Assembly: GCA_008080595.1 (NCBI GenBank)
Contig: VIKI01000049.1
Coordinates: 1 to 46,039, forward strand
Direction of reading: 5' to 3'
DNA: 46,039 nt
Origin: Comamonadaceae bacterium
GTDB taxonomy: Bacteria; Pseudomonadota; Gammaproteobacteria; Burkholderiales; Burkholderiaceae_C
Under the pieces are notes generated by a model. That model searched no databases. It saw only the letters and a list, made by a program, of their open reading frames with translations, and was not told where the DNA came from. This document shows, piece by piece, positions 1 through 46,039 of the stretch. Positions within the stretch are counted from its first letter, which is position 1; each line of letters opens with the position of its first letter. The position numbers and the translations under genes were made by a program.

Positions 1-455
1 AAGTGGTCAAAGTACAGACTCCAGAGCGGTTGAATGGTGGGGTCAAACACACCCCCCGAGCGGGCCGCCATGTCAAGCGCCGTGCCCAACAGCGCCACAA
101 ACTCAGGCGATGCATTGTCCAAGCGCCCGCTGCGGTTGAGCTGGGATATCTGTGAGTCAGCGCGAAACAGGCTGAACATGGCTTCCAGCCGCTCGATCTC
201 GGCCAGCGTGGCGGTCAAGGCGGCTTGCGCCCCGGCGGTGTCGCCCTGATGGTGCAGCACCAGTGAAGCCGGAGCCCCCATGGCCATGCCGTGCCATTGA
301 AGTGGTGCGGCATGCGCATTTTGCTGAATGCGCCAGCCCAACACGGGCAACACAGCGGCCATCAGCATCAGGCGACGGCGGCCGATTGAGCGGGGCGGGG
401 TCAGCGCAGATACCTCAGAACCAGGCTGCGACAAAGGTGGGCAAAAGTTTCTCAT
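1..455 (-). CDS. apbE: FAD:protein FMN transferase, ApbE family (3' end beyond window)
   Basis: The gene reads off the left edge, so only about 151 N-terminal residues are visible. ApbE enzymes attach FMN through a phosphodiester bond to Thr/Ser of exported or membrane proteins such as RnfG/RnfD and NqrB/C. I see a twin-arginine-like export signal (RRRLML near residues 27-32, then a hydrophobic stretch), followed by the typical ApbE start: a GMAMGAPASL segment, IERLEAMFSLFR, SQISQLNRSG and GGVFDPTIQPLW. ATG at 455 is preceded by GTG at 458, and AAAGGA lies just upstream, so either codon could start translation. The gene follows nifW on the same strand but has its own sigma-54-type promoter at 490-505, which suggests expression under nitrogen-fixing conditions. 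A likely target would be an Rnf-type electron donor to nitrogenase (inference; no rnf gene is in the window). Confidence 0.85.
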   Translation of the reverse strand, partial: MRNFCPPLSQPGSEVSALTPPRSIGRRRLMLMAAVLPVLGWRIQQNAHAAPLQWHGMAMGAPASLVLHHQGDTAGAQAALTATLAEIERLEAMFSLFRADSQISQLNRSGRLDNASPEFVALLGTALDMAARSGGVFDPTIQPLWSLYFDH

Positions 456-489
456 CACGGGTTCATCCTTTAGCGTTTGAATCACTTTT

Positions 490-505
490 TGCAAAGAGCA
501 TGCCA
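490..505 (-). promoter_or_regulatory. Sigma-54 (-24/-12) promoter of apbE
   Basis: On the minus strand the sequence TGGCATGCTCTTTGCA matches the sigma-54 consensus TGGCAY-N5-TTGCA. It ends 32 bases before the GTG and 35 before the ATG of apbE, a normal leader length. Confidence 0.8.
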
Positions 506-565
506 AGCTTTTGAGACTCTATTCAGGGGAAATCTTGTCGGATTTGGCGTGAAATGACTTGGGTT

Positions 566-581
566 TGTCGGCTACTCAACA
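566..581. promoter_or_regulatory. NifA upstream activator site for apbE
   Basis: TGTCGGCTACTCAACA is an exact TGT-N10-ACA NifA-type element. It begins 60 bases upstream of the -24 box of the apbE promoter and overlaps nothing but the nifW-apbE spacer. Chance occurrence in one spacer is low, and it pairs with a good sigma-54 promoter. Confidence 0.65.
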
Positions 582-588
582 TGCTCGA

Positions 589-927
589 TCAAGCCATGGC
601 ACGCCGGGGCAGCGAGGCTTTCAAACTGTCCAGCGTCACATGCTGGCGACCATCGACATCCTGAAACACCTTGAACACTTTTTCTTGTGCCGGGGTCGAT
701 TTGACGAAGTCCGAATAGGCCTTGACCAACTGCACCCGGTACAGGGTGTAGAGGCCGACTTCGTCGGTCTGCGTCAACAGGTTTTCCTGGCGGATGTACT
801 GAAAAAACCGTTTGAGGATGTGCAGGCGGCTGACGTTGACCACGCTTTGCTCAAACGGCACACCAAAATATTGCAGAAAGTCCTCGGCGGAAGACAGGGC
901 TTTGAGTTGTTGAAGAAAGGTTTCCAT
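589..927 (-). CDS. nifW: Nitrogenase-stabilizing/protective protein NifW
   Basis: This 112-residue protein has the usual NifW length and opening (METFLQQLKALSSAEDFLQ) and the conserved YFGVPFEQSVVNVSRLHILKRF-type region spread over residues 20-42. NifW (NifO) helps maturation or oxygen protection of the MoFe protein in the cytoplasm. The start at 927 lies 5 bases after the cysE stop, with GGAG inside the end of cysE as ribosome binding site, so nifW is translated as the third gene of nifV-cysE-nifW. No gene follows before the separate apbE promoter. Confidence 0.92.
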   Translation of the reverse strand: METFLQQLKALSSAEDFLQYFGVPFEQSVVNVSRLHILKRFFQYIRQENLLTQTDEVGLYTLYRVQLVKAYSDFVKSTPAQEKVFKVFQDVDGRQHVTLDSLKASLPRRAMA

Positions 928-932
928 GGGGG

Positions 933-1745
933 CTACTCCAGGGTTGAGGTATGAAGGGCGGAGCGGGAAAATCCGGGTTCGCTACAGTGGTCGTCGCACG
1001 CACCACAAGCGGCTTCTGGCTTGGCACGGGGCCGGGCTTGGCTGGGGGCTGCGGCTTCGAGTTGAGCCACGCGGTCCAGCAGGCAGGCAATGGCCTTGCC
1101 CACCGGGTCGGGAATCAGGTGATGGTTGAGGTCAAAGCCGTAAGTGGTGCGGCGACCCGGGGCCACCACCCGCCCCGGAATGCCCACCACCGTGGTGTCG
1201 GCGGGTACCGCGTCAATCACCACCGAATTGGCGGCAATACGCACCCGGTCCCCCACCACGATCGGCCCCAGAATCTTGGCCCCGGCTCCGACCACCACCT
1301 GGTTGCCCAGCGTTGGATGCCGTTTGCCCACACGCCAGCTGGTGCCGCCCAGGGTGACCCCGTGGTAAAGCGTGACATCGTCACCAATCACCGCAGTTTC
1401 GCCAATCACCGTGCCAGCCCCATGGTCAATAAAAAACCGTTTGCCAATGACCGCACCGGGGTGAATGTCCACATGGGTGAGCCAGCGGGCCACAAAAGAC
1501 ATCCAGCGCGGCAGATAACGCCAGCCCCGTGCCCACAGGGCATGCGCCACCCGGTGCAAGGCAATGGCGTGGACACCGGGGTAGATCGTCCAGGCTTCCA
1601 GCAGGCTACGCGCTGCCGGGTCACGATCCAGCACACAATGCACATCACCCCACAGCAGCGACCACCACGAAGCGGTCGCCCCATCAGGCGCAGCGACCTG
1701 AGGCAAGGGCTGGGCAAGGTTGGGGGTGTTCATGTCGTCCCTCAT
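933..1745 (-). CDS. cysE: Serine O-acetyltransferase (nif-associated CysE)
   Basis: The protein (270 residues) makes O-acetylserine from serine and acetyl-CoA, the precursor of cysteine. The left-handed beta-helix hexapeptide repeats are clear in the middle ([32 protein letters not shown]), with the catalytic Asp/His region ([14 protein letters not shown]) near residues 107-120. It starts inside the nifV stop codon (ATGA overlap at 1742-1745), showing translational coupling; a second ATG four codons later (1733) is the alternative start. In nif clusters such a cysE copy supplies extra cysteine for Fe-S clusters of nitrogenase (established for the nif-associated family; inferred here from position). 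The C-terminal 35 residues are a low-complexity tail with three Cys (ACGACDDHC). Confidence 0.93.
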
Positions 1746-2902
1746 ACCACCATGCCACCGGGCTTACCGAGGGCAGGCGCGGCCAGTGATTCCAGCAAAA
1801 AAACACGCAATTCTTGTGGCGTGGCTTGCTGCTTGACCCGCATGGCATGGTCACGAATACGCGCCAGCAGACGGGCGGTGAGCGCATCATCATCCAGCAC
1901 CACGCCCAACTTGCCATAGGCCTGGCGCACCGCTTGCGAGCCTGAGTGTTTGCCCAGCACGGTACTGCGCTGGCGGCCCAATTCCGAGGGATCAAAACTC
2001 TCGTAGGTGGAGGCGTTTTTCAGCAGCCCATCAATATGAATGCCGGATTCATGCGTGAACACCGCCTCGCCCACAATACTCTTGTTGAAGGCCACCGGGC
2101 GACCCGAGGCGCGTTCCACCAGGCGAGAGATCGGCATCAGGGCCTGCGTATCCACCCCGGTCTGGGCATGGTGCAGGTGCCGCACCCCCATCACCACTTC
2201 TTCCAGCGCCGCATTACCTGCACGCTCACCCAGCCCGTTGACGGTGGTGTTGGCATGCGTGGCCCCGCCGCGCAAGGCGGCCAGGGTGTTGGCGGTGGCC
2301 AAGCCAAGGTCGTTGTGGGCGTGGATTTCGATCTCGATATCTACCGCTTCGCGCAGCCGCGCCACCGCGTCATAGGTGGTGAACGGGTCCAGCACGCCCA
2401 GGGTATCGGCAAAACGAATGCGGCTGGCCCCGCAGGCCTGGGCCCGCCGGGCCACCAGGGCCAGAAAGTCTGGATCGGCACGGGATGCGTCCTCGGCACC
2501 CAAGGAAATCTTGCGGCCACTGGCAACGGCTTTTTCAATCACCCGGGTGACCTGCAGCAACACCCAGTCACGCGATTGGCGCAACTTGTGCTGCAAATGA
2601 ATGTCTGACACCGGAATCGACAGGTGAACAATGTCGGCCTGGCAACGCAGGGCACTGGTCAGATCGGCCTCGGTCAGGCGGCCCCAGACCATCAGGCGGG
2701 AGGGCAGCTCCAGCGCCGCAATGGCGTTGATGCAATCAATCTCTTCATCACCCATGGCGGGGATGCCAATTTCCATCTCGGGCACACCGGCTGCGGACAA
2801 CGCACAAGCGATGGCGCACTTCTCATCGACCGTGAAAGCTACCCCGGCGGTTTGCTCGCCGTCACGCAAAGTGGTGTCGTTGATGATGAGATTTTGAGGC
2901 AT
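1742..2902 (-). CDS. nifV: Homocitrate synthase NifV
   Basis: This 386-residue protein condenses acetyl-CoA with 2-oxoglutarate to homocitrate, the organic ligand of FeMo-co. It has the DRE-TIM metallolyase signature near the start ([16 protein letters not shown]), the second signature with HxH metal ligands ([17 protein letters not shown]) and [19 protein letters not shown]. The start at 2902 has AAAGGA about 9 bases upstream. NifV is chosen over 2-isopropylmalate or citramalate synthase because it lacks the long regulatory C-terminal domain and lies with cysE and nifW behind a sigma-54/NifA promoter. It is the first gene of the operon. Confidence 0.93.
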
Positions 2903-2929
2903 GGTAGGGCATCCTTTGCTTATCTCATT

Positions 2930-2944
2930 GCAAGGTGCGTGCCA
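2930..2944 (-). promoter_or_regulatory. Sigma-54 promoter of nifV-cysE-nifW
   Basis: Minus-strand TGGCACGCACCTTGC is a perfect TGGCAC-N5-TTGC. Transcription would start near 2918, giving a leader of about 16 bases that includes the nifV ribosome binding site. Confidence 0.9.
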
Positions 2945-3049
2945 TCTGGAATTGGGGTCTTTTCGGCCTCACCAGAACCTTTCGCGGGGGCGTTTTGTCG
3001 CGTCTAGAACCCTCTGCCCAGCTGAATCACGGACTGCGCTTGTCGGAAA

Positions 3050-3065
3050 TGTGTTGTTTCTGACA
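3050..3065. promoter_or_regulatory. NifA upstream activator site for nifV
   Basis: TGTGTTGTTTCTGACA is an exact TGT-N10-ACA element, about 105 bases upstream of the -24 box, within the usual distance for NifA binding. It also lies about 104 bases upstream of the divergent cyclase gene at 3169. Confidence 0.65.
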
Positions 3066-3168
3066 GTGTGTTCGGGGACAGCACTTGTGTCATCGCTGTT
3101 CAAGGCTTCCGCTGGCTGGTTTTGGATGCGATACTTCAAGCAACATCGTCTGACTTGGCCATCTTTGT

Positions 3169-5025
3169 ATGAACCTCAACACCAAAGCCACCCTGTTTTT
3201 TGCGACCCTCATCGGCTTGCTGATGGCCGCACTGGTCGCCATCAGCCTGTACACCTTTCGCAGTTTCTCCATTCTCTCGGCCACCGAAAACATTCGTACC
3301 GCCGCCGAAATTGTGCGCGTGCACCTGACCGATTCCATGATTCATGGCACCATTTCCAAGCGCGAGAGTTTTCTCAACCGGCTGCTGGAGGTACAAGGGC
3401 TCAAGTCAGCCAAGGTGACCCGCTCGCCTCTGGTGGTGCAACAGTTTGGCCCCGGCCTGAAACAGGAATCCGCTACGGATGAAGATGTGCGCGAGGCATT
3501 TCGCCTGGGTGTGCCGCAGTTCAAACTGGCCGACGAAGGTGATGACCTGGTCTTCAAGGGCACTATTCCCTACATCGCCTCGTCACACGGCACACCGAAT
3601 TGCCTGCAATGCCATCAGGTTAAAGAAGGCGACGTGTTGGGCGTGGTCTCCATGACCATGTCGATTACGGCCATCCGTAACCAGGCGTTGATCTCCGTGA
3701 CTGGCATCGTTGCCGTGGTATTGGCTTTCGCCCTGCTGCTGATCCTCTTGATGCGGCGCATGCTCAAACCGATTTCCAGCACCGCACGGGCGGTAGAGGT
3801 CACCGTACACAAAGCCCTCGAAGGTGATTTCAAGTCTCATCTGGAACAAAAAACCAACGACGAAATTGGGCACATTGCGGCCGATCTGAATCGGCTGCTG
3901 AAGTTTCTCGATGACGGACTGAACCGCATTGGCGACAGCATCTCGCGCCTGACGGGCCGGGTGTCATCCCCGGGCGAAAATCTGCTCAATTCCACCATCG
4001 ACATGGTTGACGGCCTGACCAAAGCAGCCCACTTCAAGCAGGCCATTGAAGAAGATGAAACCAAGATGGAAATTTACCAACGGCTCTCCACCATGTTGCA
4101 GCACGACCATCAAATGGAGTCTTTCTCCATCTATGAGCTGAACAACCAGAAGCATCAGATGATTCCGATTGTGGTGGACGGCCAAGTGGGCGGCGACTGC
4201 CGCTGGTGCGACCCGCAAATCCTGATTCGCCCGGAAGCCTGCCGTGCCCGGCGTACCGGTCACAAGGTGGATGGGGTCACCACCCCCGACATTTGTTACG
4301 CATTTCGTCCTTCAGCGGAAGGTGAGCGCCACCTGTGTTTCCCCGTCATCCAGTCAGGCTCGGTGGGCAGCGTGTTGCAACTGGTGAGCACCGCGCAAGA
4401 TCAGCAGCGCCTGCTGGATCAGGAGCCCTTCATCAACGGCTACCTGCGCGAGGCATCGCCCGTGCTGGAAACCAAACGTCTGATGGAAACCCTGCGCGAA
4501 GCCAACTTACGTGACCCCATGACCGGCCTGAACAACCGGCGTTTCCTGGAAGAGTATGTTGAAACGCTGGTCAGCACTGCGCAGCGCAAAAAGTCCAATC
4601 TGGCGATCATGATGCTGGATCTTGATTTTTTCAAGATGGTCAACGACACCTATGGTCATGACGCGGGTGATGCCGTGCTGAAAGCACTGGCCAAGGTGCT
4701 CAAGCAGTCGGTGCGTGCCTCCGACATGGTGATTCGTTACGGCGGCGAAGAATTCCTCATCATCCTGCAGGATACCCATCGCGAAAGTGCTGACCAGGTG
4801 GCTGAAAAAATCCGTGTCGAAGTTGAAAAACTCAAAACCACGGTGGCCGGGGTGGTGATCCAGAAAACCATCTCCATCGGTCTGTCTGACTTCCCGACCG
4901 ACAGCGACACCTTCTGGCAGGCGGTCAAGTATGCCGACGTTGCCCTCTACAGCGCCAAAGAGACCGGGCGCAACCGGGTGGTGCGGTTTGACCCCAGCAT
5001 GTGGACGGATAAAAAGGAATATTGA
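3169..5025 (+). CDS. Membrane diguanylate cyclase with periplasmic haem-c sensor and Cys-rich GAF-like region
   Basis: This 618-residue protein should make c-di-GMP from two GTP at the inner membrane. Order: TM1 about 7-30; periplasmic domain 31-173 of the DUF3365/Tll0287-like type with a CxxCH haem-c motif (C145, C148, H149); TM2 about 174-196; HAMP about 197-250; a GAF-like region about 280-430 carrying five cysteines (C344, C347, C358, C376, C390); GGDEF domain from about 440. The active motif is GGEEF at 525-529, preceded by an RxxD inhibitory site (RASD, 516-519), so it looks active and product-inhibited. It is divergent from nifV and shares that 266-base spacer. No strong ribosome binding site precedes the ATG. 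The last 79 bases overlap an opposing gene. The input is likely redox state or a haem ligand (inference). Confidence 0.88.
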   Translation: MNLNTKATLFFATLIGLLMAALVAISLYTFRSFSILSATENIRTAAEIVRVHLTDSMIHGTISKRESFLNRLLEVQGLKSAKVTRSPLVVQQFGPGLKQESATDEDVREAFRLGVPQFKLADEGDDLVFKGTIPYIASSHGTPNCLQCHQVKEGDVLGVVSMTMSITAIRNQALISVTGIVAVVLAFALLLILLMRRMLKPISSTARAVEVTVHKALEGDFKSHLEQKTNDEIGHIAADLNRLLKFLDDGLNRIGDSISRLTGRVSSPGENLLNSTIDMVDGLTKAAHFKQAIEEDETKMEIYQRLSTMLQHDHQMESFSIYELNNQKHQMIPIVVDGQVGGDCRWCDPQILIRPEACRARRTGHKVDGVTTPDICYAFRPSAEGERHLCFPVIQSGSVGSVLQLVSTAQDQQRLLDQEPFINGYLREASPVLETKRLMETLREANLRDPMTGLNNRRFLEEYVETLVSTAQRKKSNLAIMMLDLDFFKMVNDTYGHDAGDAVLKALAKVLKQSVRASDMVIRYGGEEFLIILQDTHRESADQVAEKIRVEVEKLKTTVAGVVIQKTISIGLSDFPTDSDTFWQAVKYADVALYSAKETGRNRVVRFDPSMWTDKKEY

Positions 5026-5297
5026 CGCAGCCGGGCCCACAAACCACGCGGCAACATGGCGGGCAATTCAATGCAGGCATCCCGCCTGGCGGTGATCTCA
5101 AACCAGCCCGAACAGCTCACGCAGAACACCCCACCCCGTGACAGCGGGGTTGAGGTGACCAGGGCGCTGTGCTCCAGCCACACCCGGCTGTGTACGGTGA
5201 CCGCACCAGCCCCCACCCGCAGCACCGTGCCGCGCCTGAGCTGAGCGCCATACGACTGACCTGGTGAAAGTTGGATTTGAATCTGGCTTGTTGGCAT
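4947..5297 (-). CDS. DUF2917-like small protein
   Basis: This 116-residue protein starts at ATG 5297 with AAGGAG six bases upstream; an earlier in-frame ATG at 5324 lacks one. The body (residues 1-80) has the beta-rich pattern of DUF2917 proteins (SPGQSYGAQLRRGTVLRVGAG, then VTVHSRVWLE). Function is unknown. It lies divergent from the MocR-type regulator at 5501, a pairing that suggests control by it. Its last 25 or so codons run antisense to the end of the cyclase gene, and that tail has no family-like character, so the normal stop may have been lost. The family assignment is from memory of the pattern, not a search. Confidence 0.6.
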   Translation of the reverse strand: MPTSQIQIQLSPGQSYGAQLRRGTVLRVGAGAVTVHSRVWLEHSALVTSTPLSRGGVFCVSCSGWFEITARRDACIELPAMLPRGLWARLRQYSFLSVHMLGSNRTTRLRPVSLAL

Positions 5298-5430
5298 AGG
5301 ACGCTCCTTTTCATACCCCTGCATGTGTCCGGCGGATCAGCTTGAGGGGGTCTGGAAATCGTATCGACTGGCCCCAGTTTTCAACAGCCACAGGCGGGCA
5401 AAATCATGGGCAGAACAGCCCTCTGATTGA

Positions 5431-5470
5431 GCATCTGTTACGGTACGTTTTACCGCCATCTGCATCTGTT
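5431..5470. promoter_or_regulatory. Candidate MocR operator (direct repeat plus inverted repeat)
   Basis: GCATCTGTT occurs at 5431-5439 and again at 5462-5470, 31 bases apart (about three helical turns). Between them lies the inverted repeat CGGTA-N5-TACCG (5441-5455). Direct repeats at such spacing are typical of MocR/PdxR regulators. The site ends 30 bases before the regulator start and lies between the two divergent genes. Confidence 0.5.
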
Positions 5471-5500
5471 TTTTGCAGCCCGGATCAAGGACGATTGCGC

Positions 5501-6979
5501 ATGGACAAGCCTCAGCACCCGCCACCCCTCTCGACACTTCCGCTCTACCAGCGCTTGGCTGCGCATTACCGCGAGGCCATTGATGCCGGTTCCCTGATTC
5601 CCGGCGACCGCATGCCCTCGCTGCGCACCTTGATGCGCCAGCACAACATCAGCCTGAGCACCGCCTTGCAATTGAGCCGCCAACTGGAAAGTGAGGGCTG
5701 GCTGGAGGCGCGGCCCCGCTCAGGCTACTTTGTGCGCCGCCCATCACGCAGCACTCTGGCCGTGGTGGCAGAGCCGCGCATGAATGTGATGCCCGACCCG
5801 GCCCAATACGTGGGTATTCACGCCCGGGTGTCGGATTTTGTCGCGCGGGGGCGCATGCAGCCGATCAAGACCAACTTGTCGGTAGCCCGCTGCTCGCCCG
5901 ACCTGTACCCGCTTGATGCCTTGAACAAGGCCGCCGCGCGGGTCTTGCGCTTGCAGCCCAAGCTGCTGGTCAGCGCCGTCTCGCCCCAAGGCCACCCCGA
6001 GTTTCGGGCTGTGCTGGCGAAACGGGCGCTGGGCCTGGGCTTGACGCTGTCACCGGATGACTTGCAGATCACCCACGGCTGTATTGAGGCCCTGAACCTG
6101 GGCTTGCGGGCCGTGGCGCAGCCGGGCGACACCATTGCGGTGGAGTCGCCCACCTACTACGGGCTGTTGCAAGTGCTGGAAAGCCAGGGCCTGCGGGCGC
6201 TGGAAATCCCAACCAGCCCACAAACCGGCATCTCGATCGAAGCGCTGGAGCTGGCGCTTCACACCTACCCAGGCATCAAGGCGGTGGTGGTGGTGCCGCA
6301 CCTGCAAAACCCGCTCGGCAGCATCATGCCCGATGCCCACAAAGAGCGGCTGGTGCGCCTGATTGAAGCCCACGGCATCGCCCTGATCGAAGATGACACC
6401 TACAGCGAACTGGTCAATGAGCAAACCCGGGGGGACACACCGCTGCGGGCCATGAAGTCATGGGACACCAGCGGTAGCGTGATCTACTGCGCCTCGCTGC
6501 ACAAAATCCTCGCCCCCGGCCTGCGCCTGGGCTGGATCAGCGCCGGGCGCTGGCAGGCGCGGGTGGAAATGTTCAAGTACGTGCAAACCCGGGGCAACGA
6601 GGCCTTGTCACAGCTGGCCGTGGCCGATTTCATGGCTTCGCCTGCGTATGACCGCCACCTGCGCCGTTTGCGCAGCACCCTGTCGGTACAGCGCGAAAAA
6701 ACCGCCGAAGCGATTGCCAACTTCTTTCCTGAGGGCACACACCTGAACATTCCCCGTGGCGGTCTGGGGCTGTGGGTGGAACTGCCCCAGCAGCTCTCCA
6801 GCCAGCGGGTGTTTGATGCCGCCTTGCAGGCGCAGATTCTGGTCGCACCGGGCCTGATGTTCTCCAACTCGCAGCGTTTTGATCCGTTCCTGCGCATCAA
6901 CTGCGGCTGGCCCTACGACAAACCCATGGAGCAGGCCCTGCGGCGACTTGGACAAATCATTGGCCAGCAAATGGATTGA
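5501..6979 (+). CDS. MocR-type GntR/aminotransferase-like transcriptional regulator
   Basis: The protein of 492 residues has a GntR winged helix at about 10-80 (PLYQRLAAHYREAIDAG, GDRMPSLRTLM, a recognition helix around ISLSTALQLSRQLE) followed by a fold-type I PLP aminotransferase-like domain. Visible PLP-fold landmarks are the ITHGCIEALNLGLRAV segment, VESPTYYG, the NPLG loop and the Schiff-base lysine region (YCASLHKILAPGLRLGW). MocR proteins use PLP or an amino-acid adduct as effector. ATG 5501 is chosen because AAGGA lies 9 bases upstream; the open frame extends further 5' but that part is non-coding in character. The likely targets are itself and the divergent DUF2917-like gene. Which ligand it senses cannot be told. 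Confidence 0.88.
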   Translation: MDKPQHPPPLSTLPLYQRLAAHYREAIDAGSLIPGDRMPSLRTLMRQHNISLSTALQLSRQLESEGWLEARPRSGYFVRRPSRSTLAVVAEPRMNVMPDPAQYVGIHARVSDFVARGRMQPIKTNLSVARCSPDLYPLDALNKAAARVLRLQPKLLVSAVSPQGHPEFRAVLAKRALGLGLTLSPDDLQITHGCIEALNLGLRAVAQPGDTIAVESPTYYGLLQVLESQGLRALEIPTSPQTGISIEALELALHTYPGIKAVVVVPHLQNPLGSIMPDAHKERLVRLIEAHGIALIEDDTYSELVNEQTRGDTPLRAMKSWDTSGSVIYCASLHKILAPGLRLGWISAGRWQARVEMFKYVQTRGNEALSQLAVADFMASPAYDRHLRRLRSTLSVQREKTAEAIANFFPEGTHLNIPRGGLGLWVELPQQLSSQRVFDAALQAQILVAPGLMFSNSQRFDPFLRINCGWPYDKPMEQALRRLGQIIGQQMD

Positions 6980-7039
6980 TCAGACGCGAGTTCATTCAGA
7001 CTCCACAACGCAGTTTTGCACCCGCTGTTGGATGCAGCA

Positions 7040-8587
7040 TCAAGCCAGCCGCAGGGGTCTGACGGGGGCCAAGAAGGCTGCAGCATGGCCCACTTCAGCC
7101 AGTTGAAAGACCGAAACCGCGCGCACCTGTTCTCCGGCAAGACTATTCAGACTGGAGGCGGCAGCGGCCATTTGCTCGACCAAAGCCGCGTTTTGCTGCG
7201 TGACCTGATCCATCTGGGCAATCACTTCGCGCACTTGTGCCGCGCTGCTGGCCTGTTCATGGCTGGCCGCACTGATCTCGCCCATGATGTCGGTCACCCG
7301 GTGAATGGCGCTGACCACCTCGCTCATGGTGCTGCCAGCCTGATCGACCAGGGCGTTGCCTTGCTCCACCCGGGCGACACTGGTGTTGATCAGGCTCTTG
7401 ATCTCCTTGGCCGCTTCGGCCGAGCGCCCGGCCAGGCTGCGCACCTCTGAGGCCACCACGGCAAAACCGCGCCCTTGCTCACCGGCGCGGGCGGCCTCTA
7501 CTGCCGCATTAAGCGCCAGAATGTTGGTCTGGAAGGCAATGCCGTCAATCACCTGGATGATGTCGGCAATCTTGCGCGAAGCCTCATTGATGCCTTTCAT
7601 GGTCTGAACCACGTGGCCCACCACCTCGCCACCCCGGCTGGCCACCTGGGAGGCGTTCATGGCGAGTTGATTGGCTTGTGCCGCGCTGTCGGCGTTGTGC
7701 CGCACGGCGCTGCTGAGCTCTTCGATGGAGGCGGTGGTTTCCTGCAACACCGTGGCTTGCTGCTCGGTGCGGTTGCTCAAGTCGTGGTTGCCTTGGGCAA
7801 TTTCGGCACTGGCCGTGGCCACCCCTTCCGAGCCCTGGCGCACGCTGGTCACCACGCTCACCAAGGCAGCTTGCATGCCCTTCAAGGCGCTCAGCAATTC
7901 GGCAATTTCCCCACGCCCGCGCACCTGCACCGGGTGCGCCAGATCGCCATTGGCAATTTTGTGGGCCACCGCCACAGCGCTGGAGACCCCGGCGCTGACC
8001 GAGCGGGTGACCGACCAGGCCGCAAACAGCCCGACCAGCAAGGCCAGGGCGGCCATGCCCACCAAGGCCACGCGCGAGGTGGTGACCTCCGCGTTCATCG
8101 CCTCCACGCTGGTCTTGCCGCGCTTGACCTCGATCTGGCGCAAGCTGTTCATGGCGGCAATCCATTGGCCCAAAGCGCCATTCCAGCGGGCCAGGTCGCG
8201 GCGCAACTCGGTGCGAATGCCAATCGCAAAGTCGTCCGCCGCCGTGCCCTGGGCGCTGGCGGCGGCCAGCTAGGCGGTGAAGTCGGCCAGCGCATCGTCA
8301 TAGGCCTTGAGGTGAGCCAGCAGCCGGGTGTATTCCTCGCCCAGTTCGCTGGGGTTGTTGATGACGCTCAAGTTGCGCATGGCCAGGGCGCTGGCATACA
8401 CCTGTTGGGTGACATCCACCACTTTTTCTGCCTTGACCCCGTCGCCCTCCAGCGTGTGGCGCATGCGGCTCACCAACTGTTGCTGGGTGAACAATGCGGT
8501 CATCAGCAAGGCCAGCAACAGGGCCAGCACCACGCCGTAGCCCAGGGCCAGTTGGTGCGAGAGACGGGAGGGGCGCAGAAAGTTCAT
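7040..8587 (-). pseudogene. Methyl-accepting chemotaxis protein gene with in-frame amber codon
   Basis: Read through, this would be a 515-residue chemoreceptor: TM1 about 12-34, a four-helix-bundle periplasmic domain, TM2 about 172-195, HAMP, and a cytoplasmic signalling domain with the conserved hairpin tip ([20 protein letters not shown]). Codon 106 (bases 8270-8272) is TAG, in the same frame as both halves; the surrounding sequence reads [16 protein letters not shown]-to-TAG change (Gln) is the simplest explanation. AAGGAA precedes ATG 8587. The C terminus has no NWxxF-like CheR pentapeptide. It follows the inositol dehydrogenase genes on the same strand, so an inositol-related ligand is possible but unproven. 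Suppression, a real null allele, or a sequencing error are all possible. Confidence 0.85.
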
Positions 8588-8647
8588 GGGTGAATTCCTT
8601 GGGGCGACATGCGATAACCGAATGGGAGACGTTGACCCATTCAGAAC

Positions 8648-8710
8648 GCTACAAAATAAATAGCTGTTTGCGCAATACTATCAAGCGCTAGAGGCCTAAA
8701 AGACTCTAAA
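8648..8710 (+). repeat. Interspersed repeat, copy A
   Basis: The element begins GCTAC, has an A/T spacer, then TAGCT. The core at 8660-8675, ATAGCTGTTTGCGCAA, is shared base for base with copy B at 20423-20438. A second part has AAGCGCTAGAGGCCT. Stems GCTA/TAGC and GCGC/GCGC can form hairpins. It fills the spacer between the dehydrogenase at 8718 and the chemoreceptor gene. Confidence 0.7.
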
Positions 8711-8717
8711 AATCAAA

Positions 8718-9737
8718 TCAAACCAGCTCAGGCAGCCCGCTGTGCAGCGATCGGGTGATCGCCAGACCAATGCGGGTGGCTTCCAGTGCATCGGCCAGCG
8801 TCAGGCTCAGGGCCTGCTCGCCCCGGCAGGCGGCGACAAAGGCGGCCATCTCGGCGGCAAATGCGGCCTCGAAGCGTTCGTAAAAGTCTTTCACCACGGC
8901 GTGGCGCACGCCGGATGCGTCACTCACGATCACCCGGTCACGCGCCCCATGCTCACCCACGGTCAGCTTGCCCGCCGTGCCAATCACCTCGGTGCTGGTC
9001 TCATGCCCATGGGCCATGGTGCGCGAGGCGTAGAACACGGCACGTGCGCCGCCTTCAAACTCCACAATGGCCAAGCCGTTGTCCACATCACCGAACTCGG
9101 CCAGGCCCGGATGCAGGGCAATCGTGCCGCTGGCAAAGGCCCGCAAGGCTTTGGGGCGGCCCAGCAGCCAGCGTGCCAGGTCAATGTCGTGCACGCTGCA
9201 GTCCATGAAGATGCCGCCCGAGGTCGGGGCAAAACGCACAAAAAAACCTTGCTCGTCGTTCTGATCACAGGTTTGGGAGCGCACCAGAAACGGCTTGCCA
9301 ATCTCACCCGCAGCCACACTGGCATGGGCATTCACATAACTGGGGTCAAAGCGCCGCACAAAGCCCACCATGGCAACTTGCGTCGGGTGCTGCTCGGCCA
9401 CCGCCAGCACACGCTCGCAGTCGGCCACGTTCAGCGCCAGCGGCTTTTCCACAAACACATGTTTGCTGGCCTGGAGCGCGGCGATGGTCTGGTCGGCATG
9501 CAGCGAGGTAGGGGTAACCAGCACCACGGCATCAACCCCGGGGTCGGCCAGCAGGTGCGCAAAGTCCTCATATACACGCGCCACGCCCAGATGCTCCTGA
9601 GCGTACTGGCGCTCGTCGGCCACCGGGCTGCAAGCTGCGACCAACTGGCAATGGCGGGTGCGAAAGGCCAAGGCCTCGGCATGCCGTTGGCCCAAGCGGC
9701 CCAAGCCTGCGATGCCGATGCGTAACGTGTGGCTCAT
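8718..9737 (-). CDS. Gfo/Idh/MocA family oxidoreductase, likely scyllo-/myo-inositol dehydrogenase
   Basis: The protein (339 residues) has an N-terminal Rossmann fold (GIAGLGRLGQRHAEAL), the family EKPLAL motif with catalytic Lys near residue 98, and the DCSVHDIDLARWLLG segment with the Asp and His of the active site near 175-180. These enzymes oxidise a ring or sugar hydroxyl with NAD(P)+. It starts 8 bases after iolG and is the third gene of iolR-iolG-this gene. The partner iolG and the inositol locus suggest interconversion of inositol isomers (inosose from scyllo- or chiro-inositol), but the substrate cannot be read from sequence. Confidence 0.85.
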   Translation of the reverse strand: MSHTLRIGIAGLGRLGQRHAEALAFRTRHCQLVAACSPVADERQYAQEHLGVARVYEDFAHLLADPGVDAVVLVTPTSLHADQTIAALQASKHVFVEKPLALNVADCERVLAVAEQHPTQVAMVGFVRRFDPSYVNAHASVAAGEIGKPFLVRSQTCDQNDEQGFFVRFAPTSGGIFMDCSVHDIDLARWLLGRPKALRAFASGTIALHPGLAEFGDVDNGLAIVEFEGGARAVFYASRTMAHGHETSTEVIGTAGKLTVGEHGARDRVIVSDASGVRHAVVKDFYERFEAAFAAEMAAFVAACRGEQALSLTLADALEATRIGLAITRSLHSGLPELV

Positions 9738-9745
9738 GGTGCGCC

Positions 9746-10741
9746 TTAGAAAGTGATGACTTGGTTGCTGGCGGCGCTTTGGGCTGCCGCATCGGCCAGC
9801 ACCTGGGCATCGACCCCGTCTTGCACCGTGGTGCGGAACGTGCCGCCGGTTTGCAGTTGGGTGAAGAAGTGCTCAATCTCCAGCCGGTAAGCGGCGGCGT
9901 AGCGTTGCAGGAAGAAGGCCTCGGGGTTGTCTTGCTGCGTGCCCTGGGCGGTGGCTTGGGTGACTTCGCTGGGGCGGTGGTTGCCACATTGCAGCATGCC
10001 GCTGGAGCCAATCACTTCAAAACGCTGGTCGTAGCCATAGGCGGCGCGGCGTGTGGTGTTGATCTGGCACAGGCGGCCCTTGACGGTTTTGATGGTCACG
10101 GCGGTGCAGTCAAAGTCACCGGCCTGGCCAATCGCCGGGTCGGTCAGGCAGGAGCCAGTGGCGCTGAGCCAGGCGGCTTTGTCGCCATCGCCACACAGAA
10201 TCCAGCGGAACACATCAAAGTCGTGGATCAGCATGTCGCGGAAGATGCCTCCAGACTGCTGGATGTAAGACACCGGTGGTGCGCCGGGGTCGCGGCTGGT
10301 GATGACCAGCATCTCCGGGTTGCCAATGTCACCCCGATCCAGGCGGGTTTTGGCTTCATTGAAGGTGGGGTCGAAGCGGCGCTGAAAGCCAATCATGCAA
10401 GCCACACCGGCCTGGGCCACCACGGCGGCGCAGGCCTGGGCACGTTCGGCCGACAGATCCACCGGCTTCTCACAAAAGATGTGTTTGCCGGCCTGCGCGG
10501 CGCGGGTGATCAGGTCGCTGTGGGTGGTGGTGGGGCTGCCAATCACCACCGCGTCGATCGACTTGTCGGCAATGATGGCCTCAATGCTGTCAACCCGTGC
10601 GCCATGCGCCTGGGCCAGGGAGGCGGCTGCGTCCATCATGGGATCGCTGACCGCAGTGAGTTCAATACCAGGCATGGCGGCCAGGTTGGCGGCGTGGATG
10701 CGGCCAATGCGGCCAGCACCAAAGAGGGCTACTTTTTTCAT
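9746..10741 (-). CDS. iolG: myo-Inositol 2-dehydrogenase
   Basis: This 331-residue protein oxidises myo-inositol to 2-keto-myo-inositol with NAD+, the first catabolic step. Evidence: dinucleotide-binding GAGRIGRIHAANL at residues 8-20, catalytic motif FCEKPVDL near 92-99, GFQRRFDPTF, and GGIFRDMLIHDFDVFRW with the active-site Asp/His. The composition of this last segment is characteristic of bacterial IolG. The gene lies 23 bases downstream of the RpiR-type regulator and directly upstream of a second Gfo/Idh/MocA gene. The opposing arm carries the rest of the pathway, which supports the assignment. Confidence 0.92.
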   Translation of the reverse strand: MKKVALFGAGRIGRIHAANLAAMPGIELTAVSDPMMDAAASLAQAHGARVDSIEAIIADKSIDAVVIGSPTTTHSDLITRAAQAGKHIFCEKPVDLSAERAQACAAVVAQAGVACMIGFQRRFDPTFNEAKTRLDRGDIGNPEMLVITSRDPGAPPVSYIQQSGGIFRDMLIHDFDVFRWILCGDGDKAAWLSATGSCLTDPAIGQAGDFDCTAVTIKTVKGRLCQINTTRRAAYGYDQRFEVIGSSGMLQCGNHRPSEVTQATAQGTQQDNPEAFFLQRYAAAYRLEIEHFFTQLQTGGTFRTTVQDGVDAQVLADAAAQSAASNQVITF

Positions 10742-10764
10742 GATGAATGGTGTCTTTCAGGTTT

Positions 10765-11658
10765 TCAAGTCATGGAGAGGGGAAGGGAGGCGTTGTTGCG
10801 GGTCGGTTGGTACTGCAATTCGAGCCGGTAGGCCAGCGCCATGAACAGGCTTTGTGCCACCGTCATGGTGTTGGTCAGGGCGCGAAAGCCAAACACGCTG
10901 GTCTCATTGAGCAGCAGCGCGGCACTGGCCAGCCGGGCCAGCGGGCTCAGGCTGCTGTCGGTGATGGCAATGATCTTGGCTCCGCGTTCATGGGCGGCAC
11001 GCACAATGCCTTCGGTTTCTTCGGCGTAAGGCGCGAACGAGATCGCCACCAGCACGTCACCAGAGCGCAAGCCGCGCAGTTGGCCGTCTTGCATGCTGCC
11101 CGCCGACGTGATGTGGTGCACCCGTTTTTCGGTGTGCTGCAAGGCGTAGGCTAGGTAGGTGCTGACGGCAAACGAGCGCCGGGTGGCCATCAGCCAGACC
11201 GAGTCGGCCTCAAACAGCAAGTTCACCGCGTCTTCAAAAGCCGGTTCTTGCAGGCTGTGTTGCAACTCTTCCATGCCGGCAATGCTGCCGCCAATCAGGG
11301 CGTGGGCGATGTCGGCACTCTTGAGGTTTTGTGCGCCGGACTCAATGGCCCCGCGAATGCGCGACTGGTAGTCCCGGCTGGGTGAGATGTGCCGCGCCAG
11401 ACTCTCGCGCAGCAGCTTTTGCAGCGCCGAATAGCCGCTGAAGCCAAAGTGCTTGGCAAACCGAACAATCGCCGAAGGCTGGACCTGGCAGTTTTCGGCC
11501 ACTTGCTGAATGGACTGGATGCCGATCTCACCCCGGTGCTGCTCAACGTATTTGGCAATCACCCGCAGCTGTTTGCTTAAAGCTTCAAACTGGCTGGACA
11601 TGGCGGCAATGAGGGCTTCTTCGGTCGGGGGGGCGGTGGTGGGTGGCGGTTTTTTCAT
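10765..11658 (-). CDS. iolR: RpiR/MurR-family transcriptional regulator of inositol genes
   Basis: The product of 297 residues has an N-terminal RpiR helix-turn-helix (about 30-95; VQPSAIVRFAKHFGFSGYSAL) and a C-terminal SIS sugar-phosphate-binding domain (about 130-270; GSMQDGQLRGLRSGDVLVAIS, then AHERGAKIIAITDSSLSPLA). Proteobacterial inositol loci are commonly controlled by an RpiR-type repressor that releases DNA when a phosphorylated intermediate (2-deoxy-5-keto-gluconate-6-phosphate) appears; that role is inferred from family and position. ATG 11658 gives the usual length; the upstream in-frame ATG at 11703 would place the first codons inside candidate operators. Neither has a strong ribosome binding site. 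It probably controls both divergent arms. Confidence 0.87.
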   Translation of the reverse strand: MKKPPPTTAPPTEEALIAAMSSQFEALSKQLRVIAKYVEQHRGEIGIQSIQQVAENCQVQPSAIVRFAKHFGFSGYSALQKLLRESLARHISPSRDYQSRIRGAIESGAQNLKSADIAHALIGGSIAGMEELQHSLQEPAFEDAVNLLFEADSVWLMATRRSFAVSTYLAYALQHTEKRVHHITSAGSMQDGQLRGLRSGDVLVAISFAPYAEETEGIVRAAHERGAKIIAITDSSLSPLARLASAALLLNETSVFGFRALTNTMTVAQSLFMALAYRLELQYQPTRNNASLPLSMT

Positions 11659-11678
11659 GGGGATAGGGCCTCTGATTT

Positions 11679-11692
11679 GGAACAAATTATCC
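11679..11692. promoter_or_regulatory. Candidate IolR half-conserved operator
   Basis: GGAACAAATTATCC resembles the GGAA-N6-TTCC palindrome reported for rhizobial IolR, with one mismatch in the right arm. It is 21 bases upstream of the iolR start. Confidence 0.35.
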
Positions 11693-11709
11693 ACGAAAGG
11701 CATTCAATC

Positions 11710-11725
11710 GAACGAATATTTGTTC
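11710..11725. promoter_or_regulatory. Candidate IolR operator 1
   Basis: GAACGAATATTTGTTC is a 16-base palindrome with a single mismatched pair, in the spacer between iolR and the transporter operon. Confidence 0.5.
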
Positions 11726-11741
11726 TAGGGTTTTCACCTAT

Positions 11742-11757
11742 TAGAAATTTATTTCTA
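11742..11757. promoter_or_regulatory. Candidate IolR operator 2
   Basis: TAGAAATTTATTTCTA has perfect 7-base arms around TT. Its centre is 32 bases from that of operator 1, about three helical turns, so two dimers could bind on one face. The surrounding sequence is unusually A+T rich for this window, as expected for a promoter region. Confidence 0.5.
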
Positions 11758-11856
11758 TTTTTAAAAAAATTAGATAAACTTTGCCGCAGATGCTGGTCAG
11801 CCCGCGTCTGCTGTTTTTCAGCCCCTTGCTTGTTCACCCCAAAATTTGGAGACCGT

Positions 11857-12894
11857 ATGAAACACCTGAAGTTATCCCGCAAGACCTTTGCCAAAACACT
11901 GCTGCTCAGCGCCTTACTGGCCAGCAGCGGCTTTGCCGCCGCAGCCGGAAAAATTGCCCTGATCAGCCACGCGCCTGATTCCGACTCGTGGTGGAACACC
12001 ATCAAGAACTCGGTCAAGCAAGCCGGTGAAGACTACGGGGTGCAAGTGGACTACCGCAACCCGCCCAATGGTGACCTGGCTGACATGGCGCGTTTGATTG
12101 AACAGGCAGCGGCTCAGAATTACGACGGCGTGATCGTTACCATTGCCGACTTCAACGTGCTGCAAAGCTCCATCAAGAAACTCACCGACAAGAAAATCCC
12201 GGTCATCACCATCAACTCCGGCACCACCGAGCAAAGTGAAAAGCTGGGCGCGGTCATGCATGTGGGCCAGCCCGAGTTTGAGGCCGGCAAAGGCGCAGGC
12301 TTGCGCGCCAAGGCCGACGGCGTGAAATCTTTCCTGTGTGTCAACCACTACGCCACCAACCCGGCATCGTTCGAGCGCTGCCGTGGTTTTGCCGAAGCCA
12401 TTGGGGCCGACTTCAAGAAGAGCACCATTGACTCAGGCGATGACCCCACCGGCATTGAAGCCAAGGTGTCGGCCTACCTGCGGCAAAACCCCAGCACCGG
12501 TGCGGTGTTGACCTTAGGCCCGACATCGGCTCACCCCACTTTGAAGGCGCTGGAAAAGGGCGGCCAAAAGGGCAAGTTGTGGATGGCTTCGTTTGATCTG
12601 TCAGACGAAATCTCCAAGGGCATCAAAGACGGTTCAGTCAAGTTTGGCATTGACCAGCAACCCTATTTGCAAGGCTACATCCCGGTGGCGGTGCTGGCCA
12701 CCATGAAGGCCAGCAACACCACCGACCTGGGCAAAATTTCTGCTGCCGTCAAGGCCAACAAGAAGACTTCTGCCCGCTTCAGCGAATACGGCCTGGCCCC
12801 GGCCTACGGCCCGCGCCACATTGGTTCCGGCCCCGGTTTTGTCACCAAGGACAACATCGGCAAGGTTGAGAAATACGCTGGCCAATACCGCTGA
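11857..12894 (+). CDS. Inositol ABC transporter, periplasmic binding protein
   Basis: This 345-residue protein has a Sec signal peptide (about 1-30, hydrophobic core LLLSALLASSGFAAAA) and a type-1 periplasmic sugar-binding fold (Peripla_BP_4): KIALISHAPDSDSWWNTIKNS at the first strand, DGVIVTIADF, and VITINSG. It should capture inositol or a related polyol in the periplasm and deliver it to the permease at 12979. ATG 11857 has GGAG about 5 bases upstream; the longer open frame to 11677 runs through the operator region and is not coding. It is the first gene of the rightward inositol operon, behind the candidate IolR sites. Substrate is inferred from the locus. Confidence 0.88.
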   Translation: MKHLKLSRKTFAKTLLLSALLASSGFAAAAGKIALISHAPDSDSWWNTIKNSVKQAGEDYGVQVDYRNPPNGDLADMARLIEQAAAQNYDGVIVTIADFNVLQSSIKKLTDKKIPVITINSGTTEQSEKLGAVMHVGQPEFEAGKGAGLRAKADGVKSFLCVNHYATNPASFERCRGFAEAIGADFKKSTIDSGDDPTGIEAKVSAYLRQNPSTGAVLTLGPTSAHPTLKALEKGGQKGKLWMASFDLSDEISKGIKDGSVKFGIDQQPYLQGYIPVAVLATMKASNTTDLGKISAAVKANKKTSARFSEYGLAPAYGPRHIGSGPGFVTKDNIGKVEKYAGQYR

Positions 12895-12907
12895 TTTGCG
12901 CTTGCTG

Positions 12908-12934
12908 CACCAAGACCCTGCTGGGGTCTTGGTG
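12908..12934 (+). terminator. Perfect 11-bp stem-loop after the binding-protein gene
   Basis: Arms CACCAAGACCC and GGGTCTTGGTG flank a 5-base loop. There is no T-tract after it, so it is more likely an mRNA-stabilising or partial-termination hairpin that keeps binding-protein mRNA in excess over the permease genes than a full terminator. Confidence 0.7.
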
Positions 12935-12978
12935 TCTATCCTGAATTGCCCTTCCCCTCGTTTGACTGATTTGATTTC

Positions 12979-14121
12979 ATGAACTCACAAGCCCTAAAAC
13001 AAGCCCCGGTCGCGCCCCAAGACGACCGGGTGCGCACCGTCAGCCCCCTGCGCCTGCTGATGTCACGCCCTGAATTTGGCGCACTGGCCGGCACCCTGCT
13101 GGTGATCGTGATGTTTGCCTTCAGCGCCGGGGGCTCGGGCATGTTCAATGCCGAAGGCATCATCAACTGGAGCACGGTGGCTGCCTACCTGGGCGTGCTG
13201 GCCGTGGGTGCAGCGCTGCTGATGATTGCTGGCGAGTTCGACCTGTCGGTCGGCTCGATGATTGGTTTTGCTGGCATGTTGCTGGCGATTCCGGCGCTGT
13301 ACTGGGGCTGGCCAATCTGGCTAGCCACCTTGTTTGCCTTTGCCGTGGCCATGGGGCTGGGCTGGATCAATGGCTGGCTGGTGGTGCGCACCGGGCTGCC
13401 CTCGTTCATCGTCACCCTGGCCTTCTTCTTTATTTTGCGCGGCCTGTCCCTGGCCGTGTCGGTGATTTTTACCGGCAAGACCATCCTCAGCAGCAACGGC
13501 GATCAGGTCTTGCGCGAGCTGTTTGCCAATGACCCGGTGATCTCCTTCCTGTTCAATGGCTACACGCTGACCGGCTTGTTTGACAGCCTGGCCCATGCCG
13601 GTGTGCTGGCCGCCCGTGACGATGGCACGGCGCTGGCCACCGGCATTCCCAAAGCGGTGGTCTGGTGGTTGGCGCTGACGGCCGCCGGTGCATTTGTGCT
13701 GGCCCGCACCCGCCTGGGCAACTGGATTCAGGCGGTGGGAGGAGACGCCAACGCCGCCAAAAACGTCGGCATTCCGGTGGCCAAGGTCAAGGTCAGCCTG
13801 TTTGTCTTCATGGCGTTTTGCTCCACCGTGTTTGCCGTGTTGCAAGTGGCCGATGCCGGCTCGGCGGCGGCAGACCGGGGTTTGCAAAAAGAGTTTGAGG
13901 CCATCATCGCTGCGGTGATTGGCGGCTGCCTGCTCACCGGTGGCTACGGCTCGGTGATTGGCGCGGCCTTTGGCGCGCTGATTTTTGGCATGGTGCAAAT
14001 CGGCATTGGCTACACCAGCATCGACAACAACTGGTACCGCGTGTTCCTGGGCCTGATGCTCTTGATTGCCGTGCTGTTCAACAACTACATCCGCACCCGC
14101 TTCGCCCTGGGCCGCCGCTAA
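12979..14121 (+). CDS. Inositol ABC transporter, permease
   Basis: The protein (380 residues) belongs to the RbsC/BPD_transp_2 family of carbohydrate permeases with about ten hydrophobic segments. Family features visible are the GEFDLSVGSMIGFAGML segment, LPSFIVTLAFFFILRGL, and the glycine-rich cytoplasmic coupling loop with AVGGDANAAKNVGIPV near 250-270, followed by IAAVIGGCLLTGGYGSVIGA. It forms the membrane channel for the binding protein at 11857, driven by the ATPase at 14139. There is no clear Shine-Dalgarno before ATG 12979. An insertion-like stretch near 195-215 (DSLAHAGVLAARDDG) lies in a periplasmic loop. Confidence 0.9.
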   Translation: MNSQALKQAPVAPQDDRVRTVSPLRLLMSRPEFGALAGTLLVIVMFAFSAGGSGMFNAEGIINWSTVAAYLGVLAVGAALLMIAGEFDLSVGSMIGFAGMLLAIPALYWGWPIWLATLFAFAVAMGLGWINGWLVVRTGLPSFIVTLAFFFILRGLSLAVSVIFTGKTILSSNGDQVLRELFANDPVISFLFNGYTLTGLFDSLAHAGVLAARDDGTALATGIPKAVVWWLALTAAGAFVLARTRLGNWIQAVGGDANAAKNVGIPVAKVKVSLFVFMAFCSTVFAVLQVADAGSAAADRGLQKEFEAIIAAVIGGCLLTGGYGSVIGAAFGALIFGMVQIGIGYTSIDNNWYRVFLGLMLLIAVLFNNYIRTRFALGRR

Positions 14122-14138
14122 ACCAAACGGATACCAAC

Positions 14139-14924
14139 ATGAGTGACTACATTCTCCAGCTCGAAGACATCAGCAAATTTTTTGGCCCGGTGATCGCCCT
14201 GGGTGGCGTGACCCTGCGGCTGCGCCGTGGCGAAGTGCATTGCCTGCTGGGCGACAACGGTGCGGGCAAATCCACGCTGATCAAAACCCTGGCCGGGGTG
14301 CATGCGCCGGACAAAGGGCAATACCTGCTCGAAGGCAAGCCGGTGCGCTTCAGCTCGCCACGCCAGGCGCTGGACTTAGGCATTGGCACGGTTTACCAAG
14401 ACCTGGCCCTGGTGCCCTTGATGAGCGTGGCACGCAACTTCTTCATGGGGCGTGAACCGATCAAAAAACTGTTTGGCTTTTTGCCGGTGATGGATCACCA
14501 GCACGCCGCCGAAGTGGCGGGTGACAAGCTGCGCGACATGGGCATTCGCATTCGCGATGCGAACCAGATGATTGGCACCATGTCGGGCGGTGAAAAACAA
14601 TGCCTGGCGATTGCCCGGGCCATCCACTTCGGGGCCAAGGTGCTGATTCTGGACGAACCCACGGCGGCGCTGGGGGTCAAACAATCGGCCAATGTGCTGC
14701 GACTGATTGCCAAGGCCCGCTCGCGTGGTATCTCGGTGATTTTCATCACCCACAATGTCAACCATGCCTACCCGATTGCCGACAGTTTCACCCTGCTCAA
14801 CCGGGGCAAATCCCTGGGCACTTACCTGAAAAAAGACGTGAGCAAAGATGAGGTGCTGGACATGATGGCTGGCGGCGAAGAAATGCAAAAACTCATGGCA
14901 GACCTGGACGGCATCACGATCTAA
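14139..14924 (+). CDS. Inositol ABC transporter, ATP-binding protein
   Basis: The 261-residue ATPase has Walker A GDNGAGKST near residues 37-45, the signature MSGGEKQCLAIARAI, Walker B VLILDEPTAAL and the H-loop FITHNVNHAYP. It energises the permease encoded 17 bases upstream. It carries one nucleotide-binding domain, whereas RbsA/MglA-type ATPases carry two (about 500 residues), so it should act as a homodimer like FrcA-type proteins. Its stop TAA overlaps the next start by one base (TAATG at 14922-14926), indicating coupling with the kinase gene. Confidence 0.92.
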   Translation: MSDYILQLEDISKFFGPVIALGGVTLRLRRGEVHCLLGDNGAGKSTLIKTLAGVHAPDKGQYLLEGKPVRFSSPRQALDLGIGTVYQDLALVPLMSVARNFFMGREPIKKLFGFLPVMDHQHAAEVAGDKLRDMGIRIRDANQMIGTMSGGEKQCLAIARAIHFGAKVLILDEPTAALGVKQSANVLRLIAKARSRGISVIFITHNVNHAYPIADSFTLLNRGKSLGTYLKKDVSKDEVLDMMAGGEEMQKLMADLDGITI

Positions 14925-16810
14925 TGAAAGCCCACATGACTACATTGAAATTCCCCTCCAATCGCCCCATTGACCTGGCCTGCCTGGGCCGCCTGGCGGT
15001 GGACTTGTATGCCCAGCAATTTGGCAGCCGCCTGGAAGATGCCCGCAGCATGGCCATGACCCTGGGCGGCAGCTCGGCCAACCTGGCCTTTGGCGTAGCG
15101 CGACTGGGGCTGAAAAGCGCCATGATCTCGCGTGTGGGCAACGAGCACATGGGCCGTTTCCTGACCGAGACATTGCAACAAGTTGGCTGCGACACCAGCC
15201 AGGTGCAGATCGACCCCGAGCGCCTGACCGCCCTGGTGCTGTTAGGCCTGAAAGACCGCGACACCTTTCCGTTGCTGTTTGTGCGCGAGAACTGCGCCGA
15301 CATGGCGGTGGAGGCCACGCAGATTGACGAGTCTTTCATCGCCCGCTGCCGCGCCCTGGCCATCACCGGCACGCACCTGTCCACCCCCGGCACCCGTGCG
15401 GCTTCCCAGCAAGCTTTGGCCTATGCAAAAACGCATGGCGTGGTGCGGGTGCTGGACATTGATTACCGCCCGGTGCTGTGGGGCCTGACCTCACGCGGCG
15501 CAGGAGAAAATCGCTACGTGGCCGATGCCCGCGTGACGGCCCAACTGCAAGAGCTGCTGCCCGAATTTGACCTGCTGGTGGGCACCGAAGAATTCATTGC
15601 CGGCGGTGTGGCCGGTGACCTGATGGCCTGCCTGCACGCGGTGCGTGCGGTAAGCAGCGCCACCCTGGTGGTGAAACGCGGGGCGCTGGGTTGCAGCGTG
15701 ATTGAAGGAGCGATACCTGCCACGATCAACGACGCGCCGCTGTTTGTCGGCGAACGGGTCGAGGTACTCAATGTGCTGGGCGCGGGTGATGCCTTTTTGT
15801 CCGGCCTGATGGCCAGCCTGTTGCAGGGCAAAGATTGGGTGCGGGCCACGCAAACGGCCAACGCCTGCGGGGCCATCGTGGTGTCACGCCACGCCTGCTC
15901 TGCCGCCATGCCGACACCGGCGGAGCTGGCCCACTGGTTTGGCGGCAGCCGCAACCCCAAGGTCGATGCCGACTTGCAACTGGCGCACCTGCACCGAGTC
16001 ACTGCGGCGCGGCCCGAATGGAACGAGCTGTGTGTGATGGCGTTTGACCACCGCAGCCAATTCTTTGACCTGTGCCGTGAGGCTAGGGCCAGCGAGTCAC
16101 GCATTCCGGCGCTGAAAAAACTGCTGGTCCAAGCCGCCGAACAGGTCGAGCAAAGCCACCAGTTGCAAGGCCACACCGGGGTGTTGATTGACGGCGGCGA
16201 CTACGGGGCCGATGCACTGGCCAGCGCCACCGGGCGCGGCTGGTGGGTCGGTCGCCCGGTGGAGCTGCCGGGCTCCCGCCCGTTGCGTTTTGACGGGACG
16301 CGCTCAATTGGCAGCGCCTTGATCCACTGGCCGACCGAGCAGGAGCAAAAAGTGCTGGAGCTGTGGGAAGCCACCCGCGAAAGCGGCAACGAGCTGCTGC
16401 TGGAAATCATCTGCCCACGTGGCCTGACCCCAGCGGGCACAGAAGATGCCGTGGTGCTGCGTGCCGTGAAACGCTTTTACAACCTGGGTGTCAAGCCCGA
16501 GTGGTGGAAGCTGGCCCCCATGCAGGCTCAAGGCTGGGCCGCATTGCAGGCCCTGGTGGCCGAGCGCGACCCGTACTGCCGGGGCGCGGTGATCCTGGGC
16601 CTGAACCAGCCCTTGCAGGTGCTGGCAGACAGCTTTGCCCAGGCATCAAACCCTATCGTCAAAGGCTTCATGGTCGGGCGCACGCTGTGGGCGGATGCCT
16701 CGCTGCGCTGGCTCAAACAAGAGATCGACGACGCAGCCTTCATCACCGAGGTGGCCCATAACTTTGCCAGCCTGGTCGAGGCCTGGCGCACGCGGAGAGC
16801 GACAACATGA
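14924..16810 (+). CDS. iolC: Bifunctional 5-dehydro-2-deoxygluconokinase / DKGP aldolase-like fusion
   Basis: This 628-residue fusion has an N-terminal PfkB kinase (about 1-335) with GRLAVDLYAQQ, the GGSSANLAFG sugar-binding motif and the catalytic GAGDAF loop near 286-291. It phosphorylates 5-dehydro-2-deoxygluconate. The C-terminal half (about 345-628; VMAFDHRSQFFDL, LLEIICPRG, VKPEWWKLAPM) is the DUF2090/IolJ-like domain thought to cleave the product to dihydroxyacetone phosphate and malonate semialdehyde. Such fusions are common in proteobacterial iol loci. Start at 14924 is coupled to the ATPase gene; a second ATG four codons on (14936) is possible. The last four bases overlap iolD. Confidence 0.92.
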   Translation: MKAHMTTLKFPSNRPIDLACLGRLAVDLYAQQFGSRLEDARSMAMTLGGSSANLAFGVARLGLKSAMISRVGNEHMGRFLTETLQQVGCDTSQVQIDPERLTALVLLGLKDRDTFPLLFVRENCADMAVEATQIDESFIARCRALAITGTHLSTPGTRAASQQALAYAKTHGVVRVLDIDYRPVLWGLTSRGAGENRYVADARVTAQLQELLPEFDLLVGTEEFIAGGVAGDLMACLHAVRAVSSATLVVKRGALGCSVIEGAIPATINDAPLFVGERVEVLNVLGAGDAFLSGLMASLLQGKDWVRATQTANACGAIVVSRHACSAAMPTPAELAHWFGGSRNPKVDADLQLAHLHRVTAARPEWNELCVMAFDHRSQFFDLCREARASESRIPALKKLLVQAAEQVEQSHQLQGHTGVLIDGGDYGADALASATGRGWWVGRPVELPGSRPLRFDGTRSIGSALIHWPTEQEQKVLELWEATRESGNELLLEIICPRGLTPAGTEDAVVLRAVKRFYNLGVKPEWWKLAPMQAQGWAALQALVAERDPYCRGAVILGLNQPLQVLADSFAQASNPIVKGFMVGRTLWADASLRWLKQEIDDAAFITEVAHNFASLVEAWRTRRATT

Positions 16811-18675
16811 AAACCCAAAAACTCACCATGACCCAGGCGCTGGTGCGCCACCTGGCCGCGCTGCGGGTGGAGATGAACGACGGCAGTGTGCAACCCTATT
16901 GCGCCGGTGTGTTCTCGATCTTTGGCCACGGCAATGTGGCTGGCCTGGGCGAAGCGCTGTGGGCCAACCGGGCCGCGCTGCCGACCCACCGCGCCCACAA
17001 CGAGCAAGCCATGGCCCATGCAGCCATAGCCTACAGCAAGGCGCAGTTTCGCCAGCGCATCATGACTGTGACCACCAGCATTGGCCCCGGGGCCACCAAC
17101 CTGGTGACCGCTGCCGCGCTGGCCCATGTGAACCGCCTGCCGGTGCTGCTGCTGCCGGGTGACACCTTCACCTCACGTGCGCCCGACCCGGTGCTGCAAC
17201 AGCTGGAGAGCTTTTCGCAAGGCGACCTGAGCGTCAACGATGCCTTCAGGCCTGTGACACGCTACTTTGACCGCATCACCGCGCCGGAACAAATCCTCAG
17301 CGCCTTGCCGCGTGCCGTTTCCATCATGACCGACCCGGCGAACTGTGGCCCGGTGTGCCTGGCCTTGCCGCAAGACGTGCAGACCCAGGCCTTTGACTGC
17401 CCGGAAGATTTTCTGCACCCGGGGCTGATCCACTTTCGCCGCCCGCCTGCGGATGCCTATGAGCTGGCCTGCGCCGCCGCCACGCTGCGCAGTGCCAAGC
17501 AGCCACTGATCGTGGCTGGCGGCGGCGTGTTGTACAGCCAGGCCTGGGAGGCCCTGCGGGCCTTTGCCGAGACCCACGGCATTCCGGTGGCCGAATCGCA
17601 GGCGGGCAAGAGCAGCCTGCCCTGGGATCACCCGCTGAACCTGGGCGCGGTCGGTGTCACCGGCTCACCCGCTGCCAACGCGCTGGCCGCAGAGGCCGAT
17701 GTGGTGCTGGCCGTAGGTACGCGCTTGCAAGACTTCACCACCGGTTCCCACAGCCTGTTCGCCAAGGCCCAGTTGCTGAGTCTGAACGTGCAGCCTGTCG
17801 ATGCCAGCAAGTGGCACAGCACCGCCTTGGTGGCCGATGCCCGCGTCGGTTTGGGGCAGCTCAGCGCTGCGCTGGCTAACTGGCGTGCCGAGGCCAGCTG
17901 GACAGCCCGTGCCCAAACCCAGGCCGCCACCTGGGTGAGCCGTGTCACTGAGTTGACCACCGCCGTGCCCAAAGACGTGCTGCCCTACGACGCAGAAGTC
18001 ATCGGTGCGGTGCGCGACTCGCTCAACGATGCCGGTGGCGACAGCGGCACACATGACGTGGCGGTATGCGCCGCAGGCACGCTGCCGGCCGAGTTACACA
18101 AGCTCTGGCGCGCTTCTTTGCCGGGCAACTACCATATGGAATACGGCTACTCCTGCATGGGCTACGAGATTGCCGGGGGCCTGGGCGTGAAGATGGCGCG
18201 ACCCGAGCAAGAAGTGATCGTCATGGTCGGCGACGGCTCCTACATGATGATGAATTCAGAGATTGCCACCTCGGTCATGCTGGGCCAAAAGCTCATCATC
18301 GTGGTGCTGGACAACCGGGGTTACGGCTGCATCCAGCGCCTGCAATTGGCCTCAGGCAGCCCACGCTTCAACAACCTGTTGGACGACTGCGTGCCCGAGG
18401 GTGGCAGCCGCTCCACCATTGACTTCGCCATGCACGCCCGCAGCCTGGGTGCCGATGCGGTGCATGTGAGCGACGTGGCTGAACTTAAAACCGCCATGGC
18501 CCGTGCCCGTGCGGCAACCGGCACGCAGGTGCTGGTGATTGACACCACCCACACCCGCACCACCGATGACGGCGGCTGCTGGTGGGAGGTGGCCATCCCA
18601 GAAGTGTCCGAGCGCAGCGAGGTGAACGCGGCCCATGCCCGCTACCTGGCGGCCAAACAAGATCAACGCCCTTAA
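16807..18675 (+). CDS. iolD: 3D-trihydroxycyclohexane-1,2-dione acylhydrolase (ThDP-dependent)
   Basis: This 622-residue enzyme opens the inositol ring by hydrolysing trihydroxycyclohexane-1,2-dione to 5-deoxyglucuronate. It has three ThDP-enzyme domains: the N-terminal Pyr domain with the catalytic Glu in THRAHNEQAMAHAA near 60-72, a central domain, and a PP domain with the ThDP motif that begins VGDGSYMMMNSEIATS near 473 and ends at the Asn of VVLDN. TTSIGPGATNLVTAAALAH is a typical IolD segment. Its ATG overlaps the iolC stop (ATGA at 16807-16810), so the two are translationally coupled. Confidence 0.95.
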   Translation: MKTQKLTMTQALVRHLAALRVEMNDGSVQPYCAGVFSIFGHGNVAGLGEALWANRAALPTHRAHNEQAMAHAAIAYSKAQFRQRIMTVTTSIGPGATNLVTAAALAHVNRLPVLLLPGDTFTSRAPDPVLQQLESFSQGDLSVNDAFRPVTRYFDRITAPEQILSALPRAVSIMTDPANCGPVCLALPQDVQTQAFDCPEDFLHPGLIHFRRPPADAYELACAAATLRSAKQPLIVAGGGVLYSQAWEALRAFAETHGIPVAESQAGKSSLPWDHPLNLGAVGVTGSPAANALAAEADVVLAVGTRLQDFTTGSHSLFAKAQLLSLNVQPVDASKWHSTALVADARVGLGQLSAALANWRAEASWTARAQTQAATWVSRVTELTTAVPKDVLPYDAEVIGAVRDSLNDAGGDSGTHDVAVCAAGTLPAELHKLWRASLPGNYHMEYGYSCMGYEIAGGLGVKMARPEQEVIVMVGDGSYMMMNSEIATSVMLGQKLIIVVLDNRGYGCIQRLQLASGSPRFNNLLDDCVPEGGSRSTIDFAMHARSLGADAVHVSDVAELKTAMARARAATGTQVLVIDTTHTRTTDDGGCWWEVAIPEVSERSEVNAAHARYLAAKQDQRP

Positions 18676-18700
18676 ACCCCTTCAAGAAAGAACTTTTGTC

Positions 18701-19627
18701 ATGACCTGGAACGTACAAATCGGCATCAATCCCCTGTCCTGGATGAACGACGACCTGCCCTCACTGGGCGGCGAAACCCCTCTGGAAACCGCCTTGAAAG
18801 AAGGCAAGGAAATTGGCTACGCCGGCTTTGAGCTGGGCAACAAATTCCCCAAAGACGGCCCCGGCCTGAAAGCCAAGCTGGACGAATTTGGCCTGGCCTG
18901 CGTGTCGGGCTGGTACTCGGGCTTTCTGGCCGAACTCGAGCTGGGTCAAACTAACGAGCAAGCCGTGGCAGCCGAGGTGGAACGCTGCAAGGCGCACATG
19001 AGCAAGCTGCAATACAACGGTGTCAAAGTGGTGGTGTACGGCGAATGCGCAGGCACGGTGCAAGGCCAGATCAACACCCCGGTGTCCAAGCGCCCGCACT
19101 TTGCCAGCGAGGCTTTGTGGCAGGCCTACGCCGAACGCCTGAACGCCTTTGGCGAACACCTGATCACCACCTACGGCATCCAACTGGCCTACCACCACCA
19201 CATGGGCGCGTATGTGGAATCCCCCGCCGATGTGGACAAGCTCATGGCGCTGACCGACCCTGCCAAAGTCTTCCTGCTGTTTGACACCGGCCACGCCTAC
19301 TTTGGCGGTGCGTCCGACCCGGTGGCCTTGCTGCAAAAACACGTTAAGCGCGTAGTGCATGTGCATTGCAAAGACGTGCGCAGTTCGGTGATCGCCCAGG
19401 CCCGCAACGACGGCTGGAGCTTTTTGAACGGTGTGATCAACGGCACCTTCACCGTGCCCGGCGACGGCAGCATTAACTACGCTGCCGCACTCAAGGTGCT
19501 TCGTGATGCAGGCTACGAGGGCTGGCTGGTGGTAGAAGCCGAGCAAGACCCCGCCGTGGCCCCGAGCTACCAATACGCCAAGAAGGGTTTTGACACCCTG
19601 AGCGCCCTGGTCAAGAGCCTGGGTTAA
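18701..19627 (+). CDS. iolE: 2-Keto-myo-inositol dehydratase (myo-inosose-2 dehydratase)
   Basis: The protein of 308 residues is a xylose-isomerase-like TIM barrel that removes water from 2-keto-myo-inositol to give the dione used by IolD. The family opening is clear (IGINPLSWMNDDLPSLGGETP), as are YHHHMGAYVE near 165-174, LLFDTGHAYFGG with metal-binding Asp/His near 190-200, and VHVHCKDVR. ATG 18701 has AAGAAAG upstream and lies 25 bases after iolD; the longer open frame overlaps iolD and is not used. iolB begins 5 bases after its stop. Confidence 0.93.
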   Translation: MTWNVQIGINPLSWMNDDLPSLGGETPLETALKEGKEIGYAGFELGNKFPKDGPGLKAKLDEFGLACVSGWYSGFLAELELGQTNEQAVAAEVERCKAHMSKLQYNGVKVVVYGECAGTVQGQINTPVSKRPHFASEALWQAYAERLNAFGEHLITTYGIQLAYHHHMGAYVESPADVDKLMALTDPAKVFLLFDTGHAYFGGASDPVALLQKHVKRVVHVHCKDVRSSVIAQARNDGWSFLNGVINGTFTVPGDGSINYAAALKVLRDAGYEGWLVVEAEQDPAVAPSYQYAKKGFDTLSALVKSLG

Positions 19628-19632
19628 GCGCC

Positions 19633-20369
19633 ATGGTCAGCCCTTTACTGGTCAAGGCCGCGCCGAGTGGCCGCGAGATTGTCAACGTCACCCCCGAGCG
19701 TGCAGGCTGGACGCATGTCGGCTTTCGCGCGCTGCGCCTGGAAGCCAATGCTACGGAAACAGTAGCTACTGGCGCACGAGAACTCTGCCTGGTGGTGCTC
19801 ACCGGCACGGTCGATGTGACGGTGGACGGCATCACCTACGCCCAGCTCGGTCAGCGTAAGAGCGTGTTTGAAGAACGCTCCCCGGCTGCCGTGTACGTGC
19901 CTGCGGGCAAAGAGGTGACGCTGCGTGCGGTGGTCGATGCCGAAGTGGCCCTGTGCACCGCCCCCAGCGACGACAAGGCCCGCGCCGTGCGTGTCATCGA
20001 CCCGGCCAGCATGCGCCGCAGCGTGCGCGGCCACGGGGCAAACACCCGCTATGTGTGCGACATCCTGCCGCACGACGACCCCACCGCTGCCCACCTGCTG
20101 GTGGTGGAGGTGCTCACCCCGGCCAGTACTACCACCGCTTGAACCCGCCGCAAGGTTTTGCCTTTCAGCGCGTCTACACCGACGACCGCAGCCTGGACGA
20201 AGCCTGCGCCGTCGAAAACCACGACGTGGTGATGGTCCCGCGCGGCTACCACCCGGTGGTGGCCCCACACGGCTACGACCTGTACTACCTGAATGTAATG
20301 GCTGGGCCCAACCGTTTCTGGGTCTTCAAGAATGACCCGGCACATGAGTGGATGCTGAAAGCGGGGTGA
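19633..20369 (+). pseudogene. iolB: 5-Deoxyglucuronate isomerase gene with internal deletion and frameshift
   Basis: IolB converts 5-deoxyglucuronate to 5-dehydro-2-deoxygluconate, between IolD and IolC. The first part (frame of 19633) is normal up to LLVVEVLTP near 20124; the rest (QYYHRLNPPQGFAFQRVYTDD to the end at 20369) continues in another frame. In intact IolB about 25 residues lie between these blocks, including the metal-binding HKHD motif, so roughly 70-75 bases (not a multiple of 3) are missing around 20120-20130. The remaining length of 737 bases fits this. The encoded protein would stop at 20142 and lack the active site. Without another IolB the pathway would be blocked at this step. 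Bases 19750-19776 look derived from the interspersed repeat. Confidence 0.88.
19750..19776 (+). repeat. Interspersed repeat-like segment inside iolB, copy D
   Basis: GCTAC, a 7-base spacer, AGTAGCT and then GGCGCA follow the same plan as copies A to C. It reads in frame as ATETVATGA within iolB. Confidence 0.4.
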
Positions 20370-20400
20370 ATGGGTTCGGCAGGTTTTTTATATGAGAAAC

Positions 20401-20446
20401 TAGCCTGTAGCGCAAGTGTTTCTTGCGCAAACAGCTATCAAATATG
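20401..20446 (-). repeat. Interspersed repeat, copy B, with hairpin
   Basis: On the minus strand it shares the 16-base core ATAGCTGTTTGCGCAA (20438-20423) with copy A, then continues with GCGCTACAGGCTA, matching the second part of copy A. GCGCAAG and CTTGCGC (20410-20428) form a perfect 7-bp stem with a 5-base loop. It stands 32 bases after the iolB remnant and may end the inositol transcript. Confidence 0.7.
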
Positions 20447-20620
20447 CAGCATAGTGAGTTACTTGCCTTTGTCAGGCTGACTTGACCCAAAGCCGCAAAC
20501 CGCGGACTTCTGCGACGGTTTCATGACATCAGTCTTGCACGCCAGATGTGTTCTGTCGCACGCGCCGCAGATACTTGATCTGCGCTGTCCCAACCGCTCC
20601 CCGCGCAAAAACAGCCGTGT

Positions 20621-20737
20621 TTATGTTTTGGCCATGCGGGGTTTGCAGTCAAAACAAAAGAAAAACAAGGCTGTCAGATAGCGTTTGTAGGACCCTTTGC
20701 TGCGCAGTTTGTGCTGGCCGCATTGGATGCAACTCAT
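20621..20737 (-). CDS. Candidate 38-residue zinc-ribbon protein
   Basis: This short frame starts at ATG 20737 with AGGAG about 6 bases upstream, the best ribosome binding site in this stretch. The product has two CxxC pairs (C3, C6 and C28, C31) around a basic segment (KLRSKGSYKRY) and a phenylalanine cluster, as in a minimal zinc ribbon such as those at the N terminus of some transposases. An upstream ATG at 20839 extends the frame but lacks a binding site. I do not recognise the family. It stands alone in a gene-poor stretch, so it may be a real small protein or the remnant of a mobile gene. Confidence 0.45.
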   Translation of the reverse strand: MSCIQCGQHKLRSKGSYKRYLTALFFFCFDCKPRMAKT

Positions 20738-21222
20738 GGTTTCTCCTGAGCTACTCATCCCCTGAAAGGGTGAGCCGTTTTGTTTGGCCGTGTAGCGCAA
20801 GCCATTGGGAGAAATCTGGGTTGTTGCAGTGTTGGGCATGAAGAGTCCGGCATCGTGTTGAAGGATTCAATCATGCGGTGACTGCGTTTCATTTTTGTGA
20901 CGGGAATGGCCTTGAGCCCTGTGACAAGCACATGACCCGTCAGCATCTAAGTATTCAGATGTGTTTTGGCCTCTGGCGCTGATCAATCAAGCGTCAGAAG
21001 CATGTTGGGAAGTTTGCTACACGGAAGCTGGGAGCTTGAGTCCTGCCCGCCAGAGAATAGAACAAGGGCGGTAGTATGCATGGCCGTGATGGTAGAGCAA
21101 GACCCTTCATCCAAGCTGGCCTCTCTACTATTTCAAGGACAAAATCGCTAGGATAACGACTCTCTCGATGGCCATGACCAGAAGCCCGGCACCAGGAATC
21201 AACCCACCCACAAGGAGGCCTC
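20738..21222. other. Gene-poor stretch
   Basis: No frame here has a plausible start and codon pattern. A strong AGGAGG-like site immediately precedes the chemoreceptor start at 21223. I see no tRNA, repeat copy or clear promoter. Confidence 0.5.
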
Positions 21223-22824
21223 ATGACATTCACCAATCTGAATATTCGCGTCAAGATCCTGCTCGGATTTGCCCTGATCATCGTTGTCAGCCTGTTCATA
21301 GCGCTGTATGCCAGTCTGAAGCTCAACAGCATCGGCAATGACGTTCAGGTGCTGACCAAAGAACGCCTGGTCAAGGTGGTTGAGACCAAGGTGCTCATGG
21401 ACAATCTCAGCTACGCGGCCCGAACCATACGCAACATGGCACTGACCAATGATGCAGCTGAAAAAGCCGCCGAGAAGCAGCACATTGAACAACTCAGTGC
21501 CCAAAACGGCAAGGTGTTCAAATCGCTGGAAGCCAGCAACACAACCGGGCGTGACCGTGAATTGTTTCAGGCTGCAGCGCAGGCCCGGCTGGACTACCTG
21601 CCCCATCTTAAAAAGGTCATGGCCATGGCCCAGACCGATGACCGCGAGGCCACCACACAGCTCCTGAAGGGTGAAGGCGACCGCGCCATGAACGAATACT
21701 TCAAAAAGCTGGGGGCGCTGATCGATTACCAGGCGGAACAAGCCCAACGCGATGCCGAAAAAACCCAGCAGCAAGCGATTCTGGCCAGCGAAATCATGTT
21801 TGCAGTGGCCATCATTGCCGCTGGCCTCGCTGTCGTGATTGGATTGGCGGTCACCCGTTCGATCACAGGCCCCATTCATAAAGCCGTGCAGGTGGCACAA
21901 GCGGTGGCTGCGGGCAACTTGACCAGCCACATTGACACCCAGCGTACCGACGAAGTGGGGCAGTTGCTGACGGCCCTCAAAACCATGAATGACAATCTGC
22001 GCCAGATGGTCGACACCGTGCGGCGAGACAGCGACACGATTGCCACCGGGGCCACTCAGGTGGCCGCAGGCAGTCGGGATTTGTCGCAACGCACCGAAAC
22101 TCAAGCCTCCAGTCTGGAGCAAACCGCTGCATCACTGGAGCAACTGACCAGCACGGTGGCCCAAAGCACCGAAACCGCTCGCCAAGCGAACCAGATGGCC
22201 CAACAGGCTGCCGATGCCGCACAGCACGGGGGTGATGTTGTGGGGCATGTGATCAGCACCATGAACGACATCACCCAGTCAAGCCACAAAATGTCTGAAA
22301 TCATCAGTGTGATTGACGGCATTGCTTTTCAGACCAACATCCTGGCCCTGAACGCGGCGGTGGAGGCCGCGCGCGCCGGAGAACAAGGACGCGGATTTGC
22401 GGTGGTGGCCTCTGAAGTGCGCGCCCTGGCCGGGCGCAGCGCTGCGGCTGCCAAAGAGATCAAAGCCTTGATTCAAAACAGCATTGAGCGGGTGGAAAGC
22501 GGCAGCCATTTGGTGGAAGACGCGGGCAAATCCATGGAAAACATCGTCACCCAGGTGCAGCACGTCAGCAGCCTGATCAATGAACTCAGCAATGCGTCTT
22601 CTGAGCAAACCGACGGCATTCGGCAAATCAACATGGCCGTCTCGCAAATGGATGCGATGACACAGCAAAACGCCGCACTGGTGGAAGAGTCTTCAGCTGC
22701 AGCTGACAGCCTGAAAAACCAGGCCGTCGAGTTGGCCAACACGGTGGCGGTGTTCAAGGTCGGAGATACCTCCGAGCTGCTCAAACGTCCGTCAACCAAC
22801 ACGCAGCTGCACCTGCCTGCCTGA
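21223..22824 (+). CDS. Methyl-accepting chemotaxis protein (4HB type)
   Basis: This 533-residue inner-membrane receptor has TM1 at about 9-29, a periplasmic four-helix bundle to about 188 (ligand unknown), TM2 about 190-212, HAMP to about 265 and a long cytoplasmic coiled coil with the kinase-contact tip [20 protein letters not shown] near 380. It relays ligand binding to CheA/CheW. AAGGAGGCC precedes ATG 21223. No CheR-binding pentapeptide is seen at the C terminus (ends LHLPA). It converges on another receptor gene 70 bases away. Confidence 0.93.
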
Positions 22825-22894
22825 TCAACCAACCCGATACCCCATCGCTGCCGAAATGACTTCAACCTTGGCTTGCGTTGATGACATCGTCAAA

Positions 22895-24448
22895 CTAAAC
22901 GTGTGAGTCTTCAACCCGAAAACGGTTGACCAGCCCACCCAGGCGCTCGGTTTGCATCGTCAGGCTTTGTGCGGCAGCGGAAACCTCCTCGACCAGAGCT
23001 GCGTTTTGCTGGGTGGTGTCACCGATGTTGCGCACCGACTCATTCACTTGCCGAATGCTGTCGGTCTGATGACTGGAGGCACTGGAGATTTCACCAATCA
23101 GCTGACGCACGCTGGAGACGCCATCAATGAGTTCCTGCATCGTGCTGCCCAGACCGCTGACCAGGCGGGCCCCGTCGTCCACCCGCGTCACCGAATCGCT
23201 GATAAGTGTACGCACCTCGCTGGCGGCACTGGTCACCCGCTGGGCCAGGGCGCGTACTTCACTGGCCACCACCGCAAAACCACGGCCTTGCTCGCCAGCT
23301 CGTGCCGCCTCTACGGCGGCATTCAGCGCCAGGATGTTGGTCTGAAACGCAATGCCGTCAATCACCCCAATGATGTCGGCGATGCGCTTGGACGAATCAC
23401 TGATCAGCTTCATGGTGTTCACCACCTGCCCCATGGCCTGCCCACCCTGCTCGGCAATGCTGGCGGTGTGCCCAGCCACATCGCTGACGGTATTGGCGTG
23501 GGTCGAATTGCTGGCCACCATCTCGGTCAGTTCGGTCAGGGTTGCCGAGGTTTCCTCCAGCGAGGCCGCAGTTGACTCGGTTCGGTTGGATAAATCCAGA
23601 TTGCCGCTGCTGATTTCGCCGGATGCGGCGTTGATGGCGCGACTGCTCTCATTCACTTCCTGCACCATGGTGGACAGTTGTACCGTCATGGTTTGCAAGG
23701 CACGCAGCAACTGGGCCGCTTCATCATTGCCGCTGGCCTCAATGTGCACCGACAAATCCCCTTGGGCCACGCGTTCAGCCAAAGCCGCAGCGGTTTGGAG
23801 GGGGCGCGTGACAGAACGGGTCAGCATGACCGCAAACAGTGCCCCACCCAGTGCCACCAGAAACAGCAGCACCGCCAGCAAGGTGGCCCGCTGGTCATTT
23901 TTTTGGGTGATGGCATCCGCATGGCTGGCTGCATTTTTGCGCTGCAAGTCAGCCAATGCGTCCAGCTCGCCCGCCCAGCTCACCTGCAGCGGCGCAAACC
24001 GCCCGGTCAACACCTTGGCGGCCTCCTCGCCAGCGAAAGCCATGGCCAGTTTGACCGCCTCGTCGACCACCGGTTCGGCTTGCTGGCGCAAGGCACTGGC
24101 TTTGTCCAGCAGCTCACGCTCGCGCGGATCAAGTGGTAATGCGGCAAAAGACTTCTCGCTGTCTTTGAGAGTTTGCAGGGCTTTGCGATAAACCTCGACC
24201 TCAGTGTTGACTTGACCGCCATCACTTTGCAAACCCGCATTGCGAATGGCAGACACCAGCCGCAACTGAGCCTCTTTCATGGCGAACACGGTGTCGATGC
24301 GGGTCTGGGCCGCCTGGGCCGACTCGCGGATGTCCGCCTGCCCTTGCCGCCCCTGCAACGCCGCCACGGTGAAGGCGGCGATGGAGGCCACAATGACGAC
24401 CCCAAAGCCGATCGCCAGTCGGCTCCCTATGTTGAGTTTGTCCAACAT
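22895..24448 (-). CDS. Methyl-accepting chemotaxis protein paired with a Cache protein
   Basis: The 517-residue receptor has TM1 about 10-32, a helical periplasmic domain of about 150 residues, TM2 about 188-210, HAMP and a standard signalling domain with the conserved [24 protein letters not shown] tip region. Its start is 18 bases after the stop of the small periplasmic Cache protein gene (24467-24919), so the two form an operon. A plausible role is a receptor that reads a ligand through a separate periplasmic sensor, although its own four-helix domain could also bind ligand. The C terminus ends in a basic stretch without NWxxF. Confidence 0.92.
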   Translation of the reverse strand: MLDKLNIGSRLAIGFGVVIVASIAAFTVAALQGRQGQADIRESAQAAQTRIDTVFAMKEAQLRLVSAIRNAGLQSDGGQVNTEVEVYRKALQTLKDSEKSFAALPLDPRERELLDKASALRQQAEPVVDEAVKLAMAFAGEEAAKVLTGRFAPLQVSWAGELDALADLQRKNAASHADAITQKNDQRATLLAVLLFLVALGGALFAVMLTRSVTRPLQTAAALAERVAQGDLSVHIEASGNDEAAQLLRALQTMTVQLSTMVQEVNESSRAINAASGEISSGNLDLSNRTESTAASLEETSATLTELTEMVASNSTHANTVSDVAGHTASIAEQGGQAMGQVVNTMKLISDSSKRIADIIGVIDGIAFQTNILALNAAVEAARAGEQGRGFAVVASEVRALAQRVTSAASEVRTLISDSVTRVDDGARLVSGLGSTMQELIDGVSSVRQLIGEISSASSHQTDSIRQVNESVRNIGDTTQQNAALVEEVSAAAQSLTMQTERLGGLVNRFRVEDSHV

Positions 24449-24466
24449 GGTGGTGGCCAGGTTGCC

Positions 24467-24919
24467 CTACTGCTTGGTGATCGCTACGCCGACATAGCCA
24501 TCAAAGCCCACGCCTTTCTTCACAAACATCGAGCGCATTTCAAGTTTTTTGGTTTCTGGGTTGACAAACTGGTAATCCACCCAGCCTTCGCCCTTGGTGG
24601 CCGTGGCCATAAATTCCTTGACATAGGCCTTGCCCGAAGGGTCTTTGGCCTCCAAAGTGTTTTTGCCCACCAGTTTTTCATTGAGGGAGCTGGCCAACAC
24701 CACGCCTTTAAAGTCATTGACAATGACATTCATGCTCTTGACCTTCCACTCGGGGTTGCCGTTGATGTCTTTGACGGCTTGCTCTACCCCGACTTTTTTG
24801 ATATGGGCAATGGCGGTATTGACCTGCGCAATGGCCTCATCCTTGGTGGCGGCCCAGCTGGACACCACACAGGCGGCGGCCAGGGCAAAACCGATCATCG
24901 AGCGTGTCACGATATTCAT
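24467..24919 (-). CDS. Periplasmic single-Cache domain protein
   Basis: This 150-residue protein starts at ATG 24919 with AAGGAG upstream. Residues 1-24 are a signal peptide (FALAAACVVSSWAA). The rest is a single Cache domain: MNVIVNDFKGVVLASS, NEKLVGKNTLEAKDPSGK, GWVDYQFVNPETKK, then a GYVGVAI end. Cache domains bind small ligands in the periplasm, and they are usually part of a receptor; here the domain is a free secreted protein encoded directly upstream of a chemoreceptor. It may present its ligand to that receptor (inference). Confidence 0.85.
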   Translation of the reverse strand: MNIVTRSMIGFALAAACVVSSWAATKDEAIAQVNTAIAHIKKVGVEQAVKDINGNPEWKVKSMNVIVNDFKGVVLASSLNEKLVGKNTLEAKDPSGKAYVKEFMATATKGEGWVDYQFVNPETKKLEMRSMFVKKGVGFDGYVGVAITKQ

Positions 24920-25061
24920 GAAATTTCTCCTTTGGGGTGCAATGATGGAAAAGGTCACGAAAATATTATGAGCACATACCTCAAGCTTGGTGATAGGTGT
25001 TTACGAGAAAAAAGGCGCAAATAGATGCCGCTCAAAGGATATTTGCTGAATCCTTGATTTT

Positions 25062-25107
25062 TGTCAGAAAAATTGTGCCACCCTGACAGATCCCTAAATT
25101 TGTGTCA
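25062..25107. promoter_or_regulatory. TGTCAG/CTGACA motif cluster upstream of the Cache-MCP operon
   Basis: TGTCAG (25062-25067), CTGACA (25083-25088) and TGTCA (25103-25107) form nested inverted repeats, 143 bases or more upstream of the Cache gene start. A similar cluster stands before the Aer gene. Its role is unknown. Confidence 0.3.
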
Positions 25108-25142
25108 ATTGCGGTGTGCCGCCAACTGACCACGGTGAAGAC

Positions 25143-26792
25143 TCAGGCGCTCAGCAGCAGATGGCTTGGGCCGGGCTGCTTGCCCTGGCGGCGTAATTCC
25201 ACGGCATCGGGAACGTGAAAACCGCTGTCGCCTTGCAGGCGAAACACTTCCACAGTGGAAGTCATCACCTCAGCCTGACCTTGCACGGAAGAAGCCGCAG
25301 CCGCAATTTGCTCGACCAGCGCGGCGTTTTGCTGGGTGATGGACTCCATCTGCGCCACCGCGATATTGACCTGTGAAATGGCCAACAGTTGTTCTTGGGA
25401 AGAAAGGCTGACCTCGGAGATCAGTTGATTGACTTTTTGCACCGCAGCCAGGGATTCCCCCATGGTTTTACTGGCCGAATCGGTTTGCAGGTAGCCGGTT
25501 TCGATTTTGCGGGCGGAATCGTCGATGAGTTGCTTGATTTCGCGTGCCGCCAGCGAGGTGCGTTGCGACAGCGTGCGCACCTCGCTGGCCACCACAGCAA
25601 AGCCACGGCCTTGCTCACCTGCGCGAGCTGCTTCCACCGCAGCGTTGAGAGCCAGAATGTTGGTCTGGAACGCGATGCTGTCAATGACTGCCGTAATGTC
25701 TGAAATGCGATGGGAGGACTCACGCACCTCCTGCATGGTCTTGACCACCAGGTTCACCGCATCGCTGCCGCGTTGGGTGACCTGCGCTGCCCCGTCAGCC
25801 AGCTTGGAGGCGCTTTCTGCCGAATCGGCGCTGTGCTTGACGCTGCCGGTGATTTCTTCGATCGAGGCGGCCGTTTCTTGCAGACTGCTGGCCTGGTCTT
25901 CCGTGCGCTGGGACAAGTCGAGGTTGCCGGCGGCAATTTCGCTGGTGGCACTGCTCATCTGGATCGACTGGGTGCGGGCATCGCGCACCACGGCTTGCAG
26001 GTTCACGGTCAGTTGGTACAGCGCCACGGCCAGTTCGCCCATTTCGTCACTGCGAGTCAAATCCAGGCGCTGGGTCAGGTCACCGGCAGCCATGCGGTTG
26101 GCAAAGTTGCCCAGTTCATGCAACGGTGTCAGACAAGCTTTGCGCAAGGAATAACTCGCCCCCGCCACCGTTGCCAGCGCCAGAGCGGTGCCCGCCAGGC
26201 CAAACACCAGTTGACCCGATGCCAGCAAACCGCCTGCACCCAGCAGCAACAGTGCGGCCACGCTCAAGCTGAGATTGATGCGGCCAGACAGGCGCATGGT
26301 GAAAGCCTCTTTGAGCCAGCCTGCCGGAGTGTGGCGCACCACGCGTCCGCGCTGCAGGGTATGCACCAGCTGGCCACGTTGCGTTTCCTGGCGCATGGTG
26401 GCATACAGTGCCTCAGCCGCCTGGATATGGGCCCGACTGGCTTCGGTGCGCACCGACATGTAGCCCACCGGTGTCTTGCCATCCATCAGCGGGGTCACAT
26501 TGGCCATCACCCAGTAGTAGCTACCGTCCTTGCGCCGGTTTTTCACGGCGGCTGACCAGGGGTTGCCCTGCGAGATGGTTTGCCACATGTCGCGAAAAGC
26601 TTCTTCGGGCATGTCCGGGTGGCGGATCAGGTTGTGCGGCTGACCCAGCAACTCTTCGCGACTGTAGCCGCTGACGGCGATGAACATCGGGTTGCAATAC
26701 AGGATACGCCCTTTGAGGTCGGTGGTCGAGACCAGGGTTTCACCATGGGGGTAGGAAAATTCTTGCTGAGTAACGGGGAGATTTTTGCGCAT
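25143..26792 (-). CDS. aer: Aer-type aerotaxis/energy-taxis receptor
   Basis: The 549-residue protein lacks a periplasmic domain. Residues 1-115 are a PAS domain very like that of E. coli Aer, which binds [60 protein letters not shown] hydrophobic anchor follows at about 172-215, then HAMP and an MCP signalling domain with the [15 protein letters not shown] tip. It senses redox or oxygen state from the cytoplasmic side and steers swimming. The C terminus lacks a CheR pentapeptide. It lies just upstream of the Cache-MCP operon on the same strand but is separated by 223 bases. Confidence 0.92.
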
Positions 26793-26952
26793 GTGAGACC
26801 CTTTGTGAGCTCATCGTGTGTTGTTATTCAGCCTGGGTTTTCAAACGGCATGCCGGTTATTGTCAGACTGTCCAGACCGGCCCACATCGGGTCGGGTGGC
26901 GAAGCATAGAGGGAATCCATGCACAAAAACATCAGAAAATGCTGATTTTGGG

Positions 26953-26990
26953 GTCAGGAAATCCCTTAGTGTGTCAGGAACCCCTGACAC
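26953..26990. promoter_or_regulatory. GTCAGGAA direct repeat and TGTCAGG/CCTGACA palindrome
   Basis: GTCAGGAA occurs at 26953-26960 and 26973-26980, and GTGTCAGGAACCCCTGACAC (26971-26990) is a perfect inverted repeat with a 4-base loop. It lies about 160-200 bases upstream of aer and after the LOG gene, so it could be an operator or part of a terminator. Confidence 0.4.
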
Positions 26991-26992
26991 AT

Positions 26993-27017
26993 AAAACCAC
27001 CCCGCAAACAGGGTTTT
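26993..27017 (-). terminator. Possible terminator of the LOG gene
   Basis: On the minus strand AAAACCC, a short loop, GGG and a final GGTTTTAT form an imperfect A-stem-T structure 32 bases after the LOG stop. The stem is short, so this is tentative. Confidence 0.35.
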
Positions 27018-27048
27018 AACGCGCTGCCAGAGTCTGCAAAAACTGTCT

Positions 27049-27630
27049 TCACGTCCCGGATTTTTCCACCCACTTGTGCACGCTGGGTGGTGAGTAACTG
27101 GCAAAACGATCCAGCAGTGTGCCAGGCGAGGCCTCCACCATCAAGGTGGCGCGGTGCGCAGACTTGACGAACTCCTCCGCCACCGTGTGATCCAGAAAGG
27201 TGGTCAGGGCATCGTAATACCCCGACACATTGAGCAGGCCGCAGGGTTTGGCATGAAAACCCAGCTGCGCCCAGGTCCAGACCTCAAAAATCTCCTCCAG
27301 CGTGCCGATACCGCCGGGCAGAGCAATGAAGCCGTCAGACAGTTCGGCCATCAGGGTTTTGCGCTCGTGCATGGATGTTGTGACGTGTAACTCGGTCAGG
27401 CCCGTGTGCTCGATTTCCTTGCGTTTGAGGGCTTCGGGAATCACCCCCACCACCCGTCCGCCAAGTTGCAGCACGGTGTCAGCAATCCGCCCCATGATGC
27501 CAACGCTGGCACCACCATAGACCAGGCCCAGGTCTCGCTCCACCAGCGCCGCGGCCAGCGCCCGCGCGCCTTCTGTATAGGCTTCTTGTCGACCAGGGTT
27601 GGAGCCGCAATAAACGCAAATATTTTTCAT
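27049..27630 (-). CDS. LOG family protein (cytokinin-activating nucleoside 5'-monophosphate phosphoribohydrolase type)
   Basis: The 193-residue protein matches the TIGR00730/LOG family, often misnamed lysine decarboxylase. Visible motifs are ICVYCGSNPG at the N terminus, LVYGGASVGIMG, MHERKTLM and the catalytic/nucleotide-binding PGGIGTLEE near 105-113. LOG enzymes release the base from N6-modified AMP or from ordinary nucleoside monophosphates; the physiological role in bacteria is often purine salvage. The length is normal. The SDR gene lies upstream on the same strand with 57 bases between them. Confidence 0.9.
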   Translation of the reverse strand: MKNICVYCGSNPGRQEAYTEGARALAAALVERDLGLVYGGASVGIMGRIADTVLQLGGRVVGVIPEALKRKEIEHTGLTELHVTTSMHERKTLMAELSDGFIALPGGIGTLEEIFEVWTWAQLGFHAKPCGLLNVSGYYDALTTFLDHTVAEEFVKSAHRATLMVEASPGTLLDRFASYSPPSVHKWVEKSGT

Positions 27631-27687
27631 GGTGTGTCGGAAGAGTTGTCAAAAGTGCATTGTCGGAGGCTTTGGACGCAGCATGCG

Positions 27688-28434
27688 CTAGCGCCCACCC
27701 GCCACATCCAGTGTGGTTCCGGTGGTGTAAGAAGCCTCATCGGACAGCAACCAGAGCACAGCCCTGGCCACCTCTTCGGGGTAGCCGCCGCGCTTCATCG
27801 GTATGGTCTCTTTCACCCGGTCTACCCGCTGCGGCTCGCCTCCGCTGGCATGGATGTCGGTGTAGATGATGCCGGGAGACACGGTGTTGACACGAATACC
27901 CTCCGCCGCCACCTCTTTCGACAAGCCAATGCTCAGGGTGTCAATGGCCGCCTTGGAGGCGGCGTAGTCGACATACTCACCTGGGGAGCCCAGGCGCGAT
28001 GCGCGGGAGGACAGGTTGACGATGGCCCCACCCGTGCCGCCGTATCGGGTGGACATGCGCCGCACCGCTTCGCGTGCACAGATAAAGCTGCCGATCACAT
28101 TGGTGGCAAAAATGCGCTGGATGCGGGCGCTGTCCATCTCATCCACCCGTGCCTGGCCGGCAAGCACACCGGCATTGTTGACCAGGGCCGTCAGTGGGCC
28201 GAAAGCGGCATCAACCTGTTTGAACAGCCGAACAATATCGTCTTCAAGCGCCACATCCGCCTGAACCGCCATGGCTTCGCCATTTTTGAGGCGAATGGCA
28301 GCGACCACCGCGTCGGCTGCGGCCTGGTTGTGGAGGTAGCTGATGCACACCGCGTAGCCTTGTTCAGCTGCCAGGTGAGCCACGGCAGCGCCAATGCCTC
28401 GTGAGCCACCGGTGATGAGGATAATTTTTTTCAT
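27688..28434 (-). CDS. Short-chain dehydrogenase/reductase
   Basis: This 248-residue oxidoreductase has the classical SDR cofactor motif TGGSRGIG near 8-15, NNAGVLAG near 86-93, the catalytic Ser region VNLSSRASRLG and YVDYAASK with catalytic Tyr and Lys near 158-162. The cofactor is NAD(P)(H); the substrate is unknown. ATG 28434 (MKKIILITGG) is taken because the longer frame to 28659 overlaps the HHH protein gene and has no SDR character. The C terminus (TGTTLDVAGGR) is typical of glucose-1-dehydrogenase/FabG-like members. Confidence 0.9.
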   Translation of the reverse strand: MKKIILITGGSRGIGAAVAHLAAEQGYAVCISYLHNQAAADAVVAAIRLKNGEAMAVQADVALEDDIVRLFKQVDAAFGPLTALVNNAGVLAGQARVDEMDSARIQRIFATNVIGSFICAREAVRRMSTRYGGTGGAIVNLSSRASRLGSPGEYVDYAASKAAIDTLSIGLSKEVAAEGIRVNTVSPGIIYTDIHASGGEPQRVDRVKETIPMKRGGYPEEVARAVLWLLSDEASYTTGTTLDVAGGR

Positions 28435-28468
28435 GATTTGAGGTTGTGTGGTGGTGTGCTTGGCATCA

Positions 28469-28708
28469 TCAAACTTGGTGCGACTGCGCCAGGGCAATGG
28501 CCGCCTGAATCGCCGCCCGTGCCTGTGGGCTGTTTTTCCAGCAGGTCGAGCCCACGATGCTGGCGGCTTTTGAAACAATGTCCAGCGCGTTAGCCTTGGC
28601 CAGATGCGCCAATGACTCGAAACCCATTTGCTCCAGCCGGGCGACAACCGTGGGGCCAACCCCTTTCGCGGCCAACAAGGCTCTGCGTTCTTCGAGTGGG
28701 AAAGGCAT
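28469..28708 (-). CDS. Small helix-hairpin-helix protein
   Basis: This 79-residue protein carries a helix-hairpin-helix-like segment (LLAAKGVGPTVVARLEQMGFESLAHLAKA, residues about 11-39), as in proteins annotated as pathogenicity-locus/Cdd1-like or HHH-containing. It may bind nucleic acid non-specifically. It starts at ATG 28708 in a run of small genes with the same orientation. Role unknown. Confidence 0.7.
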   Translation of the reverse strand: MPFPLEERRALLAAKGVGPTVVARLEQMGFESLAHLAKANALDIVSKAASIVGSTCWKNSPQARAAIQAAIALAQSHQV

Positions 28709-28748
28709 AAGGACTCCGCTTCAGTGCTTTGTTGATGAGGAATGTGGG

Positions 28749-28979
28749 TCAGGGCTGTGACTGCACCACGACACTCAGCTCGCCGGGCCAGAGAACGGCT
28801 TGCGCCACGATCACATTCACGCCATTGAACGTGGCAGCAGGTGAACCATAGAGCCGGTAGCCCAGCGCCAGTGCTTCACTGACCCGGCGGCAAAACGTGG
28901 CATCGTCCGGCCCGGTGAGCAGGCGGTAAATGGGCAGGCCGTCTGGCGGTTGCTGGGTGGTTTGAGTGGCTGGGTTCAT
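28749..28979 (-). CDS. DUF1737-like small protein
   Basis: The 76-residue product has a YRLLTGPDDATFCRRVSEALA segment followed by GYRLYGSPAATFNG, the pattern of DUF1737 proteins. Function is unknown. ATG 28979 (MNPATQ) is preferred; the open frame continues upstream to 29411 but that part is a shadow of the LysE gene. It lies 41 bases downstream of the LysE-family gene on the same strand. Confidence 0.65.
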   Translation of the reverse strand: MNPATQTTQQPPDGLPIYRLLTGPDDATFCRRVSEALALGYRLYGSPAATFNGVNVIVAQAVLWPGELSVVVQSQP

Positions 28980-29020
28980 ACGGGCGCTCCAGGGAAGCTT
29001 GTTTTCAACGGCTGGGCAAT

Positions 29021-29641
29021 TCACCGGTTGTTGATGGCCAGCTTGATGCCAAAGCCGATCAAGGCCAGTCCCGCCAGCCGGGTGGCGATTTTGCGTGCTG
29101 AAGGCAGAGACTTGAGGTGCGCCGCCACGGCGTTGCCAATGAGAACCAGGCCAGCCTGGTACAGCAGGCTCAGCACCGTGACGTGGGCCATCATTACAAC
29201 CAGCGTCAAGGCCGAGGCCTGCGGCTGGATGAACAGGGGGAAGAAGGCCACAAAGAACAGAATCACTTTCGGGTTGGTCACGCTGACGGTGAACGCCTGA
29301 CGAAAGTAAGTCCAGGCTGAGCGCGTGGACTCTGCCGAGCTGGCCGCGGCGGATATCGGCGCACGCAGCAGTTGCAACCCCATCCAGCACAGGTAGCCCG
29401 CGCCAAACCACTGCAGGGCCTGAAACAGCATCGGGTTGGCCTTCATGGTGGCAGCCAGCCCGGCCACGGCGGCGAACATCATGACAAAGTCCCCCAGCAG
29501 CGTGCCGAGCACCGCCGCCATGCCCACCGCCACACCCTGGCGTGCCGTGGCGTTGAGAATGGCAATGGTGCCCGCACCGGGAATCAGCTGAAAGACCAGG
29601 ATGGCAAGAACAAAGCTGGTGTAGTTTTGAATGTCGAGCAT
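29021..29641 (-). CDS. LysE/RhtB-family amino-acid exporter
   Basis: This 206-residue inner-membrane protein has six hydrophobic segments and the family N-terminal motif (FVLAILVFQLIPGAGTIAILN, with GAGT in place of the common GPGP), then GMAAVLGTLLGDFVMM and a conserved TNPKVILFFVAFFPLF. LysE/RhtB proteins export amino acids or derivatives by proton antiport. Substrate unknown. It heads a short run of minus-strand genes that includes DUF1737, HHH and SDR proteins. Confidence 0.9.
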   Translation of the reverse strand: MLDIQNYTSFVLAILVFQLIPGAGTIAILNATARQGVAVGMAAVLGTLLGDFVMMFAAVAGLAATMKANPMLFQALQWFGAGYLCWMGLQLLRAPISAAASSAESTRSAWTYFRQAFTVSVTNPKVILFFVAFFPLFIQPQASALTLVVMMAHVTVLSLLYQAGLVLIGNAVAAHLKSLPSARKIATRLAGLALIGFGIKLAINNR

Positions 29642-29717
29642 GGTGGATGGGTGTGAAGAGGGTTGGTTAGTCAGTTCATTGCGTATTAAACCGCAATGAG
29701 CTGGCCCAGTTGGATGC

Positions 29718-29775
29718 GCTATACATTCAATAGCTTCTTACGCATATTTCACATGGTCCACAGGCACTTTTTATA
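29718..29775 (+). repeat. Interspersed repeat, copy C
   Basis: GCTATACATTCAATAGCT followed by TCTTACGCATA matches the plan of copy A (GCTA, spacer, AATAGCT, TT-CGCA). The 3' part (CAGGCACTTTTTATAC) is diverged. It lies between the LysE gene and the lipoprotein gene. Confidence 0.55.
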
Positions 29776-29894
29776 CACAGTTCAGGCGGTAATCTCCATC
29801 ACCCAGACAAGCACAAGAACCTCGTTTTGTTACAGACTTGTTGTGGGCTTAGGGATAAAGTCACGGCATCGCAACCTTCATGCAAGGCACAGCC

Positions 29895-30695
29895 ATGAAA
29901 CCGCAAGCCCCCAAAGACTGGTGCACCACTGCCATGGTCATCGCTGTCGCGCTTGGGCTGGCCGCCTGTGGCGGGGGTGATGCCCCGGTCTTGCGCGGCA
30001 CGGCAGCCACCGGTGCGCCGCTGGTGGAGGCGCAAGTGTCCCTGGTCTGCGCCAGCGGCCCGGTCTTGACGACCCGCACCAATGCTGAGGGCGACTGGCA
30101 GCTCACCCTCAACGCCCAACGCGCACCCTGTGCCGCCCAGGTCAGCGCCGAGCCTCTGGCCAACGGCCTGCGCTACCACGGGTTAAGCGCCAGCACTGAC
30201 GGCGGCGTGCTCAACATCACACCGCTGACCGATCTGGTGGTGACCCGCCTGATTGGCGCAGAACCCACCGCCTGGTTTGCCACGCTAAGCCCCCAGACGC
30301 TACGCCTGTACCAGGACAGCCAGCGCATCAAAGCCGCACAAACCCAGGTCATCGACGCGCTGGGCCTGCAAAGCGTGAATGCGATCGACTTCATGGGAAG
30401 CGCCTTCAAGGCCAAGCCAGGGCAGCTGGCAGATGACCTGCTGACTGCGCTGCAAGCGGCTTCGCAACAAACGCAGACCACACAAGCCAGCTTGCGCACG
30501 GTCTTTGCCAGTGCCAATGGCCAAGTGAGTGTGGACTTCAAGAGCGCTTTGACCAACGCGTTTTCTGCGCCCGCGGGCGGGGGGTCTGAACTGATGACGG
30601 CATGCAACATCTGCAGATTTAATTGCCAATTTGATAAAGATAAGTGGGCTTGCCTCGCCACATGCGAATTGTTGGCCTGCGCAGGACAAGAATAA
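29895..30695 (+). CDS. Putative lipoprotein with six-cysteine C terminus
   Basis: The 266-residue product begins with a lipoprotein signal peptide (residues 1-24, lipobox LAAC with lipidated C25). Residues about 30-95 look like a carboxypeptidase-regulatory-like beta domain (LRGTAATGAPLVEAQVSL, then TNAEGDWQLTL). The middle is helical. The last 30 residues contain six cysteines (C237, C240, C244, C253, C257, C262) in a CxxC-x3-C-x8-C-x3-C-x4-C pattern, and the bases encoding them are more A+T rich than the rest. I do not recognise the family. ATG 29895 is chosen over 29880 because AAGGCA lies upstream and the signal fits. It may be surface exposed; the Cys cluster could bind metal or form disulfides. 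Confidence 0.75.
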   Translation: MKPQAPKDWCTTAMVIAVALGLAACGGGDAPVLRGTAATGAPLVEAQVSLVCASGPVLTTRTNAEGDWQLTLNAQRAPCAAQVSAEPLANGLRYHGLSASTDGGVLNITPLTDLVVTRLIGAEPTAWFATLSPQTLRLYQDSQRIKAAQTQVIDALGLQSVNAIDFMGSAFKAKPGQLADDLLTALQAASQQTQTTQASLRTVFASANGQVSVDFKSALTNAFSAPAGGGSELMTACNICRFNCQFDKDKWACLATCELLACAGQE

Positions 30696-30775
30696 AAAGT
30701 GCAAGGCTCACAAGGCAAGTAGCGCCCCGCCCGGTGATTGGTGGCCATCATCACGCCAAGACCTGAAACCACGCC

Positions 30776-31258
30776 TCAATACGCCGTGCCGTCTTTGCGC
30801 GTAAACAGGTATTTGCCGTCCGGGCCCAAGCTGGCTTTCAGGTCGTCGTCTGGGTAGCTGGTGGTGTCACCCGCGCTGCGGTCGCAGACTTCGAGGTAGA
30901 GCACATCGGCGTTGGAGCGGTTGATCAGTTGGTGGCCGTTGCCCGTGCCGGCTTTGAAACCGGCGCACATGCCGGATGACAGCGTGGTCTCGCCCGCGTC
31001 GGTGACCAGCACCGCGTGCCCTTCCAGCAGGTAAATGAATTCGTCCTGCACAGTATTGGCGTGCCGCAGGGCGGACATGGCCCCGGGGCCAGGCGCGACA
31101 GGTTCACCCCGAAGTTGCTCAGCCCAAAAAGATCGCCCAGCATGCGTTTTTCCCGGCCCGTCATGCGCGAGGCAAACGGTTCTGGGTAGTTGCTGGGGTG
31201 GGTTCAGGGCGGGGCCTCCAGAGCGGTCACCGCTACGGGAAATTTGGGGATCGTCATG
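30776..31258 (-). pseudogene. Cupin-domain protein gene with nonsense codon and frameshift
   Basis: Translation from ATG 31258 gives MTIPKFPVAVTALEAPP and then TGA; the same frame continues sensibly (THPSNYPEPFASRMTGREKR, MLGDLFGLSNFGVNLSRLAPG) until about 31080, where one base is missing in a G run (GGGG where GGGGG would keep frame). The other frame then carries the cupin core: VQDEFIYLLEGHAVLVTDAG, SSGMCAGFKAGTGNGHQLIN. The intact protein would be about 160 residues, a single-domain cupin of unknown substrate. TGA probably replaces CGA (Arg). Two independent lesions argue for a real pseudogene more than one error would. Confidence 0.8.
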
Positions 31259-31388
31259 GCGTTGGTCCTGATCGGTAATGGGCCGCTGATCCCATCGCTC
31301 GATTATGATCCGCGTCCACCCACATGAATGTGCTGTCACCCCCTGCCGCAGCCGTCAGCGCAGGCGGTTCAGCGCAAAAGGAGTCCAC

Positions 31389-32026
31389 GTGAACGGCCCC
31401 GATCCCACAGACAAACACCCCATGGTCGGCTTTCCTCAAGTGTGTTTCATCAAGAACACCGTGACCAATCCCAACATCGTGATTGGCGACTACACCTATT
31501 ACGACGACCCGGAAGATTCAGAGCATTTTGAGCGCAATGTGCTCTACCACTACCCCTTCATCGGTGACCGGCTGGTGATCGGAAAGTTTTGCGCACTGGC
31601 TCGTGGTGTCAAGTTCATCATGAATGGGGCCAACCACAAGATGTCGGGGTTGTCCACCTACCCTTTTTCGATTTTTGGCAACGGCTGGGAAAGGTGATGC
31701 CACAACCCGGCGAGCTTCCGTACAAAGGCGACACCGTCATCGGTAATGATGTCTGGATCGGGTATGACAGCCTGATCATGCCGGGGGTCAAGATTGGTGA
31801 CGGGGCCATCATTTCGTCACGTTCGGTGGTGGTGGCCGACGTGGCACCTTACACCGTGGTGGGTGGCAACCCAGCCAAGCTGATTCGGCAACGTTTTGAC
31901 GCCGAGACCATCGCAGAGCTTGAAGCCATCGCCTGGTGGGACTGGCCGATTGAGAAGATCACCCGACATCTGCCCGTGATCGTGGCGGGTGATGTTGGGG
32001 CGCTCAGAGCCTGCGCTGATGCATGA
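31389..32026 (+). pseudogene. CatB-like xenobiotic acetyltransferase gene, one-base frameshift
   Basis: GTG 31389 is the start: AAAAGGAG stands 5 bases upstream. The first frame encodes VGFPQVCFIKNTVTNPNIVIGDYTYYDD and NGANHKMSGLSTYPFSIFG, ending prematurely at 31697 after GNGWER. The next frame continues [24 protein letters not shown], the hexapeptide beta-helix and a normal C terminus. Adding one A to GGGAAAGG (about 31687-31693) restores GNGWEKVMPQPG, the usual sequence. The family acetylates chloramphenicol, streptogramins or unknown hydroxylated compounds; these chromosomal members rarely have a known substrate. A diverged copy of the 3' part is at 34758-35048. Confidence 0.82.
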
Positions 32027-32118
32027 ATTGAACGCCCGGCGAGGCGGATTACCAGCGGCTGGTCGAGGAAATTGCCCAAGAGGTCGGCGGGCAGCAGGTG
32101 GATGTTCGATGGGTGCCT

Positions 32119-33057
32119 TCATGGCGCTTCAGACTTGCCGTTAACGGCCTCCCAGCGCAAGGGCAAGGCGGCTGGCACACGCCGCATCTCATGGATTTGC
32201 AGGCGCAGCAGGCGCTGCGCACCTGCAAAGGCGGCCAGCGCCGGGCCATCCCAAATGATGTTGACGCTTACCGCCAAGTGCAGCAAATCACCCGTGTCAA
32301 AGTCAATGAACAACAGCCCGGAACGGGGGTTCACCGTCAGATTGCCCAATGTGTTGAAGAAAAAATTGCCCACGTAGTCTGGCACGGTCAGGATGCCTTC
32401 ATCGTCAAGTTGCACAAATCCGGGTGGACCACCGCGGTGCGACACGTCCACACCGTGGACCGCTGGCGTGCCGTCGCCCGCATAGGCGGTGGCAATGAAG
32501 AAGGTGTCGGCGCGCTGGATCAATTGCCGCGCATCGGCATCAAGCCGCGGGGCACGCAGCACGTTCTGCGCAACCGCGGCACGCTCGGGCGCAAACAGCG
32601 CCTGCCGGGGCTGGATGTATTTGGGGCAGTTGCCGAAACTTTGCTGCACTTGCACCTCAAACCCCGCAGGTGTCACGGCACTCACCACACCGTTCATGCG
32701 GTTGCGCCGCCGTGTGTGGTGTTCAATGCCCAGCAGGCCGATGCGCTCGCCAACACGCAAGGTGGTGGCCAAAGGTGTTGCCGCCAGCGGCTGCGTTTGC
32801 ACGGTCAAGCGCTGTGGCTCGGGTGAGTGAATGAACCCTGGCGGGCCAGCCAATGCGCAAGCCCAGGGCTGACCATGCTGATCCACCGTGCCTGCCAGCA
32901 AAAACGACAGTTGGGCAAAAAAACTGCGGTGCTGTTCGGGCATGTGGTCGCGAATGGCAACGCGCCCGACCGCGGCCAGTTTGTCGTGCACGCCCATGCG
33001 GATTTGCACGGCCAGCTCGCCCTCATGGAACGCTGATGCAGGGGCTGATGCGGGCAT
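32119..33057 (-). CDS. Pyridoxamine 5'-phosphate oxidase-like FMN-binding protein
   Basis: This 312-residue protein has a flavin split-barrel region (about 30-120: HRSFFAQLSFLLAGTVDQHG, then WACALAGPPGFIHSP) and a second barrel in the C-terminal half (ADTFFIATAYAG, then VDVSHRGGPPGFVQL and LLFIDFDTGDLLHL). It is likely a flavin-dependent reductase or oxidase of unknown substrate. ATG 33057 comes one base after the GST stop codon (TGA-G-ATG), showing translational coupling; the open frame upstream overlaps the GST gene and is not used. The GST partner and divergent LysR gene suggest detoxification of an electrophile. Confidence 0.8.
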   Translation of the reverse strand: MPASAPASAFHEGELAVQIRMGVHDKLAAVGRVAIRDHMPEQHRSFFAQLSFLLAGTVDQHGQPWACALAGPPGFIHSPEPQRLTVQTQPLAATPLATTLRVGERIGLLGIEHHTRRRNRMNGVVSAVTPAGFEVQVQQSFGNCPKYIQPRQALFAPERAAVAQNVLRAPRLDADARQLIQRADTFFIATAYAGDGTPAVHGVDVSHRGGPPGFVQLDDEGILTVPDYVGNFFFNTLGNLTVNPRSGLLFIDFDTGDLLHLAVSVNIIWDGPALAAFAGAQRLLRLQIHEMRRVPAALPLRWEAVNGKSEAP

Positions 33058-33058
33058 C

Positions 33059-33709
33059 TCAGGCAGCCAGTCCAACAGGTGTTTTGAGCATCGGTACAAA
33101 ACCCGGCAAAGCTTCAATGCGGGCCAGCCAGCGGCGCAGGTGCGGGTAAGGCTCCAGACTGATGCCGCCTTCTGGCGCATGGGCGGTGTAACTGTAGTTG
33201 GCGATGTCGGCAATCGTTGGGGTTGCGCCAGTTAAAAAATCCGAGTGTTGCAGCGTGGCATCCATCACCGTGAACAAGGGCTTGGCGCGTCCGATGGCTT
33301 CATCCGGGCTGATCGGGCGCTTGAACACGGCAATGGCGCGTGCAATGGCCGGTCCAAACGCCAACGGCCCAGCGGCCACCGACAGCCAGCGTTGCACTGC
33401 TGCGGCGCGAACCGGGTCACGCGGCCACCAGTCTTCTGCGTGGGCGGCGTAGCGGCTGCTCAGGTAGACCAGGATGGCGTTGGCATCGGCCAGGGTGACA
33501 TCACCGTCCTGAATCACGGGCACCTGGCCAAAGGCGTTCATTTGCAAAAAAGCCGGGAACTTTTGCTCGCCAGCGGCCAGATCCACGTCCACCAGCTCCA
33601 CCGGCAAACCCAGCAGCACGCGGTGGCTGTGGCCAGACAGCGCGTAGCGGTACAGCTTGATGGCTTGCGCCGGGCGGGGGGATGGTGTGGCTGCAACAGA
33701 AGTATTCAT
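33059..33709 (-). CDS. Glutathione S-transferase
   Basis: The 216-residue protein has a thioredoxin-like N-terminal domain (KLYRYALSGHSHRVLLGL with a Ser in the usual catalytic position near 24-27; FGQVPVIQDGDVTLADANAILVYL with the cis-Pro and SNAIL-like glutathione site near 58-80) and an all-helical C-terminal domain (GATPTIADIANYSYTAH). It conjugates glutathione to electrophilic substrates or reduces them. It is the first gene of a two-gene operon with the flavin protein and is divergent from a LysR-type regulator. Confidence 0.92.
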   Translation of the reverse strand: MNTSVAATPSPRPAQAIKLYRYALSGHSHRVLLGLPVELVDVDLAAGEQKFPAFLQMNAFGQVPVIQDGDVTLADANAILVYLSSRYAAHAEDWWPRDPVRAAAVQRWLSVAAGPLAFGPAIARAIAVFKRPISPDEAIGRAKPLFTVMDATLQHSDFLTGATPTIADIANYSYTAHAPEGGISLEPYPHLRRWLARIEALPGFVPMLKTPVGLAA

Positions 33710-33749
33710 GGGAGGCTTTCAAAAAAAAGATCAGACAACGGGGACAAAC

Positions 33750-33776
33750 AGACTGGCCATTCGTGCAGCCCAGTCT
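33750..33776. promoter_or_regulatory. Candidate LysR-type regulator binding site
   Basis: AGACTGG (33750-33756) and CCAGTCT (33770-33776) form a perfect inverted repeat with 13 bases between arms, in the 151-base spacer of the divergent GST and LysR genes. The site lies 41-67 bases upstream of the GST start codon. Confidence 0.4.
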
Positions 33777-33860
33777 TGGGGGGATTGTGTTTGCTTAACA
33801 ATTCACAATAAATGCCTAAAAATGGTTTTAACTACTCCACTTACAGGATGAATACGCACC

Positions 33861-34757
33861 ATGGACAAACTCAAAGCCATGCAGACTTTTGTGCACATTG
33901 CCGACGCGGGCAGCTTGACGGCGGCGGCGCGGGTGTGTGACTCGTCCCTGCCCGCCGTGGTGCGAACGCTGGCGGCGCTGGAAGCCCACTTGGGCGTGCG
34001 CCTGTTTCACCGCACCACGCGACGTATTTCACTCACAGAAGAGGGCAAGCGTTATCTGGACAATTGCCGCGCGGTATTGGCTGCGGTAGACGATGCCGAG
34101 GCAGCCCTGAGTGCCGATGCCGCCGAGCCCAGCGGCCAGCTCACCCTGACCGCCCCTGTACTGTTTGGCCAGATGTATGTGGCACCGGCGGTGATGCGGT
34201 TTGTTCAGCGGTACGAGCGCGTGCGCTGCAGCCTGATGCTGCAGGATCGCATCGTCAATTTATTGGAAGAGGGGCTGGATGCAGGTATTCGCATCGGCCA
34301 CCTGGAAGACTCATCCTTGGTGGCGCAGCCGCTGAGCACCCTGCGCCGGGTGGTGGTGGCCAGCCCAGACTACTTGCGCCGCCACGGTATGCCCCAACAC
34401 CCCAAAGACTTGGCCCAAGCCAACTGCGTGCGGTTCCTGGGCAGCACCGGGCCGTGGTGGACGTTTCATGAAGAGGGCCGGGCTTTCAGTGTGCCGGTGA
34501 CGGGCAACCTGGACTTCAACCACATCACCCCGGTGCTGGATGCCTGTCTGGCAGGCATGGGTTTTGGCACCTTCATTTCCTACCAAGTGGCAAGCTATCT
34601 GGCTCAAGGCAAGTTGCAACTGGTGCTGGAAGCTTTTGAGCCACCACCGCGCCCGGTCAGTGTGGTCTACCCGCACGCCCGGCTGCTGCCAGCTCGTACC
34701 AAGGCGTTTATTGATTTCATCAAGCAGGAGCTGAATGGCCTTGTTTTGCTCTTGTAG
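33861..34757 (+). CDS. LysR-family transcriptional regulator
   Basis: This 298-residue regulator has the N-terminal winged helix-turn-helix (MDKLKAMQTFVHIADAGSL, then AARVCDSSLPAVVRTLAALE and LFHRTTRRISLTEEG) and the C-terminal effector-binding domain (about 90-295; DAGIRIGHLEDSSLVAQPL, then ACLAGMGFGTFISYQV). By its divergent position it probably controls the GST/flavin-protein pair in response to an unknown inducer. The DNA right after its stop is the acetyltransferase fragment at 34758. Confidence 0.92.
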   Translation: MDKLKAMQTFVHIADAGSLTAAARVCDSSLPAVVRTLAALEAHLGVRLFHRTTRRISLTEEGKRYLDNCRAVLAAVDDAEAALSADAAEPSGQLTLTAPVLFGQMYVAPAVMRFVQRYERVRCSLMLQDRIVNLLEEGLDAGIRIGHLEDSSLVAQPLSTLRRVVVASPDYLRRHGMPQHPKDLAQANCVRFLGSTGPWWTFHEEGRAFSVPVTGNLDFNHITPVLDACLAGMGFGTFISYQVASYLAQGKLQLVLEAFEPPPRPVSVVYPHARLLPARTKAFIDFIKQELNGLVLLL

Positions 34758-35048
34758 TCCATCGGCAACGATGTCTGGATCGGGTATGACAGCCTGATCA
34801 TGCCGGGGGTCAAGATCGGCGACGGGGCCATCATTTCGTCACGCTCCGTTGTTGTGTCCGACGTGGCTCCGTACACCGTGGTGGGCGGCAACCCGGCCAG
34901 GCTGATTCGGCAACGCTTTGCCGCCGAAACCATCGCTGAACTTCAGGCCATCGCCTGGTGGAACTGGCCGATTGAGAAGATCACCCACCATTTATCGGTG
35001 ATCGTGGCGGGTGATATGGGTGCGCTCAGGGCCTGTGCAGATGTCTAA
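34758..35048 (+). pseudogene. 3' fragment of a CatB-like acetyltransferase gene
   Basis: Starting one base after the LysR stop, this segment encodes [20 protein letters not shown] through to a normal C-terminal end ([15 protein letters not shown]), 97 codons with no 5' half. It is a diverged direct repeat of 31737-32026 (most bases identical, differences mainly at third codon positions). An internal ATG at 34800 could be used, but the product would lack half the beta-helix. It is probably what is left of a duplicate or of the original gene split by insertion of the GST-LysR block. Confidence 0.8.
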
Positions 35049-35080
35049 ATTGGACCTCACCCACAGCAAGCAAGTCATCG

Positions 35081-38000
35081 CTAAAGCCCCATGGCCGATA
35101 ACAACGTGGACAGATCAATCGGTTTGAAGAGCACTTGCCAGCGGGAAGATTGCATCAGTGTCAATTGATCCGGTGAGGTGTTTCCGGTCAACACTACAGC
35201 CTTGATGGGCACGCCTGAGCTAGCCTGAAGCGCTTCAAGCAACGCAAGGCCATTGATGCCGGGCAGCCGATAGTCGGAAATGTAGTGGTCTACCGCCATG
35301 GTTTGCGGGCAAGCCAGCGCCTCTTCAGCTGATCGGAAGAGTGTGACCTGGGCCCCCGCCATTTCCAGTGACAACTTGAGCGCCTCGGCCGCCGTTGCAT
35401 CATCTTCCACCACCACCAGCCGCAAGCCGGCAAGGCGTGTCCCGACAACGGTTTTCTGGGGCATGGAGGTCGCCCGTACCGGGACTTGCGGATCCGATGA
35501 CATGTTCAGCGGCACACTGAGTTCAAAGACGGAACCCTGGCCTTCCTGGGAACGAACACTCAGCCCGATGCCCAGCAGCTGACTGAGCCGCTTGACGATG
35601 GTGAGCCCCAAGCCCACACCTTTGGCGCGATCGCGTTGCGGGTTGGCAACCTGAAAGTATTCCTCGAAGATCGAGTCTATCTGACCGGGGGCAATACCAA
35701 TGCCGGTGTCCCACACCTGAATCAGTGCGCGATTTTCCCGCTTCCGGATACCTACCAGAACGCCCCCGCTCTCCGTGTATTTCACGGCGTTGCTGATGAG
35801 GTTGCGCAACACGGTCAGCAGCAAACTGCCATCACTGAACAGCACCAGGCCTTGGCGCGGGCAAAAGAGATCAAGGTGCAGGTCTTTCTCTTGGGCCAGC
35901 GCATCAAACTCGGCCCCCATCATCCTGAGCAAGCGCCTGGCCTGGATCGCCTCGGGATGCGGCTGGATGATGCCGGCATCGAGCCGGGATAAATCAAGCA
36001 AACCGTTGAGCAGTTCGCCCAGGGATTTCACCGACTTGGAGATATTGCGGCTGATGCGCCTTTGCTCCTCGTCGAGTTTCGTCATGCTCAAGGCCTGGTT
36101 GAACAGCCCGATGGCCTGCAGCGGTTGCCGCAGGTCGTGGCTGGCTGCGGCGAGGAAGTGCGACTTGGCCCGCGTCGCGGTCTCCGCCGCCTCCTTGGCG
36201 CTGGAGAGGGCCTGCGTGCGCTCCTCGACCAGCTGTTCCAGGTGATTCCGGTACCGCTCCAGTTCGGCTTCATTGCGCTTGCGCTCGGTGATGTCGTGAC
36301 CGATGGATATCGCACCAATGATTTGCCTGTCCGGTGCCCGCTCGGCCGCAATGATGCACAGGCCAGTGCGGATGCTCCCGTCCGATGATGGCAGCTGGAT
36401 TTCGAACTCGCTACGCTCACCCGTGGCAAGTGTGTGCGCCAATGCGCACTGATAGCTTTGCGGCATTTGCATGCTGGTGGGGTTGGTTTCCTGTAGCGTT
36501 TTGCCGATCAGTTGTTCAGCCGTGGTGGCAAACATCCGTTTCAGCGCAGGATTGACATAGGTGCGCCGACCTTGGCTGTCATAGCGAATCAGGCTGTCCG
36601 GCAAGTTCTCCGCCAGGGTTCGGAATTCCTGCTCACGCGCCTGCAGGTTGCGGTACATCAACAAGCTGGTCAGGGCATCGGAGAGTCGCCAGCCGATTTT
36701 CTCAAACAACTCTTCTTCATCACGTGTCCAGCTCCTCGAATGGTCACACTGCTGAATGCCAAACTGCCAGGGCTTGTCCAGCTTGGGGGACAAGGCCATC
36801 GACAGCAAAGACCTGACCCCGTATTGCGTCACTAAATTCGACGGTATCGCTCGTTCGGCGCCTGGCCCGAACTTCACGACGCCTTTTGCATCGAGCAGGG
36901 TACGCAAGATTCCCGCAACATCCTCGTCCATGGGCACAGCCCCCATTCCCGAAGCAAGTTGCCCAGGGTATTCTGATCGAGTACGTTCCATCGGTACCCG
37001 CCATTCGGGCGCAGTCGGATCACATGGGTACAGAAGAAACGCCCGGTCGCAGTCAAAAAAGGTGAGCACTACACCGAGCACGTTGCGCATCATCTGCTCG
37101 GGGTTGGTGGCTGCCAGGATGGCTATGTTGACGCTGTCCATACATTCAAGCGAATGCTCGTAGGCTTGGCGCGCCTGCTCCGCCCGCTTGCGCTCGGTAA
37201 TGTCTTCCAGCATGGCCAGCACGTAGTCGACCGAGCGGTCGGCCTGGCGAGCGCAGCCAACCACCAGGTCGGTGAACACGATGCCACCATCCTTGCGCAC
37301 AAAGCGTTTTTCAAGCGCGTAGTTGTCAATTTCGCCACCCAGCATGCGCTCAAACAAAGTCAAATCTGTCGCCAGATCCTGCGGGAAGGTCATTTGTGCC
37401 CAAGTCAGCTGCGTCAATTCCTCTCGGCTATAACCCAGCATCTGGCAAATCTTGTCATTAACCTGGAGCCAGCCCTTTTGCGGCGACGTGATGGCCATAC
37501 CGACCAGCGTACTCTCGAAGAACAAGCGCATGCGTTCTTCGCTGGCGCGTAACGCCGCCTCCACCTGCTTGCGCTCGGTGATGTCGAGCATGATGCCGTG
37601 CCAGACTACGCTGCCATCAGCCTGCTTGTCCGGTACGGAACGCACATCCAGCCAACGCACCGGCAAGCCGGGGCGGCAGACCCGCGACTCGATGCGAAAC
37701 GGGGTCATGGTTCGCCCGGATTCGGCAACGGCAGCCTCGATGCGCAATCGGTCTTCGGGCGGGGCCAGCATGTGGATCGGCATCATGTCGTCCATCACGT
37801 CTCGTGGCTGCAGGCCGTATAACTCCTCAATGCCTGGACTGACGTAGGGAAAACGGGCCTGCCCACCGGACACCTGGAAGGTATAGGCCATTCCTGGCAG
37901 ATTCTCAATAAAGTGCTTGAGCTTGAGCTCGGCCTCGCGGATGGCAGTGATATCCCGGCCAAAGGCAATGGAGCCGATGATGTGCCCATTCACGTCGCGC

Positions 38001-39140
38001 TCAGGCACGATGAAAATCTGGCGATAACTGGGCGCTGCGGGTTCGTGGTGCTCAATGAATTCGATGTCCACCTGGCTAGAGCCCCAACGGTTTCAGCAAT
38101 CTGTCGTTGAAGTAGCGATGGCGGCCTTGGCGGTCATAACGAACAATAAAATCGGGGGAAGTTTCAGCCAGGCTGCGAAACTCCTGCTCCCGCGCGGCAA
38201 TGTCCTGCTCCATTCGCTTGCGCTCAATGGCAATACTCACCAGATGCGTCGATTTTTCGATGATCGAAATATCAAAGGCCGCAGGCGAGTAGACCTCTCG
38301 GTGGTAGACCGCAAAAGTACCCAACACTTGACCACTGGATGAGCGGATGGGCTCTGACCAGCATGCCGCCAAGCCGGCCTTGGCGGCGAGTTCTTTGTAA
38401 GGTATCCAATAGGGGTGCGTCTGAATGTCATCAACAATCACGCGCTCTCCGGTTGCGGCCGCCGTCCCGCAGCAGCCACAACCAACACCGATTTCTATGC
38501 CATCGATGGCCGCGTTGTAAAAATCCGGCAGGCTGGGAGCGATGCACTGACCGAGATGTTGGCCATCACTCTCCGACAGCAAAATGCTGCAAATCATCTC
38601 CGGCTTGAGCTGCTCCACACCTCGCACTATCGATGCGAGAAGGTCGGGCAAGGATACGCCGCCAGCCAGCAGCTCCAGCGTCTGGCTGCGAAATTGTTCA
38701 TACCGCTCGGTCAGCCTTTGCTGGGTAATGTCACAAAAGGTCTGGACCACCGCATACGGCGCAGATTCCCCGTCCGGGATCAGCGGCAGCGTATTGACGG
38801 ATAACCAGACCAGCACACCATCGGGCCGATACACCCCCATCAGCACATTGCGTTGCGGCTTGCCGGTTTGAAAAGCAAGCATGGCAGGATGGTGTTCCCA
38901 GGGTATTGGGGTTCCACCCTGATGGATGAAGTTGAGTGTGGAATCAGAACCTGCAGAACCCGCGCAAGAGTGGCCAAGCCAGTGTGTGGCATCAAACCCA
39001 AGAATCAATTCTGCAGCAGGATTGATGGCGATGATTTCACCACTGCCATTGTGCAGAATAGCCCCATCTTCCATGGCCATGAAAAACGCCCGGAACAGGG
39101 GTTCGCTGGCGCGAGAGGTGTGTGGTGAGTGATAAAACAT
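35081..39140 (-). pseudogene. Multi-PAS/GAF hybrid sensor histidine kinase, split by a one-base frameshift
   Basis: Two frames join into one gene of about 1350 codons. The first (39140-38076) has PAS, a GAF domain (GVGCGCCGTAAATGERVIVDD, later CWSEPI) and the start of another PAS, ending FNDRLLKPLGL-stop. The second (from 38071) continues that PAS, then PAS, PAS, GAF, PAS, a HisKA box with the phosphorylated His (AAASHDLRQPLQAIGLF), HATPase (NAVKYTESGGV, DTGIGIAPGQ) and a C-terminal REC domain with acceptor Asp in DHYISDYRLPGING. One extra G in GGGG near 38083-38086 explains the break; without it the text reads KPLGSSQVDIEF. No membrane segments, so it is cytoplasmic. AGGAGG precedes ATG 39140. 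It follows the NosP-like and GGDEF genes as the last gene of that operon. If the break is real, the kinase half might still be made from GTG 38071. Confidence 0.85.
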
Positions 39141-39191
39141 GGGCCCCTCCTGAATGGATCAAGTCTATCCGCACCGATTGAGCCTATTGAT

Positions 39192-40367
39192 CTACGCTGG
39201 CCGCTGCACGCCCAAACTTGTCACGCAAAAAACAGGGGAACTGCCATGAACCCGATTGCGGCCAGCCGCCTTGGCCGCATACAGCGCATGGTCGGCGGCG
39301 GCGATCAGCTCGTCACCGGTGTGGCCATCATCCGGGAAGCTTGCTACGCCAAATGAGGCCGTCACCACAATGGAGTATGCCCCACTGGTTATGGGCGCAG
39401 CAGCCAATGCCGTGCGCAACTGTTCAGCCCGCTCAAGTGCGCTGTTCTGTGTTGTTTGCGCCAGCACCAATAGAAACTCTTCACCACCATAGCGGCAATA
39501 GACATCGCTGCCGCGCGCATGGCGTTTCAGCAAGGCACCAAAGGCCCGCAAAACATCGTCCCCAGCCAGGTGGCCGTAACGATCATTGATCGCCTTGAAG
39601 TGGTCGAGATCACTCATGATCACACTGATCGGATAGCCGTGCCGCTGGGCGGAAACAAGTTCCTGACCCAAGGTTTCCTCAAGGTAACGGCGGTTGTACA
39701 GGCCGGTCAGTACATCATGTGTCGACTGTTCCCGCAGCATTTCCTGCAAGGCTTTCACTTCGCGTTCGGCGCGGGTGCGCTGCGTGACATCCATCAACAA
39801 GCCGATCAGAGCCGGTTTGCTGTCAATTTCCATGGTGCTGCGGTGCACCTCCACATGGATCACCTCGCCGTTTTTGCGCAAACCGCGAAATACATCGCCA
39901 GTCTTTGCGGTCTCGCCGCTGATCTGTTTTTGGATACTCTCGGCAACCCTTGGCCGATCAGCTTCAAGGACCAGATCAAGCACGCCCAGTCCACGAACTT
40001 CTTCGGCGCTGTAGCCGAATATTTCATTGAACTTGGCATTGGCGTAACTGAACCTGCCCTCTTCAATGATGACGATGCCCACCAGGGACTGACTCACCAG
40101 ACTGTGAAATTTCAGCTCGGACTCGCGCAGGGCCTGGGTGATTTTTTCGTTCTCAGACAAGGCTGCTTCCAACTCCCTGGTTCGGATGCCCACCTGATCT
40201 TCCAACATCACGGTCATCTGGAACCGGCTGAAATCGGTGCCTTGGGCATCCGTGCTGCGCTCAGCACGATCCATCAATGCCCGGATGATTTTGTTGAGCC
40301 GAGCAATTTCAGCATTCAGTGCAGACACATCCTGTGGTGTCGCTTGCACCCCGGCATCAGGCATCAT
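39192..40367 (-). CDS. PAS-GGDEF diguanylate cyclase
   Basis: The 391-residue cytoplasmic protein has an N-terminal coiled coil (about 10-80), a PAS domain (about 85-205; SLVGIVIIEEGRFSYANAKF, then DVFRGLRKNGEVIHVEVHR) and a GGDEF domain with active motif GGEEF preceded by an RxxD inhibitory site (RGSD). It should make c-di-GMP. ATG 40367 or 40364 starts inside the end of the FIST gene (overlap of 8-11 bases), so its synthesis is coupled to that of the FIST sensor; the longer frame to 40445 is not needed. The PAS domain or the partner FIST protein would supply the signal. The kinase gene begins 51 bases downstream. Confidence 0.9.
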   Translation of the reverse strand: MMPDAGVQATPQDVSALNAEIARLNKIIRALMDRAERSTDAQGTDFSRFQMTVMLEDQVGIRTRELEAALSENEKITQALRESELKFHSLVSQSLVGIVIIEEGRFSYANAKFNEIFGYSAEEVRGLGVLDLVLEADRPRVAESIQKQISGETAKTGDVFRGLRKNGEVIHVEVHRSTMEIDSKPALIGLLMDVTQRTRAEREVKALQEMLREQSTHDVLTGLYNRRYLEETLGQELVSAQRHGYPISVIMSDLDHFKAINDRYGHLAGDDVLRAFGALLKRHARGSDVYCRYGGEEFLLVLAQTTQNSALERAEQLRTALAAAPITSGAYSIVVTASFGVASFPDDGHTGDELIAAADHALYAAKAAGRNRVHGSSPVFCVTSLGVQRPA

Positions 40368-41541
40368 CCGCCCCGGTGGTTGCGGCACCAATCGCAATGC
40401 CGACCAGCGTCTGGTTGACATGCACGCCATGAAACTGCTCCCCATAGGTGTTAAAGCCTATGGTGTTGTTGCGACAAAATACGGCATTGATATCCTCGAC
40501 AAGCGCCTTCTGGGTCGCCTCCAGTTTGCGCAGAATGCAGTCACAGGCGATCACCAGTTGAGGTGGGCCAATTTCCGCAACGATCTGGGAAAAATTGTTT
40601 TCCAGGTTCGCCAGCAGATCCACGCCTTTGGCCACGCGCAACACCAGCCCTTCTTCAATGGCACAGAAAAAGGTCAGACTACCATCTGGATTGGCTTGCT
40701 GGATGGCGCGCACGTAATTTCCCCCATCAATCATCACCACCACAGGCCAAGCCGCAAAGTGGGCTGGCGTGAGCTCGCCCACATCAACGCCCAGAATCCG
40801 TGCGTACTCCTGCGCCGCAGGAAGTCCATTGATTTCCTTCACGTTGCGATGGACCCAATCCACCTCGGTGACCACCATCCGTTCTTCCGTCACAACAAAA
40901 TGCTGGGTCTTGAACAATCTGAATGGCAATGGTGTTGAAACCAGAATCAAGGCGGCACTGTCGGTTTCAAAGCTGCCATCCAAATACACATGGGTACGGC
41001 CATACCTTGTTCCGTCGCCCGCTGAACCACCTACAAGGGGGAGTCCACCCAAGGTGCGCTGGAAAGTGCGCGTGACCGGCTCCTCACGCACGGACAGGCC
41101 ATCAATCAGCAGCAAGGCAAAACTGTTTTCGGCATTCGCCTGTGGCACCTGACTTTCCAGCCGTTGTAGCAGTTCCTGGGTAAATAGCTGGCCTGCGGAT
41201 GCCTCAAATTGCTGCAAGTGACCCATGCGCCCGCTGACGGCAGCAAAACAGCTGGCCGAAAAACTTGCACCAGTCAGGCTGTGAACCAGGCAACCGGCAG
41301 GGCCGATTTCCCCAGCTGTCGTGCAACCCACGACCTGAACCCCGCCAAACAAACGCTTCAATTCTTCGGCAAGCTGCGTCAGGTCATAGACACTGGAGCA
41401 GAAAAAAATGACCAGTGCAGTTTCAGGCTGTGCCACTGCGGCGTGAAACTCTTGTACAGCTTCGCGTGCGTCCGTTTTGCAGGACTGCGCTGTGCGTATG
41501 CCGGGGCGGTGTTCCACGATGATGCCTTGCCTCTCCACCAC
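40357..41541 (-). CDS. FIST-domain sensor, NosP-like (putative nitric-oxide sensor)
   Basis: This 394-residue protein has FIST N and C domains: IRTAQSCKTDAREAVQEF, then LVIFFCSSVYDLTQLAEEL and VVGCTTAGEIGPAG at the N half, and GEQFHGVHVNQTLVGIAIGA at the C terminus. NosP proteins are FIST-domain haem proteins that bind NO and control a neighbouring histidine kinase or c-di-GMP enzyme; the arrangement here (PAS-GGDEF plus hybrid kinase in the same operon) matches that. NosP rather than a generic FIST protein is my inference from motifs and context. The start is uncertain: GTG 41541 or GTG 41517, the latter with a GGAGAGGCAAGG sequence before it. Confidence 0.85.
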   Translation of the reverse strand: MVERQGIIVEHRPGIRTAQSCKTDAREAVQEFHAAVAQPETALVIFFCSSVYDLTQLAEELKRLFGGVQVVGCTTAGEIGPAGCLVHSLTGASFSASCFAAVSGRMGHLQQFEASAGQLFTQELLQRLESQVPQANAENSFALLLIDGLSVREEPVTRTFQRTLGGLPLVGGSAGDGTRYGRTHVYLDGSFETDSAALILVSTPLPFRLFKTQHFVVTEERMVVTEVDWVHRNVKEINGLPAAQEYARILGVDVGELTPAHFAAWPVVVMIDGGNYVRAIQQANPDGSLTFFCAIEEGLVLRVAKGVDLLANLENNFSQIVAEIGPPQLVIACDCILRKLEATQKALVEDINAVFCRNNTIGFNTYGEQFHGVHVNQTLVGIAIGAATTGADDA

Positions 41542-41640
41542 CCCAGTCGGTGGCTCTTTATTTGAAACTTCCCTGCTGCTTTGAATAATACTCTCGCCCA
41601 GATGCCAGGGAGAAGAAGATTGCAGCTTTTAACAGCATCA

Positions 41641-42795
41641 TCACTGTGGGTAAGTCCCCGGCAACAAAATCCGCTTGTCCACCGTATCGATTTGGGTATG
41701 GCCGCAAAACGCCATGGTCAGGTCGAGCTCTTTGTGGATGATTTCCAGTGCCTTGGTCACGCCGGCTTCCCCCATGGCCCCCAGGCCGTACAAAAAGGCG
41801 CGGCCAATGTAAGTGCCACGGGCACCCAGGGCGCGGGCCTTGAGCACGTCTTGCCCGCTACGGATGCCACCATCCATGTGCACCTCCATCTGACTCCCCA
41901 CCGCGTCCACGATGGCCGGCAGGGCCGAGATGGAGCTGGGTGCACCATCGAGCTGACGGCCACCGTGGTTGCTGACGATCAGTGCGTCGGCCCCCGAGTT
42001 GACGGCCAGGCGGGCGTCTTCCACGTCTTGAATGCCTTTGAGGATCAGCTTGCCGCCCCAGCGTTTTTTGATCCACTCCACATCGCCCCAATTGAGCGCC
42101 GGGTCAAACTGCTTGGCCGTCCATTCGCTCAGCGACCCCATGTTCTCGATGCCTTTGACGTGGCCAACGATGTTGCCAAAGCCGTGGCGCTTGGTGCCGA
42201 GCATGCCCAGACCCCAACGCACTTTGGTGGCCATGTTGATGATGTTGGCCAGGGTGGGTTTGGGCGGTGCGGACAGGCCATTTTTGAGATCGTTGTGGCG
42301 TTGGCCGATGATTTGTAAATCCAGCGTCAGCACCAGCGCCGAGCAATTGGCGGCTTTGGCGCGGTCGATCAGGCGCTCAATGTAATCCCGGTCTTTCATC
42401 ACATACAGCTGAAACCAGAACGGGTGACCGCCGGTTTCCTGCGCCACGTCTTCAATCGAGCAAATGCTCATGGTAGAGAGCGTGAACGGTATGCCGAATT
42501 TCTTGGCCGCATTGGCGGCCTTGATTTCACCGTCGGCACACTGCATGCCAGTCAGCCCGGTGGGGGCAATCGCCACCGGCATGGCCACTTTCTGGCCAAT
42601 CATAGTGCTGGCGGTGCTGCGGTTTTCCATGTTGATGGCCACCCGCTGGCGCAGTTTGATCTTCTGAAAATCTTCGCTGTTGGCCCGGTAGGTGGATTCG
42701 GTCCAGCTGCCAGAGTCAGCATACTGGTAGAACATGCGGGGGACGCGTTTTTCGGCGAGGATGCGCAGGTCTTCGATGTGGGTGATCACAGGCAT
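41641..42795 (-). CDS. lldD: FMN-dependent alpha-hydroxy acid dehydrogenase (L-lactate dehydrogenase type)
   Basis: The 384-residue protein is of the LldD/glycolate-oxidase family and oxidises an L-2-hydroxy acid, passing electrons to the quinone pool or another acceptor. Visible are VAIAPTGLTGMQCADGE at the FMN site, FQLYVMKDRDY, the Lys region LILKGIQDVEDA and the catalytic block SNHGGRQLDGAPSS with the active His and Arg near 280-290, plus DGGIRSGQDVLKA. ATG 42795 has AAGGAA upstream; the open frame further 5' is non-coding. It is divergent from the FAD oxidoreductase remnant at 42972. Lactate is the most likely substrate, mandelate or glycolate are alternatives. Confidence 0.9.
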   Translation of the reverse strand: MPVITHIEDLRILAEKRVPRMFYQYADSGSWTESTYRANSEDFQKIKLRQRVAINMENRSTASTMIGQKVAMPVAIAPTGLTGMQCADGEIKAANAAKKFGIPFTLSTMSICSIEDVAQETGGHPFWFQLYVMKDRDYIERLIDRAKAANCSALVLTLDLQIIGQRHNDLKNGLSAPPKPTLANIINMATKVRWGLGMLGTKRHGFGNIVGHVKGIENMGSLSEWTAKQFDPALNWGDVEWIKKRWGGKLILKGIQDVEDARLAVNSGADALIVSNHGGRQLDGAPSSISALPAIVDAVGSQMEVHMDGGIRSGQDVLKARALGARGTYIGRAFLYGLGAMGEAGVTKALEIIHKELDLTMAFCGHTQIDTVDKRILLPGTYPQ

Positions 42796-42971
42796 GGCAA
42801 GGTTCCTTTCAAGCTGCAGCATGTTACGGCGACCGCGTTGAAGTTGGTTTGAAAAGACGAGGTTGCTGCATGAAAAAATTGATGCTTGAGTCCGGGTGTT
42901 GCCCAAGCCGTCCGGAATAATGCCCCCAAGGTCGCCGATGAGGTTCGGCTCTGTTTTTTGAAAGTTGATCC

Positions 42972-44089
42972 ATGCAAACAGCCGATGTTCTGATTGTGGG
43001 TGCGGGTATGGCGGGTGCGTCAGCCGCTTATTTTTTGGCAGCCCACCGCAAAGTGGTGCTGCTTGAGCGTGAGGCACAGCCCGGCTACCACGCCACGGGC
43101 CGCTCGGCCGCCATGTATTGCGAAACCTATGGCAATGTGGTGGTGCGGGCCATCACCACTGCGTCCAAGTCGTTTTACGTCAACCCGCCGACAGGTTTTT
43201 CAGATGTCCCGCTGCTCACACCACGCGGTGCGCTGATTGTTGGCGCGGAAGCTGACCATGCGTCCTTGTGTCAAACCCTGGAAGCCATGCGCACCCTGGT
43301 GCCCAACATGCAATGGTGGACCCAGGCCGAGATCTTGCAGCGTGTGCCGGTGTTGCGGCCTGAATGCGCCAGGTATGGTGTGTATGAGCCCGATGCCATG
43401 GACATGGATGTGCACAACATTCACCTGGGTTTTTTGAAAGGAGCCAGAGCGGCTGGGGCGCAACTGGTGTGTGATGCCGGTGTGCATCAGATTGGCTTTG
43501 AGGCCGGGCAGTGGTGTGTGAACACACCCGTCGGGCGGTTTTGCGCCCCCGTGCTGATCAATGCGGCGGGGGCCTGGTGTGATGAGGTGGCCGCGCTGGC
43601 CGGTGGAAACGCCGCACCGCCTTTACTTGTGACCCACCTGAAGGTGTAGACATCCGTGAATGGCCGCTGGTGATGGATGCACAAGAGTCGTTTTACTTCA
43701 AACCCGACGCAGGTGTGCTGCTGGTATCCCCTGCCAATGAAGACCCCATGAGTCCACAAGACGTGCAGCCCGAGGAGCTGGATGTGGCGCTGGCGGTCGA
43801 CCGGCTTGAGCACACCACCACCTTGCAGATTCGCCGGGTGCGGCGCAAATGGGCGGGTTTACGCTCGTTTGTGCACGACCGAACACCGGTCGTGGGGTTT
43901 GCCCCCGATGCCCCCGGTTTTTTCTGGTTGGCTGGTCAGGGTGGCTATGGCATTCAGACCGCACCCGCTATGGGTGAACTCACCGCAGCGCTGGTGCGTG
44001 GCCTGGATGTGCCCGCACACATGGTGGCGCTGGGCTTGCGTGCACAAGACGTGTCGCCACAGCGGAGCACCCTCGATTCAACTCTTTGA
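42972..44089 (+). pseudogene. FAD-dependent oxidoreductase (DAO family) gene with small internal deletion
   Basis: The N-terminal part has the FAD-binding GAGMAGASAAYFLAAH motif and GYHATGRSAAMYCE, ending at 43649 just after INAAGAWCDEVAALAGG. The C-terminal part continues in another frame from about 43610 (RRTAFTCDPPEGVDIREW) to RRVRRKWAGLRSFVHDRTP and GQGGYGIQTAPAMGEL. In relatives about ten residues (GVAP-like stretch) lie between these blocks, so a short deletion of some 20-25 bases that is not a multiple of 3 is likely near 43606. Intact, it would be about 380 residues, related to glycine/D-amino-acid oxidases. Divergent from lldD. Confidence 0.8.
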
Positions 44090-45187
44090 AATGCTGTATT
44101 TTTGAATAAATCCACGGTCGATCCGGTCTTTCAGCCACCCTACCCAGCGCCCTTGGGCGGACCGATTGCCCCAACTGGCAATGGCGCTTCGATCACCGCA
44201 TGAGAGCAGATTCAGCGATTTGGCTTGTGGCAGATAAGGGCGGGGCTCGATGCCTGCCAGCACGGCCCGCACATTCTGGCTCAGCGGTGGGCCAGCACGT
44301 ACCGCGTAAACCCCGCTTCTGGGCCGGGTCACGTCCTGGCGGCTGGCCACATCACCCGCCGCAAACACCTGTGGGTGGCTGGTGCTGCGCTGAAAAGCGT
44401 CCACCGCAACAAAGCCTTGTGCATCCAGTGCCAAGCCACTGCCTTGCAGCCAGCCGGGGGCGTGTGCACCAATGGCCATGAGGGGGACATCACAGGCCAA
44501 CCGTGCCCCACCAGACAGCGTCAGCTCACCAGCAGTCATGGCGCAAGCCGACTCCTGCAGCACGGTGATACAACGCTTTTTCAGCACCTGGGTCATCCGG
44601 GCCTGTACCGCTGCGGGATAGTTGGCGCCCACAGGTGTGCCCCCACTGAGCAGTGTGACGGCTGCGCCTGGCAACCGGTGCGACACCGCACAAGCCAGTT
44701 CAAACCCGGCCGCGCCACCGCCAATGATGGCAAAGCGCAACGGCTCTTGCTGGCCCAGCTCCACGACCTTGGGCCACAGCGCAGCAAAGTGCTCCATGGG
44801 CCGAACAAACAGCGCGTGCTCATTGGCTCCGGGCATGATCTGTTCGATTTTTTGCCGGTCTTGCACGGGGCCGCTGTTGATGGACAGTACGTCGTAAGAG
44901 AGGCTGCTGCCATCATCCAGGGTGACGCTGCGCAGGGTGGCATCCAGCGCGGTGGCGCTGCGCTTGAGCCAGGTCACGGCGCTGTTTCGCAGAAAGGGCT
45001 CCAGCGCAATCACGCAGTCCTCCAGCGTGTAATGGCCGGCCACAAAACCGGGCACCATGCCCGAATACAGCTGGCGCGGGTAAGGGGTGATCAGCGTGAC
45101 TTGCACCCCCGCCAGCGCTTGGGTGGACAGGGTGGAGAGCAGGTGAATGTGAGCATGGCCTGCGCCGAGCATCACCAGATGTTTCAT
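44078..45187 (-). CDS. FAD-dependent pyridine nucleotide-disulfide oxidoreductase (SelD-associated type)
   Basis: The 369-residue protein resembles the group found as separate proteins or fused to the N terminus of SelD (TIGR03169). N-terminal FAD motif VMLGAGHAHIHLLSTL, second dinucleotide motif FAIIGGGAAGFELACAV near 154-170, and FAAGDVASRQDVTRPRSGVYAVRAGPPL near 273-300, typical of NDH-2-like enzymes. No redox-active CxxxxC disulfide is seen, so it is probably a quinone or NAD(P)H oxidoreductase rather than a disulfide reductase. The last 12 bases overlap the opposing FAD oxidoreductase remnant. selD is not in the window. Confidence 0.85.
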   Translation of the reverse strand: MKHLVMLGAGHAHIHLLSTLSTQALAGVQVTLITPYPRQLYSGMVPGFVAGHYTLEDCVIALEPFLRNSAVTWLKRSATALDATLRSVTLDDGSSLSYDVLSINSGPVQDRQKIEQIMPGANEHALFVRPMEHFAALWPKVVELGQQEPLRFAIIGGGAAGFELACAVSHRLPGAAVTLLSGGTPVGANYPAAVQARMTQVLKKRCITVLQESACAMTAGELTLSGGARLACDVPLMAIGAHAPGWLQGSGLALDAQGFVAVDAFQRSTSHPQVFAAGDVASRQDVTRPRSGVYAVRAGPPLSQNVRAVLAGIEPRPYLPQAKSLNLLSCGDRSAIASWGNRSAQGRWVGWLKDRIDRGFIQKYSISKS

Positions 45188-45322
45188 GGAGGGGTTCCTG
45201 AAGTTCTTGCCAAAGTGTGCTCAAGCAGACAAAGGGGGGGGTGTTCATCGGTTAAGCTCAATTGTCCAGCCAATGCCTTTTGAAGGTTTTGGGTATCTCT
45301 GAAACCAATGGGGAAAAAATTC

Positions 45323-45904
45323 ATGAAAAAGTGGTGTATCGCCGGTGTGATCATGGTGTGTGGTGCGGTTCATGCGCAAACGTCCAATACCAAAATTGAG
45401 CTGATTGCCAAAATTCTGACTCTGCAGCAGCAGGCCATTGAGCAAACGGCCCAGTCCCTGGTCGAGCGCCCGGCGCTGCAGATGATGCAGCAGGCCAGCC
45501 TGGCCTTGCAAAACCGCGTGGCCCCGGAAAACCGTGAAGCCGTGGCCAAGGCGATTCAGGCCGATTTGAAAGCCTATGCGGATGACGTGGGCCCACTGGT
45601 TCGCCAAAAAGCCATCAAGCTGGCCCCCTCCACCGTCGGCACACTGCTGGATCAACGCTTTTCAGAAGATGAACTCAAGCAACTGATTGCCATCATCGAG
45701 TCCCCGGTGAACCGCAAATACCAGCAAATGGGCGGCGACCTGCAAAAAGCCTTGGTTGACCAGCTTGTGACCGAGACCAAAGACGTGGTGGAGCCCAAGG
45801 TGAAGGCACTGGAGCAGGCCATGGTCAAACACCTGGGTTTGCCAGCCGTACCTGCTGAGCCAGCGTCCAAACCCACAGCAGGGGCTAAAGCCCCCAAAAA
45901 ATAG
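45323..45904 (+). CDS. DUF2059 periplasmic protein
   Basis: The product of 193 residues has a signal peptide (MKKWCIAGVIMVCGAVHAQ, cleavage after HAQ or VHA) and a helical DUF2059-like region in the second half (QRFSEDELKQLIAIIESPVN, then RKYQQMGGDLQKALV). The function of the family is unknown; members are secreted. The tail is rich in Ala, Pro and Lys. An in-frame ATG five codons earlier (45308) is an alternative start; neither has a strong ribosome binding site. It converges with ybeY, 7 bases apart. Confidence 0.8.
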   Translation: MKKWCIAGVIMVCGAVHAQTSNTKIELIAKILTLQQQAIEQTAQSLVERPALQMMQQASLALQNRVAPENREAVAKAIQADLKAYADDVGPLVRQKAIKLAPSTVGTLLDQRFSEDELKQLIAIIESPVNRKYQQMGGDLQKALVDQLVTETKDVVEPKVKALEQAMVKHLGLPAVPAEPASKPTAGAKAPKK

Positions 45905-45911
45905 GCAAAGA

Positions 45912-46039
45912 TCAGTAGGGGTTGTCAAACCCCAGACGCGCCATGATTTCGCTCTCGCGCAGTTCCATCACTTGCGCGTCTTCCTCTTCGTCGTGATCCC
46001 AGCCCTGGGCATGTAAGGCCCCGTGCACCAGCAGGTGGG
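45912..46039 (-). CDS. ybeY: Endoribonuclease YbeY, C-terminal end
   Basis: Only the last 41 codons lie in the window. They contain the YbeY zinc signature [16 protein letters not shown] (His-x3-His-x5-His) followed by the typical end [18 protein letters not shown]. YbeY is a metal-dependent RNase needed for 16S rRNA 3' maturation and ribosome quality control. The gene continues beyond the right edge. Confidence 0.93.

Follow-up and report, generated by a model that had tools for sequence, protein, structure and literature searches.

A nosP-like gene paired with a PAS-GGDEF gene whose N-terminal segment recurs in genes behind nosP

Genes at the locus

The window, by which we mean the whole 46,039-nucleotide stretch that was analyzed (contig VIKI01000049.1 of the Comamonadaceae bacterium assembly GCA_008080595.1), contains a nosP-like gene followed by a PAS-GGDEF gene and by a kinase gene that is broken into two frames (Table 1).

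Table 1. Features of the nosP-like locus in window coordinates.
Feature	Position	Strand	Description
FMN-dependent L-lactate-dehydrogenase-type gene	41641..43077	-	Pfam FMN_dh; NCBIfam PRK11197 418.5/376 bits
nosP-like gene	40357..41541	-	394 aa, GTG start
PAS-GGDEF diguanylate cyclase gene (predicted)	39192..40367	-	391 aa counted from ATG 40367
N-terminal NosP-partner segment of cyclase	40122..40331	-	about 70 aa, two helices (predicted); HMM E 8.7e-30
Kinase gene fragment 1	38076..39140	-	354-aa ORF; PAS, GAF (Pfam), start of PAS3 (paralogue alignment); ends at TAG
Kinase gene fragment 2	35081..38071	-	996-aa ORF in a different frame; rest of PAS3, PAS, PAS, weak GAF, PAS, HisKA, HATPase, REC (Pfam)

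The FIST protein has both the Pfam FIST and FIST_C domains. Its match to the NCBIfam NosP model (NF041558) spans the complete profile (1-368 of 368) and scores 453.1 bits, narrowly over the curated cut-off of 450; the NosP-like FIST sensor gene named in the first-pass annotation was borne out by these results. Many homologues of this NosP align only from about residue 9-15. Residues C73, C335, Y366, and H374 are invariant in 49 aligned rows; in the parts of the literature consulted, including PMC6769237 and PMC12889525, no haem-ligating residue of NosP was found. Binding of haem and NO by the window NosP is expected from its sequence. The sequence search for a relative with a solved structure returned none that was convincing (one match, E 0.73). 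The FIST domain of FBXO22 (8s7d, 8ua3) differs in that it belongs to a eukaryotic F-box protein, with 14% identity.

The second gene encodes a PAS and a GGDEF domain (Pfam; GGDEF with 171.8 bits over profile positions 2-161 of 161). The active-site motif GGEEF is intact, and an RxxD site (RGSD) is located five residues ahead of it. By motif and full GGDEF domain, the protein is predicted to be an active diguanylate cyclase. c-di-GMP is a biofilm messenger. The cyclase gene likely starts at ATG 40367 or ATG 40364, both within the FIST gene, so that the two genes share 11 or 8 nt; the longest open reading frame begins at 40445 (417 aa). The kinase ATG at 39140 is located 51 nt past the end of the cyclase gene and behind a strong Shine-Dalgarno sequence (AGGAGG). 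With such a ribosome site at this distance, co-transcription of the kinase with the cyclase is likely. Both the overlap of 8-11 bases and the gap of 51 bases had been described in the first-pass annotation, and these start sites agree with them. The L-lactate-dehydrogenase-type gene lies upstream of nosP, in the same orientation and at a distance of 99 nt, and the two may share one common transcript.

NosP-cyclase pairs in other genomes

The comparison comprised 87 NosP loci: 80 relatives of the FIST protein (the best of at least 580), six further stretches, and the window. As the best 80 were chosen by likeness to the window, partner counts among them do not reflect frequencies. In 20 of the 87 loci, the gene that follows NosP encodes a GGDEF domain. 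Of the 86 loci other than the window, 15 contain the same pair, with 51-72% identity along the cyclase, and in each of these the longest cyclase ORF extends back into nosP. The NosP and GGDEF pair occurs in Sulfuriferula, Competibacteraceae, Rhodoferax, Nevskiaceae, and Ciceribacter, and also in Methylomonas and non-pneumophila Legionella. In the cyclase comparison, the window cyclase is 52-70% identical to 15 other NosP-adjacent cyclases and 33-37% identical to two more. Recurrence of the pair across many genera, together with the NosP-linked segment of the cyclase (described below), gives good support to a putative coupling of NosP to GGDEF proteins.

A segment shared by genes behind NosP

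In tblastn searches with the cyclase, genes behind NosP with differing outputs were found to share just residues ~35-110 (in the numbering of the 417-aa ORF). An HMM of this segment was run over 12,582 ORFs from all 87 loci; 85 loci were positive, with one match each, always in the gene behind NosP, a count for which the HMM was built on the same loci and for which the 398-genome survey described below is the fairer test. The weakest of the 85 matches had an E-value of 2e-12, and the best match to any other ORF had an E-value of 0.0027. By HMM, the segment was absent from loci L085 and L093. The segment of the window cyclase is 58 nt from the NosP match, which places the cyclase in the NosP partner group; we define this group here as segment-bearing genes behind nosP, and it corresponds to no published family.

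No Pfam model gave a useful match to the segment. Among the NCBIfam models, it was matched only by the N-terminus of the NahK model (positions 7-80, E 3.4e-6). In the model of the cyclase, the segment is predicted to form two helices (11-38 and 45-92) that lead into the PAS domain. In the alignment of 18 cyclases, the segment is conserved at the level of the GGDEF domain and more than the PAS domain (mean pairwise identities of 63%, 60%, and 45% for segment, GGDEF, and PAS, respectively); without the two most distant cyclases, the values are 67%, 66%, and 51%. No printed description of the segment was found among the titles and abstracts searched or in the covered passages of PMC12570481, PMC8846402, PMC8738867, PMC11784011, PMC11237717, PMC4398556, PMC6769237, and PMC12889525; the primary NosP papers were outside this search, and a prior description is possible.

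Genome surveys of the segment

Both a 30-row alignment of the segment and the NosP model were searched against one set of 398 genomes of the phylum. Each of the 67 segment matches was located 32-204 nt behind a NosP match on the same strand, with none elsewhere; two of the 67 are from the window's own genome, and both are rows of the 30-row alignment. Conversely, 67 of the 86 NosP matches were accompanied by the segment; these include all 27 that exceed the cut-off and 64 of the 65 that reach at least 330 bits. Nineteen NosP-family matches had no segment in this search, and 16 of these, with scores of at most 323 bits, fall into a single family. Another of the 19 scores 416.8 bits, and its partner shows a degenerate segment (E 1e-4; L158).

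Four members of a NosP-like clade without the segment (L159-L162 in family f57, 323 bits or less) are followed by HATPase proteins in open frames of 706-869 aa. As these proteins still precede HATPase proteins, NosP-like proteins can work without the segment, and this clade possibly uses a different coupling.

A second survey, over 300 genomes of the order, returned 13 segments, of which 12 were 44-99 nt behind NosP. The exception, in genome G665, is an orphan segment at a contig end, behind a gene that does not encode NosP. Three of the 13 matches were already in the first survey, and five are rows of the 30-row alignment (the window, L019, L023 from G056, L024 from G040, and L025 from G608). 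Matches were counted at E 1e-5 or better among the top 15 candidates per genome in the first survey and the top 20 in the second; weak orphan segments could be missed because the first look scored at most this many.

Outputs behind the segment

The genes behind NosP in the 87 loci comprise 61 kinases, 20 GGDEF proteins, two PucR-type proteins, two that are unknown or cut, and two without the segment. Among the 20 GGDEF partners, one has a full EAL domain (L035) and one has part of an EAL domain (L056). The PucR-type partners consist of the segment, GGDEF_2, and HTH_30, and they are from Actinomycetota metagenome assemblies. These two pairs are located at L036:10001-12722 and L042:10001-12677. 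A protein that combines the segment with a GGDEF-like domain and a PucR helix-turn-helix is a possible NO-responsive transcription regulator. In genome G073 (L157:1500-5102), NosP, segment, and kinase are contained in one open frame of 1201 aa, in the order FIST (37-405), segment (432-499), PAS, HisKA (827-890), HATPase (939-1049), and REC. The window's genome encodes a second NosP, on contig C250, which is 60% identical to the window NosP and has its own segment-bearing kinase of 372 aa as partner. With this second NosP, NosP signalling in the organism may run through a cyclase as well as a kinase, from two separate loci.

The NosP phylogeny requires at least four changes between cyclase and kinase partners; the kinases of Pseudomonas and Zoogloea are nested among cyclase pairs with supports of 81-93. 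The strongly supported branches alone force one change when the cyclase label is considered and two for the kinase label. The phylogeny was calculated with a quick method, contains long branches, and leaves 22 of 84 forks open. The NosP of L078, recorded as Mycobacterium sp. KBS0706, groups with sequences from Inquilinus limosus; the record name or the assembly may be wrong.

These distributions bear on the possibility that the segment is a signalling helix that was inherited with the operon, and that NosP touches its partners elsewhere. Shared descent of the partner N-terminus together with gene linkage could create the same pattern without docking, since homologous neighbours remain linked by descent; furthermore, the predicted helices of the segment continue into the PAS domain of the cyclase, and few of the output swaps are strongly supported. 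However, no copy of the segment outside NosP operons was among the matches in the 398 genomes (top 15 candidates per genome scored), the segment is retained ahead of kinases, cyclases, GGDEF-EAL proteins, and PucR-type proteins, and it is conserved above the PAS domain that it feeds. On balance we consider a signalling helix of this kind unlikely.

The broken kinase gene

Fragment 1 of the kinase gene ends at a TAG within the third PAS domain; fragment 2 proceeds in another frame and, in the alignment with paralogues, begins in the second part of this domain. A GTG start is located 4 nt after the TAG. A paralogue on contig C229, a multi-PAS frame of 2292 aa, matches the tail of fragment 1 and the head of fragment 2 in a single frame, with 36 residues between the two matched stretches. 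In two frames on contig C301, 36 and 39 residues separate the matched stretches (recounted from the alignment ends). Compared to these paralogues, the window kinase is missing ~36-39 residues of PAS3 and has changed frame. The codon-position GC is coding-like in both fragments as far as the break, which argues that the break is recent or an assembly error. The GAF domain of fragment 2 is under its Pfam cut-off. The first-pass annotation had described a single hybrid kinase of ten modules; this was not recovered, as ten modules are obtained only when the sequence is read across the frame break.

Open frames of 1882-2292 aa are present in the window's genome (L117, L118, and L119); in L118, the one checked by Pfam search, PAS modules are densely packed. 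These frames contain modules with 46-66% likeness to the modules of the broken kinase. Such repeats could mislead an assembler, and if the break is an assembly error, the real gene would be intact and still unrelated to NosP, which is compatible with a switch formed by NosP and the cyclase. The source genome is in 322 contigs and 89% complete, it has several of these multi-PAS genes, and both fragments look coding; on the other hand, no positive sign of an error was seen. An assembly error is a serious candidate, although we lean slightly against it.

The SHDLRQPLQ box reported for the kinase is present; the accompanying label "NahK-like" proved weak, as the NahK/ErcS C-terminal model gives 294-297 bits and has a cut-off of 400. 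Fragment 2 scored 294 and 270.7 bits with NCBIfam NF041832 and NF041831, missing both cut-offs (400 and 1500, respectively), and the frame break reduces the score attainable on the whole-length NahK/ErcS models. On the NahK C-terminal model, the window kinase is outscored by six further kinases of the genome (322-368 bits), none of which sits at either of the genome's NosP loci. A NahK-type kinase core is therefore no mark of NosP. With scores under the cut-offs and six kinases of the same genome above it, the window kinase was rejected as a member of the NahK family.

Neither kinase fragment had a match to the segment HMM at E 10 or better. Behind the 19 other NosP-GGDEF pairs, the first 6 kb contained no same-strand ORF with a kinase domain (the downstream sequence extends over 6.2-8.9 kb, but just 3.1 kb at L058); at L060, an ORF with a kinase domain is located behind the pair, but on the opposite strand. 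Co-occurrence of the three genes in other genomes, the check put forward with the first-pass annotation, was thus not observed at these 19 loci, and a NosP-cyclase-kinase trio as a conserved unit was rejected.

A branched pathway, in which the cyclase and the hybrid kinase are both under the control of NosP (the kinase as one working protein or as two through stop and restart), would be in agreement with the shared strand, the 51-nt gap, and the strong Shine-Dalgarno sequence ahead of the kinase. The GTG 4 nt after the TAG fits a restart, and the coding-like composition up to the break fits a gene that was damaged recently or only in the assembly. The kinase, however, is without the partner segment, and the 19 other pairs lack a same-strand kinase within 6 kb (3.1 kb in one). 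In addition, the kinase matches listed in 60 relatives are 28-48% identical, with nearly all of them within the C-terminal half, and the six kinases that fit the NahK C-terminal model better are located away from NosP. We regard control of both genes by NosP as quite improbable. The third gene is best read as encoding a multi-PAS hybrid kinase of its own, which adjoins the NosP-cyclase pair and is either degenerate or misassembled.

A probable two-protein switch

We think it likely that NosP and the cyclase form a two-protein switch with the segment as its docking module, and that the kinase is not a target of NosP. NosP would be produced together with the PAS-GGDEF cyclase and would dock on its N-terminal two-helix segment. 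Binding of a ligand to NosP may then alter the packing of the segment, and as the second helix runs straight into PAS, this change could be relayed to the GGDEF dimer and determine c-di-GMP production with no phosphorelay involved. If NO inhibits the cyclase, this would fit the pairs of H-NOX and cyclase. Docking through the segment and the sign of the NO effect are what we infer from the sequences.

The branched NO or redox pathway that had initially been suggested stands only in part. The coupling of NosP and cyclase is supported by the recurrence of the pair and by the segment; the kinase branch is not, because the gene is broken and without the segment, and the trio is not conserved. The locus is an ordinary NosP gene with a partner of a less studied kind in second place, and the third gene is a false lead.

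More generally, the segment might be a NosP-coupling module that in other lineages is located ahead of histidine kinases, GGDEF-EAL enzymes, and PucR-type regulators. We somewhat favor the interpretation that it is a dedicated, so far undescribed NosP-coupling domain, behind which the outputs (kinase, cyclase, cyclase-phosphodiesterase, and PucR-type) were exchanged. Our confidence in the two-protein switch and in the coupling domain was lowered because most output swaps are weakly supported and because of the precedent of CdpA, described below. The segment is almost exclusive to NosP loci, which makes the question of docking testable by deletion. It would also allow the true partner at a NosP locus to be recognized by its sequence, with no other data, and it suggests that NO may control c-di-GMP, and perhaps transcription, independently of a phosphorelay.

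Relation to known systems

The NosP-NahK, NosP-VpsS, and NosP-NosK-NosR systems are described from P. aeruginosa, L. pneumophila, V. cholerae, and B. pseudomallei (passages of PMC12570481, PMC8846402, and PMC6769237). As in the window, NosP is encoded beside its signalling partner, and the NCBIfam NahK model matches the window segment. In the described systems, the partner is a histidine kinase with phosphotransfer to c-di-GMP or quorum sensing (same passages of PMC12570481, PMC8846402, and PMC6769237), whereas here it is the cyclase itself. The passages covered state that a recognised sensory domain is missing from the NosP kinases (PMC12570481, PMC6769237): NosK has ~130 unassigned N-terminal residues (PMC12570481), and VpsS is without a sensory domain (PMC6769237). 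The segment could explain the missing sensory domain in NosK and VpsS. If the interpretation as a coupling domain is true, it fills this gap for the NosP kinases, and it provides a direct route from NosP to a cyclase without phosphotransfer.

CdpA from V. cholerae is a FIST-FIST_C module fused to a c-di-GMP phosphodiesterase that is inhibited by haem (passages of PMC8846402). By description it resembles the window pair in having a haem-linked FIST module act on a c-di-GMP enzyme without a kinase; it differs in being a single polypeptide with a phosphodiesterase, whereas the window has two genes and a cyclase. H-NOX proteins are found with a cyclase or cyclase-phosphodiesterase in L. pneumophila (Hnox1-Lpg1057) and Shewanella woodyi (passages of PMC8846402). 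They share with the proposed switch a haem NO sensor directly on a GGDEF enzyme, and NO inhibits in the H-NOX systems (PMC8846402, in part); the sensor domain there is HNOB, whereas it is FIST in the window. Given the H-NOX/cyclase pairs and CdpA, direct control of a c-di-GMP enzyme by FIST is not new in principle. No description of NosP acting on a separate cyclase was found in the literature searched, a set to which the primary NosP papers do not belong.

Other genes in the window

The plus strand of the window from 14139 to 19627 encodes an ABC ATPase, a PfkB-DUF2090 protein, a thiamine-diphosphate enzyme, and a xylose-isomerase-like protein (Pfam). This cluster presumably resembles an inositol breakdown pathway.
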